From positions 124,001-188,000 of the forward strand of contig NZ_JAQQPZ010000003.1 in NCBI RefSeq assembly GCF_028750675.1: a DNA stretch of 64,000 nt, written 5' to 3'. Below, one piece after another: positions 1-64,000 of the stretch. The position numbers were made by a program, and so were the translations under genes. This stretch comes from Shewanella metallivivens. GTDB lineage: Bacteria; Pseudomonadota; Gammaproteobacteria; Enterobacterales; Shewanellaceae. The first letter of the stretch is position 1, and each line of letters begins with the position of its first letter. The notes below the pieces were generated by a model that made no database searches, had not been told where the DNA came from, and saw nothing but the letters and a program-made list of their open reading frames with translations.

Positions 1-512
1 GAATCAAAACGGTACATACTGGATGCTACAACGCCGTAACTTTGTGCATTAGATGACGATGCCGTATCGGCATAAGCATATTTTAACTGCGGGGCGACTA
101 AAAACATCCAATGGTTATCTAGGCGATATGTCAGTGATAATCCCGCGCTGTATTGATGAACAGTCGACCAGTCTTGCTCGGCTAATTGCAGTTGGGTGGC
201 TTGGTTAATCCGCCAGTCATAATCTAAATTATCATAACCAATATTAGCCCCTATCGACCATTGTCGATTTAACGGCATGGAGGCTGAAAAACGGGTTTTC
301 CAGGCGTCACGCTGAAGTTCATGACCCGTATTCGCACCGACATCAGCTGTGGCGGTAGAGGTACGAGCAACCGTCAATGAAAATGGTGAGCGTTCAGGTG
401 CGGCAATGGCTTGTTGGCATAGTACTAAACCAGGAACAGGCATTAATAAGAGTGATTTGAGCAACAAACGGCATGCATTCGCTTGGGAAATTTGAGCTTT
501 ATAAAGCGTCAT
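1..512 (-). CDS. Exported beta-barrel-like protein, 3' part outside window
   Basis: An open frame of 170 codons runs from an ATG at 512 off the left edge of the window with no stop, so the C-terminus is missing. The N-terminus is basic then hydrophobic (KSLLLMPVPGLVL, then a likely AIAA cleavage region), which suggests a Sec signal peptide of about 35 residues. The mature part alternates aromatic and polar residues in short strands (QWSIGANIGYDNLDYDW, DNHWMFLVAPQLKYAYA), as in outer-membrane barrels. I do not recognise the family securely; a DUF6268-type outer membrane protein is possible. It lies 99 bp beyond the tetR-type gene and shares its direction, so it could be co-transcribed with it. 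The exported-barrel assignment is inference from composition. Confidence 0.7.
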   Translation of the reverse strand, partial: MTLYKAQISQANACRLLLKSLLLMPVPGLVLCQQAIAAPERSPFSLTVARTSTATADVGANTGHELQRDAWKTRFSASMPLNRQWSIGANIGYDNLDYDWRINQATQLQLAEQDWSTVHQYSAGLSLTYRLDNHWMFLVAPQLKYAYADTASSSNAQSYGVVASSMYRFD

Positions 513-611
513 AGTGATGTGCATCCTTTCTAAATAAGAGTATGACCATTGCGTCACTTAATACTGGTTCTAATACTGACTTAATAACCATTCAGTTCAA
601 ATTAAGTTGAA

Positions 612-1262
612 TTATTTTAGCGTAACTTTGTGAGCTCTCAAAAACATCTCCGCAGTATCTTGTAAGTATTGCTGCCTGCTTAACTCTAAATGATCTGTCT
701 CTAATGCTAGCTCTAGACGTAACTTAAGTTCACCAAACAACATTAAGCATAGCCTTACTGCACTGTCGTGCGGATGTTCAAAGTAATATACGCCATGCTG
801 ATTAACCTTGGTTAAATATTCACGAATTAGCCCTAAAACATGTTTCGGACCCGCGTTGTAAAACAATTTAGAGGCCTCTGGATGAGTATCGGCCTGAGCA
901 ACGCAGGTTTTAAATACCGTCATGGTGTCTTTGCTAACAATCAACTCCCCAAACTGTTTGGCAAATTGCAGTATCACTCGCTGTGGGTCAGCGGCATCCA
1001 TTAAGGTATCACTAGTGAGCTGATGTGCAACGCATTTTGAATCAATCGCGGCAACAAATAAATCATCTTTAGAACCAAAATGCGAGTAAACCGTTTGTTT
1101 TGATACGCCCGCATGTTTTGCGACTTCATCCATGCTGGTTAGCGGAAAGCCATTTTGACAGAATAACTCCATAGCCGACTCAAGCACTTGATTTCGCTTT
1201 TGTTCACTGCGGCTCAAATTCACTGGTTCGTCATTATTTTTGGTTGAAGTATCTTTTGTCAT
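612..1262 (-). CDS. TetR/AcrR-family repressor of the adjacent RND pump
   Basis: This 216-residue protein has a TetR N-terminal DNA-binding domain at about residues 20-65: a helix (RNQVLESAMELFCQNGF), then the helix-turn-helix with the family signature VAKHAGVSKQTVYSHFGSK. The remaining ~145 residues are the helical ligand-binding and dimer domain and resemble the AefR-like C-terminal type. It is transcribed divergently from an RND adaptor/permease operon across a 220-bp gap that holds two palindromes of the size TetR proteins bind. This is the classic layout for a local, ligand-released efflux repressor. The ligand cannot be told from sequence. The ATG at 1262 has only a weak GGA upstream. 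Confidence 0.9.
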   Translation of the reverse strand: MTKDTSTKNNDEPVNLSRSEQKRNQVLESAMELFCQNGFPLTSMDEVAKHAGVSKQTVYSHFGSKDDLFVAAIDSKCVAHQLTSDTLMDAADPQRVILQFAKQFGELIVSKDTMTVFKTCVAQADTHPEASKLFYNAGPKHVLGLIREYLTKVNQHGVYYFEHPHDSAVRLCLMLFGELKLRLELALETDHLELSRQQYLQDTAEMFLRAHKVTLK

Positions 1263-1340
1263 GTGGGTTCCGTAGGGTGACTAAAAAGCAATTTCGATTA
1301 GCGGTTTGTGCTAGCACGATAAAATTATCATAACCAAAAA

Positions 1341-1384
1341 TAGACTGGACAGTCTAGTTTTATAAAATTAGACTACCAAGTCTA
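1341..1384 (+). promoter_or_regulatory. Twin palindromic TetR operators over the RND promoter
   Basis: Two 16-bp palindromes lie 28 bp apart, start to start: TAGACTGGACAGTCTA (1341-1356; 7-bp arms, 2-nt centre) and TAGACTACCAAGTCTA (1369-1384; 6-bp arms, 4-nt centre). A plausible pump promoter lies across them: -35 TGGACA (1346-1351), 17-nt spacer, -10 TAGACT (1369-1374). A repressor on either site would block RNA polymerase. Assignment to the neighbouring TetR protein is inference from position. Confidence 0.75.
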
Positions 1385-1482
1385 GTTAACAAAAAAGTTA
1401 CATATTACAGTGTGGCGTGCATTTTTTTAACGCCGTGATCTGAACTAAACATCGATACACATAGCGCTTTAAGGGATTACTT

Positions 1483-2604
1483 ATGTTTGCTGCAATGTCA
1501 TTTACTCAACATGCAAAAGGCTTAGCATTAGGGTTAAGCTTACTTCTGTTAAATGGTTGTGGCTCTGAGGTCAAGGAGCATTCGCATACGGTTGAGTATC
1601 AGTCCGTACAAGCGCAACCATTAGTCCTTAGTGATCGTTACCAACAAATGCAAACTTACACAGGGACGATTCGCTCGGCTAACACAACAGGCATTGGTTT
1701 TGAGTTACCTGGCAAGCTAAATAGTATCGTGGTCGACAGTGGTGACACCGTTAAAAAAGGCCAAGTGCTCGCGCAATTAGATATCGATTTATTAATTGCA
1801 GAAAAACAACAGCTTGAAGCCAGTTTATTGCAAACTCAAGCTGACATCGATTTAGCCAAAAGTACCCTGCGTCGTACTGAAAAATTAAAAACGCAAAACT
1901 ATGTATCAGCACAACAACTCGATGAAACCCAACAACAGGTTATCAGCCTACAAGCTAATCAAAAACGAATAGAAGCAAGCTTGAGTGCCACCAACTTAAA
2001 ACTTGAAAAATCAACCTTACTTGCGCCGTTTGATGGAACAATTAGCCAACGTTATCATAATCTTGGTGAGGTTATTGCCCTGGGCAGTCCTGTATTTACC
2101 TTAATCGGGAATAGCCAAGCAGTGGCTTATATTGGGGTTCCGGTCGATGTAGCGCAGCAATTAACGACTCAACAACATGTTGATGTGCGTGTTGGCAAGC
2201 AAACCTTTACCGCCCAAATTGCCGGCATAAGTGCAGAAGTGAATGCCATTAGCCGTACCGTGCAACTGCGGATTCAATTACCTGAGTCAGCAAGAGTGAT
2301 CAATGGCGAAATTGCCTACCTTGCCTATCAACAAGACAACTTAACCGCCGGGTATTGGGTGCCAATGTCAGCGCTGACTGACGGAGTACGCGGGTTGTGG
2401 AATGTCTATGTATTGGCAAAAGACGATCAAAACCATTATCAAGTTGAGCGCAGAGACGTCGAAATTATCTACACCAATGAGCAACAAGCATTCATCAACG
2501 GGGCGATTAAAGCCGATGAACAAATCGTCTCAGACGGGTTGCATAAAATAGTCGTTGGCCAAAAAGTCACTCTCGCTAATACCCAGCTAGTGGGGGCGTT
2601 ATGA
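1483..2604 (+). CDS. RND efflux periplasmic adaptor (membrane fusion lipoprotein)
   Basis: At 373 residues it has the usual length for an RND periplasmic adaptor. The N-terminus is a lipoprotein signal ending in LLNGC, predicting lipidation at about Cys 26 and anchoring in the inner membrane. After it come a first beta/lipoyl half (GIGFELPGKLNSIVVDSGDTVKKGQVLAQLD), a long alpha-hairpin at about residues 105-175, a second lipoyl half (LLAPFDGTISQRYHNLGEVI) and beta-barrel domains. It bridges the permease to an outer-membrane channel; no channel gene is present here, so a TolC-type protein encoded elsewhere is presumably shared. AAGGGA lies 7 nt before the ATG. The stop overlaps the permease start as ATGA, indicating translational coupling. 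Confidence 0.93.
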   Translation: MFAAMSFTQHAKGLALGLSLLLLNGCGSEVKEHSHTVEYQSVQAQPLVLSDRYQQMQTYTGTIRSANTTGIGFELPGKLNSIVVDSGDTVKKGQVLAQLDIDLLIAEKQQLEASLLQTQADIDLAKSTLRRTEKLKTQNYVSAQQLDETQQQVISLQANQKRIEASLSATNLKLEKSTLLAPFDGTISQRYHNLGEVIALGSPVFTLIGNSQAVAYIGVPVDVAQQLTTQQHVDVRVGKQTFTAQIAGISAEVNAISRTVQLRIQLPESARVINGEIAYLAYQQDNLTAGYWVPMSALTDGVRGLWNVYVLAKDDQNHYQVERRDVEIIYTNEQQAFINGAIKADEQIVSDGLHKIVVGQKVTLANTQLVGAL

Positions 2605-5600
2605 TTAAGGCGTTTTTAGAAAATGGCCGCTTAACAAGCTTATTTATTGCACTGTTAATTGTTGCCGGCTTAGGAGCAATATCGAGCCTGCCTCGCACTG
2701 AAGATCCACACATCACTAACCGTTTTGCCTCAGTGATTACCCAATATCCAGGCGCATCTGCAGAGCGGGTTGAAGCATTAGTGACCGAGGTGCTTGAAAA
2801 CCAATTACGCCGTTTAGAAGATTTAAAATTAGTTCAATCAACATCTCGCCCAGGTATTTCGGTTATACAGCTCGAATTGAAAGACACGGTAATCGATACC
2901 GACCCTGTATGGTCGCGTGCACGTGATTTAATCGCCGACAGTAAATTCTTATTACCCGAAGCTGCGCAAAATGGCGTGTTAGATGATCAACTCGGCTATG
3001 CCAGCACGGCCATATTAGGCATAGTATGGGCCGATAACTCTCCCGTTAGAGTCGACATTCTTAACCGTTATGCTAAAGAGTTACAAAGCCGCTTACGCTT
3101 ACTGAACGGCACCGATTTTGCCAAACTTTACGGTGCCCCTGAAGAGGAAATACTGGTTGAGCTTGATGGCAATAAAATCAGTGAACTGCACCTAACGCCA
3201 GCAGGAATTGCAGCGATTCTAGCCAATGCAGACAGTAAAATATCTGCCGGCGAGATTAATAATAATCAGTTTAGAGCCTTAGTGGAGGTTTCTGGTGAGC
3301 TCGATTCACAACATCGTATTCGCCAGGTGCCATTAAAAGTCGATGAATACGGCCAGATTATCCGTTTAGGTGATGTGGCTAATATCACTCGACAGGCTAA
3401 AACCCCAGCAAGCAGTATTGCACTAATTGATAGCCAACAAGGCATATTGGTCTCTGCCCGTATGCTTAACGACAATAGGGTAGATTTATGGCAACAACAA
3501 GTTAGCCAAACCATTGATGCGTTTTCGGTAAACTTACCTGCCAATATTGAAGTACAGTGGCTGTTTGACCAACAAGGTTACACTCAGGATCGCCTTGGCG
3601 ATTTGGTGGTTAATTTACTCCAGGGTTTCGTTATTATCCTGGCAGTGTTAATGCTCACCTTAGGCCTGCGTAACGCCATCATTGTGGCAATATCGCTACC
3701 ATTGACCGCATTGTTCACACTAACTTGCATGAAATACACCGGATTACCCATTCATCAAATGTCGGTCACCGGCTTAGTCGTGGCATTGGGCATTATGGTT
3801 GATAACGCGATAGTGATAGTTGACGCCATTGCTCAGCGCCGCCAGCAAGGCATGTCGAAACTTGAGGCTGTGTCAAAAACCTTACATCATTTATGGCTAC
3901 CGTTAGCAGGGTCAACCATTACCACTATGCTGGCTTTTGCACCGATAGTGCTAATGCCGGGCGCTGCAGGTGAGTTTGTTGGCGGGATTGCTATTTCGGT
4001 TATGTTTGCCCTGCTTGGCTCTTATATTATTTCGCATACTATTATTGCTGGTCTTGCGGGCCGCTTTAGCCGCAGTGAAAAACCAAGCGCCTGGTACCAA
4101 CAAGGCATGGCATTTCCAAAAACTAGCCAGGCATTCACTGCAAGCTTACGTTTTGCTTTACAGCGACCAGTATTGACTGCGGTGGTTATTGGTATTTTAC
4201 CCGTAGTTGGCTTTTTTGCGGCGGGCAAAATGACCGAACAATTTTTTCCGCCATCAGACAGGGACATGTTTCAGCTAGAAGTGTATCTAGCACCTCATGT
4301 CAGCATCGAAAACACCCTCGCCCAAGTAAAGTTGATTGATAACAAACTGCAAAAAATTGACGATATTCTCGCGGCCACCTGGGTTGTGGGCGGTAATACG
4401 CCATCGTTTTACTACAACCTCACTCAGCGTCAGCAAGGTGCCACAAACTACGCCCAAGCCATGATTAAAGTCACCGACTTTGTTGCTGCTAACAGGCTTA
4501 TTTTACAATTACAAAAAGAGTTAGATAAAGAATACCCACAAGCGCAAATACTAGTACGAAAACTTGAGCAAGGCCCACCGTTTAATGCCCCTGTAGAGCT
4601 ACGAATATACGGTCCAAACTTAGACACATTAAAAACATTGGGTGAACAAGTGAGAGGCATTTTAAATGCCACCCCAGATGTCATTCATACTCGTGCCACA
4701 TTAAGCTCTGGTGCGCCAAAAGTGTGGCTACAGGTAAATGAAGACGCCAGCTTAATGAGCGGTTTAAGCTTAAGTGATATAGCCAGCCAAATTCAAATGG
4801 CCACAACGGGGATTATTGGCGGCAGCATTTTAGAACAAACAGAGTCTCTGCCGGTACGAGTCCGTCTAGGCGATACCAGCCGCGAACAAGCAACCCGTTT
4901 AGCCGAAATAAACTTAGTATCACCGTCGGGTTCTGGTATTCCTTTGTCTGCACTTTCTTATAATGAGGTTAATGTGAGCCGCGGCGCCATTCCGCGTCGT
5001 AATGGTGAGCGGGTCAACACCATTGAAGCCTATATCACCAGTGGTGTTTTACCTGCTCAGGTATTAGATGACGCCAAAGATGCCATTGCAAACCTTGATA
5101 TTCCAGCGGGATACCACCTTGAAGTGGGCGGTGAAAGCGCTAAGCGTAATGAAGCTGTGGGCAACTTACTGTCTAACATCGTCCTAGTGTTCACCTTATT
5201 GCTAGCCACGGTTGTACTGTCGTTTAATTCGTTTAGATTAACGGCCATTATCCTACTTAGTGCGTTTCAATCGGCGGGGTTAGGCTTGTTAGCGGTTTTT
5301 GTGTTTGGCTACCCATTTGGGTTTACGGTGATTATCGGTTTGTTAGGATTAATGGGATTAGCGATTAACGCCGCTATTGTGATTTTAGCAGAATTAGAAG
5401 ATGTGCCCGATGCCAAGCAAGGTAATTTGGCGCTCATTATCGATACAGTGAGCAGCTGCGGGCGCCATATTGGTTCAACCACTATCACCACTATTGGCGG
5501 TTTCTTACCGTTAATTATTGCTGGCGGCGGATTTTGGCCACCTTTTGCCATCGCCATTGCTGGCGGTACATTACTGGCTACCATGTTGTCGCTAGTGTGG

Positions 5601-5642
5601 GTGCCAGTAATGTATATGTTATTGATGAAGCTACAAAAGTAA
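2601..5642 (+). CDS. RND-family efflux permease, inner-membrane proton antiporter
   Basis: This 1013-residue protein has the RND layout: TM1 at the N-terminus, a large periplasmic porter loop, TM2-6, a second loop (roughly residues 550-840) and TM7-12. The N-terminal segment reads LPRTEDPHITNRFASVITQYPGA-type, seen in many RND pumps. The TM4 proton-relay region is GIMVDNAIVIVDAI, keeping one Asp where AcrB has Asp-Asp; Asp-Asn is common in other RND branches, so this does not imply loss of function. It overlaps the adaptor gene by 4 nt. Transcription is probably controlled by the divergent TetR repressor. Substrate is not predictable; the small downstream gap holds only a weak AAGCTA/TAGCTT hairpin at about 5643-5658. 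Confidence 0.93.
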   Translation: MIKAFLENGRLTSLFIALLIVAGLGAISSLPRTEDPHITNRFASVITQYPGASAERVEALVTEVLENQLRRLEDLKLVQSTSRPGISVIQLELKDTVIDTDPVWSRARDLIADSKFLLPEAAQNGVLDDQLGYASTAILGIVWADNSPVRVDILNRYAKELQSRLRLLNGTDFAKLYGAPEEEILVELDGNKISELHLTPAGIAAILANADSKISAGEINNNQFRALVEVSGELDSQHRIRQVPLKVDEYGQIIRLGDVANITRQAKTPASSIALIDSQQGILVSARMLNDNRVDLWQQQVSQTIDAFSVNLPANIEVQWLFDQQGYTQDRLGDLVVNLLQGFVIILAVLMLTLGLRNAIIVAISLPLTALFTLTCMKYTGLPIHQMSVTGLVVALGIMVDNAIVIVDAIAQRRQQGMSKLEAVSKTLHHLWLPLAGSTITTMLAFAPIVLMPGAAGEFVGGIAISVMFALLGSYIISHTIIAGLAGRFSRSEKPSAWYQQGMAFPKTSQAFTASLRFALQRPVLTAVVIGILPVVGFFAAGKMTEQFFPPSDRDMFQLEVYLAPHVSIENTLAQVKLIDNKLQKIDDILAATWVVGGNTPSFYYNLTQRQQGATNYAQAMIKVTDFVAANRLILQLQKELDKEYPQAQILVRKLEQGPPFNAPVELRIYGPNLDTLKTLGEQVRGILNATPDVIHTRATLSSGAPKVWLQVNEDASLMSGLSLSDIASQIQMATTGIIGGSILEQTESLPVRVRLGDTSREQATRLAEINLVSPSGSGIPLSALSYNEVNVSRGAIPRRNGERVNTIEAYITSGVLPAQVLDDAKDAIANLDIPAGYHLEVGGESAKRNEAVGNLLSNIVLVFTLLLATVVLSFNSFRLTAIILLSAFQSAGLGLLAVFVFGYPFGFTVIIGLLGLMGLAINAAIVILAELEDVPDAKQGNLALIIDTVSSCGRHIGSTTITTIGGFLPLIIAGGGFWPPFAIAIAGGTLLATMLSLVWVPVMYMLLMKLQK

Positions 5643-5695
5643 GCTATGAATAGCTTTGTATATATTCCGCTCATAATTTAGAAGGGCGATGAGCA

Positions 5696-6319
5696 CTACT
5701 GAGCACATTTTTCTAACAAAAACCATGTCATATCGTCTTGAGGAAAATTAAGATCTCGATGATATACAAACCCATAATCAACTAATTTTAGATCAGGATA
5801 CTTATCAAGCATTTCACCGGCAAAATCACGTTTGAATAACCTACCATCATGACCTCGATAATTGGTTTCAACGGGTGTTGGATTGTAATACTCAGAGATA
5901 CATATATAACGATCACTCGACACATATAACTTCTCATATACATTTTGTAATTCAAATGGATTAATGTGTATCAAAACGCCTTTAATAATAGCTAATTCAT
6001 GAGTCGATTTCGGAGTAAAATCCAAAATAGAAGAATGATAAACTTTTAAGTTATTGAAGCGTTTTAAGGTTTCAACAGCCTTAGCATTAATTTCAATTGC
6101 AGATAACTCAACCTCAGGTAAAAGTATAGATAGCGCCTCAAGATTTAGACCAACATTTGATCCAAATTCAATAATGGATTTAGGTGAGTTTATATGAGCT
6201 AGTACTTTGGTAAATAATGCTATGTTGGAAGCGATTATTTGCTTTCCTTGATTTCGCTCTAAGTAGTCATCACCAAATTCGCCAGCCCAAAAAGCTTCTT
6301 GTTCAGTTTTATAGTTCAT
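5696..6319 (-). CDS. SAM methyltransferase, pseudaminic-acid-biosynthesis type
   Basis: The 207-residue protein has a class I SAM-methyltransferase fold: motif I IIEFGSNVGLNLEAL at about residues 48-62, an acidic strand end LSAIEIN, and later HELAIIKGVLIHINP. The opening (TEQEAFWAGEFGDDYLERN) is characteristic of the family annotated as pseudaminic acid biosynthesis-associated methylase (TIGR03587-like), found in flagellin glycosylation loci. It is divergent from, and 303 bp from, a Maf glycosyltransferase, which supports a role in modifying the nonulosonic acid placed on flagellin. The substrate is inferred. Codon use is AT-rich like the Maf gene and unlike the RND genes. A GGGAG precedes the ATG. 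Confidence 0.8.
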   Translation of the reverse strand: MNYKTEQEAFWAGEFGDDYLERNQGKQIIASNIALFTKVLAHINSPKSIIEFGSNVGLNLEALSILLPEVELSAIEINAKAVETLKRFNNLKVYHSSILDFTPKSTHELAIIKGVLIHINPFELQNVYEKLYVSSDRYICISEYYNPTPVETNYRGHDGRLFKRDFAGEMLDKYPDLKLVDYGFVYHRDLNFPQDDMTWFLLEKCAQ

Positions 6320-6622
6320 GTTGAATCTCCCATTTTATCTGCTCTCAGCAATACCTTGAACAAGTTAATCACACTTAACCCATAAAATATTTCACGACAT
6401 CTATGATATAATTTTTCTTTATATTATAACCACTAATGTTGGTTTAGTTAACTTAGAATTGCTTTTAAATACAGGAAGCAGATAAATAAAAATATTTCTC
6501 TATTTTACAGCCATTAGAAACATCTCGCCACCAACACACTACATCTTGGCATAAAAACTGCTTAAAAAAGCATGTAGACGTTAAGTTGACTATACTAGGT
6601 AAAATACAAAAAGAGGAATCGT
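6320..6622. other. AT-rich divergent intergenic region
   Basis: This 303-bp spacer separates the divergent methylase and Maf genes. It is strongly AT-rich and must hold both promoters. I could not single out a convincing -35/-10 pair or operator. A good ribosome-binding site, AGAGGAA, lies 5 nt before the Maf start. No coding frame is evident. Confidence 0.6.
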
Positions 6623-9094
6623 ATGTCATCACAACAATCGGTTATTACCAATATTTTTACTGTTTCTCCATTTAACGAGTATTACTTGCCAAGTGTCAAT
6701 CGTCGTATTTTTGAGAAGGTTGACTCTGTATCTCTATTTAACAAAAAATTCCACTCAAAATTTAAGCAAGAAAACACGCTACATATCATAGTTGGTATGG
6801 ATTCTGGTTTACTCGCTAACTATGTTATGGATTATCCTTTAGCAGACGGTTCAAAGTACCTTTTTGTAGAGTTAGATGAGGTTTTAAACTTTCTTAATGT
6901 AGATATCCCAGACTCGATAAATAATTCATTTTCAATTTGCAGTGCAACACAATTCAAGAAAATATTAAAGGATAAAGATTTCAACCTATTTATTGTTAAG
7001 CATAAATTCAAACTCCATTATTCAACAGCTGCAACAAGCAATGACATTTACACATTATTAAATCATGATATTGAAAAAGCCATAGAGCATGAATATTTTG
7101 AAAGCAGTATCGGATTCACTCAGAAAATTTTTTTTAAACGACAGTTAGATAACTTGTCAGAAAATTTAATGCCAGCAAAACTACTAACAAATAGCTTCTC
7201 AGGTAAAACATGTATAGTACTGGGTGGAGGGCCTTCTTTAAATGAGCATTTAAATTGGATAAGAGAAAACAGGGATAAACTTATCGTTTTCTCAGTATCA
7301 AGAATTGCAGGGAAATTATCTAAAGAAGGTATAAAATCTGATATTATTGTAACGGTTGATCCTCAAGATCATAGCTTTGAAGTCAATGAAGCAATGATGA
7401 GTTTAAGCGATGAAAGTATATTAATTAGCGCAGATCATACTTGTGCAGAAATCGTAGCTCAATGGAATGGTAGTCTACTTTATACAGGTAAGCAAATTCC
7501 TTGGGATGATGAAAGAAATAATGGAAATATAAAAACTGAAGGTCCAACCGTTACTAATAGTGCGATAAATATTGCAACGGAAATGGGCTTTTCTCAAATA
7601 CTTTTATGCGGAATAGACTATTGTCACTCACAAACAGGACAAACTCATACCTCAGACACATACAGAGCTAATTTAGGACCTGATATTGGCACTATCTTTG
7701 AGTGGGTAAAAACTTATAAAGGCGAAATGGCCGAAACACCTATTCAACTTTTACATGCGATAAATGATCTTTCTCAATTTGTAAAATCCCACCCTAATGT
7801 CACCTTCATAAATCTTTCAATTGATGCTGCAGTTGTAGAAAATGTCGATTTTAGAGTTGCTAGTGACATTACATTAACGGATATAAGCACTGCACAAAGA
7901 GATTTAATTTGTCCGCAGCGCTTTATTCTGAATGCAAATGAAAAGAAGTTAATGTTAAATGAAGTAAAAGTAACTTTAGACGTATCAATAAAGAAACTAG
8001 AACAGTTACTGACTAAGCTAGAACAAGCAAAAATTCTATGCAAAAAAATTAGCAAGATTAAGTCAAATAACAACACTTTGATTTCGATGGTGAAAAAATT
8101 AGACTCTTTAGAGAATGAGTTCAATAATAAATATAAAAAATATTCATATATTATAAAGTATTATGGGTATTACGAGTTCTCACAGTTTCTTACGACTAAA
8201 AGTACTGACAGTTGGACTTCTGATGATATTCATAATCAGAGTAAAGTTTACTATGATGTCTTTTGTAACGTTGCTCAGGAACTATACGATTTAACCTTAA
8301 GCGCTAAAGCTCGACTAAAAAGTAGAATTTCTGAGTATGCTGAACCATTAAACTTTAGTGCTTTTATTCCTCAATGGCGTAATGACCGCCATTTTGGCAG
8401 GGTTTTAATTTGGCAACGTGAAAATTCAAATATCATTGAGAATTTAACCTTAGATGATAGAACTACGCTGAAAAAATTAACAGATGAATATAGAAACCTA
8501 TTTGTAAAAAAAGATGAAAAAACCAATAGCAATTTAATTGAAAACCTTAATAATGCAACAAAAAAGTTGAACATACTCATTCATCAGAAACATCTTATAG
8601 GTATAAAAAAAATGGTTGAGTATTTAGAACCATTTAGTAAACAAGACGTTAAAATAGAACGATTGTATTATCTTGCAAAAAGTTATTATCAGTTTTTCAC
8701 TAACTCATTCGAAAATGCATTAGAAACAATATTACAACTTAGTGACACACACAGAGAGGAACAGGAGCTTAGTCTGATTATAAGGTTATCTTTAAAGCTT
8801 AATCATATTGAACAAGCTATAGAAAGTTTATCCAAAATCGTTCAATACAACGATGAATACTTACCACAGTATGCTCAAACTTTACACTTACAAGGTCAAA
8901 ACCAATTAGCTCTGACAGCCTATTTAGACTACTTAGACAAATACCCTGAAGATGTACCAGTGTTACTTAAATTCGGTTTATTCCTAGTTAATGTAGGAGA
9001 AGTTGATAGTGCTAAATCTATACTTTTGCAAGTAATGAGTATCGACCCTAACAATCAAACTGCAACAAAATACCTAGCAATATTAAACAAATAG
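6623..9094 (+). CDS. Maf-family motility-associated glycosyltransferase with C-terminal TPRs
   Basis: This 823-residue protein is a Maf (motility accessory factor, DUF115/MptE-like) enzyme, the type that transfers pseudaminic or legionaminic acid to flagellin in the cytoplasm. The central catalytic domain, about residues 190-400, opens with GKTCIVLGGGPSLNEHL and contains DIIVTVDPQDHS, GPTVTNSAINIATEMGF and ILLCGIDYCHSQTGQTH, all typical. A coiled-coil region follows (about 440-520). The last ~120 residues form TPR-like repeats (EQAIESLSKIVQYNDEYLPQYAQTLHLQGQ-type), an addition to the basic Maf architecture that may mediate substrate contacts. The gene is AT-rich and has no flagellar neighbour. 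It ends at a strong terminator. Donor sugar and target flagellin are inferred. Confidence 0.87.
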   Translation: MSSQQSVITNIFTVSPFNEYYLPSVNRRIFEKVDSVSLFNKKFHSKFKQENTLHIIVGMDSGLLANYVMDYPLADGSKYLFVELDEVLNFLNVDIPDSINNSFSICSATQFKKILKDKDFNLFIVKHKFKLHYSTAATSNDIYTLLNHDIEKAIEHEYFESSIGFTQKIFFKRQLDNLSENLMPAKLLTNSFSGKTCIVLGGGPSLNEHLNWIRENRDKLIVFSVSRIAGKLSKEGIKSDIIVTVDPQDHSFEVNEAMMSLSDESILISADHTCAEIVAQWNGSLLYTGKQIPWDDERNNGNIKTEGPTVTNSAINIATEMGFSQILLCGIDYCHSQTGQTHTSDTYRANLGPDIGTIFEWVKTYKGEMAETPIQLLHAINDLSQFVKSHPNVTFINLSIDAAVVENVDFRVASDITLTDISTAQRDLICPQRFILNANEKKLMLNEVKVTLDVSIKKLEQLLTKLEQAKILCKKISKIKSNNNTLISMVKKLDSLENEFNNKYKKYSYIIKYYGYYEFSQFLTTKSTDSWTSDDIHNQSKVYYDVFCNVAQELYDLTLSAKARLKSRISEYAEPLNFSAFIPQWRNDRHFGRVLIWQRENSNIIENLTLDDRTTLKKLTDEYRNLFVKKDEKTNSNLIENLNNATKKLNILIHQKHLIGIKKMVEYLEPFSKQDVKIERLYYLAKSYYQFFTNSFENALETILQLSDTHREEQELSLIIRLSLKLNHIEQAIESLSKIVQYNDEYLPQYAQTLHLQGQNQLALTAYLDYLDKYPEDVPVLLKFGLFLVNVGEVDSAKSILLQVMSIDPNNQTATKYLAILNK

Positions 9095-9111
9095 TTTAAA
9101 TTATAGCCAAT

Positions 9112-9143
9112 AAAAAACCGCTTTATCACTAAAGCGGTTTTTT
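9112..9143. terminator. Bidirectional intrinsic terminator between Maf gene and cydX
   Basis: A perfect 14-bp inverted repeat has arms 9112-9125 and 9130-9143 around a TCAC loop. The CCGCTTTA/TAAAGCGG core is flanked by A6 and T6 tracts, so it can stop transcription from both sides. It sits between the convergent Maf and cyd transcripts. Confidence 0.9.
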
Positions 9144-9169
9144 GTTACTGGATAGTGCAAAGCAAAAGA

Positions 9170-9280
9170 TTAGTCTTCGCTTTGACGGTCCATGTTTTCA
9201 GTGTTCTCAAGCCATAACGCATTGATGATACCGAATGAACAAGCCAGTAATACACCTAGAATCCACGCAAAATACCACAT
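9170..9280 (-). CDS. cydX: CydX, small subunit of cytochrome bd oxidase
   Basis: A 36-residue frame begins at 9280: MWYFAWILGVLLACSFGIIN, then ALWLENTENMDRQSED. This matches CydX: start MWYFAWILG, one transmembrane helix, and a Glu-containing stretch after Leu-Trp-Leu. CydX stabilises the CydAB heme centres in the inner membrane. It starts 17 bp after cydB, with AAGGAG 8 nt before the ATG, and ends just before a strong terminator, so it is the last gene of cydABX. At 36 codons it is easily missed by gene callers. Confidence 0.93.
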   Translation of the reverse strand: MWYFAWILGVLLACSFGIINALWLENTENMDRQSED

Positions 9281-9297
9281 AGATATAGCTCCTTAAA

Positions 9298-10437
9298 TTA
9301 GTACAGTGAGGTTTTATTGTTTTCAATAAACTCACGATTTAAGCGACCGTACATCTTGTAATAAGTCCAGATGGTGTAGCTTAATACGGTTGGTACGAAG
9401 ATAATAGCAGCAATGGTCATTACTTTTAAGGTCATTTGACTTGCTGTTGCATCCCACATGGTTAGACTCACATTAGGCTCTAATGATGATGGCATAACAA
9501 ATGGGAACATCGCAGCACCACAAGTCACAATAACACCGGCGATAGCAAGCGAGCTAAACAAGAAAGCAAAACCACTACGGTTAAAGCGACTGGCTAAAAT
9601 AACCAATATAGGCATGACTAAACCCAATACTGGGAATAGCATGGTCACTGGGTATTTGTCGTAGTTGACTAACCAGGCACCGGCTTCAATTGCCACTGTT
9701 TTTGTGGTTGGGTTTGATTGGCCTGCTAGGTCAAGCGTTGATGTAATCACATACCCATCAATACCATTGACTAACCATAAGCCTGCTGCAGCAAATAGTA
9801 CAAACAACAAACCACCACATATTTGCGATGCTTTAGCACTACGTACACGTAACTCGCCTTCGGTTTTCATTTGTAACCAAGACGCGCCTTGCATCATAAA
9901 CATCGTGACACTGACAAGACCGGCTAACAAACCAAATGGATTTAACAAGCCGAATAAGCCACCGTGGTAAGTTGCACGTAGATATTCGTCAAAGTTAAAT
10001 GGCACGCCTTGCAATAAGTTACCAAATGCAACGCCAATGATCAGTGGTGGCACAAAGCCGCCAACAAACAATGCCCAATCCCAGGTTTTACGCCATTTTG
10101 GATCTTCAATTTTTGAACGGTAATCAAAGCCAACTGGACGCATATATAGCGCGAACAACACTAACATCATCGCGATATAGAAACCAGAAAATGAAACCGC
10201 ATAAACCATAGGCCAAGCAGCAAATAAGGCGCCACCTGCGGTGATTAGCCAAACTTGGTTACCGTCCCAGTGTGGGGCGATGGAGTTAATCATAATACGA
10301 CGCTCAGTATCGTCTTTACCAATAATCGGTAATAACGCACCTACGCCCATGTCAAAGCCATCAGTTACAGCAAATCCGACTAGCAATACGCCGATTAATG
10401 CCCACCAGATAAATCTTAATACTTCATAATCAAACAT
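9298..10437 (-). CDS. cydB: Cytochrome bd ubiquinol oxidase subunit II
   Basis: At 379 residues this is the length of E. coli CydB. It opens MFDYEVLRFIWWALIGVLLVGFAVTDGFDMG-like, with the family's conserved GFDMGVG motif at about residues 28-34, followed by HWDGNQVWLITAGGALFAAWP and repeated hydrophobic helices. CydB pairs with CydA to form the high-affinity quinol oxidase that reduces O2 without pumping protons. It lies 15 bp downstream of cydA and 17 bp upstream of cydX. An AGGACC-like Shine-Dalgarno sequence precedes the ATG. The C-terminus (YYKMYGRLNREFIENNKTSLY) is cytoplasmic in the usual topology. Confidence 0.97.
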   Translation of the reverse strand: MFDYEVLRFIWWALIGVLLVGFAVTDGFDMGVGALLPIIGKDDTERRIMINSIAPHWDGNQVWLITAGGALFAAWPMVYAVSFSGFYIAMMLVLFALYMRPVGFDYRSKIEDPKWRKTWDWALFVGGFVPPLIIGVAFGNLLQGVPFNFDEYLRATYHGGLFGLLNPFGLLAGLVSVTMFMMQGASWLQMKTEGELRVRSAKASQICGGLLFVLFAAAGLWLVNGIDGYVITSTLDLAGQSNPTTKTVAIEAGAWLVNYDKYPVTMLFPVLGLVMPILVILASRFNRSGFAFLFSSLAIAGVIVTCGAAMFPFVMPSSLEPNVSLTMWDATASQMTLKVMTIAAIIFVPTVLSYTIWTYYKMYGRLNREFIENNKTSLY

Positions 10438-10452
10438 AATCAGGTCCTCCGA

Positions 10453-12009
10453 TTAGGCATCTTGGGTTTCAAAGTGATAACGACCAGTCTTTAAGCTACT
10501 TGGGCCAAGACGAGCGAACTTGAACATTAAGAAAGCCTCTATCACCAGTAAAATGGTGTAGAAAACCGTAATCGAAATAATACTGAACCATAAATCAGCA
10601 GGCGTTAAGCTCGATGCCGACATAAAAGTAGGTAGCACTTCTGAGATAGTCCATGGTTGACGGCCAAACTCTGACACAAACCAACCCGCTTCAATCGCAA
10701 TCCAAGGCAGGGGTAAGCTGTAAAGTGCAGCTCGTAATACCCATTTTTTCTCAGCAATTTTATGACGCGTGCTTTGCCAGAATGATGCAGCAAACACAAA
10801 TAACATAATCACACCACAACCTACCATCAAGCGGAAAGTCCAGAACATAGGTGCAACGGTAGGGATTGAGTCGTACGAAGCTGCAATAATTTGCTCTTCT
10901 GTCGCGTCAACCACTTTATCGGTATAACGTTTTAGTAAGAAGCCGTAGCCTAAGTCGACTTTGGTTGCTTCAAATTGCTCACGGGTTTCAGGCGTTTCAT
11001 CACCGGCACGTAATTTTTCAAGTAACGCATAGGCCACCATACCGTTACGGATACGCGCTTCATGTTCTTTTACAAGATCTTTAAGGCCTGTCACCTCTTC
11101 ATCTAAAGAACGTGTAGCAATAATACCCATTACATATGGAATTTTAACGGCATAATCTGTGTGCATGGTTTCTTGATTAGGGAAACCAACGGCAGTAAAC
11201 GCAGCAGGAGCAGGCTCAGTGTGCCATTCGGCTTCAATTGCAGCTAATTTAACACGCTGAACTTCACCGACTTCGTAACCTGATTCATCACCCAGTACAA
11301 TAACCGACAAAATCGCCGCCATACCAAAGCTTGCTGCTACTGCAAATGAGCGGCGTGCAAACGGTAAATCACGGCCTTTTAATATGTAATAAGCACTGAT
11401 AGACAGGACAAACATCGCACCTGCAACATAGCCAGATGCTACGGTGTGAACAAATTTAACCTGTGCAACAGGGTTAAATACTACCTCAGCAAAATTGACC
11501 ATTTCCATACGCATGGTTTCATAGTTAAACACAGAACCAACAGGGTTTTGCATCCAACCGTTTGCAATCAAAATCCACAATGCTGACATGTTAGAGCCAA
11601 TGGCCACTAACCAGGTCACCGCAAGATGTTGACGTTTGCTAAAACGATCCCAACCGAAGAAGAACATACCCACTAAGGTAGACTCTAGGAAGAACGCCAT
11701 TAACCCTTCAATCGCCAAAGGCGCACCGAAAATGTCACCTACATAATGAGAATAGTATGACCAGTTAGTACCAAACTGGAACTCCATAGCTAATCCCGTA
11801 GACACACCTAGGGCAAAGTTAATACCGAAAAGCTTACCCCAAAACTTAGTCATATCTTTATAAATCTGATTATTCGTCATCACATAAAGTGATTCCATAA
11901 TTGCCAGAATAAAGGCAAGACCTAGGGTAAGTGGAACAAATAAAAAGTGGTACATGGCTGTCAACGCAAATTGAAAACGCGATAGCTCAACAACCTCTTC
12001 GATAATCAT
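10453..12009 (-). CDS. cydA: Cytochrome bd ubiquinol oxidase subunit I
   Basis: I place the start at the ATG at 12009 ([17 protein letters not shown]), giving 518 residues. AGGAGT lies 6 nt upstream and the family begins here; the longer frame to 12096 adds 29 unlikely residues. Heme b ligand regions are visible ([19 protein letters not shown]), and the family signature GRQPW occurs in [14 protein letters not shown]. The periplasmic Q-loop (about residues 240-380) is long, as in the E. coli L-type oxidase. CydA carries the quinol site and the hemes. It is first in cydABX, and upstream lies a ~970-bp non-coding region that must contain its promoter. Confidence 0.97.
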
Positions 12010-12977
12010 TGGCGACTCCTTAACTTCATTCAGTTCGACCAAATGCGATACGGCAATGACACATTGCCACAGTGATGATGTTATACCTGAAAACATTATT
12101 TTAAAGTTAATAATGTTAATGCGTTTATTAATGAAAATAGACGAATCAAACCATTAGCTTAGATTTTCAAGCCCAATCCTAAACGTTCTATATCTTACGG
12201 CATACAAGCAGGTGAGATCAGATTTTTTAATCAAATTTGTGACAAACATTAGATTTTTTGCATAGTAACAATTTAATCCTTTTGTAACAATCACTTACAA
12301 CACACTCGACCTTGTTGAAAAGCATAAAATAATGATTTTTGTGATATAGATCCGAGCGGGTTTTAGTAAAAAGCTTTACAAACCTAACAAATTGCCGATT
12401 TCACCCTCTCTAGAGGTATTGACAATATCACCCCAATTGCTAGGAGCAAACATTTTAAATACGTTAAATGCTCATAAATACCTTATTGATTAATATTATT
12501 AACGAATACATAACCATTTAATAAAGTACGCAAAATGGATTAGCAGTCCTGAATATACAAAAACATTACAATATAAAATTAACTATATTATTCAGATAGG
12601 TAGAGATATTCAGACTTGGTAGATAATAAGAAAAACACAGTAAACATGAATAAAACTAATTCAAAAGATCATTTTTAGCATTTGAGCCCCTCAAATGCTG
12701 AACGTATGATTTATCCCCCCCCCTTGCAGTGTGTTAGACACCTTAGTCTAAATCTACCATTCACACGGTTCAGAGATATCGTATGCCACTGTGATTTGAA
12801 TATACTATTAACTAAGCACGTCTTTTCTGAGATGTTTACTTCAAAAGAAGACAAATAACTGTCATTGAGTTAAGTGACATTATCAGTGCTTTAGTTCGTT
12901 ACACCCTATATGGTATTAATTGACTGAATAAGTACTTTTTAGTGTTTTATTTTTCAGATAATGATTCACAATGTCAT
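12010..12977. other. Long non-coding region between cydA and purL
   Basis: Nearly 1 kb separates the cydA start from the purL terminator, and it must contain the cyd promoter. It is AT-rich and has no convincing open frame. Near cydA there is a loose direct repeat GTTAATAATGTTAAT (about 12107-12121), suggestive of ArcA-type elements but with 9-bp rather than the usual 11-bp spacing. TGTGATATAGATCCGA (about 12340-12355) looks like half of a CRP site. A perfect hairpin (12677-12699) and a run of nine C (12715-12723) remain unexplained. I could not define the cyd promoter. Confidence 0.6.
12677..12699. repeat. Perfect 10-bp hairpin of unknown role
   Basis: Arms AGCATTTGAG (12677-12686) and CTCAAATGCT (12690-12699) pair perfectly around a CCC loop. 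Neither strand has a following U-tract, so it is not a standard terminator. It stands alone in the cydA-purL gap, 15 bp before the C9 run. Confidence 0.7.
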
Positions 12978-13008
12978 AAAAAAAGCGACTCAATTGAGTC
13001 GCTTTTTT
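12978..13008 (-). terminator. purL intrinsic terminator
   Basis: The self-complementary stem GCGACTCAATTGAGTCGC (12985-13002) is flanked by A7 and T6. It begins 15 bp beyond the purL stop and reads as a strong terminator on the minus strand. Confidence 0.92.
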
Positions 13009-13023
13009 GTTCACTAAACATGC

Positions 13024-16000
13024 TTAGCCAATCTTAACCCGTGCATTACGGAACATGCGCATCCATGGGCTGTCTTCACCCCAACCATCTGGGTGCCATG
13101 AGTTAGCAACGGTTCTGAATACTCGCTCTGGGTGTGGCATCATAATGGTGACACGACCGTCAGTAGTACAAATACCGGTTAAGCCGTTTGGCGAACCATT
13201 AGGGTTCTCTGGGTATTGCGTAGCGATTTGGCCGTGGCCATCAACATAACGCAGTGCAATTGTACCGGAGGCTTCAGCACCAGCAAGCGCTTGAGCATTG
13301 GCAAATTCTGCTAAACCTTCACCGTGCGAGACTGCGATAGGCATACGCGAACCGGCCATACCGTCAAAAAATACCGATGGTGACTGCTGAACCTCAACCA
13401 GACTAAAACGCGCTTCAAAACGCTCAGAGCGGTTGCGCACAAAGTGTGGCCAATGCTCACTGCCAGGAATAATTTCTTTTAAGTTAGACAACATCTGACA
13501 ACCGTTACACACACCTAAAGCAATGCTTGAATCACGCTCAAAGAAGCGGCTAAATTCATCACGAGCACGGCTGTTAAATAAAATCGACTTAGCCCAACCT
13601 TCGCCGGCGCCAAGAACGTCACCGTAAGAGAAACCACCACAAGCCACTAAACCTTGGAACTCTTCTAGGCTGATGCGGCCTGATAAAATATCAGACATGT
13701 GCACATCGCGGCTTTCAAAACCTGCGCGGTCAAATGCCGCAGCCATTTCAATGTGCGAGTTAACACCCTGCTCACGTAAAATAGCCATTTTAGGCGCTGC
13801 GCCTTTTAAAATATAAGGTGCGGCAACATCTTCACTTGGGTTAAAGCCTAATTTAACGGTTAAGCCCGGTGCATCAGCTTGTTGTTTAAGCTCAAACTCT
13901 TGCTTAGCACATTCTGGGTTATCGCGCAGGGCTTGCATGCGGTAGGTGGTTTCAGACCACAAAGTGCGTAATGCAGTGCGGCTGTCAGCAAAGATAACAC
14001 GCTCACCATCAGTAATACTGATCTTATCGGCAACTTGCAGACCACCAATGTGATGGCAGCTCACGCCTTTTGCTTCAAACTGCGCGGCAATGTCGGTTGC
14101 TTGCTCGGCACTCACTTGAATAACAGCACCCAATTCTTCGTTAAATAGACGCTCTAAATCAGTGCCGTTTAAGCCAGCTAAATCAATATTTAACCCCGTG
14201 TTACCAGCAAATGCCATTTCAACTAAAGTGGTAAATAATCCACCGTCGCTGCGGTCGTGATAAGCGATAACAGCCTGGTCTGCCACTAACTTTTGCATCA
14301 CTTCAAAGAAGCCTGCAAGATTTGCCGTGTTATCCAGTGTTGGTGCTATATCGCCTAGCTCACTGTACACCTGCGCTAAACATGAGCCACCTAAACGATT
14401 TTGACCGTTGCTCAAGTCAAGCATTAGCAATGCGCTGTCGCCTTTATCAGAGCGCAGCTCTGGAGTGACGGTTTTACGAATGTCTTGCACAACACCAAAG
14501 GCAGTAATCACTAACGACATTGGCGATGTTACGGTTTTATTGACGCCGTTGTCTTCCCATGCGGTTTTCATCGACATTGAATCTTTACCGACAGGAATGG
14601 TAATCCCAAGCGCTGGACATAAGTCTTCACCGATAGCTTTTACCGCTTCATAAAGGCCGGCATCTTCACCAGGATGACCGGCTGGTGACATCCAGTTAGC
14701 CGACAGTTTAATGCGTTTGAACGAGCCAATATCTGCACCAGCAATGTTCATAATCGATTCTGCGACAGCCATACGCGCAGAGGCATCAAAGTCTAAAAGT
14801 GCAAGCGGTGTGCGCTCGCCCATCGACATGGCTTCGCCAGTGTAGCTGTCATAACTTGATGCGGTTACCGCACAGTCAGCAACAGGCACCTGCCAAGGAC
14901 CCACCATTTGGTCGCGATTGACTAAGCCAGTAACAGAGCGGTCACCAATGGTGATTAAAAAGGTTTTATCGGCAACAGTTGGTAGCGTTAACACGCGCTT
15001 AACGGCTTCGGTTAACTCAATCTTAGTTTGATCTAATGCCGGTGATACTGCTTTAGCGGTTACCACATCACGGCTCATTTTAGGCGCTTTACCCAGTAAC
15101 ACTTCAAGCGGTAAGTCGATTGGTTTGTTATTAAAGTGGCTATCGGCAAGCGTTAAATGCATCTCTTCCGTCGCTTCACCCACAACGGCAAACGGCGCAC
15201 GTTCGCGAGCACAAATATCAGCAAACTGTTGTAAATTCTCAGGTGCTACCGATAACACATAGCGCTCTTGCGATTCGTTACACCAAATCTCAAGCGGGCT
15301 CATGCCTGGCTCATCAGATGGCACGTTACGTAAATTAAATACGCCGCCTCGATCACCATCGTTAACCAATTCAGGGAATGCATTTGATAAACCGCCGGCG
15401 CCCACGTCATGAATAAACTGGATCGGGTTGGCGCTGCCTAATTGCCAGCAACGGTCGATGACTTCTTGACAACGACGTTCCATTTCTGGGTTTTCACGCT
15501 GCACCGATGCAAAGTCTAAATCTTCACTTGATTGACCTGAAGCCATTGAAGAAGCCGCGCCGCCACCTAAACCGATGTTCATCGCAGGACCGCCTAACAC
15601 AATCAGTTTAGCGCCAACGGTAATTTCGCCTTTTTGCACGTGTTCTTCACGGATATTACCTAAACCACCGGCAATCATAATCGGCTTATGGTAACCACGC
15701 ACTTCAACACCGTTATGGCTTGAGACTTCTTGCTCGTAAGTACGGAAATAACCGGTTAACGCCGGACGGCCAAATTCGTTATTAAATGCCGCGCCGCCTA
15801 ATGGGCCTTCTAGCATGATTTCTAACGGGGTCACAATACGGTCAGGTTTGCCGTAATTGCCTTCCCACGGTTGGACAAACCCAGGAATTTTAAGGTTAGA
15901 TACGGTAAAACCGTTTAAACCGGCTTTAGGTTTAGAACCTCGACCAGTGGCACCTTCGTCACGAATTTCACCACCAGAACCGGTAGCGGCACCAGGATAT

Positions 16001-16908
16001 GGGCTGATCGCGGTTGGGTGATTGTGGGTTTCTACCTTCATCAATACGTGCATCGGCTCGGTGTGATAGTTGTATACACCGTCAGGATCAGGGAAGAAAC
16101 GACCTGCAACAGAACCCGTCATTACAGCCGCATTATCTTTGTAGGCCGATAATACATAATCAGGCGTGACTTCAAAGGTGTTCTTAATCATTTTGAACAA
16201 TGATTTAGGCTGTACTTCGCCGTCAATCGTCCAATCGGCATTGAAAATTTTATGACGACAATGTTCTGAGTTAGCCTGAGCAAACATCATTAATTCAATG
16301 TCATTTGGGTTACGGTTTAGGCGGATGAAATTTTCGACTAGGTAGTCAATTTCATCATCTGCTAATGCTAAGCCTAACTTGACGTTAGCGACTTCAAGTG
16401 CGCGGCGACCTTCGGCTAAAATATTAACACTGTTAAATTTAGCAGGCTCAGTGCGGGCAAACAGCACTTGGGCGTCATCAAAGCTTGGCAATATCACTTC
16501 AACCATGCGGTCGTGCAATAATCCTTGTAATTGCTTTTGCTGTTCAGTCGTTAATGTAGCTGACTCAACATAATAGGCAATACCACGCTCTAAACGCTTC
16601 ACTTTACTGAGGCCGCAATTATGGGCAATATCGGTCGCTTTAGAGGACCAAGGAGAAATCGTGCCCGGGCGCGGAGTAACAAACAGTAACGCTCCCTCTG
16701 GCGCATGTGACTCGATTGCAGGGCCGTACGTAAGAATGGTTTCTAGTTGTAGACGTTCATTATCATCGAGTTGTTCAGTCAGATCGGCTAAATGCACATA
16801 TTCGGCATAAATTTGCGATACTGGAAGCGATGCGTTTTCGCAAGCCTCCATGAGTTTTTGAACTCTAAATGCAGATAGTGCAGGGGCTCCGCGAATGATT
16901 TCCATCAC
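13024..16908 (-). CDS. purL: Phosphoribosylformylglycinamidine synthase (FGAM synthetase)
   Basis: This is the large single-chain PurL, 1294 residues, performing the fourth step of purine synthesis: FGAR plus glutamine plus ATP to FGAM. It shows the N-terminal PurS-like region, the linker, two ATP-grasp-like synthetase halves ([21 protein letters not shown] is the hallmark nucleotide-binding loop; DSMSMKTAW in the second half) and a C-terminal glutaminase domain with the nucleophile in [11 protein letters not shown] and the triad region PHPER. The first codon is GTG (16908) immediately followed by ATG (16905); either fits the AAGGTG ribosome-binding site, and E. coli PurL also starts Met-Met-Glu-Ile. 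It is monocistronic, ending at a strong terminator. Confidence 0.98.
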
Positions 16909-17263
16909 GTCTATTCACCTTATAATTTATATAGGAGGGTCAGAATTGGCGCTATTATAGGGAATTGCACCATACAAATCACGTTCAAGCACGGGTGAAA
17001 ACAGTGTTTCCTGATAGGGAAAATATCTCTGACGATGAATGCTACAGTGAATAGTATGACAACTTTACATCTGAACAATAACAGTACATTGTTTGATGTT
17101 TTTTTGTACAAGCCTAGGCGTTTTGCAAAACTCCTGATAAAGTATGCGAAAAATAACGCCTACCCCTACATATTTAAAGGCTATTCGACAGTATTAAACT
17201 CGTTTTTCTCGTATTACTCTCGTGAACATTAACGATACAACTTAAGATAACCAGTTAATAAAT
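16909..17263. other. Divergent purL/mltF intergenic region
   Basis: These 355 bp separate divergent purL and mltF and hold both promoters. I looked for a PurR-type operator (ACGCAAACGTTTGCGT) and saw only a partial likeness at GCGTTTTGCAAAAC (about 17118-17131), too weak to call. Short frames here have no supporting features. Confidence 0.5.
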
Positions 17264-18700
17264 ATGATCAAAACCTTATTCATCATTTTACTATGTGCCA
17301 TATTAAGTGCCTGTCATCCAGTTGATATTCAACAGGTCGATATTGCTGCGCCTGCACAAAAGCGTTCAGCTTTAAAGGTTGGTACCCTGTATGGCCCACA
17401 GATTTACCTTAATTCTGAATTAGGTGAAACCGGTTTTGATTATGAAATGGCTCAGCGTTTTGCTGATTATTTATCATTGCCATTAGAAATGATCCCTTAC
17501 ACAGATCGCAAAGCGTTATTTAAAGCGTTAAAAGATAACGATATCGACATTATTGCTGCAGGTATTGCCAAAACCCCTAATCGCAGCCAGCAATTTAAGC
17601 TTGGGCCAACACTGTATAAAGTCAACCAAGTGCTGGTCTACAAAGAAGGCACACCAGAGCCTAAAGACATTGGCACCTTGTCTGGTGAAATCACCGTCAT
17701 GGCGAACTCATCGTCTGTCAATACCCTAACTCAACTGCAAAAAGATTATCCAGAGTTAATCTGGAACCAAGTTAGCGATAAAGACAACGAAGAGCTATTT
17801 GCACTTATCGCCAAAGGTGAATTGAACTACACGATTTCAGACTCAAACAGTCTGCTGATCAATCAGCGCTTTTTACCCGAATTGCGCGCGGGGATGATTT
17901 TAGAAGAAAAAGTAGAAGTTGTGTGGTTATTGCCACCGAAAGACAGTGACCGTTTAATGAGCCAATTGTTAGCTTTTTGGCACAAAGAGAAACGTGCCGG
18001 CACCCTTGAGCACTTAAATGAAAAATATTTTGGCCATGTTAAGCGTTTTGATTATGTAGATACTCGCGCCTTTATCCGTGCTATTGACAATATTTTGCCC
18101 GAATATCGCGGCATGTTTGAAGAATACGCTGGCGAACTCGATTGGCGTAAGCTCGCGGCGGCGAGTTATCAAGAGTCACACTGGAACCCAACTGCCCGCT
18201 CTCCTACTGGCGTACGAGGCATGATGATGCTGACTCGCCCGACTGCCACTTATGTAGGAGTGGATAACCGTTTAGATGCTGAACAAAGTATCCGTGGCGG
18301 GGCATATTATTTAAAAGATATGTTAGACCGCTTACCTGAATCTATTCCTGATTCGCAGCGAGTATGGTTTGCTTTGGCCGCTTACAATATTGGTTTGGGC
18401 CATGTTGAAGATGCACGCCGCTTAACCGAATCCATGGGCATGGACCCTAGCGCCTGGCGAGACGTAAAAAAAGTATTACCTCTGTTGCAACAATCAAAAT
18501 ATTACAAGCAAACTCGATATGGTTATGCACGTGGCAGTGAAGCGGTACATTATGTTGACAGTATTCGCCGTTATTATGACACCTTAGTCTGGGTAGACAA
18601 CCAAACTAAACAAATGGAAATCATTGAAGAAAACGACAGCATTGAAGTGATCGCTGAAGAAGCACCAATTAATACCAATGTGTCTGCACAGCAACCTTGA
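17264..18700 (+). CDS. mltF: Membrane-bound lytic murein transglycosylase F
   Basis: The 478-residue protein is a lipoprotein ([17 protein letters not shown], lipidated Cys 17) with two domains. Residues ~35-265 form a family 3 solute-binding-like module ([30 protein letters not shown]). Residues ~285-440 form an SLT catalytic domain, with the catalytic Glu at about 304 in [12 protein letters not shown], followed by [12 protein letters not shown] and [16 protein letters not shown]. MltF cleaves peptidoglycan glycan strands to 1,6-anhydromuramyl products at the outer membrane, and the binding-like module regulates activity allosterically. Its position beside purL is conserved in related bacteria, as in E. 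coli (yfhD-purL). Confidence 0.95.
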
Positions 18701-18838
18701 AAGAACAACAAGCCATAACTAATCATTCACAATAAACCATTGCATTGAGGGTATTGAAAAAATACTATGGCGGTTCTACGACGAGCTATCGCTTATCGCT
18801 ACACCATTTCACACAGTAAAAATGATTGAGGTCTGGGT

Positions 18839-18958
18839 ATGAGAAGAAGAATAATGAGCAACATGGTGTCACGCCGCCGAGTCATGCTTAAGGTACAAAA
18901 AAAACGCATTCAAAATCGTCAACGTGCTCATTTTTTACTTGTTCAAACAGAAAGTTAA
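18839..18958 (+). CDS. Very basic 39-residue protein, unknown
   Basis: A 39-codon frame starts at ATG 18839, with GAGG 8 nt upstream, and ends at TAA 18958. It begins MRRRIMSNMVSRRRVMLKVQ and continues with KKRIQNRQRAHFLLVQTES. About a third of its residues are Arg or Lys, which suggests RNA or ribosome contact. It lies between mltF (+) and tadA (-) with no terminator seen in front of it, so mltF read-through could express it. I do not recognise the family. The good ribosome-binding site and absence of competing signals favour a real gene, but a chance ORF cannot be excluded. Confidence 0.4.
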   Translation: MRRRIMSNMVSRRRVMLKVQKKRIQNRQRAHFLLVQTES

Positions 18959-19012
18959 TTTAAGTCTAATCACTTTTCGTTCACGCTAACCGCTAGTCCT
19001 CAAAAAAAGCCA

Positions 19013-19603
19013 TTAATCCGTTTGCTGTTTAGCTAACTGTTTAAGGGCTTTTTTTTCAGCTCGTCTACGCTTAAAAAACGCACTTAGCTGCGCCGCACAC
19101 TCATCGGCTAATACACCCGCACTGACCGATAATTGATGATTAAACGCCGGATGTTGTAATAAGTTAATCACGCTGCCAGCAGCCCCTGTTTTTAAATCCT
19201 CAGCCCCATAAACCACCCGTTCAATACGGCTATGCACCATTGCACCTGCACACATTGAACACGGCTCTAGTGTCACATACAAGGTTGTCCCCAACATACG
19301 ATAGTTTTCGAGCACGTTACCGGCTTGGCGAATACATTCCATTTCTGCATGGGCAGTAGGGTCGTGATTTAAAATACTGAGATTAAACCCACTGGCAATC
19401 ATCACATCATCTTTTACTAATACCGCCCCGACCGGCACCTCGCCCTTTAATTCAGCCTGCTGTGCAAGCTGCATTGCTAAGCGCATCCACTTTTCATCTA
19501 TGGCTAACTGAGCACGATCTATCGGCGCATCTTCGATGTCATTATCAACCTTGGTATGTACCCAAGGTTCGTTTGGGCGCTCTGCCTTTGGAGTATCTGT
19601 CAC
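19013..19603 (-). CDS. tadA: tRNA-specific adenosine-34 deaminase
   Basis: TadA converts the wobble adenosine of tRNA-Arg(ACG) to inosine. The zinc site is complete: His 85 and catalytic Glu 87 in PTAHAEMECIRQAG, then Cys 115 and Cys 118 in EPCSMCAGAMVHSRI. At 196 residues it is longer than E. coli TadA (about 167) because of a ~35-residue acidic N-terminal extension before DEKWMRLAMQLA. The start is GTG at 19603 with AGG about 9 nt upstream. No ATG exists before the first conserved helix, so the extension is probably real. It follows guaA but is separated from it by a strong terminator, so it needs read-through or its own promoter. Confidence 0.96.
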   Translation of the reverse strand: MTDTPKAERPNEPWVHTKVDNDIEDAPIDRAQLAIDEKWMRLAMQLAQQAELKGEVPVGAVLVKDDVMIASGFNLSILNHDPTAHAEMECIRQAGNVLENYRMLGTTLYVTLEPCSMCAGAMVHSRIERVVYGAEDLKTGAAGSVINLLQHPAFNHQLSVSAGVLADECAAQLSAFFKRRRAEKKALKQLAKQQTD

Positions 19604-19646
19604 ACTATTAACCTAGGTAAAGTTCATGCTTTCTATTCTACCAAAT

Positions 19647-19672
19647 AAAAAAGACGCCGCAGCGTCTTTTTT
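19647..19672 (-). terminator. guaA intrinsic terminator
   Basis: Arms AAAAAAGACGC (19647-19657) and GCGTCTTTTTT (19662-19672) enclose a CGCA loop, directly downstream of guaA on the minus strand. Confidence 0.92.
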
Positions 19673-19699
19673 GTAGAACCAAGGGTTAATCCGCTTGGA

Positions 19700-21277
19700 T
19701 TATTCCCATTCAATCGTTGCCGGTGGCTTACCTGAAATATCGTACACCACACGAGAAATACCATCGATTTCATTAATGATGCGGTTCGATACACGACCCA
19801 AAAAGTCGTAAGGTAAGTGCGCCCAATGTGCTGTCATAAAGTCGATAGTTTCTACCGCGCGAAGCGACACAACCCAATCATATTTACGACCATCGCCCAT
19901 CACGCCCACTGAACGTACTGGTAAAAATACCGTAAATGCTTGGCTGACTTTGTTGTATAAGTCAGCTTTATGCAACTCTTCAATAAAGATAGCATCAGCA
20001 CGGCGTAACAAGTCACAGTATTCTTTTTTCACTTCGCCAAGTACGCGTACACCAAGGCCAGGCCCAGGGAAAGGGTGACGATAAAGCATGTTGTAAGGTA
20101 AGCCGAGCTCTAAACCGATCTTACGCACTTCATCTTTAAATAACTCACGTAGCGGCTCAACTAAACCTAATTCCATATCGTCAGGCAAACCGCCTACGTT
20201 ATGGTGCGACTTAATTACATGCGCTTTACCGGTAGCACTGCCTGCAGACTCAATCACATCTGGGTAGATAGTGCCCTGAGCTAACCATTTAGCATTGACG
20301 CATTTTTTAGATTCTTCATCAAAAATCTCAACAAACACACGACCAATGATTTTACGCTTCGCTTCTGGGTCGGCTTCACCGGCCATCGCATCTAAGAAAC
20401 GGTTTTCAGCATCAACATGAATAATGTTCAGTCCAAAATGATCGCCAAACATTTCTAATACTTGATCGGCTTCGTTTAAACGCAATAAACCGTTGTCAAC
20501 AAACACACAAGTTAACTTGTCGCCAATGGCGCGGTGTAACAGCATAGCCACAACCGATGAATCTACACCACCAGAAAGGCCTAAAATCACTTCATCATCG
20601 CCAATTTGTTGCTTTAAACGCTCAATGGCATCTTCGATAATGGATGAGGGTTTCCAATTTGCCTCACAGCCACAAATGTCTAACGCAAAATGCTCAAGCA
20701 TGCGTTGACCTTGACGAGTGTGAGTCACTTCAGGGTGAAATTGCACGCCGTAAAAACGTTTTTCTTCATTGGCCATTGCCGCAAAAGGACAGGTTTCTGT
20801 TTTAGCCACTGTCACAAAGCCTTCTGGGATCACCGATACTTTATCACCGTGGCTCATCCATACGTCAAGTAATGGCTTACCGTCTGCGCTCACGGCATCT
20901 TCAATGCTTTTAAACAGTGCAGAAGTGGTTTGCAGTTCGATTTGAGCATAGCCAAACTCGCCCTCGCCCACACCTTGAATCACTTTACCGCCAAGCTGCT
21001 CAGACATGGTTTGCATGCCATAACAAATGCCCAATACAGGAACACCAGCAGTAAATACATATTCTGGTGCGCGCGGAGAGTGGTCAGCAGTAACGCTCTC
21101 AGGCCCACCCGCTAAAATAATGCCGTTTGGTGCAAACTCACGAATTTGTGCTTCGCTGACGTCCCACGCCCATAACTCACAATACACGCCAATTTCACGA
21201 ATACGACGGGCAATAAGTTGAGTGTACTGAGAACCAAAATCGAGGATCAAAATCTTATGATCATGAATATTAATCAT
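19700..21277 (-). CDS. guaA: GMP synthase (glutamine-hydrolysing)
   Basis: GuaA (525 residues, the same as E. coli) aminates XMP to GMP. The N-terminal class I glutaminase has its nucleophile Cys at about 85 in VLGICYGMQ and the His-Glu pair in FHPEVTHT. The ATP-pyrophosphatase P-loop is [16 protein letters not shown] (about residues 230-245). The C-terminal dimer domain includes [17 protein letters not shown] and ends PPATIEWE. It is second in guaBA, 91 bp after guaB, and that gap contains a terminator-like hairpin which could reduce guaA relative to guaB. Confidence 0.98.
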
Positions 21278-21340
21278 GGGTAACCTTTACAAATTGATTA
21301 AATGCCATAGCCAATACATTGGCCATATGCGATTAACAAA

Positions 21341-21360
21341 AGGGCGACAAATGTCGCCCT
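21341..21360 (-). terminator. Terminator-like hairpin between guaB and guaA
   Basis: AGGGCGACA and TGTCGCCCT form a perfect 9-bp GC-rich stem with a 2-nt centre. Read on the minus strand it is followed by TTTTGTT. It starts 8 bp after the guaB stop. It may be an attenuating or partial terminator, or a 3'-end stabiliser for guaB mRNA. A second small inverted repeat, GCCAAT/ATTGGC, follows at about 21309-21322. Confidence 0.65.
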
Positions 21361-21368
21361 CACAAAAA

Positions 21369-22841
21369 TTATGAACCTGAACGGTAATTTGGCGCTTCTT
21401 TAGTAATGGTCACATCGTGAACATGTGATTCACCCATGCCTGCTGAAGTCACTTTTACAAACTGTGCTTTTTCATTTAAATCTTTAATGGTGGCACAACC
21501 TGTTAACCCCATGCATGAACGTAAACCGCCCATGTGTTGGTGAATAATTTCTTTAATCTTGCCTTTATATGGTACACGGCCTTCAATACCTTCCGGTACT
21601 AACTTGTCAGCAGCGTTGTCACTTTGGAAATAACGATCTGATGAGCCTTGGGTTTGCCCCATTGCACCAAGCGATCCCATACCACGGTATGACTTATAAG
21701 CACGGCCTTGGTAAAGCTCAGTCTCACCTGGTGCTTCGTCAGTACCTGCAAACATAGAACCGGCCATGATACATGATGCACCTGCCGCTAATGCTTTCGC
21801 TAAGTCACCAGAGAAACGAATACCGCCATCAGCAATAACAGGAATGCCAAGCGCAAGCACTGCTTCTGCAGCATCAGACACCGCGGTTATTTGCGGCACA
21901 CCCACACCGGTAACAATACGAGTAGTACAAATTGAACCAGGGCCAATACCCACCTTAACGGCATTAACACCTGCTTCGACTAACGCTAATGCGCCAGAAG
22001 CTGTTGCAACGTTACCACCAACAATTTGTAAATCTGGGTATTTAGCACGAGTGTCACGAATGCGTTGTAAAACACCTTCTGAATGGCCGTGAGATGAGTC
22101 AATTAGCAGTACGTCTACCCCCACTTTAACAAGCGCGTCGATACGCTCTTCGTTACCAGGGCCAGCACCTACCGCAGCACCTACACGTAAACGACCTAAC
22201 TCGTCTTTACATGCATTTGGTTTACGCTCGGCTTTTTCGAAATCTTTTACGGTAATTAAGCCTTTAAGTTTAAAGTTGTCATTAACAACAAGTACTTTTT
22301 CAATACGGTGTGAATGCATTAACTTTTGCACTTCATCTAACTTGGTACCTTCTGGTACTGTCACTAGACGATCTTTTGGCGTCATCATGTCGGCAACGGT
22401 TTTGCTCCAATCGGTCACAAAGCGCACGTCACGGCCAGTAATAATACCGACAAGTTCGTGTGCATCATTTACCACAGGGTAACCGGCAAAGCCGTTATGT
22501 TCAGTCAGTATACGTAGATCAGTTAAGCTGGTAGCAGGTGTAACGGTAACAGGCTCTTGCACAATACCTGCTTCATAGCTTTTAACTTTACGCACTTCTT
22601 CGGCTTGTTGCTCAATGCTCATGTTTTTATGAATAAACCCTAAACCCCCTTCTTGCGCGATAGCAATTGCAAGACGAGATTCAGTTACAGTGTCCATCGC
22701 GGCAGACACAAGTGGAATATTTAATTCGATTTTATTCGTTAAACGAGTTTTGAGAACAGCGGTATTAGGGAGTACGGTCGAGTGGGCAGGAACCAACAAC
22801 ACATCATCAAAGGTTAGTGCATCTTTCAGTAAACGTAACAT
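21369..22841 (-). CDS. guaB: Inosine-5'-monophosphate dehydrogenase
   Basis: GuaB oxidises IMP to XMP with NAD, the committed step to GMP. The 490-residue protein begins [19 protein letters not shown]-like and has a TIM-barrel core interrupted by a tandem CBS (Bateman) insert at about residues 95-205 ([28 protein letters not shown]). The catalytic loop is [19 protein letters not shown], with the active Cys near 305, followed by the flap region [11 protein letters not shown]. The ATG at 22841 is preceded by GGGAG. It is the first gene of guaBA, with its own strong promoter. Confidence 0.98.
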
Positions 22842-22891
22842 GGCAACATCTCCCTAGTTAAGTAGGATTTGAGGTGAAATATTGCGGCGAG

Positions 22892-22920
22892 ATTATACCT
22901 TGCATATTACCGTTGGTAAA
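22892..22920 (-). promoter_or_regulatory. guaBA sigma-70 promoter
   Basis: On the minus strand, -35 TTTACC (22920-22915) and a perfect -10 TATAAT (22897-22892) are separated by exactly 17 nt. They lie about 50 bp before the guaB start. Confidence 0.75.
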
Positions 22921-22960
22921 TGGAAAATAGATTTTTATTACCTTTAGAATGAGAACACTC

Positions 22961-24301
22961 ATGAGTGCCACAAAAAACAATGTTTACACTGTTTCGCAAT
23001 TAAACGGCGAAGTCAGGCATATTCTTGAAGGTCAAATAGGAAAAATTTGGTTAAATGGTGAAATTTCAAACTTTTCCTCACCAAGTTCTGGCCATTGGTA
23101 TCTCACGTTAAAAGACAGTCGCTCACAAATCCGTTGTGCCATGTTTAAAGGCCGTAATCAATCAGTACGCTTTAAACCCGTTAATGGTCAACAAGTGTTA
23201 GTTAAAGGCGCCATCAGCGTTTATGAGCCTCGTGGTGACTATCAACTGCTATTAGAGTCAATGCTACCTGCCGGCGACGGTTTGTTAGCACAAGAATTTG
23301 AAGCGTTAAAGCTCAAATTAGCCGCTGAAGGTTTATTTACCACAGAAACAAAACGCCCTATTCCACAAAACATTCAACGCATTGGTGTAATAACCTCTGC
23401 AACAGGCGCGGCATTGCGCGACATATTGCACGTATTAGCCAGACGCGACCCATCAATTGAAGTTATTGTTTATCCCACTCAGGTACAAGGCGCTGCGGCG
23501 AGCCAGTTAATTTGCCAAGCCATAGAGACAGCAAACCAACGCCTTGAAGTCGATGTACTATTACTGACCCGTGGTGGCGGCTCGTTGGAAGATTTATGGT
23601 GTTTTAACAGCGAACACTTAGCTCATGCCATTTACAACAGTGCTTTACCAGTCATTAGTGCTGTCGGCCATGAGATTGACACTACCATTAGTGACTATGT
23701 TGCCGATGTGCGCGCCCCCACGCCTTCTGCTGGAGCAGAACTGTTGTCTAAAGATAAAGGCAATAAAGCTGAAAAGCTTATTTTGTTGTTATCTCGCTTA
23801 CAACAAGGAATGAAGCATTATCAATTACAGCAAAGCAGCCGCTTAACCCAGTTAACCCACCAACTTCAGCGACATGAGCCACAACGAAAACTGCAACAGT
23901 TTGAGCAGCGTTTCGATGAAATGCAAATGCGCTTAGAAAATGCCTTACAACATAAGCTGAGCCGTTTAACCTTGCGCCACCAGCAATTACATAATCGTTT
24001 ACAACAACGCTCACCAGCGAACTCTTTAATACTCGAAAAACAGCGCCTACAGTATTTAACCGAACGGTTTAACGACGCCAGCAGCGACTATTTTAAACAG
24101 GCAGCGGTGCGCGTTGCACAGGCTGCTCACAAACTTGATACCGTCAGCCCATTGGCCACCTTAAGCCGTGGCTATTCAATCACTAGCACGAATCAACACG
24201 TTGTTGAAAATGCTCAACAGTTAATGTTGGGAGATGAAATTCACACCCGCTTAAAACACGGTGAAGTCACCTCGACCGTGACGAAAGTCATCAGTCACTA
24301 A
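22961..24301 (+). CDS. xseA: Exodeoxyribonuclease VII large subunit
   Basis: XseA is the catalytic subunit of exonuclease VII, which degrades single-stranded DNA to oligonucleotides with XseB. An N-terminal OB fold ([39 protein letters not shown]) is followed by the catalytic region ([63 protein letters not shown]) and a long coiled coil (about residues 270-390). I prefer ATG 22961 ([10 protein letters not shown], 446 residues) because GAGA lies 8 nt before it, while ATG 22949 has no ribosome-binding site. It is divergent from guaB, as in many gammaproteobacteria. Confidence 0.96.
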
Positions 24302-24313
24302 TATCTAAACCCA

Positions 24314-24339
24314 AAAAAGCCATCTTGCGATGGCTTTTT
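24314..24339 (+). terminator. xseA intrinsic terminator
   Basis: Arms AAAAAGCCATC (24314-24324) and GATGGCTTTTT (24329-24339) surround a TTGC loop, 12 bp after the xseA stop. Confidence 0.9.
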
Positions 24340-24407
24340 GTTTAATCAACCTCAGCTAGAGTTAATCTAGGGTTATCATTCACGAGGCTGAATCAATTGT
24401 CACTTGG

Positions 24408-25085
24408 TTACTGAGCCATTGGCGTAAGCACAATTTCTACACGGCGGTTTTGCGCACGACCATCGGCGGTATTGTTGCTGGCAATCGGGCTTGATTCACC
24501 CATGCCGGTTGCTGACACGCGTGAACCACTTACGTTTTGGCTAGTAATGTATTGTGCCACTTCACTGGCTCGCACTTGCGATAAACGTAGGTTGTATGAC
24601 TCAGAACCAGAGCTGTCTGTGTAGCCGATAATGTTTAAGCGCGTATCGCTGTATTCTTTGGCAACCAAAACAACACTGTTTAACACCGATTTAGCACGTT
24701 CACTTAATACGGTTTGGTCAACGGCAAACGTGACTTCGTTTGGCATATTGAGGATAATGTTATCACCATCACGAGTGACACTAACGCCAGTAGACTGTAA
24801 TTGCTTGCGCAATTTAGCTTCTTGCACATCCATATAATAACCAATACCACCGCCGACAGCCGCACCAGATGCAGCCCCAATCAATGCACCTTTACCACGA
24901 TCTTTCTTACTGGATGAAGCAACACCAATTGCTGCACCGCCAATCGCACCAATAATTGCGCCATTGGTCGCTTTAGCATTTTCAGACTCGCCAGTATAAG
25001 GGTTTGGTAATTGGCAACCTGACAACAACAGCGCCGTCCCCAATAAAGAGCCACATAACAACGATGATTTTAATTTAACTAACAT
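24408..25085 (-). CDS. OmpA-family lipoprotein with glycine-zipper domain (YiaD-like)
   Basis: From ATG 25085 (AGGAGAG 6 nt upstream) the protein has 225 residues; the longer frame to 25151 adds 22 residues that would spoil the signal peptide. It has a lipoprotein signal ending LLLSGC, then a glycine-zipper region (NGAIIGAIGGAAIGVASS, GALIGAASGAAVGGGIGYY), and a C-terminal OmpA/Pal-type peptidoglycan-binding domain at about 110-222 (LNIIGYTDSSGSESYNLRLS, GRAQNRRVEIVL). It likely sits at the outer membrane and tethers it to the cell wall. The architecture matches E. coli YiaD. The downstream gene (xseA) is convergent. Confidence 0.9.
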   Translation of the reverse strand: MLVKLKSSLLCGSLLGTALLLSGCQLPNPYTGESENAKATNGAIIGAIGGAAIGVASSSKKDRGKGALIGAASGAAVGGGIGYYMDVQEAKLRKQLQSTGVSVTRDGDNIILNMPNEVTFAVDQTVLSERAKSVLNSVVLVAKEYSDTRLNIIGYTDSSGSESYNLRLSQVRASEVAQYITSQNVSGSRVSATGMGESSPIASNNTADGRAQNRRVEIVLTPMAQ

Positions 25086-25179
25086 ACACTCTCCTAAATA
25101 CTTATTTTTTAATGTAATAAGTAAAAAACTGAGGACCTCAAAAAACGTCATTCTACCTTAGGTGAATCTGATGTTTACG

Positions 25180-26028
25180 TTATTTTTTGTTCATCAAACG
25201 ACGACAGCATGCCAATGCGCCGAATAAGCTAACCATTAGCCAGGACAACGCACCGCCATGTACATCTTCCACATATACCGTATCACGATCGCCACTTTCA
25301 AGCGGCAATGCATACAATGAATCAAGATCATCACTGCTGATGGTAGCTACAGGGTCGGCATAACCTAGCTCGTATAAGTCAATTAACACATCGTAGTGAT
25401 CAGTTTGATAACCGTTAGCTAGAGTGGTTAATACTTCATAATCATCAAAGCTTGAGTCAGCGTTGAGCGTGAATACGTCAGTCGAGTAATAATGGATCCA
25501 AGGACCACCGTTTTGGCTTAAATATAATTCAGCAAAAACATCAGCTTGAACTTCGCCACCACTGCTATTGATGTCTGCATCGAAGGTCACGCTAAAGGTT
25601 TGGTAAAACCCGTCGTAATCGTAATCTTCGTATAAACGCGTTTGAGCATCATAAAATGAGAAGTCATAATAAATGACCTGATTTTGCTGAGCTAACGCCC
25701 GTAACTGTTGGTTTTCTTGAGTAGCAGCTGCTTTTTGATGAACAACCATACGTTGTTCGCGCGTCATTTTTAAGTGGGTATCAGCTGTAGCGGTTAGTAA
25801 CGTCGCTTGTTGATGCAAAGCCGCCACTTGGGTTTCATTATTGTCGCTAACGGGCGCATCCAATAATCTTGCCTGGCTTACCGCGCCATTGACCTGAATC
25901 GCAGTGACTTCTTCACTATTAGCGTCAGCAGAACTTAACCCCATAGCACATGCTACGCATAAACTGATTCCTAATTTAACATGACTCAATGATGTTGCTT
26001 TACTGATGTAATTTGAATATGGGTTCAT
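25180..26028 (-). CDS. Choice-of-anchor H family exported protein, GlyGly-CTERM-like tail
   Basis: The start is ATG 26028 (MNPYSNY, 282 residues) with GAGG 8 nt upstream; the longer frame begins with TTG. A Sec signal (LGISLCVACAMGLSSADAN) precedes a coiled/helical region (about 55-105) and an acidic beta domain (VIYYDFSFYDAQTRLYEDYD, DADINSSGGEVQADVFAELY). The end, HGGALSWLMVSLFGALACCRR, is Gly-Gly, a hydrophobic helix and then Arg-Arg, like tails processed by rhombosortase. I recognise the overall protein as the choice-of-anchor H type seen in Shewanella. Function is unknown. Its promoter carries a direct-repeat site shared with the divergent two-component operon, so it is a likely member of that regulon. 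Confidence 0.75.
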   Translation of the reverse strand: MNPYSNYISKATSLSHVKLGISLCVACAMGLSSADANSEEVTAIQVNGAVSQARLLDAPVSDNNETQVAALHQQATLLTATADTHLKMTREQRMVVHQKAAATQENQQLRALAQQNQVIYYDFSFYDAQTRLYEDYDYDGFYQTFSVTFDADINSSGGEVQADVFAELYLSQNGGPWIHYYSTDVFTLNADSSFDDYEVLTTLANGYQTDHYDVLIDLYELGYADPVATISSDDLDSLYALPLESGDRDTVYVEDVHGGALSWLMVSLFGALACCRRLMNKK

Positions 26029-26060
26029 GGTGATTCCTCGCAACCATTAATGTTGCAGTC

Positions 26061-26095
26061 ATTAAACCGCACTCAAAATGAACACAAGCTGAACA
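26061..26095 (-). promoter_or_regulatory. PhoP-like direct-repeat site and -10, copy C
   Basis: On the minus strand TTCAGCTTGTGTTCA (26093-26079) contains two TTCA half-sites 11 bp apart. Exactly 12 nt later lies -10 TTTAAT (26066-26061), about 33 bp before the start at 26028. The same site and spacing occur at two other promoters nearby. Confidence 0.75.
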
Positions 26096-26147
26096 TTACC
26101 AAACAGTTAACTCCCCACGTTATCCTATCGTCATGCCGTTATTGTCA

Positions 26148-26180
26148 TTCAGTTAATGTTCATCTGTCAGCCGGTATACT
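26148..26180 (+). promoter_or_regulatory. PhoP-like direct-repeat site and -10, copy A
   Basis: TTCAGTTAATGTTCA (26148-26162) has two TTCA half-sites 11 bp apart, followed after exactly 12 nt by -10 TATACT (26175-26180). It would drive the PepSY-regulator-kinase operon with a leader of about 105 nt, consistent with autoregulation. Confidence 0.75.
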
Positions 26181-26291
26181 TACCCAACCACTCATTTTGA
26201 ATCGACTCCCAGTGCAATTGTTTAAGTAGATGTTTCTATATAGAAAAGGATCTTTTACACTAGCGGTAATGAGGTAAATAGGATTAACACT

Positions 26292-26636
26292 ATGCAGCGA
26301 ATGTTCAAACTTAAAGCCACTCTTTTAGGCTTGATGTTACTGATTTCATTACCCAGCGTTGCTGGCGCTTCGCCTGTTTTATCGTTAAGTACTGTCGCCC
26401 CATTTGAGCTTGCTCCTGGCCTTAAAGACAATCGCCAAAGTAACAATAATTTGGTGGTAACTAGCGCACAACAAGCCATTCAAATTGCCAAGCGCAGTTA
26501 CTCCGGCAAGGTGTTAAAAGTTCAATCTAGCAGTGTGAATGGACACCCTGGGTACCGAGTCAAACTACTTACCAATGATGGCGTTATTTTTTATGTCACT
26601 GTTGACGCCACCAATGGTTCAGTTAGAAGGAACTAG
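26292..26636 (+). CDS. Small periplasmic PepSY-domain protein
   Basis: This 114-residue protein has a Sec signal (LKATLLGLMLLISLPSVAGA, cleavage near residue 26) and a single PepSY-like domain at about 50-113: TSAQQAIQIAKRSYSGKVLKVQ, then GYRVKLLTNDGVIFYVTVDATNGSV. PepSY modules of this kind are often encoded with two-component systems and are thought to inhibit proteases or tune the sensor. It lies 3 bp before the response regulator and has AGGA 8 nt before its ATG. A role as periplasmic modulator of the adjacent kinase is inference from operon context. Confidence 0.85.
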   Translation: MQRMFKLKATLLGLMLLISLPSVAGASPVLSLSTVAPFELAPGLKDNRQSNNNLVVTSAQQAIQIAKRSYSGKVLKVQSSSVNGHPGYRVKLLTNDGVIFYVTVDATNGSVRRN

Positions 26637-26639
26637 CCC

Positions 26640-27323
26640 ATGAGATTATTACTGGTCGAAGACGACTTAGCCTTACAAGCTAACATTAAGCAGCACCTTA
26701 TTGAGGCACAGTACACTGTCGATGTTGCTTCTGATGGTGAAGAAGGCTTATTCCAAGCCCAAGAATATCAATATGATGTGGCGATAATTGATGTCGGGTT
26801 ACCTAAACTTGATGGGTTAACCTTAATAAGCCAGTTGCGCGAACAAAATATTAGCTACCCTATTATTATTTTAACTGCTCGAGACAGCTGGCAAGACAAA
26901 GTCATTGGTCTTGATGCCGGAGCGGATGATTATTTAAGTAAACCATTTCAATTAGAAGAGTTAGTCGCACGCATTAATGCATTAATACGTCGCTCAGCAG
27001 GCAAAGCCAGCCCTGTGATTCAAAATGGACCATTTAGTATTAATACCCGCAGCCTTGAAATTAAAATGCACCAAGAAGTCGTCAATTTAAGCGGATCTGA
27101 ATACAAATTATTTGAATACCTGATGTTGCACCCTGGTTCTGTGCATTCAAAAAGCAGTTTGATTGAGCATATTTACGATCAAGATTTCGATTTAGATTCC
27201 AACGTTATCGAAGTGTTTATTCGCCGCTTGCGTAAAAAACTCGACCCAGACAATCAATACCAACTCATTGAAACTTTACGAGGCCAAGGTTATCGTTTGC
27301 GTCAATTAGGGCAGCATGAATAA
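26640..27323 (+). CDS. PhoP/OmpR-family response regulator
   Basis: The 227-residue protein has a receiver domain (MRLLLVEDDLALQANIKQHL; phosphoacceptor Asp at about 51 in AIIDVGLPKLDG; conserved Lys in LSKPFQLEELVARI) and a C-terminal winged helix (residues ~130-225, SGSEYKLFEYLMLHPG, SNVIEVFIRRLRKKL, IETLRGQGYRL). It looks closest to the PhoP/QseB branch. Its gene overlaps the kinase by 8 nt and follows a PepSY gene by 3 bp. The three direct repeats found at this locus have the 11-bp period and -10 spacing known for PhoP-type activators, so it probably activates all three promoters, including its own. Confidence 0.93.
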   Translation: MRLLLVEDDLALQANIKQHLIEAQYTVDVASDGEEGLFQAQEYQYDVAIIDVGLPKLDGLTLISQLREQNISYPIIILTARDSWQDKVIGLDAGADDYLSKPFQLEELVARINALIRRSAGKASPVIQNGPFSINTRSLEIKMHQEVVNLSGSEYKLFEYLMLHPGSVHSKSSLIEHIYDQDFDLDSNVIEVFIRRLRKKLDPDNQYQLIETLRGQGYRLRQLGQHE

Positions 27324-28644
27324 GTTATTAGGCTCGCTTAAAGTTCGCATAGTGGTCAGTGCGTTACTGCTTATTTTGGGGTTATTGCCCATCATTGGCA
27401 TTACCGTTAATAATGCCTTTGAAACCCAAATAAACGTTGCCGCCAAAAACCAACTAAAAGCTTATGTGTATTCAGTGTTAGCCATGGCAGAAGTGGAAAA
27501 CGATGAATTACTCATGCCTGAGCATCTGCTCGAGAATCAATTTAATGTTATCGGCTCCGGACTTTATGCACTGATAACCACTAAAGATAACCAATTATTG
27601 TGGAGTTCTAATTCGTTTTTAGGCTTAAATACTCCAATCAACTTACCCAAGCCTGCAACGGGTAGAAACAGTTACGGCAGCGTGTTAATTAACGACACGC
27701 CGCAATTAATTTACAGTTACAGTGTCAGTTTCGCCACCAGCGAGCACCCTTTTACCATGACACTGCACATCATTAAAAATCAACAAGAATACCAACAACA
27801 AATTAGCCAATTTTCAAAGACGTTATGGACCTGGTTATTAATCTTAATGGCACTGTTATTTAGCGTGCAATTGAGTTGGTTGTTATGGACCTTAAAGCCG
27901 TTAGGCAAATTCAGTCAAGAACTCAGTGCCGTTGAGCAAGGTAAGTCGATGCAGCTAAGCACCCAATACCCTATAGAGTTGCAAAAGGTGGCTAAGCAGC
28001 TTAATACCTTGCTGCAAACAGAGCAAAATCAGCGTAAACGCTACCGTAATGCCCTTGCCGATTTAGCCCATAGTTTAAAAACGCCACTGGCAGTCATGCA
28101 AACTCAAGCCAATTTAAATGACGCATCGTTAGAACAAATTAATCGTATTAATCAAATTGTGGCTTATCAACTAAAGCGGGCACAAAGTGCTGCTGGCACG
28201 GGTTGGCACCTTGGGGTCAGTGTTGATGATATTGCGGCACGATTAATACGCACCTTAGGTAAAATTTATCAACAGCAACAGCTGACTATTGACTATCACG
28301 GTGATGCCAACGCGCGCTTTAAAGGTGATGAGTCAGACTTAACTGAAATGCTGGGCAACGTGTTAGACAATGCCTGCAAAGCGGCCAATAGCCGAGTGTT
28401 ACTCACGGTTAAACAATTACCCAACAGTTTACATATCTGCATTGAGGATGATGGTGCTGGCGTACCTAAAGACAAGCAACAACAGATTTTTGAGCGAGGC
28501 ATGCGAGCTGACACCTACGCACAAGGCCATGGGATTGGTTTGGCGATTGTGCGCGATTTAGTCGATAGCTACCATGGTACATTAACGGTGGGACAATCAT
28601 CGACTTTGGGCGGCGCCAGATTTGAGTTTGAATTTACCCATTAA
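27316..28644 (+). CDS. PhoQ-like sensor histidine kinase
   Basis: This 442-residue kinase has TM1 (about 10-30), a periplasmic sensor (about 31-168), TM2 (about 172-195), a short HAMP-like linker, a HisKA domain with phosphoacceptor His 252 in LAHSLKTPLAVMQTQ, and a HATPase domain with the N box EMLGNVLDNACKAA and G boxes DDGAGVPKD and GHGIGLAIV. The H-box HSLKTPLAV is the PhoQ form. The sensor domain shows no obvious acidic cluster, so Mg2+ sensing as in enteric PhoQ is not demonstrated. It shares an operon with the PepSY protein and response regulator. Confidence 0.92.
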   Translation: MNKLLGSLKVRIVVSALLLILGLLPIIGITVNNAFETQINVAAKNQLKAYVYSVLAMAEVENDELLMPEHLLENQFNVIGSGLYALITTKDNQLLWSSNSFLGLNTPINLPKPATGRNSYGSVLINDTPQLIYSYSVSFATSEHPFTMTLHIIKNQQEYQQQISQFSKTLWTWLLILMALLFSVQLSWLLWTLKPLGKFSQELSAVEQGKSMQLSTQYPIELQKVAKQLNTLLQTEQNQRKRYRNALADLAHSLKTPLAVMQTQANLNDASLEQINRINQIVAYQLKRAQSAAGTGWHLGVSVDDIAARLIRTLGKIYQQQQLTIDYHGDANARFKGDESDLTEMLGNVLDNACKAANSRVLLTVKQLPNSLHICIEDDGAGVPKDKQQQIFERGMRADTYAQGHGIGLAIVRDLVDSYHGTLTVGQSSTLGGARFEFEFTH

Positions 28645-28695
28645 TCAATGCCCAGATAAAAATCATCGCCGTTTTTCCTCCTTCATTAGTTAACT

Positions 28696-28728
28696 TTCAG
28701 CTTATGTTCATCTTCGGGTCGTTATGAT
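28696..28728 (+). promoter_or_regulatory. PhoP-like direct-repeat site and -10, copy B
   Basis: TTCAGCTTATGTTCA (28696-28710) has the same two TTCA half-sites 11 bp apart. After exactly 12 nt comes -10 TATGAT (28723-28728). It lies 34 bp before the DUF3300 gene start, in the gap after the kinase gene. Confidence 0.75.
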
Positions 28729-28762
28729 GAGTTTAACAGTCATCAATGACACTGGAGATAAC

Positions 28763-30250
28763 ATGAAAAAAGCCATTCAAACACCCGCTAAAGCACTGAT
28801 TGCATTAGCCTTGGTTTGCATGCCATTAGCAAGTGTGCAAGCCGCACAACCTACCGAGTCATACACTTATAATACAGTGGATGAAGTCGTTAGTGATGCA
28901 GAATTAGCACAAATGCTCGCGCCTATCGCGCTATATCCAGACAGCCTATTAACTCACATACTGATTGCGTCTACTTACCCGCTTGAAATCGTCCAAGCCA
29001 AACGCTGGTTAACCAGCCAGGGTGATCGCGATACCAGCCAAATTATGACCGCGGTAGAGTCACAAGATTGGGACCCAAGCGTGAAAGCTTTGGTGGCCTT
29101 CCCTAATGTACTTGAACGTTTAAATGACGATTTAGTCTGGACTCAAAACCTCGGTGATGCCTTTTTACAAGACGAAGGCCGCTTACTTGACACTATCCAG
29201 TCGTTAAGACAGCAAGCAGATGAGGCCAATAACCTAGCCGATCTTGAACAAGTTAAAGTCACACGAGTTGAGCGTAGGATTATTATTGAATCTGTTCGTC
29301 CTGAAATAGTGTATGTACCTTACTATGACAGCCGCATTGTTTATGGCAACTGGCGTTGGAACCGATACCCACCAGTATATTGGCATGCACCAGCTTATGT
29401 ACATTACCGCCCAAGTCACCGTGCGATATTTTGGGATGCTGGTGTGCGCATTAGCTTTAACTTCTTTTTTAGTGGTTTCCATTGGCATGATCGCCGTGTC
29501 ATTGCAGTACCGGTACATAAAAACTATCGTTATTACACGCCACGTAAAATTAGCTACAGCCACGGTGCACAGCATTGGCAACATAAACCGAAACATCGTA
29601 AAGGTGTGGCTTATCGCAGCCAAGTAGTGAGTAAGCGTTACAATGGACATTATGAGCAACGCCATAAGCCAGTGACCTATTCACGTGAGACAAAACGTCA
29701 GATGGTTAATGAGCCTCGTAAACAAGTGAGTCACAGCACGAAACAAGACAAGCGCAATAAACATTCAACAGTAAAGAGCGTAAACCGTAATCAAGTAGTA
29801 GAACATCGCAGCACAACACTAAAGCGTGAGCTAAGCCAGCAGCGTCAGACTAAATCGTTTGATCGTAAAGGTGAGCCAATGCGTTCGAGCTACAGTAATA
29901 AGCGCGATGTGGTGAATAATAAATCCAAGTATGAGGCAAAACCGGTAACCAATGTGGCTCAAAAGTCACGACATGTTGAATCTAAAAAAGCTGCAACGCA
30001 AAAAGTACAACGTGCAGCAAAAGTAGAACAAACACGTCAACCACAAGCCGCTTCGCGTAATGTTCAGCAAGTGGTAAAACAACAAAGCAGAAGCGAGCCC
30101 AAACAAGTGCGTTCTGTCACTCGAAGTGCACCGCAAAAAGCACAGCGCTCAAGCAATTCTCAACGTAGCATGAGCAGCCAACAGCGCAGCAACTCATCGA
30201 GGCAAGCAAGCCACTCAATCAGCAATAAACAAACAAGAGAAAAACATTAG
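28763..30250 (+). CDS. DUF3300 exported protein with long basic low-complexity tail
   Basis: The start is ATG 28763 (MKKAIQTP, 495 residues) with GGAGA 6 nt before it. A Sec signal (ALIALALVCMPLASVQA) precedes the DUF3300 domain at about residues 45-260: LAQMLAPIALYPDSLLTHIL, then ASTYPLEIVQAKRWL and VYVPYYDSRIVYGNW-type segments rich in Trp and Tyr. From about 265 onward the chain is Lys/Arg/Gln/Ser-rich and repetitive (KPVTNVAQKSRHVESKKA, SNSQRSMSSQQRSNSSR), with little hydrophobicity, probably disordered and cationic. Function is unknown; an envelope or cell-wall-binding role is plausible. Its promoter has the PhoP-like site, tying it to the upstream two-component system. Confidence 0.85.
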   Translation: MKKAIQTPAKALIALALVCMPLASVQAAQPTESYTYNTVDEVVSDAELAQMLAPIALYPDSLLTHILIASTYPLEIVQAKRWLTSQGDRDTSQIMTAVESQDWDPSVKALVAFPNVLERLNDDLVWTQNLGDAFLQDEGRLLDTIQSLRQQADEANNLADLEQVKVTRVERRIIIESVRPEIVYVPYYDSRIVYGNWRWNRYPPVYWHAPAYVHYRPSHRAIFWDAGVRISFNFFFSGFHWHDRRVIAVPVHKNYRYYTPRKISYSHGAQHWQHKPKHRKGVAYRSQVVSKRYNGHYEQRHKPVTYSRETKRQMVNEPRKQVSHSTKQDKRNKHSTVKSVNRNQVVEHRSTTLKRELSQQRQTKSFDRKGEPMRSSYSNKRDVVNNKSKYEAKPVTNVAQKSRHVESKKAATQKVQRAAKVEQTRQPQAASRNVQQVVKQQSRSEPKQVRSVTRSAPQKAQRSSNSQRSMSSQQRSNSSRQASHSISNKQTREKH

Positions 30251-30261
30251 GGCCGCAAAAT

Positions 30262-30295
30262 AAAAACAGCATGAGTTTGAGCTCATGCTGTTTTT
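30262..30295. terminator. Bidirectional terminator between convergent genes
   Basis: Arms AAAAACAGCATGAG (30262-30275) and CTCATGCTGTTTTT (30282-30295) enclose a 6-nt loop, with more Ts on the plus side. It separates the DUF3300 gene from the QseC-like kinase gene. Confidence 0.9.
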
Positions 30296-30329
30296 ATTTT
30301 TAGTCTCTAAGCATGTTATGCCAATCCGT

Positions 30330-31730
30330 TTATGAGATGGCAGGTAAGCTGATGCATACCGATAATCCCTGCGGCTCAATACGGCGTAAAGTCAATTCAC
30401 CTTGATGTAAACTAATAATATGTTGGCAAATCGACAAACCTAACCCTGCCCCCTGCGAAGCATTTTCGTCGACCCGGTAAAAGCGATTTTGAGCTAAACT
30501 GATTTGCTCATCTGTCATACCACTGCCCTGATCGCTCACATAAATGTGAATAGCCGCATGGGTTTGTTCAGCACGAACGGTAATTACAGAATCTGTCGGG
30601 CTATATTTACAAGCATTCTCAATGACATTTTTTAACACTAGCTCCAAATAAAATGGATCGGCATTAACCATTAACTCATTGGGAATATCAATGTGCCATT
30701 GGTAATCGGCGATTAAATGCAACAATTGATTAATCACATTATCGATAACCGCTTGAAGCAGGCAGTCTTGACGATTTAAGGCATCTATCGCATCAACCCG
30801 TGATAACAATAACAACTGCTCTACCGTGTGGCTGATACGGTTAACCCCTTCATCAATAGCGTTAATATAAGGCAACGTAGCTTGTTGAACCGACTCTCCA
30901 TGAACCGACAACTCATCACTTAACCCATCACTATGAAGCTTGATAATGGCTAGAGGAGTTTTAAGCTCATGAGCAGCATCGGCACTAAAACGGCGTTCCC
31001 GGACAAGGGTTTCGTTAATGCGCTGTAAATAGTTATTGAGTGCTTTTTGAGTTGAGCCTAACTCTGTCGGTAAGGCGTAATTAATGGGTGTTAAATCTTG
31101 GGCTGACCGATTAGCGAGGTTTCGCTCGAGTAATTTCACAGGTTTAAACAAATAGTAAGTCACTAATAGCATGATTAGCATCATCACAGGGGTAATGAGT
31201 AAAGGGGCTCGCCATGAGTTGTTAATGATCATCGAGACGATTTCTTGGCGAACATCATCGCGTTGTGCGGTAATAATCCACACTTGCTTAGGTTGAGAGA
31301 AAAAACTGTACACATGCCATAAATTACCGTCAACAATGCGGGTGTCATAGCCCTGAGTAAAGTGGGTCAATAATTGCTCGCCTGAGCTATCAGAATACGC
31401 CAATATTTGCCCTTGCTCTGACAATAATTGAAACGATAATTTGTGTTCATATGACAAGGTGACAGCGTTGGCTTTCTCGGCCAAGGTTTCAATTTGCGAG
31501 TCAGCAACATGAAATAACACCGGCTGTTTAATAAGAGCGTTAAGTTGCGAAGCACTGAGCTGATTAACATAAAATTGCTCAAGCACTTTAGCCGTTTGTA
31601 CCATTTGGGCATCAAACAGTTCTTCGACCTCATGGGTTGCATCACGATGACTTAACATGCTCGAAAATGTCACCGTCAACACAATGCCAACAAGCATCAA
31701 TAAACTTAACAATAATCGTAATGAAAACAT
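30330..31730 (-). CDS. QseC-like sensor histidine kinase
   Basis: The 466-residue kinase has TM1 near residues 5-25 (LLLSLLMLVGIVLTVTFSS), a periplasmic 2CSK_N-type sensor domain (EVEELFDAQMVQTAKVLEQF), TM2 around 175-195, a HAMP segment, the H-box SADAAHELKTPLAIIK (His near 247), the N box LKNVIENACKYSP and G boxes DQGSGMTDEQ and GAGLGLSICQHI. This layout matches QseC/TctE. It is the last gene of a run including cytochrome b561, TlpA, DUF4266, DUF3570 and ApbE, 37 bp after its regulator gene, and therefore probably senses a cue relevant to that redox cluster. Confidence 0.92.
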   Translation of the reverse strand: MFSLRLLLSLLMLVGIVLTVTFSSMLSHRDATHEVEELFDAQMVQTAKVLEQFYVNQLSASQLNALIKQPVLFHVADSQIETLAEKANAVTLSYEHKLSFQLLSEQGQILAYSDSSGEQLLTHFTQGYDTRIVDGNLWHVYSFFSQPKQVWIITAQRDDVRQEIVSMIINNSWRAPLLITPVMMLIMLLVTYYLFKPVKLLERNLANRSAQDLTPINYALPTELGSTQKALNNYLQRINETLVRERRFSADAAHELKTPLAIIKLHSDGLSDELSVHGESVQQATLPYINAIDEGVNRISHTVEQLLLLSRVDAIDALNRQDCLLQAVIDNVINQLLHLIADYQWHIDIPNELMVNADPFYLELVLKNVIENACKYSPTDSVITVRAEQTHAAIHIYVSDQGSGMTDEQISLAQNRFYRVDENASQGAGLGLSICQHIISLHQGELTLRRIEPQGLSVCISLPAIS

Positions 31731-31767
31731 AATATCCTTATCTACACCGCAGTTTGGCGACCAATGA

Positions 31768-32427
31768 CTATAGCGTGTCAGTCAAAATATAACCGATACC
31801 CCGTACGGTTTTAATGAGTTCTGTGGCGGTTTTCTTACGTAAATGATGAATGTGCACCTCAATGGAGTTACTGCCCACCTCATCCCAGCCGTAAGTTAAC
31901 TGTTCCAATTGATTACGCGTTAATACACGCCCGGCAGATTGAGCAAACTCCAGTAGCACTTGGTATTCACGGCGCGATAATGACACCAATTCGCCACGAA
32001 AATGCACCTCGCAACGAGTAAAATCGATATTGAGTGCGCCATAACTAAATTGATTATTATCGAGCCCATGTTGGCGCCTAATAATTGCCCGTAACCTAGC
32101 AATAAGCTCTCTGACGTCAAAGGGTTTACTTAAATAGTCATCGGCCCCAATGTCTAGGCAATCGAGGCGGGTATCAAAATCGGTATTGGCCGTTAACACT
32201 ATAATGGGTAATGATACGCCAGAGCGGCGCCACAGTTTGAGCAAATCGGCGCCATTACCGTCAGGTAAACCTAAATCTAAAATGATTGCGCTAAAGTCTT
32301 CATTATCAAGTGCCACTTGGGCTTGTTTATAGGAAGGTAAATGGTCGACTTGAATGCCTTCTTTTGCCAAACTCATCACCACGCCTTGAGCCAGTAACTT
32401 ATTATCTTCAACCAGCAATACACGCAT
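31768..32427 (-). CDS. QseB/PmrA-like response regulator
   Basis: From ATG 32427 (MRVLLVEDNKLLAQGVVM; GAGG 8 nt upstream) this is a 219-residue OmpR-family regulator; the longer frame to 32487 adds 20 residues. The receiver phosphoacceptor lies in AIILDLGLPDGNG, with LSKPFDVRELIARLRA following. The winged helix has VSLSRREYQVLLEFAQSAG and SNSIEVHIHHLRKKT, ending TVRGIGYIL. It is 4 bp downstream of apbE. A perfect CTTAAG-N5-CTTAAG element, the PmrA/QseB-type box, lies upstream of the tlpA-like gene in this cluster and is its likely target, implying autoregulation of the whole run. Confidence 0.93.
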   Translation of the reverse strand: MRVLLVEDNKLLAQGVVMSLAKEGIQVDHLPSYKQAQVALDNEDFSAIILDLGLPDGNGADLLKLWRRSGVSLPIIVLTANTDFDTRLDCLDIGADDYLSKPFDVRELIARLRAIIRRQHGLDNNQFSYGALNIDFTRCEVHFRGELVSLSRREYQVLLEFAQSAGRVLTRNQLEQLTYGWDEVGSNSIEVHIHHLRKKTATELIKTVRGIGYILTDTL

Positions 32428-32431
32428 TGTT

Positions 32432-33346
32432 TTAACCTCGAAAGACTTTAAAATCGACACCTTGTTGCTGTAAAAAGGCTTCAGCATCTGGCCCTTTTAA
32501 CATCGACATGGTGGCTAACATACCGGCCATCACACAATTTTGCGCAAGCACGGTAACCGATAAAGGTGCTTGCTCAACTGGATAACCTGTTTTAGGATTA
32601 ATAATATGCCCATAGCGCCTGCCATCAACTTCAATGTAGCGGCGAGTGGTTCCACTGGTGGCTAATGCCCCTTGGCGTATGGTTAATAGCGCTGCGGCAT
32701 TATCTAAATGCAGCGGATTTTCAATCCCGACCTGCCAGCCATCGGCTTTGCTGATTGGGCAAGCAATATCGCCACCAAAGTTAACCAACACCGAATAATC
32801 CGGCCATTGCTTTGCAAGCATCTGCGCGGTTTTATCAACCGCATATTCTTTACCTATGCCCCCAAAATCAATACTCATGCCAGAGGGCAAATACACATGG
32901 TTATCGGTCAGCGTCATTCGCGATAAACCAACATGCTGTATGGCCTGCGTTATATCGCTGTGTTTTGGTAAGCGCTGCTGACCGTCAAAACGCCATAATG
33001 ACATTAACGCACAGGCACTAATGTCAAAGGCGCCATCACTCAATTGATAGCATTGTTGGGCAAATTGAAATAAATGTAAGGTCTCGGCATCAATGGGCTT
33101 TGCGACACCGTTAGCATGATTTAAATGCCAGATAACATTGCCTTCAATAAAACGACTAAATTTTTGTTCAATACGCTTCGCTTCTTGAAACGCCAATTGC
33201 AGCATTTGCTCGGCAATGTACGGATCGCTAACGGCCATCAACACTTCACAGGGGCTAGCCATCGCCCTAAACGAACCTAAAAAGCCCCACTCGCGGGGCT
33301 GTATACTAATGTTATTTGCCTGTGAGTTTGTCGAATTAGCGGCCAT
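32432..33346 (-). CDS. apbE: ApbE-like FAD:protein FMN transferase, atypical
   Basis: ApbE transfers FMN from FAD to Ser/Thr of target proteins. I chose ATG 33346 (MAANSTNSQANN, 304 residues); the frame can extend to a TTG at 33406. Conserved ApbE segments are present: GSFRAMASPCEV, VNFGGDIACPI, SIDFGGIGKEYAVDKTAQML, ATSGTTRRYIEVDG and GHIINPKTGYP. Two oddities stand out. The usual C-terminal metal-site motif AD-x-LAT reads MAGMLATMSM, with Gly replacing the Asp. No signal peptide or lipobox is present in any in-frame start (an in-frame TAG precedes the TTG), although ApbE is normally exported. It sits directly after the DUF3570 gene, whose product carries a candidate FMN site. Confidence 0.88.
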   Translation of the reverse strand: MAANSTNSQANNISIQPREWGFLGSFRAMASPCEVLMAVSDPYIAEQMLQLAFQEAKRIEQKFSRFIEGNVIWHLNHANGVAKPIDAETLHLFQFAQQCYQLSDGAFDISACALMSLWRFDGQQRLPKHSDITQAIQHVGLSRMTLTDNHVYLPSGMSIDFGGIGKEYAVDKTAQMLAKQWPDYSVLVNFGGDIACPISKADGWQVGIENPLHLDNAAALLTIRQGALATSGTTRRYIEVDGRRYGHIINPKTGYPVEQAPLSVTVLAQNCVMAGMLATMSMLKGPDAEAFLQQQGVDFKVFRG

Positions 33347-33426
33347 GAGACTCTCGTTTATAGCATTAGGCCATGATGACTCATGCAATAATGGCCTACT
33401 ATTCAAATTATGACACTAGGCCCACA

Positions 33427-34722
33427 TTAAAACGAATAACTGACTTGAGCAACAATCGCTTTCACTGACGGGAACAAATCATAGTTTTGTAATTGCCCCG
33501 GGATGTCAGTGCCGTTGTTTTCAGGGTTTTGCTGATAATACTCAAGACGATATGTCATCTCGTGCCCACCCGATAAACGCTGGCCAAATTTAAGCCCAAT
33601 GGTATATGCCGTCATATCACCTATCCGGTAATCGGCGCTGGCATATTCTGGTAACGCATCGCCGGCCATTAGGAAAGGTTGATAGAACTCAGCCGCTTGC
33701 TGTTGGTAGTAACGCAAGTGTAACTGACCATAAAAACTCGGGCTAAAGTAATAACGATAATGCGTTTCTAACGTGTGCGAAGTGATGTCCCAGTCATCTG
33801 TACTGTAGCGATATGAGAAATCCACCACACCAGAATCAAGCGCGCCTTTCGTCATTAAAAACACACTGTGTTTTAAGCGAGAATCTGGACGGTTCTCATA
33901 ACGATAACCTTGGGTTAATCCGTTAACGTCTACTTCGCTTAATATTTTATAAGGGTCGGTCATGTAACCCGAGACACTCGACAAACCATAATTAGCTTGC
34001 ATCAACCAGTTACGGTTTAGGATCTGAGTCACGCCTATCATCACATCCGTCGTTTGCTTGGTATCGTCACCCTCTAAACGGGTTTGATCAAACGCAGCTT
34101 GATACTCAGCGTCACTGTTATAGTCTGAACGAAACACCATTTCAGACAACGCCACAGGACGGCCACCAACAGGGTCAACAACGTCATGAGTAAATGCCCC
34201 CGACAACGCGAGTGTGGTGTTGTTTTTGTTAAAACTACGTTCTATCCCGCCGTTTAACCCCATTGATAAATAATCAAACTCTTTAGAGGCATATACGCCA
34301 ACATTGCCGGTCCAATCTTGATTTAAGATCTCTTGCCAATTGGCACTTAACTGTACGCGAGTATCATGAAAAGTATCGTCTAGTGGCGTTTCACCCGCCT
34401 TCACTGTGTATTCGCCTTTACCTGATGGACGCGTAAATGTTTGGCTTTGCGCTTGAGCAACCGCACCGGATGCAGAGGCACCGGTTAAGCTATCAACTAC
34501 GATCTTTAGGTCTAATAATGACGAGTCGCCAAAGGCTTTTTGTACATTGCCTATCGCTTCTGCAGCTTGTACACGGTCTTGCTCACCGTAATACATAATC
34601 GCTGCATCGACTTTCCAATCATCGTTAGCAGGCAGGGTCTCTGCCGCTTGGCTTTGGCCAATAAGGCTACAACTGGCTAGCGCCAATGCACTCGCAATAC
34701 TTTGTGTTGACGTTAGTTGCAT
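33427..34722 (-). CDS. DUF3570 outer-membrane barrel protein with candidate FMN-attachment motif
   Basis: The start is ATG 34722, with GGAGGT 5 nt upstream, lying inside the end of the DUF4266 gene; the protein has 431 residues. A signal peptide ends near SQAAE. The body alternates aromatic strands (FDYLSMGLNGGIERSF, YYFSPSFYGQLHLRYY) and ends in Tyr-Ser-Phe, as barrels inserted by BAM do. Near the mature N-terminus, residues 77-83 read DSLTGAS, resembling the D-x-x-[ST]-G-A-[ST] site that ApbE flavinylates in NqrC-type proteins. This suggests covalent FMN at Ser 83. The assignment to DUF3570 is by recognition; flavinylation is inference strengthened by the adjacent apbE. Confidence 0.85.
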   Translation of the reverse strand: MQLTSTQSIASALALASCSLIGQSQAAETLPANDDWKVDAAIMYYGEQDRVQAAEAIGNVQKAFGDSSLLDLKIVVDSLTGASASGAVAQAQSQTFTRPSGKGEYTVKAGETPLDDTFHDTRVQLSANWQEILNQDWTGNVGVYASKEFDYLSMGLNGGIERSFNKNNTTLALSGAFTHDVVDPVGGRPVALSEMVFRSDYNSDAEYQAAFDQTRLEGDDTKQTTDVMIGVTQILNRNWLMQANYGLSSVSGYMTDPYKILSEVDVNGLTQGYRYENRPDSRLKHSVFLMTKGALDSGVVDFSYRYSTDDWDITSHTLETHYRYYFSPSFYGQLHLRYYQQQAAEFYQPFLMAGDALPEYASADYRIGDMTAYTIGLKFGQRLSGGHEMTYRLEYYQQNPENNGTDIPGQLQNYDLFPSVKAIVAQVSYSF

Positions 34723-34952
34723 CCACAACCTCCACCGGCTAATGAACGGCCACCACTGGTGCCTTCCTTACTGAAATAAATGTGATCATCTAATGCTAAA
34801 TCCAGCTTCTCGCTGTTAAGCGCCATGTCTTCACGGGCAAATTGATCTTTTTCCCATGGTTGTACACCTAAACTCGAACAACCAAGCAAACTGCTGGCAA
34901 TAGCTAGTGCCAGCACGGTTTTGATTAAAGGGTTATGTGGCAGATTACTCAT
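34713..34952 (-). CDS. DUF4266 small lipoprotein with GGGCGC tail
   Basis: The real gene is 79 codons from ATG 34952 (AGGAG 7 nt upstream), inside a longer misleading frame that reaches 35183 and shadows the tlpA-like gene. The lipoprotein signal is IKTVLALAIASSLLGC (Cys at 25). The mature peptide reads QPWEKDQFAREDMALNSEKL, then LALDDHIYFSKEGTSGG and ends RSLAGGGCGCN. The paired cysteines at residues 76 and 78 near the C-terminus are a family hallmark as I remember DUF4266. They could bind a metal, form a disulfide or exchange with the TlpA-like thioredoxin encoded just upstream. It overlaps both neighbours, indicating tight translational coupling. Confidence 0.88.
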   Translation of the reverse strand: MSNLPHNPLIKTVLALAIASSLLGCSSLGVQPWEKDQFAREDMALNSEKLDLALDDHIYFSKEGTSGGRSLAGGGCGCN

Positions 34953-35460
34953 GCGATGACTCCTGTAACAACAATTGAATTTCTTGCTCATATGCAGGAA
35001 TATTTTCTTGATAAAATCCCACATGAGTTTGTACCAGTTGCCCCTGGCGATTAAACAAAAAGCTGCTTGGCATACCTTGTAAATCATAGGCTTTAGCAAC
35101 ATCACCTTCGGGGTTAAAAACAAGATTAAAATCGGCTGGTAATTTAGCCAAAAACTCATGAGCAAGTGCACTATCAACATCAAGGTTAATGGCCACCACT
35201 GCTAATCCTTGCTGTTGATATTTTGCATGCATGGCATTCATCCAAGGAAATGACTTACGGCATGGCCCACACCAAGAAGCCCAAAAGTCGACATAAACCA
35301 CTTTACCGGCATATTGCTGTAAACTGACCGATTGCCCCTGAGCGTTTAATACTGAATGTTCTAACGACGGGGCTGCATACGCCGCCGAGCTTAGACTCAG
35401 TGCCACACTCAATAGGGTAAAACTGAATTTATTTGTGAGAGAAAATAACTTTTTAGACAT
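34945..35460 (-). CDS. TlpA-like exported thioredoxin
   Basis: This 171-residue protein has a signal peptide (FTLLSVALSLSSAAYA, cleaved near residue 29) and a TlpA/AhpC-TSA-type thioredoxin domain with the active site DFWASWCGPCRKSFP at about residues 58-72 and the cis-Pro loop LQGMPSSFLFNRQG. It likely works as a periplasmic thiol reductant. Its gene overlaps the DUF4266 gene by 8 nt, so its natural substrate may be the GGGCGC tail of that lipoprotein. It is the first gene after a CTTAAG-N5-CTTAAG element. The partner assignment is inference. Confidence 0.92.
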   Translation of the reverse strand: MSKKLFSLTNKFSFTLLSVALSLSSAAYAAPSLEHSVLNAQGQSVSLQQYAGKVVYVDFWASWCGPCRKSFPWMNAMHAKYQQQGLAVVAINLDVDSALAHEFLAKLPADFNLVFNPEGDVAKAYDLQGMPSSFLFNRQGQLVQTHVGFYQENIPAYEQEIQLLLQESSHE

Positions 35461-35507
35461 TCTATTTTCACCTTATGATTTGATAAGTAACACACTAGGT
35501 TACCAGT

Positions 35508-35524
35508 CTTAAGGTTTACTTAAG
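35508..35524 (-). promoter_or_regulatory. PmrA/QseB-type box CTTAAG-N5-CTTAAG
   Basis: Two perfect CTTAAG hexamers (35508-35513 and 35519-35524) separated by GTTTA give the 11-bp period typical of OmpR-family direct repeats and match the PmrA/QseB consensus. It is 47 bp before the tlpA-like start. I found no clean -10 at the expected place, so activation versus repression is open. Confidence 0.7.
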
Positions 35525-35576
35525 CTAAAAACAGATTTTGAACATTAGTGCCAAACAGCCAGTAATGTCACCCGCA

Positions 35577-36143
35577 TTAGCCACCAATCATTTTGGATAC
35601 TATGCCTTTTTCATCAGTTGATTCGGCAATGAATATACCAGCCACGTGCAAGCTGATAAACGGAATAAAGTACCATAACGCCAGTTTATGTATTGTTTCT
35701 GCTTGATGTTCTATGGCCTCTGGACCAAATTTGATTAGTAACCCGGTGATCACCGACAAGGCAACGCCGGCATAAAACACCCAATACACCCATGCTTGGA
35801 ACTTTTGCTTTGTTGTCGATTGGCGGCTCAATGGCGAAGGATAATGCAGGCCAAATTTAGCCATATACACAAAGCGAGCAAACACCAAAACACTTACCGC
35901 ATAACCAAAGTAAATATGCCATTTAAACATCACCCCGCGGATCACTTTCGCAATACTTACCGCTTGTTTATCGGTGATCAAGACATCAATATTGGCTAAG
36001 CCTTGAGTCATCAGGGCTGCCATATGATTTTTCTCCATCCAGCCTAAACGCAACAATACGGTTAATAACATCACCAGCATGGACAAGGCCAATCCCCAGT
36101 GAAGAAAACGATGAAGTAATGGAAAATTGGATTGAGTATACAT
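35577..36143 (-). CDS. Cytochrome b561-type membrane diheme protein
   Basis: From ATG 36143 (GAGG 5 nt upstream) the protein has 188 residues and about four transmembrane helices. Histidines at helix positions typical of the Ni-hydrogenase/b561 cytochrome family are visible: FPLLHRFLHWGLALSM in TM1, KWHIYFGYAVSVLVFARF in TM2, and ETIHKLALWYFIPFISLHVAG in TM4. It probably passes electrons between the quinone pool and the periplasm. It lies 116 bp before the tlpA-like gene and in the same direction as the DUF4266/DUF3570/apbE run, so it is a candidate electron donor for that system. Confidence 0.88.
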   Translation of the reverse strand: MYTQSNFPLLHRFLHWGLALSMLVMLLTVLLRLGWMEKNHMAALMTQGLANIDVLITDKQAVSIAKVIRGVMFKWHIYFGYAVSVLVFARFVYMAKFGLHYPSPLSRQSTTKQKFQAWVYWVFYAGVALSVITGLLIKFGPEAIEHQAETIHKLALWYFIPFISLHVAGIFIAESTDEKGIVSKMIGG

Positions 36144-36284
36144 ATACACCTCGATAGATTAAGTTAACCACTGCATTATTGCCCCTTAAACTTAACAATC
36201 ACTTATGGTTTAGGGTTGTATTCGTAATATGACTGACCGAGCAGCAAGATAAATATGAAAGGGATTTATGAATAGGGCGTTCTC

Positions 36285-36689
36285 ATGGCTGAATTTTTTA
36301 AACGTACACAAACCTTAGCACTGCTGATTGCCGGTATTGGTACATCGTTAGGTGGGCTTTATACTATCGCGCCTCAATGGGCTTTAGCCCAGTTAAACCA
36401 ATTGCCCTATATTGTTAGCGACACAATATTTATTCAGCATTGGGGCTTTTTAGTATTGATGATGGGCTGTAGTTTCTTGATTGCGATATTTCGTAATGAC
36501 TGGATCATCTCAGTGTTTTGGGTAGCATTAATTGAAAAATTATTTTTTGTCAGTTTAGTTATAGGTTATTCAAGCCAACCTTTTACCCATGGCTTTTGGT
36601 TATCCATGGCAATGGACAGTGTTATCTGCCTGTATATTGCCGGCTATCTATTGAGCTGTAGACAATCGAAAACTAAGACGCTCCAATAG
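36285..36689 (+). CDS. Small inner-membrane protein, about four TM helices, unknown
   Basis: A 134-residue hydrophobic protein with four likely membrane spans (TLALLIAGIGTSLGGLYTI, FLVLMMGCSFLIAIF, IISVFWVALIEKLFFVSLVI, MAMDSVICLYIAGYLL). I do not recognise the family. It is divergent from the cytochrome b561 gene and its last 17 nt overlap the convergent DUF3565 gene. No strong Shine-Dalgarno sequence is present before ATG 36285, although several upstream bases are purine-rich. Confidence 0.7.
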   Translation: MAEFFKRTQTLALLIAGIGTSLGGLYTIAPQWALAQLNQLPYIVSDTIFIQHWGFLVLMMGCSFLIAIFRNDWIISVFWVALIEKLFFVSLVIGYSSQPFTHGFWLSMAMDSVICLYIAGYLLSCRQSKTKTLQ

Positions 36690-36888
36690 CATCTACAGGT
36701 TCTTCACGATCACATTTTTTACAGTTCAGTTGCATACCTAAATGTTGTTTGCGACCAAGATCGGTAGTGACCCATTCACGGACACTCCAGGGTGGGTCAT
36801 GGCGCACATGTTGAAAATGGCCACATACTAACTGGGCAACCCAATGCTCTTCTTCATCTTGGTGGTAAGCCATTATTGCTTGTCGCAT
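36673..36888 (-). CDS. DUF3565 family small protein
   Basis: From ATG 36888 (GGGA 7 nt upstream) the protein has 71 residues: MRQAIMAYHQDEEEHWVAQL, then VCGHFQHVRHDPPWSVREWV and a C-terminal LNCKKCDREEP. The HVRHDPPW core and the Cys/His set (CGH, CKKC) are typical of DUF3565, a small probable zinc-binding family of unknown function. The longer frame to 36915 adds nine residues. It lies between a convergent membrane-protein gene and the der terminator. Confidence 0.88.
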   Translation of the reverse strand: MRQAIMAYHQDEEEHWVAQLVCGHFQHVRHDPPWSVREWVTTDLGRKQHLGMQLNCKKCDREEPVDAIGAS

Positions 36889-36916
36889 GCATTTCCCTGT
36901 TAATATTGGGGCCACA

Positions 36917-36943
36917 AAAAAGCCTGAACATGTCAGGCTTTTT
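36917..36943 (-). terminator. der intrinsic terminator
   Basis: Arms AAAAAGCCTGA (36917-36927) and TCAGGCTTTTT (36933-36943) enclose a 5-nt loop, 13 bp past the der stop. The der-to-DUF3565 transcript is therefore probably interrupted here. Confidence 0.9.
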
Positions 36944-36956
36944 GTTATTGCTATCG

Positions 36957-38423
36957 CTATTTTTTACGATCGCGGATATGGCTCATTGCCCGCTTGCGGC
37001 GACGTTCTTGCCCTAAGGTTAACTTGTCTGTTTTACCTTCAAACGGGTTAGCGCCTTCATGGAAACGTAATTGGATTGGCGTACCAACCACTTTCAATGA
37101 ACGACGGAAATAGTTCATCATATAACGTTTGTATGAGTCAGGCAGTTTACTGACCTGATTACCGTGTACCACAACAATTGGTGGGTTATATCCACCTGCG
37201 TGGGCATATTTAAGCTTAACACGGCGACCATTAACCAATGGCGGTTGGTGATCTTCTTGCGACATTTGCATGATACGGGTCAACATCGAAGTGCTCACTC
37301 GACGAGTTGCACTGTCGTATGCTTCTTCAATTGACTCATATAAATGGCCAACACCGGTACCGTGCAATGCAGAAATAAAGTGAATACGAGCAAAGTCGAT
37401 AAAACCTAAACGACGGTCTAATTCGCTTTTAACTCGGTCTTTAACAAGTTGATCAATACCATCCCACTTGTTTACAGCAATCACAAGGGCACGACCAGCG
37501 TTTAAGGCAAAGCCGAGTAAACCAAGGTCTTGCTCTGCAATACCTTCGCGCGCATCAATCACTAACAATACCACGTTAGCATCTTCAACCGCTTTTAGGG
37601 TTTTAATCACCGAGAATTTCTCGACAACTTCATGCACTTTACTACGACGACGCACACCTGCAGTGTCAATGAGCACGTACTCACGGCCTTCGCGCGACAT
37701 TGGAATGTAAATACTGTCGCGAGTGGTGCCTGGTTCGTCATAAACCACGACACGTTCTTCACCTAAAATACGGTTAATCAGTGTTGACTTGCCCACGTTT
37801 GGCTTACCAATAATGGCCAGCTTAATTGGCAAGTTTTGTAAACGCGTTTGTTCAGCTTCTGCTTCTTCTTCGGTGTATTCACGCTCAACCTGCTCGCCTT
37901 CTTCATCAAGCTCACGGACAATGCCCATGGCTTCAGCATAAGGGGTTAACGCGTAGTCAATCATGTTGGTAACACCACGGCCTTGTGCAGCAGCCATTTG
38001 GTATACTTCACCTAAACCGAGAGACCAAAATTCACCACAGGCTGAATCGGCATCGATACCGTCAACTTTGTTAGCAACCACAAAGGTCACTTTGTCACGA
38101 CTACGTAAATGCTGTGCAATGGCTAAGTCGGCGGCTGTTAAACCGGCGCGGGCATCGGTCATAAACAACACGACATCAGCTTCTTCAATAGCAGCTAATG
38201 ACTGCTCAGCCATTTTAGTTTCGATCCCCTCTTCGGTGCCATCAATACCGCCGGTATCAACAACGATAAACTCGTAACCAGCTAAAAATGCACGGCCGTA
38301 TTTACGGTCACGTGTTAAGCCAGGAAAATCAGCTACTAACGCATCACGAGTACGTGTAAGACGATTAAATAATGTCGATTTACCGACGTTTGGTCGCCCC
38401 ACCAGGGCCACTACAGGGATCAT
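36957..38423 (-). CDS. der: Der (EngA) ribosome-assembly GTPase
   Basis: Der is an essential tandem GTPase needed for 50S ribosome maturation. The 488-residue protein has G1 motifs in both G domains ([14 protein letters not shown] at residues 7-20; [14 protein letters not shown] near 210), switch motifs DTGGIDG and [14 protein letters not shown] and NKWD specificity motifs, an acidic linker ([12 protein letters not shown]) and a C-terminal KH-like domain ([21 protein letters not shown]). It is followed by its own terminator; upstream, another terminator separates it from bamB. The gene order rodZ-ispG-hisS-yfgM-bamB-der matches E. coli. Confidence 0.98.
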
Positions 38424-38450
38424 GATTTTGCCTCTAAAAAACTTTTCAAT

Positions 38451-38479
38451 AAAAAGCCCCCGGAACGCTTCCAGGGGCT
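38451..38479 (-). terminator. bamB intrinsic terminator
   Basis: On the minus strand AGCCCCTGGAA pairs with TTCCGGGGGCT (one mismatch) around a GCG loop, followed by TTTTT. It lies between bamB and der, so der has its own promoter or relies on read-through. Confidence 0.85.
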
Positions 38480-38526
38480 CTAGTAGAGATATTATACCTT
38501 AATTAATCCAGAAATGGTCCTAGGAC

Positions 38527-39759
38527 TTATTCTGCACTGGCTACGGTATCGTCCTCAGCATTCATTTGTTCTTTGTCTAAGACGACAATGGCAACTTTAC
38601 CACTGCGGCCTTGCACATAGATTTTGTCATCAACCACTAATGGCTGAGCATATAAACCATCGCTGTCGACTTCAATACGGCCTACAACCTCGCCGTTATT
38701 ACGGTCTATGAAATGTAAATAGCCTTCCAAATCACCAACCACTAAATAGCTGTCGATAACCGCAGCAGCAGTCAGCTCACGATTTTTAAGCGTTGAGTTA
38801 TTCCATAACTCTAGACCGTTACGACGGTCAACTGAATAAATTCGACTATGGTCGTCAACGAGATATAAGCTTAAGCCCGCTTCCGCTAACTCATTAAAGC
38901 TTGAATATTTACGTGACCAAACAGTACGGCCGCTTCGTAACTCCATTGACACTAAGTTACCATTGTAGCTGGCAACATATAAGTTTTCGCCAAGAATTAA
39001 CGGGGTCATGTCAACGTCAGCCATACGGGTAAACTCATTACCGCCACTTGGGCTGTATACGGGTTGTTCCCAGGCGGCTTGGCCATTATTTTTCACTACA
39101 ACAGCCACTTTACCGTCAGCGGTACCAACAAAAAATCCACCCGCTTCATAGGCAGCAGAAGATGTACCACGTAATGTTAAGTTAGGCAGTTGGCTTTCGT
39201 ACGTCCATAACTTGTCGCCAGTATCAACGCTAAAAGCTTCAAACGCACCTTTAGCGGTATTGACAGCAACAACGTCTTCGGCAACCGTTGGCGCAGAAAG
39301 TAATTCACCGTTGGCCTGAGCAGACCACACAACTTCACCGGTAGCTTCATCTAATGCCACCAATAAACCGGTTTCACCACCCACAAACACTTTTTTACGA
39401 GCTGCGGTAACACCTGCAGCTAAGCGAATGCCTTTGGTTTTGGTTTTGAGTTTTTCTTCGAACGTATCATTAAAGTCTGTCGACCATAACTTTTCGCCGG
39501 TTATTTCATCAAATGCAACCACAAGTCCACTGCGATCAGCAACGAATAATTTACCGTAACGAACCGTAGGACGAAGCTGTGAGTAATAATCACCTACACC
39601 TTCGCCTACACTGGTGTCCCAGCTGATTACTGGAAACACGGTTGCTTGAATATCAACTAATTCACTAACAGGTTCTTCTTCAACATCACTTGAAGAACAA
39701 GCTGATAAAAAAGCAACACTTAGCCCAACGGCAAGTAGATTTCTACACCACGACTTCAT
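38527..39759 (-). CDS. bamB: BamB, outer-membrane assembly lipoprotein
   Basis: BamB is the WD40-like beta-propeller lipoprotein of the BAM complex. The 410-residue protein has a lipoprotein signal ending VAFLSAC (Cys 21) and repeated PQQ-like blades with the Trp-containing pattern: TGEKLWSTDFNDTF, TGEVVWSAQANGEL, TGDKLWTYESQLPNL, SGRTVWSRKYSSF, NGLELWNNSTLKN. It lies 12 bp after yfgM and ends at a terminator before der, matching the conserved yfgM-bamB-der order. Confidence 0.96.
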   Translation of the reverse strand: MKSWCRNLLAVGLSVAFLSACSSSDVEEEPVSELVDIQATVFPVISWDTSVGEGVGDYYSQLRPTVRYGKLFVADRSGLVVAFDEITGEKLWSTDFNDTFEEKLKTKTKGIRLAAGVTAARKKVFVGGETGLLVALDEATGEVVWSAQANGELLSAPTVAEDVVAVNTAKGAFEAFSVDTGDKLWTYESQLPNLTLRGTSSAAYEAGGFFVGTADGKVAVVVKNNGQAAWEQPVYSPSGGNEFTRMADVDMTPLILGENLYVASYNGNLVSMELRSGRTVWSRKYSSFNELAEAGLSLYLVDDHSRIYSVDRRNGLELWNNSTLKNRELTAAAVIDSYLVVGDLEGYLHFIDRNNGEVVGRIEVDSDGLYAQPLVVDDKIYVQGRSGKVAIVVLDKEQMNAEDDTVASAE

Positions 39760-39771
39760 CGGCTAAGTTCC

Positions 39772-40392
39772 TTATGCCTTGTTTAGATTGTCTAGTTTCA
39801 TTGTCAGCGCAGGACTGGTTAACGCACCACCATTATCTACTGCTGCTTGATAAGCTAACTTGGCTTTATCCAAATCACCTTGACGCACTAAAAAGTCGCC
39901 TTTTAACTCTTCACGTTGCGAAGCAAATGCTTCGTCAGTGACTTGTTCAAGTGTGGCTAACGCAACACCTAAGTTATCTTGTTCAGCTTGAACACGTGCT
40001 AAACGAATGGTCGCCACCATGTCTAAACCTGAGCCTGGTTTTGCAGCAATCACTTTTGTTAACGCGGTTTCTGCTTTGGTTAAGTCACCAGCATCAATGG
40101 CAGCCTTAGCGACCATTAATTCAAGCAATGCTTGATAACCGGCTTGATCGTGCTCAGCAGTAAAGGTTTCTGCTTGAGTTAAAAATGCAGCAGGATTCGT
40201 TGATTGCTCAGCGATAGCCTGAAAAGTTTCAGAAGCTTTTTCAGCTGATTCAACTTTCATGTCTGAATAGGTGTTCCACCCATATAGGCCACCAAGACCT
40301 ACCACAGCCCCGACGGCAATTGAGGTTCCATAATCTTTCCAGAACTGCTTGATAGCATCGACTTGTTGTTCTTCTGTGCTATAAATTTCCAC
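39772..40392 (-). CDS. yfgM: YfgM, ancillary SecYEG translocon subunit
   Basis: This 206-residue protein begins MEIYSTEEQQVDAIKQFWKD, followed by one membrane anchor (TSIAVGAVVGLGGLYGW, about residues 23-39), and carries a TPR2-type periplasmic domain with helical repeats (AGYQALLELMVAKAAIDAGD, DMVATIRLARVQAEQ). In E. coli YfgM binds the PpiD/SecYEG machinery and the RcsB stress regulator. It lies between hisS and bamB with 14- and 12-bp gaps, so the three are co-transcribed. Confidence 0.94.
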   Translation of the reverse strand: MEIYSTEEQQVDAIKQFWKDYGTSIAVGAVVGLGGLYGWNTYSDMKVESAEKASETFQAIAEQSTNPAAFLTQAETFTAEHDQAGYQALLELMVAKAAIDAGDLTKAETALTKVIAAKPGSGLDMVATIRLARVQAEQDNLGVALATLEQVTDEAFASQREELKGDFLVRQGDLDKAKLAYQAAVDNGGALTSPALTMKLDNLNKA

Positions 40393-40406
40393 TTACGCTT
40401 CCCCTC

Positions 40407-41681
40407 TTAAATCAGTTCTGCAATTTTAGTCACCAGTTCAGTACGGGCGACTAATTGTTGTTCGTTGTTATTTCGTAATGGCTTAATGGCAACTTGGTTA
40501 TTTGCAATTTCATTTTCGCCAATAATTAGTGCATATTGTGCACCGCTTTTGTCTGCGCGCTTCATCTGCTTTTTAAAGTTACCACCACCGCAGTGAGACA
40601 TGACTTTAAGCGTTGGTAACTGTTGACGCAACTCTGCGGCGACTTTAATCGCTTCGACTAAGCAATTGTCACCCATTGCTGTGACGTATACATCAACTTC
40701 AGCGGCAATGTCGTTGGTTAACTCTAGCGTCTCAAGCAATAATACAATGCGCTCTAAGCCCATAGCAAAACCAACAGCAGGCGTATCTTTACCACCTAAT
40801 TGGCCAACTAAGCCATCATAACGGCCACCAGCAAGCACAGTACCCTGCGAGCCTAAGCTTGTGGTTACCCATTCAAATACCGTGCGGTTATAGTAATCCA
40901 AACCACGCACTAAACGCGGATTGATGGTGTATTGGATACCAACAGCGTCTAAGAGTTCACATAAAGTTGAAAAATGTGTTTTTGTGTCTTCCCCCAAGTA
41001 GTCCATCAATGCTGGTGCATCGGCTAAAATAGCTTGTACTTGTGGGTCTTTGCTGTCTAATACGCGCAGTGGGTTTGAATACATGCGGCGCTGACTGTCT
41101 TCGTCTAACTTATCTTTGTGTTGCTCTAAAAAGGCAATTAACGCATCACGATATGCAGCACGCTCAGCGGGATCACCTAAGGTATTAAGCTCTAAGGCAA
41201 CATGCTCTTTAATGCCAAGTTGGTCCCACAAACGTGCAGATAACATTAACACTTCAGCGTCAATGTCAGCGCTACCAATGCCGTAAACTTCAACACCAAA
41301 TTGGTGGAATTGACGGTAACGACCTTTTTGAGGACGTTCATGACGAAACATTGGGCCCATATACCATAGGCGTTGTTCTTGGTTGTACAATAAACCGTGT
41401 TCATTACCCGCGCGTACTGTTGAAGCCGTACCTTCTGGGCGAAGAGTTAAACTGTCACCGTTACGGTCTTCAAAGGTGTACATTTCTTTTTCTACGATGT
41501 CGGTCACTTCACCAATTGATCGCTTAAAAAGGTCGGTACTTTCAACGATAGGAGTGCGGATTTCACTGTAACCAAATGCACTAACTGATGAGCGAAGCAC
41601 CGCTTCGACTTTTTGCCAAATTGGGCTTTGAGTAGGCAGAATGTCATTCATTCCGCGAATTGCTTGGATTTGCTTTGCCAC
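40407..41681 (-). CDS. hisS: Histidyl-tRNA synthetase
   Basis: HisRS charges tRNA-His. I start it at GTG 41681 ([17 protein letters not shown]), which gives 424 residues, the E. coli length; the frame to 41714 would add 11 residues absent from the family. Class II motifs are visible: motif 2 [20 protein letters not shown], the histidine loops [15 protein letters not shown] and AGGRYDGL, and motif 3 GFAMGLERI. The C-terminal anticodon domain begins VYVTAMGD. Only a weak GGA lies before the GTG. It follows ispG by 91 bp and precedes yfgM by 14. Confidence 0.96.
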
Positions 41682-41772
41682 TGTTACTGGTCCAATTTTA
41701 AAATTAGCTTGCACTAATAAAAGTAAATTTACCCGCTCAATCTATGCTAAACACAACGAGCAGGTTAGAGAA

Positions 41773-42888
41773 TTATTCTGTTTTGTCGGCAATCTCAATA
41801 CGATTAGCCATCATCGCTGCTTTAGCGCGAATTTTGGCCTCTAAGCCGTCAACAATGCTGTTGTTGTCAAAACGCTCTTTTTGACGCACACCATCATCGT
41901 AATAACCACTTTTGGCATGACCACCGGTTAAGCCAATATGCGACACTAATGCTTCGCCTGGGCCATTAACCACACAACCAATAATGGACACATCCATTGC
42001 CGTTGTGACGTCTTCTAAGCGGCGTTCAAGTTCATTCACTGTGTTGATTACATCAAATTCTTGACGAGAACAGGATGGGCAAGCAATGAAGTTAATGCCG
42101 CGACTTCGAATACGTAATGACTTTAAAATGTCAAAACCGACTTTGATTTCTTCAACCGGATCGGCAGCCAAAGAAATACGAATGGTGTCACCGATACCTT
42201 CGGCTAACAACATGCCTAACCCTACAGCAGACTTCACAGAACCAGAACGCATTCCGCCCGCTTCGGTAATACCTAAATGTAAAGGTTGGCGAATTTGTTT
42301 TGCGAGTAATCGATAAGATGCGACCGCTAAAAAAACGTCAGATGCTTTAACACTGACTTTAAATTGATCAAAATTAAGACGGTCTAAAATATCAACGTGG
42401 CGCATTGCTGATTCAAGTAAAGCCTCAGGCGTTGGCTCGCGGTACTTGTCCATTAAATCTTTTTCAAGTGAGCCGCCATTCACCCCGATACGAATGGGAA
42501 TGTTTTTGTCACGAGCACACTCAACCACATTGCGGATACGTTCTTCGTTACCAATATTACCCGGGTTGATGCGCAAGCAATCAACGCCGTACTCGGCCAC
42601 CTTTAACGCAATGCGGTAATCAAAATGAATATCGGCAACTAACGGCACATCAACCGATTGTTTGATGATTTTGAACGCTTCAGCAGCATCCATCGTTGGC
42701 ACTGAAACGCGTACAATGTCGGCACCCACTTTTTCTAAAGCTTTAATTTGCGCCACAGTTGCTTCAACATCTGTGGTTTTTGTATTGGTCATCGACTGTA
42801 CGGCAATCGGTGCACCGTCACCAATAGGCACATTGCCCACGTAAATACGTGTGGAAGGTCTGCGAATAATTGGGGATTCGTTATACAT
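41773..42888 (-). CDS. ispG: 4-hydroxy-3-methylbut-2-en-1-yl diphosphate synthase
   Basis: IspG (GcpE) makes HMBPP in the MEP isoprenoid pathway using flavodoxin and a [4Fe-4S] cluster. The 371-residue protein begins [20 protein letters not shown], has the TIM-barrel segment [20 protein letters not shown] and the cluster ligands in [11 protein letters not shown] plus the later Cys in [12 protein letters not shown]. It lies 34 bp downstream of rodZ and before hisS, in the same order as E. coli. Confidence 0.97.
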
Positions 42889-42922
42889 GCAAATACGCTC
42901 TACTGCTTGTTGCTAAAGCACT

Positions 42923-43930
42923 TTATGCTTTTGGCAGGGTTAATCTTGCGACTCGACCGTTAGCAAATTCAGCTAGGCTGACTTGGTCACCGTCAAGGCT
43001 GATACTGGCAACCTGTGGGGCACCGAGTATCACTTTAAAAGGCTTGGTTCCACGCACTTCAACTGACTTAGCCGCGGTTTTCACACCATCTACTAATACT
43101 TTTCCGTTGGCATCGGTCACGTTAATCCAGCAATCACCACTTAACTCAATTTTGAGTATACCTTCAGTGCCAGAAACACTTAACGCTGCACTATCAAGAT
43201 TGACAATTGATTCAGTGCTAGCTTGATTTAAGGTACTGTTCGCCGCTGGGGTTAACGTACTGGTAGGCATTGCGCTGCTTGATACATTAGGCTGCTCAAG
43301 GCTGCTAGTCGAAGCATCGATTTCTGCACCGACCGCTTGCCCACCATTGTCATCGACAACAGTGCTTTGCTGCGCCCCCTCTTGAACATCACTCACTGGT
43401 GCAGCTTGTTCTGTTGGCACCATTGTTTGCGACTCAGGCATACTGGCTTCTGCAGCAATTTCTTCAACCGTAGGCATCGACACATCTACATTGGTTAACA
43501 ATGATGACTTTTGCACCCACCAAAGCACAAACATGGCAATTAGCACAGCCAAAATAAGGTAAGTCACCAAATTAAGCCGACTGTTACGAGCCTGATGAGT
43601 TGTTTTACGTGAAAAGCTTTGCATTGCCGGAGGAACAATTTCAGGCAATTGATGGCTTAAACATAATTGAATTTCGTTCAAATCCGCATTAATGAAACGC
43701 GCATAGTTTCTGATATACCCCCGCACATAAGTGGTGGAAGCAATATTATCAAAAATGTCTTGTTCAATATCACTGACTATTTTTGGCCGTAAATGTAATT
43801 GCGTTGCCACCGTCTCAATAGACAGTCCTTTGGCTTCGCGAGCCGCTTTTAAAATTGCACCCGCGGTAACAACATTGTTTAATAAAGCGGCTTTTTCAGC
43901 GTCTTGTTCTACTTCGAATTCTTTAGTCAT
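42923..43930 (-). CDS. rodZ: RodZ, cell-shape cytoskeletal anchor
   Basis: RodZ links MreB to the membrane. The 335-residue protein has an N-terminal HTH_25 domain at about residues 25-90 (AGAILKAAREAKGLSIETVA, PKIVSDIEQ), a single transmembrane helix near 120-140 (VTYLILAVLIAMFVLWWV), a Ser/Thr/Gln-rich periplasmic linker (about 145-245) and a C-terminal DUF4115 beta domain (LKIELSGDCWINVTDANGKV, TKPFKVILGAPQ). It shares one base with the pilW stop (TAATG), showing coupling. Confidence 0.95.
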   Translation of the reverse strand: MTKEFEVEQDAEKAALLNNVVTAGAILKAAREAKGLSIETVATQLHLRPKIVSDIEQDIFDNIASTTYVRGYIRNYARFINADLNEIQLCLSHQLPEIVPPAMQSFSRKTTHQARNSRLNLVTYLILAVLIAMFVLWWVQKSSLLTNVDVSMPTVEEIAAEASMPESQTMVPTEQAAPVSDVQEGAQQSTVVDDNGGQAVGAEIDASTSSLEQPNVSSSAMPTSTLTPAANSTLNQASTESIVNLDSAALSVSGTEGILKIELSGDCWINVTDANGKVLVDGVKTAAKSVEVRGTKPFKVILGAPQVASISLDGDQVSLAEFANGRVARLTLPKA

Positions 43931-44715
43931 TAATTCAAGTTAGCTCTATAATTTTTGGCTTGTGGAGATGCAGGAAACTTCGCAATTAATAAAATGCCAA
44001 ATCGTTTTACGGCTTCTAAGTCATTTGCCGCCCGCTCAATCTTGATCCCTAAGGCTAAACTTTCTGCAGATTCACTTGCAACTCGATGGTATCTTGCGAG
44101 TTGTTTGCGCGCATCGCCGTAGTCAGCTTCTTCCATGGCTAACTCGGTTAACTCTAATAAGGTTACTTGTCTTCTTGGATCATACTTTAACGCCATATTA
44201 AAATACTGTCGCGCTTTTTCTTTATTGCCTGCTTTGCGACTACACACACCTAAATTTTCGTAACTTGATGCTGTGCGGGTGTATTTTGGCGTATTAATGG
44301 CCTCAAGAAACATTTTTTCTGACTCAGCAAATTTACCTTGTTGACACAAAAACACCCCGAAATTATTACGCGCATCACCGGTTGCGTCGCTAAGGCTAAT
44401 CGCCCGCTTGTAGGATTCTTCAGTGCGAACCACATCGTCAACGGTTTGGTAATAATAGGCCATCGCCACATGCACTTCACTTAAATTTGGCGCGTGCTCT
44501 ACGGCTTTATTTAAATTATATTTTGCTTGCTCGCTATTACCTCGACTTAAATATTTCAATCCAAGTTGCATGCGCTCGCGGGCCGCACTCTCTTTATCAA
44601 ATTTACGTTCAGCCACCGGGGTATCAGTACCACTATAGGTGCGTTCAGTTACACAACCGGTAACCGACAGCGCCATTATGGTCATCACAACAATTTTTTG
44701 CATTCCATGCTTCAT
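43930..44715 (-). CDS. pilW: PilW/PilF, type IV pilus secretin-assembly lipoprotein
   Basis: PilW (PilF in Pseudomonas) is the pilotin for PilQ in type IV pili. The 261-residue protein is a lipoprotein (IVVMTIMALSVTGC, Cys 21) with TPR repeats covering residues ~50-250: MQLGLKYLSRGNSEQAKYNL, VHVAMAYYYQTVDDVVRTEE, NNFGVFLCQQGKFAESEKMF, and ENLGVCSRKAGNKEKARQYF. Its stop overlaps the rodZ start by one base, and rlmN lies 31 bp upstream, the conserved rlmN-pilW-rodZ-ispG order. Confidence 0.94.
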   Translation of the reverse strand: MKHGMQKIVVMTIMALSVTGCVTERTYSGTDTPVAERKFDKESAARERMQLGLKYLSRGNSEQAKYNLNKAVEHAPNLSEVHVAMAYYYQTVDDVVRTEESYKRAISLSDATGDARNNFGVFLCQQGKFAESEKMFLEAINTPKYTRTASSYENLGVCSRKAGNKEKARQYFNMALKYDPRRQVTLLELTELAMEEADYGDARKQLARYHRVASESAESLALGIKIERAANDLEAVKRFGILLIAKFPASPQAKNYRANLN

Positions 44716-44746
44716 TTTTGAGCCTATTATCTATGCAAACAACAAG

Positions 44747-45868
44747 TTAATCCATTGTGACTGAAATCTGGTTTTGTTGCATTTGTTTTTTTGCTAAACG
44801 CTTTGTTCTATCACGTATGTCACCCGCTAATTGACCACAAGCAGCATCAATATCGTCACCACGGGTTTTACGTACGATGACGGTTAAACCGTATTCCATC
44901 AAGACTTTAGAGAAGCGGTCAATACGTGAGTTTGACGAGCGACCATAAGGCGAACCAGGATATGGATTAAATGGAATTAAATTAATTTTACAAGGCGTAT
45001 CTTTCATTAACTTAGCTAATTCATGGGCTTGGTCTGTGCTGTCATTGATATGATCTAACATCACATACTCAACGGTGACACGGCCACGGTTCGCGTTAGA
45101 TTTTTCTAAGTAACGACGAATACCCGCTAAAAACTCTTGCAGTGGATATTTTTTGTTAACAGGTACAAGCACATCACGCAGTTCATCATTAGGCGCGTGG
45201 ATACTCACAGCTAATGCGACATCGATTGCATCACCAAGCTTATCAAGCGCAGGGACGACACCAGAAGTCGACAAGGTGACGCGGCGTTTCGACAAACTAA
45301 AGCCAAAATCGTCTAGCATAATGTCCATTGCAGGGATTACGTTGGCTAAGTTCAGTAGAGGCTCGCCCATCCCCATCATAACAACGTTAGAAATTGGCCG
45401 GTCGCCGGTATCTTTATGAAAACCCAAAAATTGCGATACACGCCAAACCTGGCCGACAATCTCAGACACGCTTAAATTACGGTTAAAACCTTGTTGAGCT
45501 GTTGAGCAGAAAGTACATTCTAGTGCGCAACCAACTTGCGATGATACACACAAGGTCGCGCGGTCGTCTTCTGGAATGTAAACGGTTTCTACTTCTTGGC
45601 CTTGGCCAACGTTAATCGCAAATTTGATAGTGCCATCATTTGATTTTTGGAAGCTTGAAATTTCTGGCGCAACAATTTCACATCGTGCGGCAAGCTTTGC
45701 ACGCAATGCTTTGTTAATGTTGTTCATTTCTTCGAAGTCACTGACGCCAAAGTGATAAACCCACTTCATTAATTGATCGGCACGAAACGGTTTTTCGCCC
45801 ATTTCGGTGAACAACGCACGCAGTCCTTTACGATCAAGATCTAATAAATTGATTTTTTTTACACTCAT
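44747..45868 (-). CDS. rlmN: Radical-SAM methyltransferase of 23S rRNA A2503 and tRNA A37
   Basis: RlmN makes 2-methyladenosine at 23S A2503 and in certain tRNAs. I start it at ATG 45868 ([20 protein letters not shown], 373 residues); the frame to 45940 adds 24 residues. The radical-SAM cluster motif is in [15 protein letters not shown] (CxxxCxxC), with [13 protein letters not shown]-type, [10 protein letters not shown] and [14 protein letters not shown] segments. The second catalytic Cys is in [14 protein letters not shown]. An AGG about 9 nt upstream supports the start. It leads the rlmN-pilW-rodZ-ispG-hisS series. Confidence 0.97.
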
Positions 45869-46108
45869 CTGCCTAACCTCAAAACGCCAAAACCTGTAAC
45901 AGGGCGGCAAATTATACAGGTAGCATAACCTTTTAGCCACAGTAAGCTTGCGTTAACGACAAACTCAGCCACTTATCGTAATGTGAATCCATTTAACCTC
46001 TTAGATTTCAATCATACAGACAAAAAATTCAGCTTGTATTAACCTAGATTGGTGTAATATCACCCATGGCCATGTGGCCTGCTATGAGGAAGTTTTGACT
46101 TTCAACCT

Positions 46109-47167
46109 ATGATAACCCTTCTGTTTATCGTTTTTTTCGCTATATTTATCTCGTTTTTATGCAGTATTTTTGAAGCCGTATTACTATCGGTCACCCCAAG
46201 TTACATTGCTAACCTTAAAGAGCACCACCCTCACGCGGCAGCACGACTGCATCAACAAAAACAAAATATCGACTCACCTTTAGTGTCTATTCTCACCTTA
46301 AACACTATCTCTCACACGATGGGAGCCTCGGTTGCAGGCGCACAGGCTGCGATTATTTTTGGCAGTGAGCTGCTTGGGGTATTCTCTGCGGTTCTGACAT
46401 TTTTAATTTTATTTTTCTCTGAAATTATCCCCAAAATTATTGGTGCTAATCATTGGCGCAAACTCGCCCCAGCGGTGTCGCTGTGTTTATATTGGATGGA
46501 AAAATTTACTCTGCCGCTGATTTGGTTATCACAGAAAATCACCGGTCTATTAGGTAAAAGTGATAGCCATCATTATATTCGTCAAGAACTCAGCGCCATG
46601 AACCAAATGGCCAAAGACAGCGGTGAATTCAGCGAACAAGAATCACAAATTTTAACCCAAATGTTGGCGATGAAAGACATGACGGTCAGCGACATCATGA
46701 CCCCAAGAACGGTAATGTTTAAATTGCCAACGAGCGTCACCAACGAACAATTTATGCGTCAGCACTTAAGCAGTCCATTTACCCGCATTCCTGTTTATCA
46801 AGATGAACGTGATAACGTTATTGGCTATGTTAATCGTAATGACATTATTTTGCATGCAAGCCAAATGCCCAACGAAGCTATTGGCGTTCTTGTAAAAAGC
46901 TTATTGGTGGTGCAGTCGTCAGTGAGCGTGCTGCCTTTATTTCAAACCATGATAAAACGTAATAGTAAAATGGTATTAGTGGTTGACGAATACGGTGAAA
47001 GCGAAGGGATTGTTACGATTGAAGACATCATCGAAACCCTTATTGGCTTAGAAATCGTCGACTCAAAAGACATCGCCCCAGACATGCAGGCATTGGCTCG
47101 TAAGCTTTGGCAGCGACGAATTAAACATAAAGGATTAGTGATTTACGCCGACACCGAAGCCAACTAA
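46109..47167 (+). CDS. CNNM/CorC-type membrane protein with CBS pair
   Basis: The 352-residue protein has an N-terminal DUF21/CNNM transmembrane domain (about 1-165; IFISFLCSIFEAVLLSVTPS, LTLNTISHTMGASVAG) and a cytoplasmic CBS pair (about 195-315; VSDIMTPRTVMFKLPTS, DNVIGYVNRNDII, VVDEYGESEGIVTIEDIIET). CNNM proteins export Mg2+ or Co2+. It lacks the C-terminal CorC_HlyC domain, like the shorter family members. The ATG has no close Shine-Dalgarno sequence (GAGGAA is about 18 nt away) and an in-frame TGA lies just upstream, so initiation may be weak. It is divergent from rlmN. Confidence 0.9.
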   Translation: MITLLFIVFFAIFISFLCSIFEAVLLSVTPSYIANLKEHHPHAAARLHQQKQNIDSPLVSILTLNTISHTMGASVAGAQAAIIFGSELLGVFSAVLTFLILFFSEIIPKIIGANHWRKLAPAVSLCLYWMEKFTLPLIWLSQKITGLLGKSDSHHYIRQELSAMNQMAKDSGEFSEQESQILTQMLAMKDMTVSDIMTPRTVMFKLPTSVTNEQFMRQHLSSPFTRIPVYQDERDNVIGYVNRNDIILHASQMPNEAIGVLVKSLLVVQSSVSVLPLFQTMIKRNSKMVLVVDEYGESEGIVTIEDIIETLIGLEIVDSKDIAPDMQALARKLWQRRIKHKGLVIYADTEAN

Positions 47168-47288
47168 CTGACAATTCACTGTACATCTAACAGGATCATA
47201 GGGCTGCAGAGCGTTGTAGCTAAGTTAGATAGCAATGAATAACCTGTCGCGCAGACTGATACTGACCCTCTATTGCGCCGTACAGTAT

Positions 47289-47331
47289 GGCCGCTTATCG
47301 AAATGAACACGATAAGCCGGCCACTCTTTTT
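47289..47331 (+). terminator. Probable terminator after the CNNM gene
   Basis: GGCCGCTTATCG pairs with CGATAAGC-C-GGCC (one bulge) around a 9-nt loop, followed by ACTCTTTTT. It is 122 bp past the stop, so the transcript would carry a longish 3' UTR. Confidence 0.6.
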
Positions 47332-47436
47332 ATGCTCAAAATCAGTACATACTAATATTTTATTGTTTTCAAATGACTGCGGATGACAGCATTACGCCAG
47401 ATACGTTAAGATGATGTCATTACTCAGAGGGAACTA

Positions 47437-49191
47437 ATGCAAAATTCTTATCGCTTATCCATTGCACATATCAACGACACGCATTCAAACTTTGAACCAA
47501 GCCCAGTCCAATTTAGTCTCACTACCGAGCAGCAATCTTATAAGTTGGAAACAAACTCAGGAGGCTATGCTCGCTTAGGATTTCAAATCGACCAAGCAAG
47601 GCAGCAAGCAGCCCTACAGCAAACGCCATTTTTATTTTTACATGGTGGCGACAGTTTTCAAGGCACACTGTATTTTCGTGAGTTTCAAGGCGCAGCCAAC
47701 GCCCATTTACTTAACCTGTTAAAACCTGACGCCATGGTATTAGGCAATCATGAAATTGATGCAGGTAATAGCCCAGTACAAGCCTTTTTAAACCGCATCG
47801 ATTTTCCAGTGCTTGCGGGTAACATGGACTTAAGTCATGAAGATAGACTAAAAGCCGGCAGGTTGTACGGTCATCCAATGCTGTACGACTTTGATGACAG
47901 CAGCGAAACTGCCAAGGTCTTAATAAAGCCTTTTCATGATACAAAAATGGCAATTATTGGCATCACCTTAGATCAAATGCGCTTGATTGCTAGACCCGAC
48001 CCTGACACCGACTTTGTCAATGCCATTGATACTACCCGAGCCACCATTGCACGCTTACATCATCAAGGTATCAAACACATCATAGTGTTAAGCCATTTGG
48101 GGCTAGACCAAGACCGAGAGCTCGCCCAGCAAGTGGATGGTATTAGCCTGATTGTAGGTGGCCACTCTCATACCTTGCAAGGACAAATGAGTGACATTGG
48201 TTTAAGCAATATACCTTATGCAGAAACCATTAACTCAACGCCCATTTTACATGCAGGTAAATATGCAGAGACCTTAGGCTTGGCCGAAATAATCTTCGAC
48301 CAACAAGGCTGTGTCACTGAGCTTATTGGTAATAATTATTTTATGGTTGATAGCCATATTCATGTCAGCGACGCTCAAGGGCAAACAGTGTCACCCGCAA
48401 TAGCGCAACAGTTAATTGAGCAATTATTTGCCCATCCAAGCATCAAAGGTGATCAACACGATGATGGCATTCATCAAGTGATCCACAGCCAATATCGCCC
48501 TGCATTAGATGCATTAGAAAACCAAATATTGGCCCACATTCCGCGCGACTTTGTCCATACCCGTTTACCCAGTAAACATTTACCTCACGGCAGTGAAATT
48601 GCCCCCTGGGTTAGCCGCAGTATGTATAAAGCAGCCAAAAAAATTGAACCCGATATTGATTTTGCATTGCACAATGCTGGCGGCGTGAGACAGTCGCTTA
48701 ATAAAGGGCAACTGTCACTGGCCGATGTGGTGGGGCGTATTTTACCGTTTGAGTTGCCATTAACTCTGTATCAAATTATGGGGAAATACGTCATCGAAGC
48801 GTTAGAATCGTCCATTAACAGTGCCACAAATAATGGTATTGTGGGGACGGGAGCAGGCAGTTTCCCCTACCCTTATGGACTGCGTTATTTTTACGATGGC
48901 AAGCAAGCTAAAGGTCAACGTATTACGCAAATTGAAATTTACAAACAAGACCAATGGCAACCACTTGAACTCAATAAACTGTACATCGGAGTATCGAGCT
49001 CCTATACCGCTGCGGGTAAAGAAGGTTACGACGCCTTACTGCACGCCCATTGGCAACAAGCCATGACCAGTCAAACCTTGCCAGAAGCCTTTATCGACTT
49101 TGTCAGTTTGCACGGACATCTAATTGAAGATCAATTATTTACTAATGTGCATTACATAAGCCACCGAGAAGACAAATCAAAGCATGAGTAA
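47437..49191 (+). CDS. UshA-like 5'-nucleotidase / metallophosphoesterase, no signal peptide
   Basis: The 584-residue protein has the two-domain 5'-nucleotidase layout. The metallophosphoesterase part (about 5-260) shows IAHINDTHSNFEPS, FLHGGDSFQGTLYF, MVLGNHEIDAGN, IVLSHLGLDQDREL and VGGHSHTLQG, supplying the two-metal site. The C-terminal substrate domain (about 365-560) shows ALHNAGGVRQSLNKGQLSLA and FPYPYGLRYFYDGKQA. Unlike UshA it starts MQNSYRLSIAHIND with no signal peptide, so it is predicted cytoplasmic, perhaps a nucleotide or cyclic-phosphate phosphatase. AGAGGGA precedes the ATG. Confidence 0.9.
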   Translation: MQNSYRLSIAHINDTHSNFEPSPVQFSLTTEQQSYKLETNSGGYARLGFQIDQARQQAALQQTPFLFLHGGDSFQGTLYFREFQGAANAHLLNLLKPDAMVLGNHEIDAGNSPVQAFLNRIDFPVLAGNMDLSHEDRLKAGRLYGHPMLYDFDDSSETAKVLIKPFHDTKMAIIGITLDQMRLIARPDPDTDFVNAIDTTRATIARLHHQGIKHIIVLSHLGLDQDRELAQQVDGISLIVGGHSHTLQGQMSDIGLSNIPYAETINSTPILHAGKYAETLGLAEIIFDQQGCVTELIGNNYFMVDSHIHVSDAQGQTVSPAIAQQLIEQLFAHPSIKGDQHDDGIHQVIHSQYRPALDALENQILAHIPRDFVHTRLPSKHLPHGSEIAPWVSRSMYKAAKKIEPDIDFALHNAGGVRQSLNKGQLSLADVVGRILPFELPLTLYQIMGKYVIEALESSINSATNNGIVGTGAGSFPYPYGLRYFYDGKQAKGQRITQIEIYKQDQWQPLELNKLYIGVSSSYTAAGKEGYDALLHAHWQQAMTSQTLPEAFIDFVSLHGHLIEDQLFTNVHYISHREDKSKHE

Positions 49192-49314
49192 CACGCTGCT
49201 CATTTAGCATTAACTGTAATACGCTCACGATAATTGGCGTTTGATCACAGACCACATGTCACTTAAATGATTAAATGCTGAAGTATCTTCTCAATCGTAT
49301 TACAGGAAACCAAT

Positions 49315-49617
49315 ATGAAAGCTAAATTAATCGCATTTGCTGCCGCCGCTACCCTAGCGTTAGGGATTTCTTCTGTTTGGGCACAAGGCGCATTACATCA
49401 AGGCGAGGTGCTAGACACAATGAATGGCGGTGGTTACACCTACGTTCAAATTAAAGAAGCAGACAAAACCTATTGGGCTGCTGGTCCACAAACTCAAGTT
49501 AGCAAAGGCGATACTGTCGAAGTGTCTGAGCAAATGTGGATGACCGATTTTGCGAGTTCAAGCTTAAATAGAACCTTTGATAAAATTATGTTTGTTGGCA
49601 ACATCGACAAAAAATAG
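49315..49617 (+). CDS. Small NrfJ-like periplasmic protein
   Basis: The 100-residue protein has a clean signal peptide (IAFAAAATLALGISSVWA, cleaved near residue 23) and a small beta-rich domain: GEVLDTMNGGGYTYVQIKEA, YWAAGPQTQVSKGDTVEVSE, then MWMTDFASSSLNRTFDKIMF. The GxVxDTMxxGGYTYV and SxxLNRTFDxIxFVG patterns are what I know as NrfJ-related proteins in Shewanella. Function is unknown; an OB-like fold is likely. AGGAAACCAAT precedes the ATG. It ends just before a terminator. Confidence 0.8.
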   Translation: MKAKLIAFAAAATLALGISSVWAQGALHQGEVLDTMNGGGYTYVQIKEADKTYWAAGPQTQVSKGDTVEVSEQMWMTDFASSSLNRTFDKIMFVGNIDKK

Positions 49618-49647
49618 TTCGTTTTACGCTTAAAAAATACCATAATT

Positions 49648-49674
49648 GACCAATCTTCAGGATTGGTCTTTTTT
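49648..49674 (+). terminator. Intrinsic terminator abutting the GNAT start
   Basis: GACCAATC (49648-49655) and GATTGGTC (49661-49668) form an 8-bp stem with a TTCAG loop, followed by TTTTTT. The U-tract ends immediately before the ATG of the next gene. Confidence 0.85.
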
Positions 49675-50175
49675 ATGCAACATTCATTGCCTTACCACAT
49701 TGTTGATTTTAGCCCAGCGTATGCACATCAAGTCAGCAAGTTATACCATCAGGCGGTACAGCACATACGCCATCCAAGATACCCTCAAGCCAAACTCGAC
49801 GCTTGGTCATCATCGCCGCGTTCAAACAAATTTTGGCAATTAAAATACCAACGAAACCGCGCCTGGTTAGCATTAGATTCAGCACAACAAGTGATTGGAT
49901 TTATCGGGGTTGAAACTCACTTTAAGCAGCAAGGTTACATTGACTGTTTGTATGTTGCACCGACTTGGCAACATCAAGGTATCGCACGGGCGCTATATCA
50001 ACAATTACAATCTTGGGCACAACAACAGAATTACCCCCTGTTGAGTGTCGACGCTTCATACTTGTCTAAAGGTTTATTTGAACAACATGGCTTTGCCTTA
50101 AAACAGGTATGCTACCAACACAAACTCGGCCACAGCTTCACAGGGTTTTACATGCAAAAAGTATTAATGGAATAG
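49675..50175 (+). CDS. GNAT-family N-acetyltransferase
   Basis: The 166-residue protein (from ATG 49675, MQHSLPYHIVDFSPAY) has a GNAT fold: an N-terminal helix (HQVSKLYHQAVQHIRHPRYP), central strands GFIGVETHFKQQGYIDCLYV, and the acetyl-CoA loop PTWQHQGIARALYQQLQSWA corresponding to Q/RxxGxA. The end LSKGLFEQHGFALKQVCYQH is typical. Substrate is unknown. The ATG directly follows the U-tract of the upstream terminator, and the only nearby Shine-Dalgarno sequence (AGGA, 49659-49662) sits in that hairpin, so expression probably depends on terminator read-through or a poorly placed start. Confidence 0.85.
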   Translation: MQHSLPYHIVDFSPAYAHQVSKLYHQAVQHIRHPRYPQAKLDAWSSSPRSNKFWQLKYQRNRAWLALDSAQQVIGFIGVETHFKQQGYIDCLYVAPTWQHQGIARALYQQLQSWAQQQNYPLLSVDASYLSKGLFEQHGFALKQVCYQHKLGHSFTGFYMQKVLME

Positions 50176-50189
50176 CGTGTCATTGATCA

Positions 50190-50402
50190 TTAGCGTTTTA
50201 ACAATGGCTGCAGCATCTCTTCTAAACCATTGAGTTTAACTTCATACATAAGAGCCAATTGTTCACCTAATTTTCCTTCAGGGAAGCCTTTAGAGTGAAA
50301 CCACACCAGATATGGTTCAGGCAGTTGCAACAACTTACGCCCAGCATATTTGCCAAATGGCATCGTTTGATTAATCGCGTCTAATAGTTGTTGTTCATTC
50401 AT
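50190..50402 (-). CDS. DUF3820 family small protein
   Basis: This 70-residue protein (MNEQQLLDAINQTMPFGKYA, then GRKLLQLPEPYLVWFHSKGF) matches DUF3820: the MPFGKYxGR and LPexYLxWF motifs are characteristic. The function is unknown; family members are annotated as putative quorum-sensing-regulated factors. The start may be ATG 50402 or GTG 50405, with AAGGG upstream suiting both. It is convergent with the GNAT gene, 14 bp away. Confidence 0.88.
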   Translation of the reverse strand: MNEQQLLDAINQTMPFGKYAGRKLLQLPEPYLVWFHSKGFPEGKLGEQLALMYEVKLNGLEEMLQPLLKR

Positions 50403-50489
50403 CACGTGGCCCTTCTGCTGTTTTTTAACGATCTTAACACGGGCAATGTACGCTTTTGCCCTGCTTTATGTTTACATTGACTATATTTA

Positions 50490-50533
50490 TTAGCTATATA
50501 AAACAGGTTAAATAGCAAATTTAGCTATATAAA
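50490..50533. repeat. Two 13-bp direct repeats upstream of parA-like gene
   Basis: TTAGCTATATAAA occurs exactly at 50490-50502 and 50521-50533, 31 bp apart (about three helical turns). It lies in the 400-bp non-coding gap before the ParA-like gene and may be part of an operator or partition site. Confidence 0.65.
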
Positions 50534-50637
50534 GTAAATTTACAACCGTACTGAAGCCAGTGATATCAGACAACTCAACACGGCTGCGGGTTAAATAAGG
50601 GGGGTAAGTGACTCTCACATTTAACTTTTAAGTAACA

Positions 50638-50746
50638 TTGACGCTTAACCGCTATTAGCGTCAACTTTTTGCTACTCCAACAAAAACCGTCAATAAAATT
50701 TCGCAATGCCATTTATAAAAAAACGTCAAAAATCAGCTAATTGACG
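50638..50746. repeat. Cluster of five TTGACG/CGTCAA boxes (candidate partition site)
   Basis: TTGACG at 50638-50643 and 50741-50746, and its complement CGTCAA at 50659-50664, 50688-50693 and 50724-50729, all lie within 109 bp directly before the ParA-like gene. The first two boxes form a TTGACGC/GCGTCAA inverted repeat. By chance one would expect far fewer than one. A centromere or autoregulatory operator bound by the ribbon-helix-helix partner is the likely meaning. Confidence 0.65.
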
Positions 50747-50824
50747 AAACTTAACAGAACTTTTACAGTTAAGTTATGTATTACTTTTGGCGGTGTATGC
50801 GGCCTGATAAAGAGGACAGTTTCG

Positions 50825-51571
50825 ATGATCATATTAGTCGGCGGTGAAAAAGGCGGTAGCGGTAAAAGCTGTCTTGCACAAAACATTGCGGTGTTTCTCA
50901 CCCGCGAAGCACAAGCTAGCGTGATAATGGTGGACTGCGACCCACAGCGAACCACATCAGACTGGATCCAAGCGCGTAATAATAATCCAGACTTACCAAC
51001 CATCAACTGTGTGCAATTATACGGCAAAATCCGCAACGACCTACTCAGCTTAGAACAACATTATGATTATGTGATTGTGGATTGCGGCGGCCAAGATAAC
51101 CTCGCATTGCGCGCTTCAATGTCGGTAGCATCACATGTACTCATGCCATTGAGACCCAAACGTCGTGACTTAAAAACGGTGAGTCACATGGACGATATTG
51201 TCGCAACCTGTTTAATGATAAATCCCAAAATGAAAGCATCATTTGTCATTACCCAATGCCCAAGCTTACCCAACCAAGCCAATCGTATTACCGAAGCTAA
51301 AGATGTTTGCCGCACTTACGACATCAATGTACTTGAAGCCGTAAACTATAGCCGAAACATTTACGACGACAGCGAAGAGTCTGGTCTATCTGTGTTTGAG
51401 TTAGAACCCAAAGGGAAAGCCACCGAAGAAATGCGCAGTATTGCTTGCGAACTACTCGAAATCAGCGATGCAAAACAGCTTATTGAACAACGAAACAAAG
51501 TATCTAACGTAACGACATTGAGAGGACATTATGGGACTAGCCGATCTCAAGAAAAACGCTTCGTTATGTAA
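50825..51571 (+). CDS. ParA/ParF-type partition ATPase, chromosomal orphan
   Basis: From ATG 50825 (GAGGA 8 nt upstream) the protein has 248 residues; the longer frame to 50741 overlaps the repeat cluster and is unlikely. It has the deviant Walker A VGGEKGGSGKSCLAQNIAVF with the ParA signature Lys, Walker A' VIMVDCDPQRTTSDW and Walker B YVIVDCGGQDNLALR. There is no long N-terminal HTH extension, placing it with type Ib (ParF-like) ATPases. The next gene overlaps it by 41 bp and encodes a C-terminal ribbon-helix-helix protein, as in parFG. Its cargo could be an integrated plasmid remnant, a chromosomal locus or a protein cluster. Confidence 0.9.
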   Translation: MIILVGGEKGGSGKSCLAQNIAVFLTREAQASVIMVDCDPQRTTSDWIQARNNNPDLPTINCVQLYGKIRNDLLSLEQHYDYVIVDCGGQDNLALRASMSVASHVLMPLRPKRRDLKTVSHMDDIVATCLMINPKMKASFVITQCPSLPNQANRITEAKDVCRTYDINVLEAVNYSRNIYDDSEESGLSVFELEPKGKATEEMRSIACELLEISDAKQLIEQRNKVSNVTTLRGHYGTSRSQEKRFVM

Positions 51572-51932
51572 AAACGAGCGCCCAATCGCAGTGTCGGTTG
51601 ATGACTTTATCGCAGCCGCCGACTTATATGCCGCAGGCGTAAAAACTCACTCAGACTTCTCCCCCAAAGTACTGACCGAGTCTTGTAACGTGGTTGATTT
51701 TTTACAACGCAAATATCAACAACCTGATACGACGCAGTCAAATACTCAGGCGATAAAAAAGCCATACAAGCGTTGTACCTATACCTTAAGTGAGGCGGCA
51801 ATAGAGCAATTAACAGTATTGAGCCAAAAAGGACAAGTGGCTAAATCAAAGCTCATTAGGCAGCTTATTGCTCATTATTTTTCATTAACACCTGAACAAC
51901 AAAAACGTATTGACGCTAATTTTAACGACTAA
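51531..51932 (+). CDS. ParG-like ribbon-helix-helix partner of the ParA ATPase
   Basis: The 133-residue protein starts MGLADLKKNASLCKNERPIA, with GAGGA 6 nt before ATG 51531, inside the end of the ATPase gene (41-bp overlap). Residues ~75-120 (KRCTYTLSEAAIEQLTVLSQ, KSKLIRQLIAHYFSL) look like a ribbon-helix-helix DNA-binding fold, preceded by a flexible, Gln-rich N-terminal half. ParG-type centromere-binding proteins have this C-terminal RHH with a mobile N-tail that stimulates the ATPase. It may bind the TTGACG/CGTCAA cluster upstream. No exact family name is recognised. Confidence 0.75.
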   Translation: MGLADLKKNASLCKNERPIAVSVDDFIAAADLYAAGVKTHSDFSPKVLTESCNVVDFLQRKYQQPDTTQSNTQAIKKPYKRCTYTLSEAAIEQLTVLSQKGQVAKSKLIRQLIAHYFSLTPEQQKRIDANFND

Positions 51933-52098
51933 ACACAGCAAACTGTAAACCGTTTTCACCCTCTCTCCCCACCCTTCGCTGGCAGCAAATTGACCACTGT
52001 TATTTGTATGCCAGTATTTTTATCTTTAGGTCTCTCGCTTGAATTTAACCTAAGCCTCCCCCATAAATAGCTTATGAGTGTATTCATTAGGAAAGTCA

Positions 52099-52923
52099 AT
52101 GGAAGCGATTGTCATTGTGATCACCGTGTCAATACTAGCAATCGCATGGATTGGTAGTAGCCGCTGGCGTAAACAGCGTCAACGAAAACGCATTACCTCA
52201 ACGCCCTTTCCACATGCATGGCGCGCCATACTTAAAGCTCGATTTCCGTACTTTAAAGCCATGCCAACCGATCTACAGCTACAATTAAAAAAGCATATAC
52301 AGGTATTTATTAAAGAAAAACAATTTGTTGGTTGTAATGGTTTTGTCATTAATGATGAAGTCAAAGTCACCATTGCCGCGCAAGCTTGCCTGCTTTTACT
52401 TAACCGACAAACCGATTACTATCCAAAACTGAAGCAAATTTTAGTGTATCCGGCCGCCTTTATTGTTGAGAACAATCGCACTGACATGGCAGGAGTGCAG
52501 TCAACACAACGCAATGTGTTATTGGGTGAGTCTTGGGGATATGGCAAAGTGGTGTTGTCTTGGAATAGCACGCTAGAAGGTGCTGCGGATCCGTTTGATG
52601 GTAACAATGTGGTGATTCATGAGTTTGCCCACCAGCTCGACCAAGAAGATGGCAGCGCGAATGGTGCCCCACCACTGGGTGACATTACGGCTTATCGTTC
52701 TTGGTCGCAAACGCTAGGCGACGAATTTAAACAACTTCAGCATTGCGCAGCGCACCATATGCCGTCATTATTTAACTATTATGGCGCAACCAACCCGGCA
52801 GAGTTTTTTGCCGTAATAAGCGAAACCTTTTTTGAACGCCCTGTGGAGTTTTACCAACAACATCAAAAACTATACCGAGAGTTAAGTCAGTTTTATCACT
52901 TAGATCCAATCCATTGGCATTAA
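52099..52923 (+). CDS. mtfA: MtfA-like zinc metallopeptidase (M90 family)
   Basis: MtfA is a zinc peptidase that in E. coli inactivates the repressor Mlc and so affects the glucose PTS. From ATG 52099 (AGGAAAG 7 nt upstream; 274 residues) this version has an N-terminal membrane anchor (EAIVIVITVSILAIAWIG) not present in E. coli MtfA, then the peptidase: PFPHAWRAIL, QLKKHIQVFIKEKQFVGC, and the zinc motif VVIHEFAHQLDQEDGSANG with ligand Glu in NPAEFFAVISETFFERP. The GTG at 52078 is a less likely start. Confidence 0.9.
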   Translation: MEAIVIVITVSILAIAWIGSSRWRKQRQRKRITSTPFPHAWRAILKARFPYFKAMPTDLQLQLKKHIQVFIKEKQFVGCNGFVINDEVKVTIAAQACLLLLNRQTDYYPKLKQILVYPAAFIVENNRTDMAGVQSTQRNVLLGESWGYGKVVLSWNSTLEGAADPFDGNNVVIHEFAHQLDQEDGSANGAPPLGDITAYRSWSQTLGDEFKQLQHCAAHHMPSLFNYYGATNPAEFFAVISETFFERPVEFYQQHQKLYRELSQFYHLDPIHWH

Positions 52924-52975
52924 CGGTAACCCTATTGGCCAACGCGAAAATGCAATTATTAACGTAAGGGACACT

Positions 52976-53581
52976 ATGCAATCTATTATTCACCGACTTG
53001 GCTTTATTGCCATGTTAGTTACGACAGCCGCAGCGTTCGACATACACGCAAGTCAGGCAGACGAATTAAGTGCAGATCAAGCACAAACAGAAAATAAAAA
53101 TCAATCTATTAGCCAACAAGTGAGCTCAGAAAGCCCTGCCGTGATTAAAGATCTCAACCACGCCACTGATATAGTCGACAGTCAGGGATTATCTGCACAA
53201 GACAGTCAAGCAGTGAGTGCCCTGCTTAATAAGCTGCATGAAAGTGCAGCAAGTGCTGACTGGGCAACCTATTTCAGTTTATATCATCCACAAGCGGTAT
53301 TTATCGGCACCGACAATACAGAGCGTTGGAACATGGTTGAATTTGAACGTTATGCTCAGCCGACAAAAGGCTGGCGTTATGAGCTTCAATCACGCCATTT
53401 ATTGCAAATAGACGACACCATTTTATTTGATGAGCAATTATTCAGCCCAGCCTATGGTGTAAGTCGCGGCACTGGCGCATTAGTTCACACAGAACAAGGT
53501 TGGAAAATAGCCCAATATCATTTAAGTTTTCCAATCCCTAACGACAAGGCAAAGCGCATTACCAGCCTAATTATGCAGTAG
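52976..53581 (+). CDS. Exported NTF2/SnoaL-like domain protein
   Basis: The 201-residue protein has a signal peptide (LGFIAMLVTTAAAFDIHA) and a polar linker (about 30-75), then an NTF2-like domain: VSALLNKLHESAASADWATY, FSLYHPQAVFIGTDNTERWN, FEQYAQ-type, and a closing beta sheet GVSRGTGALVHTEQGWKIAQ-YHLSF. Family members are often annotated DUF4440/SnoaL. The role is unknown; exported versions may bind small hydrophobic ligands. It ends shortly before a terminator and is convergent with the HDOD gene. Confidence 0.78.
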   Translation: MQSIIHRLGFIAMLVTTAAAFDIHASQADELSADQAQTENKNQSISQQVSSESPAVIKDLNHATDIVDSQGLSAQDSQAVSALLNKLHESAASADWATYFSLYHPQAVFIGTDNTERWNMVEFERYAQPTKGWRYELQSRHLLQIDDTILFDEQLFSPAYGVSRGTGALVHTEQGWKIAQYHLSFPIPNDKAKRITSLIMQ

Positions 53582-53595
53582 TAAAGCATTAACAA

Positions 53596-53638
53596 AAAAG
53601 AGATGGCCATTTATTCGCAAAGATGAGCCATCTCTTTT
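53596..53638. terminator. Terminator between NTF2-like and HDOD genes
   Basis: AAAAGAGATGGC (53596-53607) and GCCATCTCTTTT (53627-53638) form a 12-bp stem with a 19-nt loop. A-tracts and T-tracts flank it, so it may work from both sides. Confidence 0.75.
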
Positions 53639-53656
53639 GTTCACCCCCCCTCAGGA

Positions 53657-55111
53657 TTAGCTCATCGATACGGCAAAACACACATTAGCTAGCTGGCAAA
53701 AGTGAGTAAAACTGTCGTTGTCTTGCTGTTCAAAATATCGACGAGTGCTGTGCCGATCAGCATAAAATAAACCTAATACTTTATGCCCAATAGCCAGCGG
53801 GGCAATTAAAAAGCCAAATTTTGACAGCTTTTCAACCAATACATCATCCATTTGAACAGTACAGTCTTTCGATGAAGGAGCATTCACCCAAAAACTGCGC
53901 TTTTGCTCTATACATTGGCTAAACACCGAGGCGTGATCATCGAGCGCTATCACAAACGCTTGTTTTAGCATTTCTGCATCGTCCCCCATCATCACTCTAG
54001 GTTGCAGTAGTTTACGGCTTGGCGACAATAGCAACACACCGCAACGATCAACGCCTACCCCACTTAAAATGCCTTCTAAAGTGGTTTGCATAATCTGATT
54101 AAAATCGGTTTTAACCACAGCATATTGGGTTAATTGCCGCAACTTTGCGAGCTGGTAACCTTGGTCGACTTGGCGAGTGACAGCCTCAATAACCGGTGAC
54201 ACAATGCCATCTGCGACTCTCGAAGGTTCTGGTAAATACGATACAATGGCTTTCGCGCCATATTCGATAGCCAACTTATGAGTCACCTGATTACATTGAA
54301 TCACCCGCTGGGTCATATCATCAACACTGATATCGAGCATTTCTGCCGCTTGGGTTAAGCGTTTCTGTAATTCAACAGGATCAACCTGAGGTAACGACAA
54401 CAATTCTGACAACTTATCCGCTAAAAAAATACAATGTATTTCAGGCATGCGTTCATCTGGTTGTGCTAACGACTTTTGCAACACCTCGCCTAAGCCCCAG
54501 CTTCTAGCAATACCTTGCGTAAGTTGTACAAATGAAGCCCCAAGCTCCGCTCTAATAAGGGCATTTTGCTCCGCTTTATCGTCGATAACAGAAAGCTTTC
54601 GATGCAGTTGATCGGGAATTTCACCGCCCATGCTCCAAAACGCACTTTCACCAATACGGTACAATAATGACGCAATAAATACTTCTTCACGCAATGACTC
54701 CCCGCGATCACTCATCATCATCCGCGCAAGCATTGCGGCTTGAAAAGACTGTGCCATCAGCTTTAGTAACCGGGTATAAACACCTTCAGATAAGTGCTTA
54801 TTTTCTAGCAGACTAGTTAATAGCTTTGCGGTAATACAAATATTACGAATGGTATCAAAACCAAGCACTACCGCTGCGCGGCTAACGGTAGAAACCTGGT
54901 TAATGCCTTTATTGTATATGGCGCTGTTGGCCACACGTAAAATACGTGAAGTTAATGCGTTATCGTGCATCACACTGCGCCCGAGCAAAGCTAACGAAGA
55001 CACATCATCTTTAGCAAGCTTTTCTAAGTCTCGTACGGTAGAGCATAATGCAGGCATTTCTTGGTCACTGATACGCTTAGTCCAGTAATCGGCACCTTTT
55101 TGTTGGGTCAT
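53657..55111 (-). CDS. HDOD-GAF signalling protein
   Basis: From ATG 55111 (MTQQKGADYWTKRI, 484 residues; the frame to 55126 begins with TTG) this protein has an HDOD domain at about 10-210 (VRDLEKLAKDDVSSLALLGR, ILRVANSAIYNKGINQVSTV, RAAVVLGFDTIRNI, RIGESAFWSMGGEIPD) and a C-terminal GAF-like domain at about 320-475 (ILSGVGVDRCGVLLLSPSRK, SKDCTVQMD-type). HDOD proteins lack the HD nuclease residues and act in signal output such as c-di-GMP, motility and stress. Such HDOD-GAF proteins are common in Shewanella and Vibrio. The role here is unknown. Confidence 0.85.
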   Translation of the reverse strand: MTQQKGADYWTKRISDQEMPALCSTVRDLEKLAKDDVSSLALLGRSVMHDNALTSRILRVANSAIYNKGINQVSTVSRAAVVLGFDTIRNICITAKLLTSLLENKHLSEGVYTRLLKLMAQSFQAAMLARMMMSDRGESLREEVFIASLLYRIGESAFWSMGGEIPDQLHRKLSVIDDKAEQNALIRAELGASFVQLTQGIARSWGLGEVLQKSLAQPDERMPEIHCIFLADKLSELLSLPQVDPVELQKRLTQAAEMLDISVDDMTQRVIQCNQVTHKLAIEYGAKAIVSYLPEPSRVADGIVSPVIEAVTRQVDQGYQLAKLRQLTQYAVVKTDFNQIMQTTLEGILSGVGVDRCGVLLLSPSRKLLQPRVMMGDDAEMLKQAFVIALDDHASVFSQCIEQKRSFWVNAPSSKDCTVQMDDVLVEKLSKFGFLIAPLAIGHKVLGLFYADRHSTRRYFEQQDNDSFTHFCQLANVCFAVSMS

Positions 55112-55259
55112 CGACTTCAAAAACAATTAACCTAAATGTAACAAACCTGAATTTGAGTATACTCAATTTCAATAAAGAGTCGTAAATTGATTGCTGTTTG
55201 TTGTACGCAGGTCTAATAAATTGAAGTGTTCGATACTTTTTATACGCTGATGTTAAGGC

Positions 55260-55282
55260 AAAAAAAACGGCTCTAAGAGCCG
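55260..55282 (-). terminator. Second terminator downstream of aceA, strong U8
   Basis: On the minus strand CGGCTC and GAGCCG pair around TTA and are followed by eight Ts (55267-55260). It is independent of the aceA terminator 105 bp upstream and may end a small transcript. Confidence 0.85.
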
Positions 55283-55380
55283 CAATCACAAATATGTGGT
55301 TGGAAAAGCTTACGGGTAGGAAGTACCCAAACAATTAGAATCAACAACTAAGCGTTTGCTTATGATCCAACAGATTGGAT

Positions 55381-55417
55381 AAAAATCCCGTGCGACCTGT
55401 AGGTGAGCCGCACGGGG
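55381..55417 (-). terminator. aceA intrinsic terminator
   Basis: CCCGTGCG pairs with CGCACGGG, with a nested ACCT/AGGT, to form a long GC-rich hairpin (55387-55416) followed on the minus strand by ATTTTTA. It lies 50 bp after the aceA stop. Confidence 0.85.
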
Positions 55418-55466
55418 TTACAACAGCCACAAAGTGACTAAACTTGTAAAATGGTAAAACTAACGA

Positions 55467-56783
55467 TTAAAACTGTTCTTCTTCAGTTGAGCCTGTTAAC
55501 GCTGTAACTGAAGACTTACCGCCCTGAATACAAGTCGTCACTTGGTCAAAGTAACCAGTACCCACTTCTTGCTGATGCGATACAAATGTATAGCCTTTTT
55601 CAGCGGCAGCAAATTCAACTTCTTGTACTTTTTCAACATAGTGCTTCATGCCTTCGCCACGAGCATAGTCATAGGCTAAATCAAACATGTTGTACCACAT
55701 GTTGTGAATGCCCGCTAACGTGATGAACTGGTACTTATAGCCCATGTTTGAAAGCTCTTGCTGGAATTTCGCGATAGTGGCGTCATCCAAGTTCTTCTTC
55801 CAGTTGAATGAAGGAGAACAGTTATAAGCTAATAATTGGTCTGGGTATTGTGCATGAATCGCATCAGCAAATTTTTTCGCTTCTTCAAGACACGGTTTAG
55901 CCGTTTCACACCAAATTAAATCAGCATAAGGAGCATAAGCTAAGCCACGAGAAATGGCTTGGTCGATACCAGCCTTAACACGGTAAAAACCTTCACTTGT
56001 GCGCTCGCCGGTGACAAAATCACGGTCGTATTCGTCGCAATCTGATGTCATCAAATCAGCGGCGTTAGCATCGGTACGTGCAATAACCAGAGTTTGTACG
56101 CCACTCACGTCAGCCGCTAAACGTGCAGCAACTAGTTTTTGTACCGCTTCTTGAGTCGGTACTAATACTTTACCGCCCATGTGACCGCACTTTTTAACTG
56201 AGGCTAATTGGTCTTCAAAGTGAACCCCTGCCGCACCAGCATCAATCATAGATTTCATTAATTCGAATGCGTTAAGCACCCCACCAAAACCTGCTTCTGC
56301 ATCAGCCACAATCGGTAAGAAGTAATCTGTGTAGTTATCATCGCCAGGATTAACGTCCTTGCTCCACTGAATTTGGTCTGCACGGCGGAAAGAGTTGTTA
56401 ATACGACTAACCACTGCAGGTACTGAGTTAGCTGGATATAACGATTGGTCTGGGTACATTGTGCCCGCTAAGTTAGCGTCAGCAGCAACCTGCCAGCCTG
56501 AAAGATAAATCGCTTCAATGCCCGCTTTTGCTTGTTGTACCGCTTGGCCACCTGTTAGTGCGCCAAGTGAGTTAACGTAGCCTTTTTTAGCACCACCGTT
56601 AACCAAATCCCACAATTTTGCAGCCCCACGCTGTGCAATTGTGTTTTCTGGAACAATAGAACCACGTAATGCCACTACTTCTTCTGCTGTGAAAGGACGT
56701 TTAACCCCTTTCCAACGTGGATTTTCAGCCCAATCTTTTTTGATAGCATCGATTTGTTGCTGACGAGTTAATTGTGTAGTCAT
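55467..56783 (-). CDS. aceA: Isocitrate lyase
   Basis: AceA splits isocitrate to glyoxylate and succinate, the first step of the glyoxylate shunt used on acetate and fatty acids. The 438-residue protein has the catalytic signature [15 protein letters not shown] (active Cys near residue 195), metal-site segments [20 protein letters not shown]-like and [12 protein letters not shown], and [12 protein letters not shown] downstream. It lies 97 bp after aceB in the same direction. The aceBA order is typical, and no aceK is present here. Confidence 0.98.
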
Positions 56784-56880
56784 GGTATTGCTCCTTCCTG
56801 AGTAAATAAGTTGGCAAAGTGAATCAATTCAGCCTTGCGCTATATAATTGTTTTACAATAAATGGATTATTACATTGCCA

Positions 56881-58533
56881 TTAAGCTGTTAATAATTCGT
56901 AACCAGGTAACGTTAAAAAGTCGACCAATTCATCTGAGGTCGTAATTTGTTCAAACAGTGCTGCGGCTTGCGTAAACTTGCCAGCATTAAAGCGATCGCT
57001 GCCCAACTCTTGTTTCACATTGGCAGTTTCTTGTTTCAGCATCGCTTTGAATAAGTCTTTAGTGACTAACTTGCCGTTAGATAAACTCTTTTGATGCTTA
57101 ATCCACTGCCAAATTGACGTACGAGAAATTTCAGCGGTGGCAGCGTCTTCCATCAAACCATAAATAGGTACACAACCATTACCTTGGATCCACGCCTCGA
57201 TGTACTGCAGTGCAATGCGAATATTTAAACGCATCCCCTCTTCGGTACGTTCACCTTCACAGGGCTCAAGTAATTCACTGGCTAAAATGGGGGCATCAAC
57301 ATCACGAGTAATGTGCAATTGATTGGTTCTGTCGCCGCCAATGTAATCATTAAAAATAGCCATAGCGGTATCAGCTAGTCCAGGGTGAGCTACCCAAGTA
57401 CCGTCATGACCATTACGGGCTTCAAGCTCTTTATCACCACGTACTTTTTGTAAAACTTTGGCGTTGGTTTCTTCATCTTTTGCAGGAATGAAGGCCGCCA
57501 TACCTCCCATTGCGAGAGCGCCGCGTTTGTGACAAGTTTTAATCAGTAGACGTGAATAAGCACTTAAAAACTTAGTATCCATCGTGACGGCTTGGCGATC
57601 TGGCAGAACACGGTCTGGATAATTTTTTAACGTTTTAATATAACTAAAGATATAATCCCAACGCCCGCAGTTAAGTGCCACAATGTTTGAACGAAGCTCA
57701 TAAAGGATTTCTTCCATCTCAAACACTGCCGGTAGCGTTTCAATTAGGCAGGTACATTTAATGGTGCCTGGCTTTAGGCAAAAACGTTCTTCAACAAAAG
57801 CAAAAACCTTTGCCCACCAGCGCGCTTCAAGATGACTTTCTAGCTTAGGGATATAAAAATACGGTCCAGAGTTTTTGGCTAACAATTGACGGTAGTTGTG
57901 GTAGAAATACATGGCAAAATCGACCAGGCCACCCGGTACTGGGGTACCTTTATAAAGCACATGCTTTTCAATTAAGTGCAAACCACGTACCCGGGCAATA
58001 AGTACCGCAGGATCTGGATTAAGCGAATACTGTTTGCCGGTTTCTGGCGCAGTAAAAGAAATATCGCCATTGACCGCATCGCGAAGGTTAATTTGACCTT
58101 CAACCACTTTTTGCCAACTTGGTGCTAATGAGTCTTCAAAGTCAGCCATAAACACTTTTACATTGGCGTTTAATGCATTGATGATCATCTTGCGGTCTAC
58201 AGGGCCGGTGATCTCAACTCGACGGTCGGTTAAATCTTCTGGCATGCCACGGATAGTCCAATCACCATCACGAATAGCACGTGTTTCAGGTAGAAAGTCG
58301 GGTAACTCACCATTATCAATTCGCGCTTGTTTTTGTTTACGCTTTGCCAATAACTCTGGTACTTCAGCAGCAAACTTGGCACAAAGTGAATCTAAAAACG
58401 CCACTGCACCAGAATTAAACACTTGTTGCTGCCCTTCAATTGTTGGGCCTACAAAAGTGATGTCGGTGTTTACCGTCTCTTCTGTTGCTGTTGTGGTCTT
58501 ACCGTATTGAGCTACCAATTGTTCGGCGGTCAT
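56881..58533 (-). CDS. aceB: Malate synthase A
   Basis: AceB condenses glyoxylate with acetyl-CoA to malate. I start it at ATG 58533 (MTAEQLVAQYGKTTTATEE, 550 residues) with GGGAG 8 nt upstream; the frame to 58584 adds 17 residues. The A-isoform pattern is clear: TIRGMPEDLTDRRVEITGPV, MADFEDSLAPSWQKVVEGQ, the catalytic Arg region ARVRGLHLIEKHVLYKG, CGRWDYIFSYIKT, and AYSRLLIKTCHKRGALAMGG. It is the first gene of aceBA. About 880 bp upstream is non-coding, so regulation is likely elaborate. Confidence 0.98.
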   Translation of the reverse strand: MTAEQLVAQYGKTTTATEETVNTDITFVGPTIEGQQQVFNSGAVAFLDSLCAKFAAEVPELLAKRKQKQARIDNGELPDFLPETRAIRDGDWTIRGMPEDLTDRRVEITGPVDRKMIINALNANVKVFMADFEDSLAPSWQKVVEGQINLRDAVNGDISFTAPETGKQYSLNPDPAVLIARVRGLHLIEKHVLYKGTPVPGGLVDFAMYFYHNYRQLLAKNSGPYFYIPKLESHLEARWWAKVFAFVEERFCLKPGTIKCTCLIETLPAVFEMEEILYELRSNIVALNCGRWDYIFSYIKTLKNYPDRVLPDRQAVTMDTKFLSAYSRLLIKTCHKRGALAMGGMAAFIPAKDEETNAKVLQKVRGDKELEARNGHDGTWVAHPGLADTAMAIFNDYIGGDRTNQLHITRDVDAPILASELLEPCEGERTEEGMRLNIRIALQYIEAWIQGNGCVPIYGLMEDAATAEISRTSIWQWIKHQKSLSNGKLVTKDLFKAMLKQETANVKQELGSDRFNAGKFTQAAALFEQITTSDELVDFLTLPGYELLTA

Positions 58534-59412
58534 AATTTGGCTCCCTATGTGCTGCATGCGCTTGTTTGTCACTGTTAAAGGCATTTAATGACGCTGACGC
58601 TATATGGTTTGGGTAGTGACCCATTGATTATTTTATGTAGCGCTAAGTCGCTGTGCATATAACCAATGTCCATATTGTTCTGTGCAAATAAATAATCACC
58701 CTTTAACGCTCAAACAAACTTTCATATGTTTGTTTCGTACTAAAAACTAACCAGAAACGTTTGTAATTGCAACAGTCTTGAGTTGACCAAAATGGATGAA
58801 AAACTAGGCTGAACAACACAATCAATTGGTCTTACCAACACCAAGATTTAACGATAAGCAACTGATTATAAATAAAATAAATAATCAGCAAGCATTTAAA
58901 AAAATCACTTATAAAAATTCATCTTACCAATTGACCACAAATTAATAATGGTAAAAATAGTTGTTGCAAAATTACACCGTGCAAATAAAAGTTTACAGCA
59001 CTTTAGTCTAAACCCCCTAATCAAACATTTTGCTCACGTTTTGAGCTTACCTAGGCGTAAAGGCAAAAAAGCACTTAAATACATATGGTTAACACCACAA
59101 CCGTGCGAAGCGAATTCAAACAACTGTTTTAAATTGACGCTTACGTTAACGTAATAAAAAATAAGCAAATTGACATAAAAAGTGTGAGTTACGTCACCCG
59201 ATCAACAAGCTGCAGTCGTTTGGTTTTTTTGAAAAAAAATTCACTTTTTTAAAAATAAATTTAAAAAAATGTCATAAATGGTGCATGTAAGAGGTTTTTA
59301 AGATTCAAAATGGTGCAGGAGCCATGGCACTAAGTGACACCGTGGAGGAAATATATTGATTTAATCTCGACTAAACTGAAGCATAGAACAATACAGTCTG
59401 TTGATTGAGGAG
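58534..59412. other. Non-coding gap between aceB and the GGDEF gene
   Basis: This 879-bp gap must hold the aceB promoter. It is AT-rich, with a striking A/T-only stretch around 59220-59275. Short frames exist (for example 58948-59154) but none has a good Shine-Dalgarno sequence or recognisable features. A small GC-balanced island around 59310-59350 reads GGAGCCATGGCACTAAGTGA and could form a GTGC/GCAC hairpin; its role is unknown. No operator was recognised. Confidence 0.5.
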
Positions 59413-61167
59413 TTAACTCTGTGGGTGTTTCATTGACTCGTTGTAGCACACAACACAATTGCGGCCGTTATGCTTAGCACAATATAAGGCTAAATCAGCG
59501 CGGTGAATAAGGGGGTCAAGACTTAAGTCGTGTTTGTCGGCACAGCTTATGCCACAGCTCACCGTAATCGAAAAATCATGACCAGAGAAACGCGTATTGA
59601 TAGCCTCTACCTCTGCTCTTAAGCGTTCGGCAAAGTCTGCTGCTGATTTAAGATCTTGTTTGGGCATAAATATCGCAAACTCCTCACCGCCCATGCGGGT
59701 AAATACATCATTAGGCCTGAGTAGCGACTCAATCACACTGGTAAACTTTTTTAATGCCCAGTCACCTGTAGCATGACCAAATTGGTCATTAATGTTTTTA
59801 AATAAATCCAAATCCATCAACAGCACAGAAAAAGGCTCGGCTACCGCTTGAGTTTGAATAAATTCGTTTTCAGCAAGCTCCTGGCCAGTACGGCGATTAT
59901 AAATACCAGTTAACCCATCACGCTGTGCTTGCTTCATAAATTGATTGCGTTGCAGCCAGGCTGAAATCAGCAGTAATAATAAACCAACTGACACACCAAC
60001 GAGCAATGTCGAAAACATAATTGACGAGCTTTTGTCTTTTATAAACAGATCTTTTTGCTTCATCAACAACTCGTGGTCTTGCATCAGACTGTTGTTTTCT
60101 CGGTTTTTCTCTACGCTGTCAAAACGAGCCATCTGATAAGCGTTTTCTTTCACTTTTTGCTCGTTTAATATCTGTAAACTCAGTGCATTAGCAACCACTT
60201 GGTACTGATAAGCTTTATCAAACTGACCACGTTTTCCTGCAACCAACGATAAGGTTTCATTAGCACGCTTTTTTACTAACAGGTTATTGGGTGCTATCGG
60301 CTTGTCATTGACTTTATTAGCATACTGCTCGGCTTCTTCAAAACGGTTTAAATAGAAGTAGGTCATGCCTAAAAACGAGTGAACTTCGTTAATCTCAACT
60401 TCAAATTTAAACTTTTTGTAGTTGGCTAACGCGTTTAATAATAATGATTCGGCTTTATCATAGAGGCTGTTTTCATATGCAACAATTGCCTGCCCTTTTG
60501 TGGACATTACGGCAATTAACGGGAAACCATGTTCACTACAGTACTGTTCTGTGTCGGTAAATAAATTTGAAGCCAAATCGAATTGTTTTGTGCGTAGATT
60601 CGCCACGGCATAATACAACATCGAATAACACTGGTTTTTAGGATTTTCACCTTGATTTAAATTCAGGGCCAATTGCGATATTCGCAACATTTCATCATAA
60701 GCTTCGAGCTCAAGATACACATTTAATAGCCGGTTGTAGGTCGCAATTTTAATGCTGTTATCTTGATAATTATCAATACGAGCTAAATTGGTTTCTAACA
60801 AAGTAAAGGCGCGTTTGTAGTCTTTTAAGCCAATACTGGTTGTTACCCGATATAAATATATACGAGTGATGATATCTTCAGTCGGATTAAAAGTTAACGC
60901 GGTGTCTAAAGCGTCATCTGCAGCAGCATACTCGGCTAAATAGATATGTTTTAAGCTAAGCAGCATGTACAAACGGCTTTTTTGTATCATCGACAGCTGG
61001 TCTTGACGCGCTAACATTGAATTTAATTTGGCGATGGCACTTTGAGTGTCAGTGTGCATAAAGTTTTCAACAATATCGAGCTCATCATCCATTTCATTGG
61101 CGAGCACAATTCCTGAGCTGTATAATATGAACAGCACAGTGATAACGACTTTAATGAACACTTGCAT
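59413..61167 (-). CDS. TPR-GGDEF diguanylate cyclase following the borosin locus
   Basis: From ATG 61167 (MQVFIKVVITVLFILYSSGI) the protein has 584 residues; the longer frame to 61200 begins with TTG. A signal peptide or TM (to about 24) is followed by a large extracytoplasmic TPR-type helical domain (about 30-360; KSRLYMLLSLKHIYLAEYAA, CYSMLYYAVANLRTKQFDLA), TM2 at about 385-405 (FSTLLVGVSVGLLLLLISAW), and a GGDEF domain with intact RMGGEEFAIFMP and SVLLMDLDLFKNINDQFGHA motifs, so it should make c-di-GMP. An RxxD-type inhibitory site was not evident. It starts only 10 nt after the sonA stop, suggesting co-transcription with the borosin genes. Confidence 0.9.
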   Translation of the reverse strand: MQVFIKVVITVLFILYSSGIVLANEMDDELDIVENFMHTDTQSAIAKLNSMLARQDQLSMIQKSRLYMLLSLKHIYLAEYAAADDALDTALTFNPTEDIITRIYLYRVTTSIGLKDYKRAFTLLETNLARIDNYQDNSIKIATYNRLLNVYLELEAYDEMLRISQLALNLNQGENPKNQCYSMLYYAVANLRTKQFDLASNLFTDTEQYCSEHGFPLIAVMSTKGQAIVAYENSLYDKAESLLLNALANYKKFKFEVEINEVHSFLGMTYFYLNRFEEAEQYANKVNDKPIAPNNLLVKKRANETLSLVAGKRGQFDKAYQYQVVANALSLQILNEQKVKENAYQMARFDSVEKNRENNSLMQDHELLMKQKDLFIKDKSSSIMFSTLLVGVSVGLLLLLISAWLQRNQFMKQAQRDGLTGIYNRRTGQELAENEFIQTQAVAEPFSVLLMDLDLFKNINDQFGHATGDWALKKFTSVIESLLRPNDVFTRMGGEEFAIFMPKQDLKSAADFAERLRAEVEAINTRFSGHDFSITVSCGISCADKHDLSLDPLIHRADLALYCAKHNGRNCVVCYNESMKHPQS

Positions 61168-61177
61168 CAACAAGGTA

Positions 61178-61390
61178 TTACGGCTTAGGTGTTGTAACAA
61201 TCTGGAACATTTTCATCTCTTCGTCACCCGCTAATTGGCGGATACGCGCTATGTCACCCGACATTACCGCTTCAATTTCTTCTTCGGTAATGCCATTTGC
61301 TTGCATCACCCCAATAGGATCGTGTTGATACGCTTCTAATAATTCTGCATCTGTCCCTAACTGAGTAAAAAATTGACTTAAATTCGACAT
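61178..61390 (-). CDS. sonA: SonA-like split-borosin precursor peptide
   Basis: This 70-residue protein closely resembles SonA of Shewanella oneidensis, the precursor of a discrete-substrate borosin. Residues 1-55 form the borosin-binding domain leader (MSNLSQFFTQLGTDAELLEA, YQHDPIGVMQANGITEEEIE, AVMSGDIARIRQLAGD), very like SonA's. The core tail is EEMKMFQIVTTPKP. SonA is N-methylated at residues 63 and 65 as I recall; the equivalent residues here are Gln 63 and Val 65, with Ile 64 between. The leader is conserved but the core differs, as expected for RiPP precursors. AAGGG lies 7 nt before the ATG. It follows the sonM-like gene by 30 bp. A Nif11-type leader was considered and is less likely because the methylase partner is adjacent. 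Confidence 0.85.
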   Translation of the reverse strand: MSNLSQFFTQLGTDAELLEAYQHDPIGVMQANGITEEEIEAVMSGDIARIRQLAGDEEMKMFQIVTTPKP

Positions 61391-61420
61391 ATCGTGCCCT
61401 TAGTGTTGTAGAAGTATTCT

Positions 61421-62248
61421 CTAACCAAGATCCATTTCACTGATGCCTAACTTTGCAAGCATGGCAGGGTTTAATGCTAATGCTTGCTGAGGCGGGATCA
61501 ATAATGTGCTGATGGTCGTTAACCGAGCATCAGGTAAATCAGCCAAGGCAATATGCTCTACTCTTGGCGATTGCACTGCTAAGTTTGCAGCTTCATATAT
61601 TATCACTTGATGATCAATAGGATACCACTGTGATAAATGTTCAACTAAAATATGTAATCTCTGCTTGGTTGTGGAAAATTGTGTCAATGTATGTTCGCCC
61701 GCGAGCGCTATTTGCCACAACACTACGTGAGTACAAGGGTTGGGGACATGTTGGTACAACATAAACTGGGTGGCTTCATAGCTTTGATAACCACTATTGC
61801 CGGGATCGATACCTAAATCCGCCCATAAACACGCCTCAGCTGAAACACCTGCAAGCATTTTAGCGCTAAAACCTAGCTGTTTAGCTTGTGCTATTGCTAA
61901 ATGTGATACGCAAGAAAATACCCCCGGATGGCCGTACAAAGCACATACCACCCTTTTATTTGCTCGTACCTCATCTAACATAGCATCAACCATCTGCTGA
62001 TAGGTGTTGCGACGGTTTTTTATTTCCCCTGCTTGTGCGTAATATCCTTGTAGCGAGCGCACATCAGCATTCAAGGTTGACAACCATCTATCGGCGAACC
62101 CATCGGGCACCAATGAAAAAACCACGTCAGCAAGCTCAATATAACTCATGGCTAACTGGCCTACTTGCCCAGCAAGTTGTACTCCAGTCCCCACACACAC
62201 TAGCTGACCTTGTCCTTTTACGGCAGTTAGCTGCAAGTTACACCTCAA
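61421..62248 (-). CDS. sonM: SonM-like borosin alpha-N-methyltransferase
   Basis: This ~275-residue protein has the tetrapyrrole-methylase fold used by borosin backbone N-methyltransferases. It matches my memory of Shewanella SonM: LVCVGTGVQLAGQVGQLAMS, YIELADVVFSLVPDGFADRW, RNTYQQMVDAMLDEV, ALYGHPGVFSCVSHLAIAQA, GVSAEACLWADLGIDPGNSG, WQIALAGEHTLTQFS and ending LAKLGISEMDLG. It iteratively methylates backbone amides of the precursor encoded 30 bp downstream. No ATG exists in a reasonable position: the longest frame starts at TTG 62248 (AGGA 7 nt before it), with another TTG at 62236 preceded by GAGG. The start is therefore uncertain and non-AUG. Confidence 0.88.
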   Translation of the reverse strand: MRCNLQLTAVKGQGQLVCVGTGVQLAGQVGQLAMSYIELADVVFSLVPDGFADRWLSTLNADVRSLQGYYAQAGEIKNRRNTYQQMVDAMLDEVRANKRVVCALYGHPGVFSCVSHLAIAQAKQLGFSAKMLAGVSAEACLWADLGIDPGNSGYQSYEATQFMLYQHVPNPCTHVVLWQIALAGEHTLTQFSTTKQRLHILVEHLSQWYPIDHQVIIYEAANLAVQSPRVEHIALADLPDARLTTISTLLIPPQQALALNPAMLAKLGISEMDLG

Positions 62249-62720
62249 TATGTCATCCTATTTTTGTTGATAATCAAAGCAACTAAATAGAAATAAAACA
62301 AAGACTAAATCACATATTTATTATACGAATATTTCAATTGATTATGCTTTTAAATTAAACAATTTAATGATTATTTACCAACTTTATTAACATATAAGTG
62401 GTACAAAACACGCTTTTGAAGGAATTGTGCTCATCACGATTACTGGATAAGCTATTTTCCAACATGTAAAAATGGCCTGAAAAGCCTTATAAAACTGAGT
62501 TTTTCAGCTACAAAACGATGACGTTAAAACTGACGTCACGTCTCACCGTAATATGTTGCGCGTAGAGAGTAACCATGAATCAGGATGGGTATTATTACAA
62601 AAAAGAAGGAACTTACGTCGCGATATTCACTCAAAGCCACAACATCTTCTAATCGGCCCTTGTCAGCATAGGGACAGCTTGGGTATGATGACCGACAGAA
62701 TTTAGGAAGTAGCGCAGACA
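62249..62720. other. Divergent sonM/bamE non-coding region
   Basis: A 472-bp gap holds the promoters of sonM-sonA-GGDEF (minus) and bamE (plus). The sonM-proximal half is very AT-rich and contains a TTGATAATCAA palindrome (about 62266-62276). Nearer bamE, TGACGT occurs twice 12 bp apart (62519-62524 and 62531-62536), the second within TGACGTCA. No regulator is identified. The open frame on the minus strand here (61 codons) is not credible. Confidence 0.55.
62660..62689 (+). promoter_or_regulatory. bamE sigma-70 promoter
   Basis: -35 TTGTCA (62660-62665), an 18-nt spacer and -10 TATGAT (62684-62689), 31 bp before the bamE ATG. Both hexamers match consensus at five of six positions. Confidence 0.7.
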
Positions 62721-63230
62721 ATGATAAACAAAAAACAAAGTCTTACCCTTGTAAGCGCAGTAGCGCTTTCACTCTCAATGAGCGGATGTAGTGTTTTCGA
62801 CTGGTTAATTTATAAGCCTGATATACCGCAAGGTAACTACATGGAAACCCAGCAAGTTGAAAAACTTCGCATCGACATGACCAAAGAGCAAACGGAGTAC
62901 ATTTTAGGTCGTCCGGTTTTACGTGATAGTTTTTCTGATGACACTTGGTACTATGTATACCACTTTAAAAGTGGCCGTGATGCCAGCATTACCCATAAAG
63001 AGCTAATCATTCATTTTACGGATGATAAGATCGCTAGCGTCACAGGCGATTACGAACTAAGCAGTGAGTTTAATACGCCGCTTGAGCTAAGCTCTTTGCC
63101 AACAGTCAATGAGCCTGATTTAAAGCCATTACTGCCAGAAACACGCCCAGACTCAAAACCATTGGTTGAAGAAACGCGACCAACGTTAACCAACCAGCCT
63201 GAAAAATCTAACGACCCTGATAATCGTTAA
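62721..63230 (+). CDS. bamE: BamE (SmpA/OmlA), outer-membrane assembly lipoprotein
   Basis: BamE stabilises the BAM complex. The 169-residue protein has a lipoprotein signal (LTLVSAVALSLSMSGC, Cys near 23), then the SmpA/OmlA domain: FDWLIYKPDIPQGNYMETQQ, VEKLRIDMTKEQTEYILGRP and DDTWYYVYHFKSGRDASITH. The C-terminal ~50 residues (SLPTVNEPDLKPLLPETRPD and on) are a Pro/Glu-rich tail longer than in E. coli BamE (113 residues). It is followed by a bidirectional terminator and convergent with rnfH. Confidence 0.95.
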   Translation: MINKKQSLTLVSAVALSLSMSGCSVFDWLIYKPDIPQGNYMETQQVEKLRIDMTKEQTEYILGRPVLRDSFSDDTWYYVYHFKSGRDASITHKELIIHFTDDKIASVTGDYELSSEFNTPLELSSLPTVNEPDLKPLLPETRPDSKPLVEETRPTLTNQPEKSNDPDNR

Positions 63231-63245
63231 TCAATCAGAGCCAAG

Positions 63246-63277
63246 AAAAAAGCAGAATCAATTGATTCTGCTTTTTT
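63246..63277. terminator. Bidirectional terminator between bamE and rnfH
   Basis: A perfect 16-bp inverted repeat: AAAAAAGCAGAATCAA and TTGATTCTGCTTTTTT (63246-63277). A6 and T6 tracts allow termination from either side. Confidence 0.92.
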
Positions 63278-63293
63278 GTATAGCGTTAAACAA

Positions 63294-63629
63294 TTAACTG
63301 ACCTTCGCACCAGTGATTTTATTGATCCGGCCTTCATCTTTTGCTTTTTCAGCCCGTTTGCGGCGCACATCTTTAGGGTCGGCAATCAAGGGACGGTATA
63401 ACTCTACCCGCTGACCAGGCTGTATCACTTCATCATGTTTAACAACCCGGCTAAACACGCCTAATTTGATGTTATCTAGATCGATTTCGGGAAAAAATTT
63501 CACTATATTGCTTTGGATAACCGCATCAATAAACGTGGTACCTGGCGCAACCATCACAGTGATAATTTTTTGCTGCTTGGGTAATGCATAAATCACATCA
63601 ACGGCAAATTGGTCTGTTTCACTTGTCAC
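63294..63629 (-). CDS. rnfH: RnfH family protein (UPF0125)
   Basis: The 111-residue protein is RnfH/YfjF-like: AVDVIYALPKQQKIITVMVA, GTTFIDAVIQSNIVKFFPEI, then LGVFSRVVKHDEVIQPGQRV and a conserved ELYRPLIADPKDVRRKRAEK tail. It has a small ubiquitin-like (beta-grasp) fold and its role is poorly known; the name comes from linkage with rnf genes in some bacteria. It overlaps ratA by 11 nt in the conserved ratA-rnfH pair (yfjG-yfjF of E. coli), here in the usual place beside bamE. Confidence 0.95.
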   Translation of the reverse strand: MTSETDQFAVDVIYALPKQQKIITVMVAPGTTFIDAVIQSNIVKFFPEIDLDNIKLGVFSRVVKHDEVIQPGQRVELYRPLIADPKDVRRKRAEKAKDEGRINKITGAKVS

Positions 63630-64000
63630 GATAAATCACCTTCGCTCTGTCGGTAAATGCCACCACCATTGACGACATTAACTCTTTAAAAATTTTACCA
63701 AATGCCAAGTCGACTAATGCGTTTGAAAATTCAAAATGCAAATCAAACTCCACCTTACAAGCTTCTTCTGTCAGCGCTGTAAATTTCCATAAGCCGTGCA
63801 AATGTTTAAAAGGCCCGTTTTCTAACTCTAGCGTAATGGATTTAGCTTCAACAACTTGGTTACGAGTAGTAAAGGTTTTACTGATCCCCGCTTTACTCAC
63901 ATCAACCGATGCCACCATGGTTTTACCGTCAAACTCTAATACTTTACCGCCAACACAGCCGGGCAAAAACACATGATACGACTCAACATCGTTGACTAAA
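63619..64000 (-). CDS. ratA: RatA-like START-domain protein, start outside window
   Basis: The open frame runs off the right edge. Beyond the GTG at 63970-63972 the in-frame residues LVNDVESYH continue, matching the RatA N-terminal region, so the true start lies beyond 64000 and the C-terminal ~126 residues are visible. RatA is a START/polyketide-cyclase-like protein (FLPGCVGGKVLEFDGKTMVA, FTTRNQVVEAKSITLELENG, WKFTALTEEACKVEFDLHFE, ALVDLAFGKIFKELMSSMVV). In E. coli it is reported to block 70S association; in other bacteria its homologues relate to coenzyme Q function. It overlaps rnfH by 11 nt. Confidence 0.94.
   Translation of the reverse strand, partial: LVNDVESYHVFLPGCVGGKVLEFDGKTMVASVDVSKAGISKTFTTRNQVVEAKSITLELENGPFKHLHGLWKFTALTEEACKVEFDLHFEFSNALVDLAFGKIFKELMSSMVVAFTDRAKVIYRDK

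Follow-up and report, generated by a model that had tools for sequence, protein, structure and literature searches.

What does a bacterium do with a backbone-N-methylated peptide whose genes adjoin no protease, cyclase or exporter? The question is raised by a split borosin locus in the window analysed here, a 64,000-nucleotide stretch of the Shewanella metallivivens genome (contig NZ_JAQQPZ010000003.1, positions 124,001 to 188,000). A sequence-only reading of the window had picked out a methyltransferase gene and a precursor gene, and had described the pair as sitting alone, with nothing informative nearby. It is correct that no protease, cyclase or exporter is seen next to the pair. The pair is not alone, however: 10 bases beyond sonA, on the same strand, begins a gene whose product combines a TPR domain, a membrane helix and a GGDEF domain, and this gene is conserved at that position. 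This third gene, the best functional clue found, had been overlooked because it encodes a signalling protein rather than an enzyme of biosynthesis. With a conserved sensor as partner, "function unknown" becomes a direct question: does the methylated tail of SonA act on c-di-GMP by way of the adjoining gene?

Layout of the locus

The three genes lie in order on the minus strand at 62248-61421 (275 aa), 61390-61178 (70 aa) and 61167-59413 (584 aa), with intergenic gaps of 30 bases (sonM to sonA) and 10 bases (sonA to the TPR-GGDEF gene). A divergent bamE, identified by Pfam, is located upstream of sonM; the two genes farther downstream we take to be aceB and aceA. The host genome (4.6 Mb) contains one SonM match. 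The features of the locus are:

61421..62248, minus strand: sonM orthologue, backbone alpha-N-methyltransferase (phmmer to SonM; Pfam TP_methylase; invariant Y70/R79/Y83/Y105)
61178..61390, minus strand: sonA-type precursor, 70 aa (phmmer to SonA; BBD-like precursor in 107/107 orthologous loci)
61226..61390, minus strand: leader (borosin binding domain), residues 1-55 (ungapped alignment to SonA)
61181..61225, minus strand: variable C-terminal core, residues 56-70 (alignment, column entropy)
59413..61167, minus strand: third gene, predicted exported TPR - membrane helix - GGDEF protein, 584 aa (Pfam, conserved downstream position, AlphaFold2)
60232..61047, minus strand: TPR helices, residues 41-312, proposed peptide-binding domain (model; core divergence follows the domain)
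60628-60630, minus strand: C180 codon (invariant TPR column)
60538-60540, minus strand: C210 codon (invariant TPR column)
59965..60021, minus strand: predicted membrane helix, residues 383-401 (hydropathy)
59458..59928, minus strand: GGDEF domain (GGEEF, RxxD I-site), residues 414-570 (Pfam and sequence)

The start of sonM is TTG 62248 or TTG 62236, and each is preceded by a Shine-Dalgarno-like stretch, as judged by eye. For the TPR-GGDEF gene the start was set by choice at ATG 61167; an alternative upstream TTG at 61200 falls inside sonA. Promoter-like sites number 7 (10.7 expected) and terminator-like sites 4 (3.7 expected).

A split borosin of a known kind

The 275-aa protein matches crystallised SonM of S. 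oneidensis over query residues 14-275 (phmmer, E 6.7e-124) and, more weakly, the fungal enzyme OphMA (E about 1e-45). The tetrapyrrole-methylase fold that had been read from the bare sequence is borne out by Pfam (TP_methylase, PF00590, 62 bits; cut-off 27.8). Its residues Y70, R79, Y83 and Y105 correspond to Y58, R67, Y71 and Y93 of SonM, the residues mutated in the 2021 study of that enzyme (PMC8429565), and are invariant across 20 diverse relatives. The 70-aa protein in turn matches crystallised SonA (phmmer, E about 2e-17). Homology to both proteins, retention of the active-site residues and a BBD-type precursor support the earlier assignment of the pair, on sequence comparison, as a split borosin of the SonM/SonA type. 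The further statement that the leader almost matches that of SonA needs tempering: it is a SonA-type leader, but identity amounts to about 47% over 66 residues, as measured between the window precursor and that of locus L057 (residues 1-66), the latter being identical to PDB SonA over residues 1-65. The pair is of a known kind, since type IV split borosins were published, from S. oneidensis, in 2021, and methylation has been shown for that SonM/SonA pair (PMC8429565). SonM matches occur in 112 of the 129 genomes of the genus, and some genomes have two or three.

Other names for these proteins were tried and rejected. The fold family PF00590 would allow a cobalamin or tetrapyrrole methylase, yet CobI/CbiL scores 30.7 bits against a cut-off of 163.25; YabN scores 38.3 bits against 525. 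LigA, the name that SonA bears in the PDB, reaches 19.3 bits in Pfam, against a gathering score of 25.3.

All 107 orthologous loci have a BBD-like small gene (by a profile built from 14 of the 107 precursor rows), and six of them have more than one. Mean column entropy across the 107 loci is 1.44 bits for the conserved leader and 2.48 bits for the variable tail, where a pattern can be discerned: Tyr or Phe at position 62 (76/107), Ile or Val at position 65 (98/107) and a polar end after that. The methylated positions of SonA are Leu63 and Ile65 (PMC8429565), with which Gln63 and Val65 of the window precursor align. Ile64 and Val65 fit a hydrophobic core; position 63 is Gln in the window (10/107 loci). 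No export signal is discernible by eye in either SonA sequence. Two BBD-type precursor genes per locus, with tails that are different or broken, are seen at L051, L060, L087, L096 and L116; these loci look as if cores duplicate and diverge.

A TPR sensor joined to a GGDEF domain

The 584-aa product of the third gene scores above cut-off for Pfam GGDEF (143.5 bits) and TPR_12 (30.5 bits). Hydropathy places hydrophobic stretches at residues 3-21 and 383-401, on either side of the TPR domain, which is predicted to face the periplasm. In the AlphaFold2 model (mean pLDDT 89.9) the TPR helices (41-312) are followed by a long helix (316-415) and the GGDEF domain. That domain has the GGEEF motif and the RxxD I-site; among 171 linked relatives of at least 560 aa, GG[DE]EF is kept in 163 and RxxD in 129. 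By its intact GGDEF domain the third protein would be a diguanylate cyclase, presumably one that synthesises c-di-GMP.

Across 32 TPR regions, down to 14% identity with that of the window, no column is invariant other than C180 and C210. In the model they lie in neighbouring helices (176-192 and 196-212), which makes a C180-C210 disulfide plausible. Among TPR-GGDEF proteins from borosin sites C180 is present in 175/175 and C210 in 174/175, a count that dropped frames shorter than 450 aa (5/107 first-site and 2/13 second-site loci), took named loci only from L213 on with frames of at least 500 aa, and includes one protein (L173) whose locus has lost sonM; among 17 hand-picked TPR-GGDEF proteins unlinked to borosin sites, the corresponding counts are 1/17 and 0/17. 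The pair of cysteines was considered as a universal mark of the borosin link and rejected in that role: orphan members carry it and kinase-type sensors are without it. Eleven strong-match TPR-GGDEF proteins have no SonM in their stretch (L299-L307, L173), nine with both cysteines and two with one; three TPR-only orphans have both, and none of 18 kinase-type sensors has the pair. The cysteine pair marks a subfamily, not the borosin link as such. The orphan TPR-GGDEF proteins themselves might be trans-acting receptors or relics.

In a Foldseek search with the full model, the 50 top matches listed are all GGDEF-containing entries. The TPR-only model (pLDDT 91.7) resembles, at similar levels, Rap with bound pheromone (TM 0.64, normalised by query length), APPBP2 (0.65), NprR (0.61) and LGN (up to 0.59). 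The TPR fold being common, this similarity of models is only compatible with peptide binding and does not prove it.

Linkage of the sensor to sonM in Shewanella

A match to the TPR-GGDEF protein lies downstream at 107 of 107 orthologous loci and at 13 of 13 second-site loci, the latter chosen from a longer list and representing a second SonM type encoded at another, unlinked place; bamE, aceB and aceA have matches in 0/13 of these second-site stretches. The TPR-GGDEF frame extends to at least 450 aa in 102/107 orthologous and 11/13 second-site loci. The remaining frames are interrupted or run off the end of a contig, L146 having a GGDEF piece only. At L057, the locus with the leader of PDB SonA, the TPR-GGDEF gene directly follows sonA. 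L142 has no separate precursor frame. At L135-L137 sonM is short or split and the sensor is retained, and in genome G053 the SonM match is absent at the site, sonM and sonA having been lost and the sensor kept (L173). Two uncultured Shewanella have two or three tandem TPR-GGDEF genes downstream of sonM (L214, 7172-12783; L216, 7293-11214).

For the 17 genomes without SonM (one of them 52% complete), the matches listed for the sensor begin at residue 130 or beyond, so that none of those listed is full-length. The bamE locus was recovered in 18 of 20 genomes lacking SonM at this site. Seven of the 18 have aceB at a distance of about 0.85-1.3 kb from bamE and no match to any of the three genes in the interval, the other stretches being too short for the same judgement. 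On a three-gene tree covering 107 SonM-bearing loci and 17 that lack it, both traits change six times; only three independent pairs support joint loss (p 0.25), and the test is underpowered.

The second-site loci consist of a SonM paralogue, a small precursor gene and a TPR-GGDEF gene. A match to the pepsin-like protease family PF00026 is found in 36 of the 129 genomes, and in 35 of these 36 it lies within about 2.5 kb of the second-site sonM (coordinates compared by eye); the genome of the window has no PF00026 match. Work by Lee in 2024 is said to have found that shewasin A cleaves a borosin precursor. The shewasin-type protease near the second-site sonM (at loci such as L138-L150) is a candidate for releasing the second-site precursor.

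Linkage beyond Shewanella: a constant sensor and an exchangeable output

Among the 80 named loci that are the best of 554, which span several genera, 76 have a GGDEF frame, and the four that do not are contigs of at most 7.6 kb. Gene order varies: in Kangiella, Undibacterium and a Burkholderiaceae MAG the TPR-GGDEF gene lies on the upstream side of sonM, and two or three such genes are found at some loci of Rheinheimera, Colwellia and Neiella. Within the order (394 genomes), SonM is found in 95 genomes (143 matches) and the TPR region in 109 (at E 1e-15). When the 150 TPR matches listed (down to about E 1e-30) are set against these, 132 lie within 5 kb of SonM and 18 do not; conversely, 110 of the 143 SonM matches have a listed TPR match within 5 kb. 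Inspection of the other 33 raises the number adjoining a TPR protein to 138/143, the additional TPR matches being weaker (E about 1e-9 to 1e-26) and possibly reflecting generic TPR similarity. They comprise L309 and L310 (three matches), 18/20 of L311-L330 and seven of eight among L349-L356; the misses are L146 (a fragment), L308 (fused), L312 and L353 (contig ends) and L315 (none). A phylum sample beyond the order yielded four more genomes with SonM, and three of three loci sampled within the class but outside the order have TPR-GGDEF genes.

The output half of the sensor is not always GGDEF. Pfam identifies HisKA, HATPase and receiver domains at L309, and HisKA and HATPase at L310; judged by length and C-terminal ends, more of the TPR proteins are probably of the kinase type. 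At Kangiella-type loci the TPR proteins, each about 350-370 aa long with a signal-like N-terminus, lack GGDEF and are encoded in tandem groups of two to four, and at four loci (L328, L330, L355 and L356) inspection finds a TPR protein with a C-terminal hydrophobic end. The TPR domain is the part that stays constant; the output half may be GGDEF or a histidine kinase, or may be missing. Tandem TPR proteins are located at L291 (2595-5804), L293 (917-5721), L295 (2800-4980) and L296 (1106-3332), the last without sonM in its stretch. A SonM-type domain also occurs in larger proteins, at L308 (600-2516, 638 aa) and, in another class, at L360 (1940-5464, 1174 aa); these fused proteins are perhaps another borosin architecture. 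No TPR gene was seen in the fetched stretches of L308, L315 and L360.

The core diverges with the TPR domain

The co-divergence of core and sensor was followed in those orthologous loci whose genes are complete (97 of 107, the other 10 being dropped), by Mantel tests, whose values shared ancestry can inflate. The rank correlation with core distance is 0.455 for the TPR domain, 0.141 for the GGDEF domain of the same protein and 0.105 for SonM. With BamE, RnfH and RatA as a species proxy, the partial correlation of core and TPR domain is 0.384, and it is 0.391 when SonM and GGDEF are controlled for as well (0/500 permutations in each case). The partial correlation of the core with GGDEF falls to 0.022 (132/500 permutations), and that with SonM, given the species proxy, is -0.122. 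Along the sensor, stretches in residues 50-374 give partial correlations of 0.28-0.41, highest at 160-194; values are 0.15-0.19 over the first 74 residues and do not exceed 0.10 for stretches starting at residue 460 or later. The first 74 residues are the more divergent and correlate less, and divergence alone therefore does not explain the correlation of core with TPR domain. The effect is not confined to these two segments, since leader divergence, too, tracks the TPR domain (partial 0.547) and core divergence tracks the leader (partial 0.282). Comparison across the loci establishes, at the level of sequence, a single conserved module of genes in which the core and the TPR domain diverge together.

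A proposed signalling module and its alternatives

Because a membrane sensor gene adjoins the methyltransferase-precursor pair here and in nearly all relatives examined, the modified peptides are suggested to be signals. SonM would methylate amides of the SonA backbone close to the C-terminus; the tail so modified would be cut off and reach the periplasm or the outside; there the N-methylated tail would serve as a ligand bound by the TPR domain of the third protein; and binding would switch the cytoplasmic GGDEF domain, changing c-di-GMP. The sensors of this kind found in relatives would drive a histidine kinase, and with it a phosphorelay, or have no output domain. For the window we infer methylation of SonA, its release and export, binding, the direction of the switch and c-di-GMP synthesis. 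Release and export are without a candidate gene at this locus, since no protease or exporter is seen beside the pair and the genome has no PF00026 match. The orphan sensors (18 of the 150 TPR matches listed), genome G053, L135-L137 and the broken sensor frames count against the module, as do the lack of a TPR gene in the stretches of L308, L315 and L360, the missing cysteine pair of the kinase-type sensors, whose weak TPR matches may be generic, and the co-divergence of the leader. We nevertheless judge a three-gene signalling module, with a methylated peptide ligand, a TPR sensor and a c-di-GMP or phosphorelay output, to be somewhat more probable than all other readings of the locus taken together.

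Those other readings each account for some of the evidence. The borosin might be an effector (antimicrobial, metal-binding or surface-active), with a sensor that detects something else or protects, regulating the pathway or the lifestyle. RiPPs are often effectors, sensor kinases and regulators are common in biosynthetic clusters, and orphan sensors without sonM exist; however, no immunity or export gene is seen beside the pair in the window, nor in the neighbour maps of relatives (read for SonM, TPR and GGDEF only), and the core follows the TPR domain, not SonM, which leaves this reading rather unlikely. The lack of a PF00026-kind processing protease in the genome would instead suit an uncut methylated SonA that acts inside the cell or as a partner, the TPR protein then serving as its chaperone or as a partner in docking or secretion, and not as a receptor of a free peptide. 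Protein tails are common ligands of TPR domains, the degron-binding APPBP2 is among the fold matches, and the leader, too, follows the TPR domain. Against this, the TPR domain is predicted to be extracytoplasmic whereas the SonA sequences are without an export signal by eye, and we consider the reading improbable.

Information might also flow in the reverse direction, with the sensor reading an envelope or other cue and its output governing borosin production, the peptide not acting on the sensor. The close same-strand spacing would fit joint expression, but co-divergence of core and TPR domain is not something this arrangement predicts, and it is very unlikely. That an unrelated GGDEF gene has come to lie here by chance is hardly credible: GGDEF genes are abundant (55 matches in the window's genome), yet the same neighbour is found at two unlinked sites, in several genera with other gene orders and at all three of the loci sampled outside the order but in the class. 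The three-gene signalling module remains the preferred reading. It can be generalized: in Proteobacteria, type IV borosins would be peptide signals with an N-methylated backbone, each paired with an extracytoplasmic TPR receptor of its own whose output half is exchangeable, and would represent a class of Gram-negative peptide signalling based on N-methylation. We regard this wider claim as evenly balanced between true and false. If the methylated SonA tail does change c-di-GMP by way of the adjoining gene, then N-methylation of the backbone is a means by which Gram-negative bacteria make peptide signals, and the pairs of core and TPR domain would constitute a large natural set for reading receptor specificity.

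Relation to known systems

The 2021 paper on the S. oneidensis pair (PMC8429565) gives no product for any type IV borosin, and its main text makes no mention of GGDEF, diguanylate or TPR. It is the only paper matched by the tags SO1478-SO1480, the SO1480 tag itself giving no match. A figure legend of a 2024 paper (PMC11395268) lists "GGDEF" among borosin architectures, so that the GGDEF neighbour has at least been drawn before. No match was found for borosin together with "diguanylate cyclase", and among the papers listed none, as far as the listings show, names a TPR sensor or signalling role for borosins. The pair is known; the finding is at the level of the module (a constant TPR sensor, a swappable output and co-divergence of core and sensor), and it is strong as linkage.

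Among the closest known systems is SonM/SonA of S. oneidensis (PMC8429565), which like the window has a separate methyltransferase and BBD precursor in the same order with the same active-site residues. The window core differs from that of SonA in having Gln63 for the methylated Leu63 and in its Pro-Lys-Pro end. The second-site Shewanella loci share with the window the combination of SonM, small precursor and TPR-GGDEF protein and, unlike it, have a PF00026 protease close by. In omphalotin-type OphMA the methyltransferase is homologous, but the core is fused to it in one chain whereas the window genes are separate. The Rap and NprR (RRNPP) receptors share the TPR superhelix (TM 0.61-0.64), although unrelated TPR proteins score alike, and in the Rap and NprR systems peptide and receptor are likewise encoded together. 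RRNPP receptors are cytoplasmic, a feature that the predicted topology does not give to the window sensor: by prediction its TPR domain is extracytoplasmic, with a membrane helix connecting it to GGDEF.
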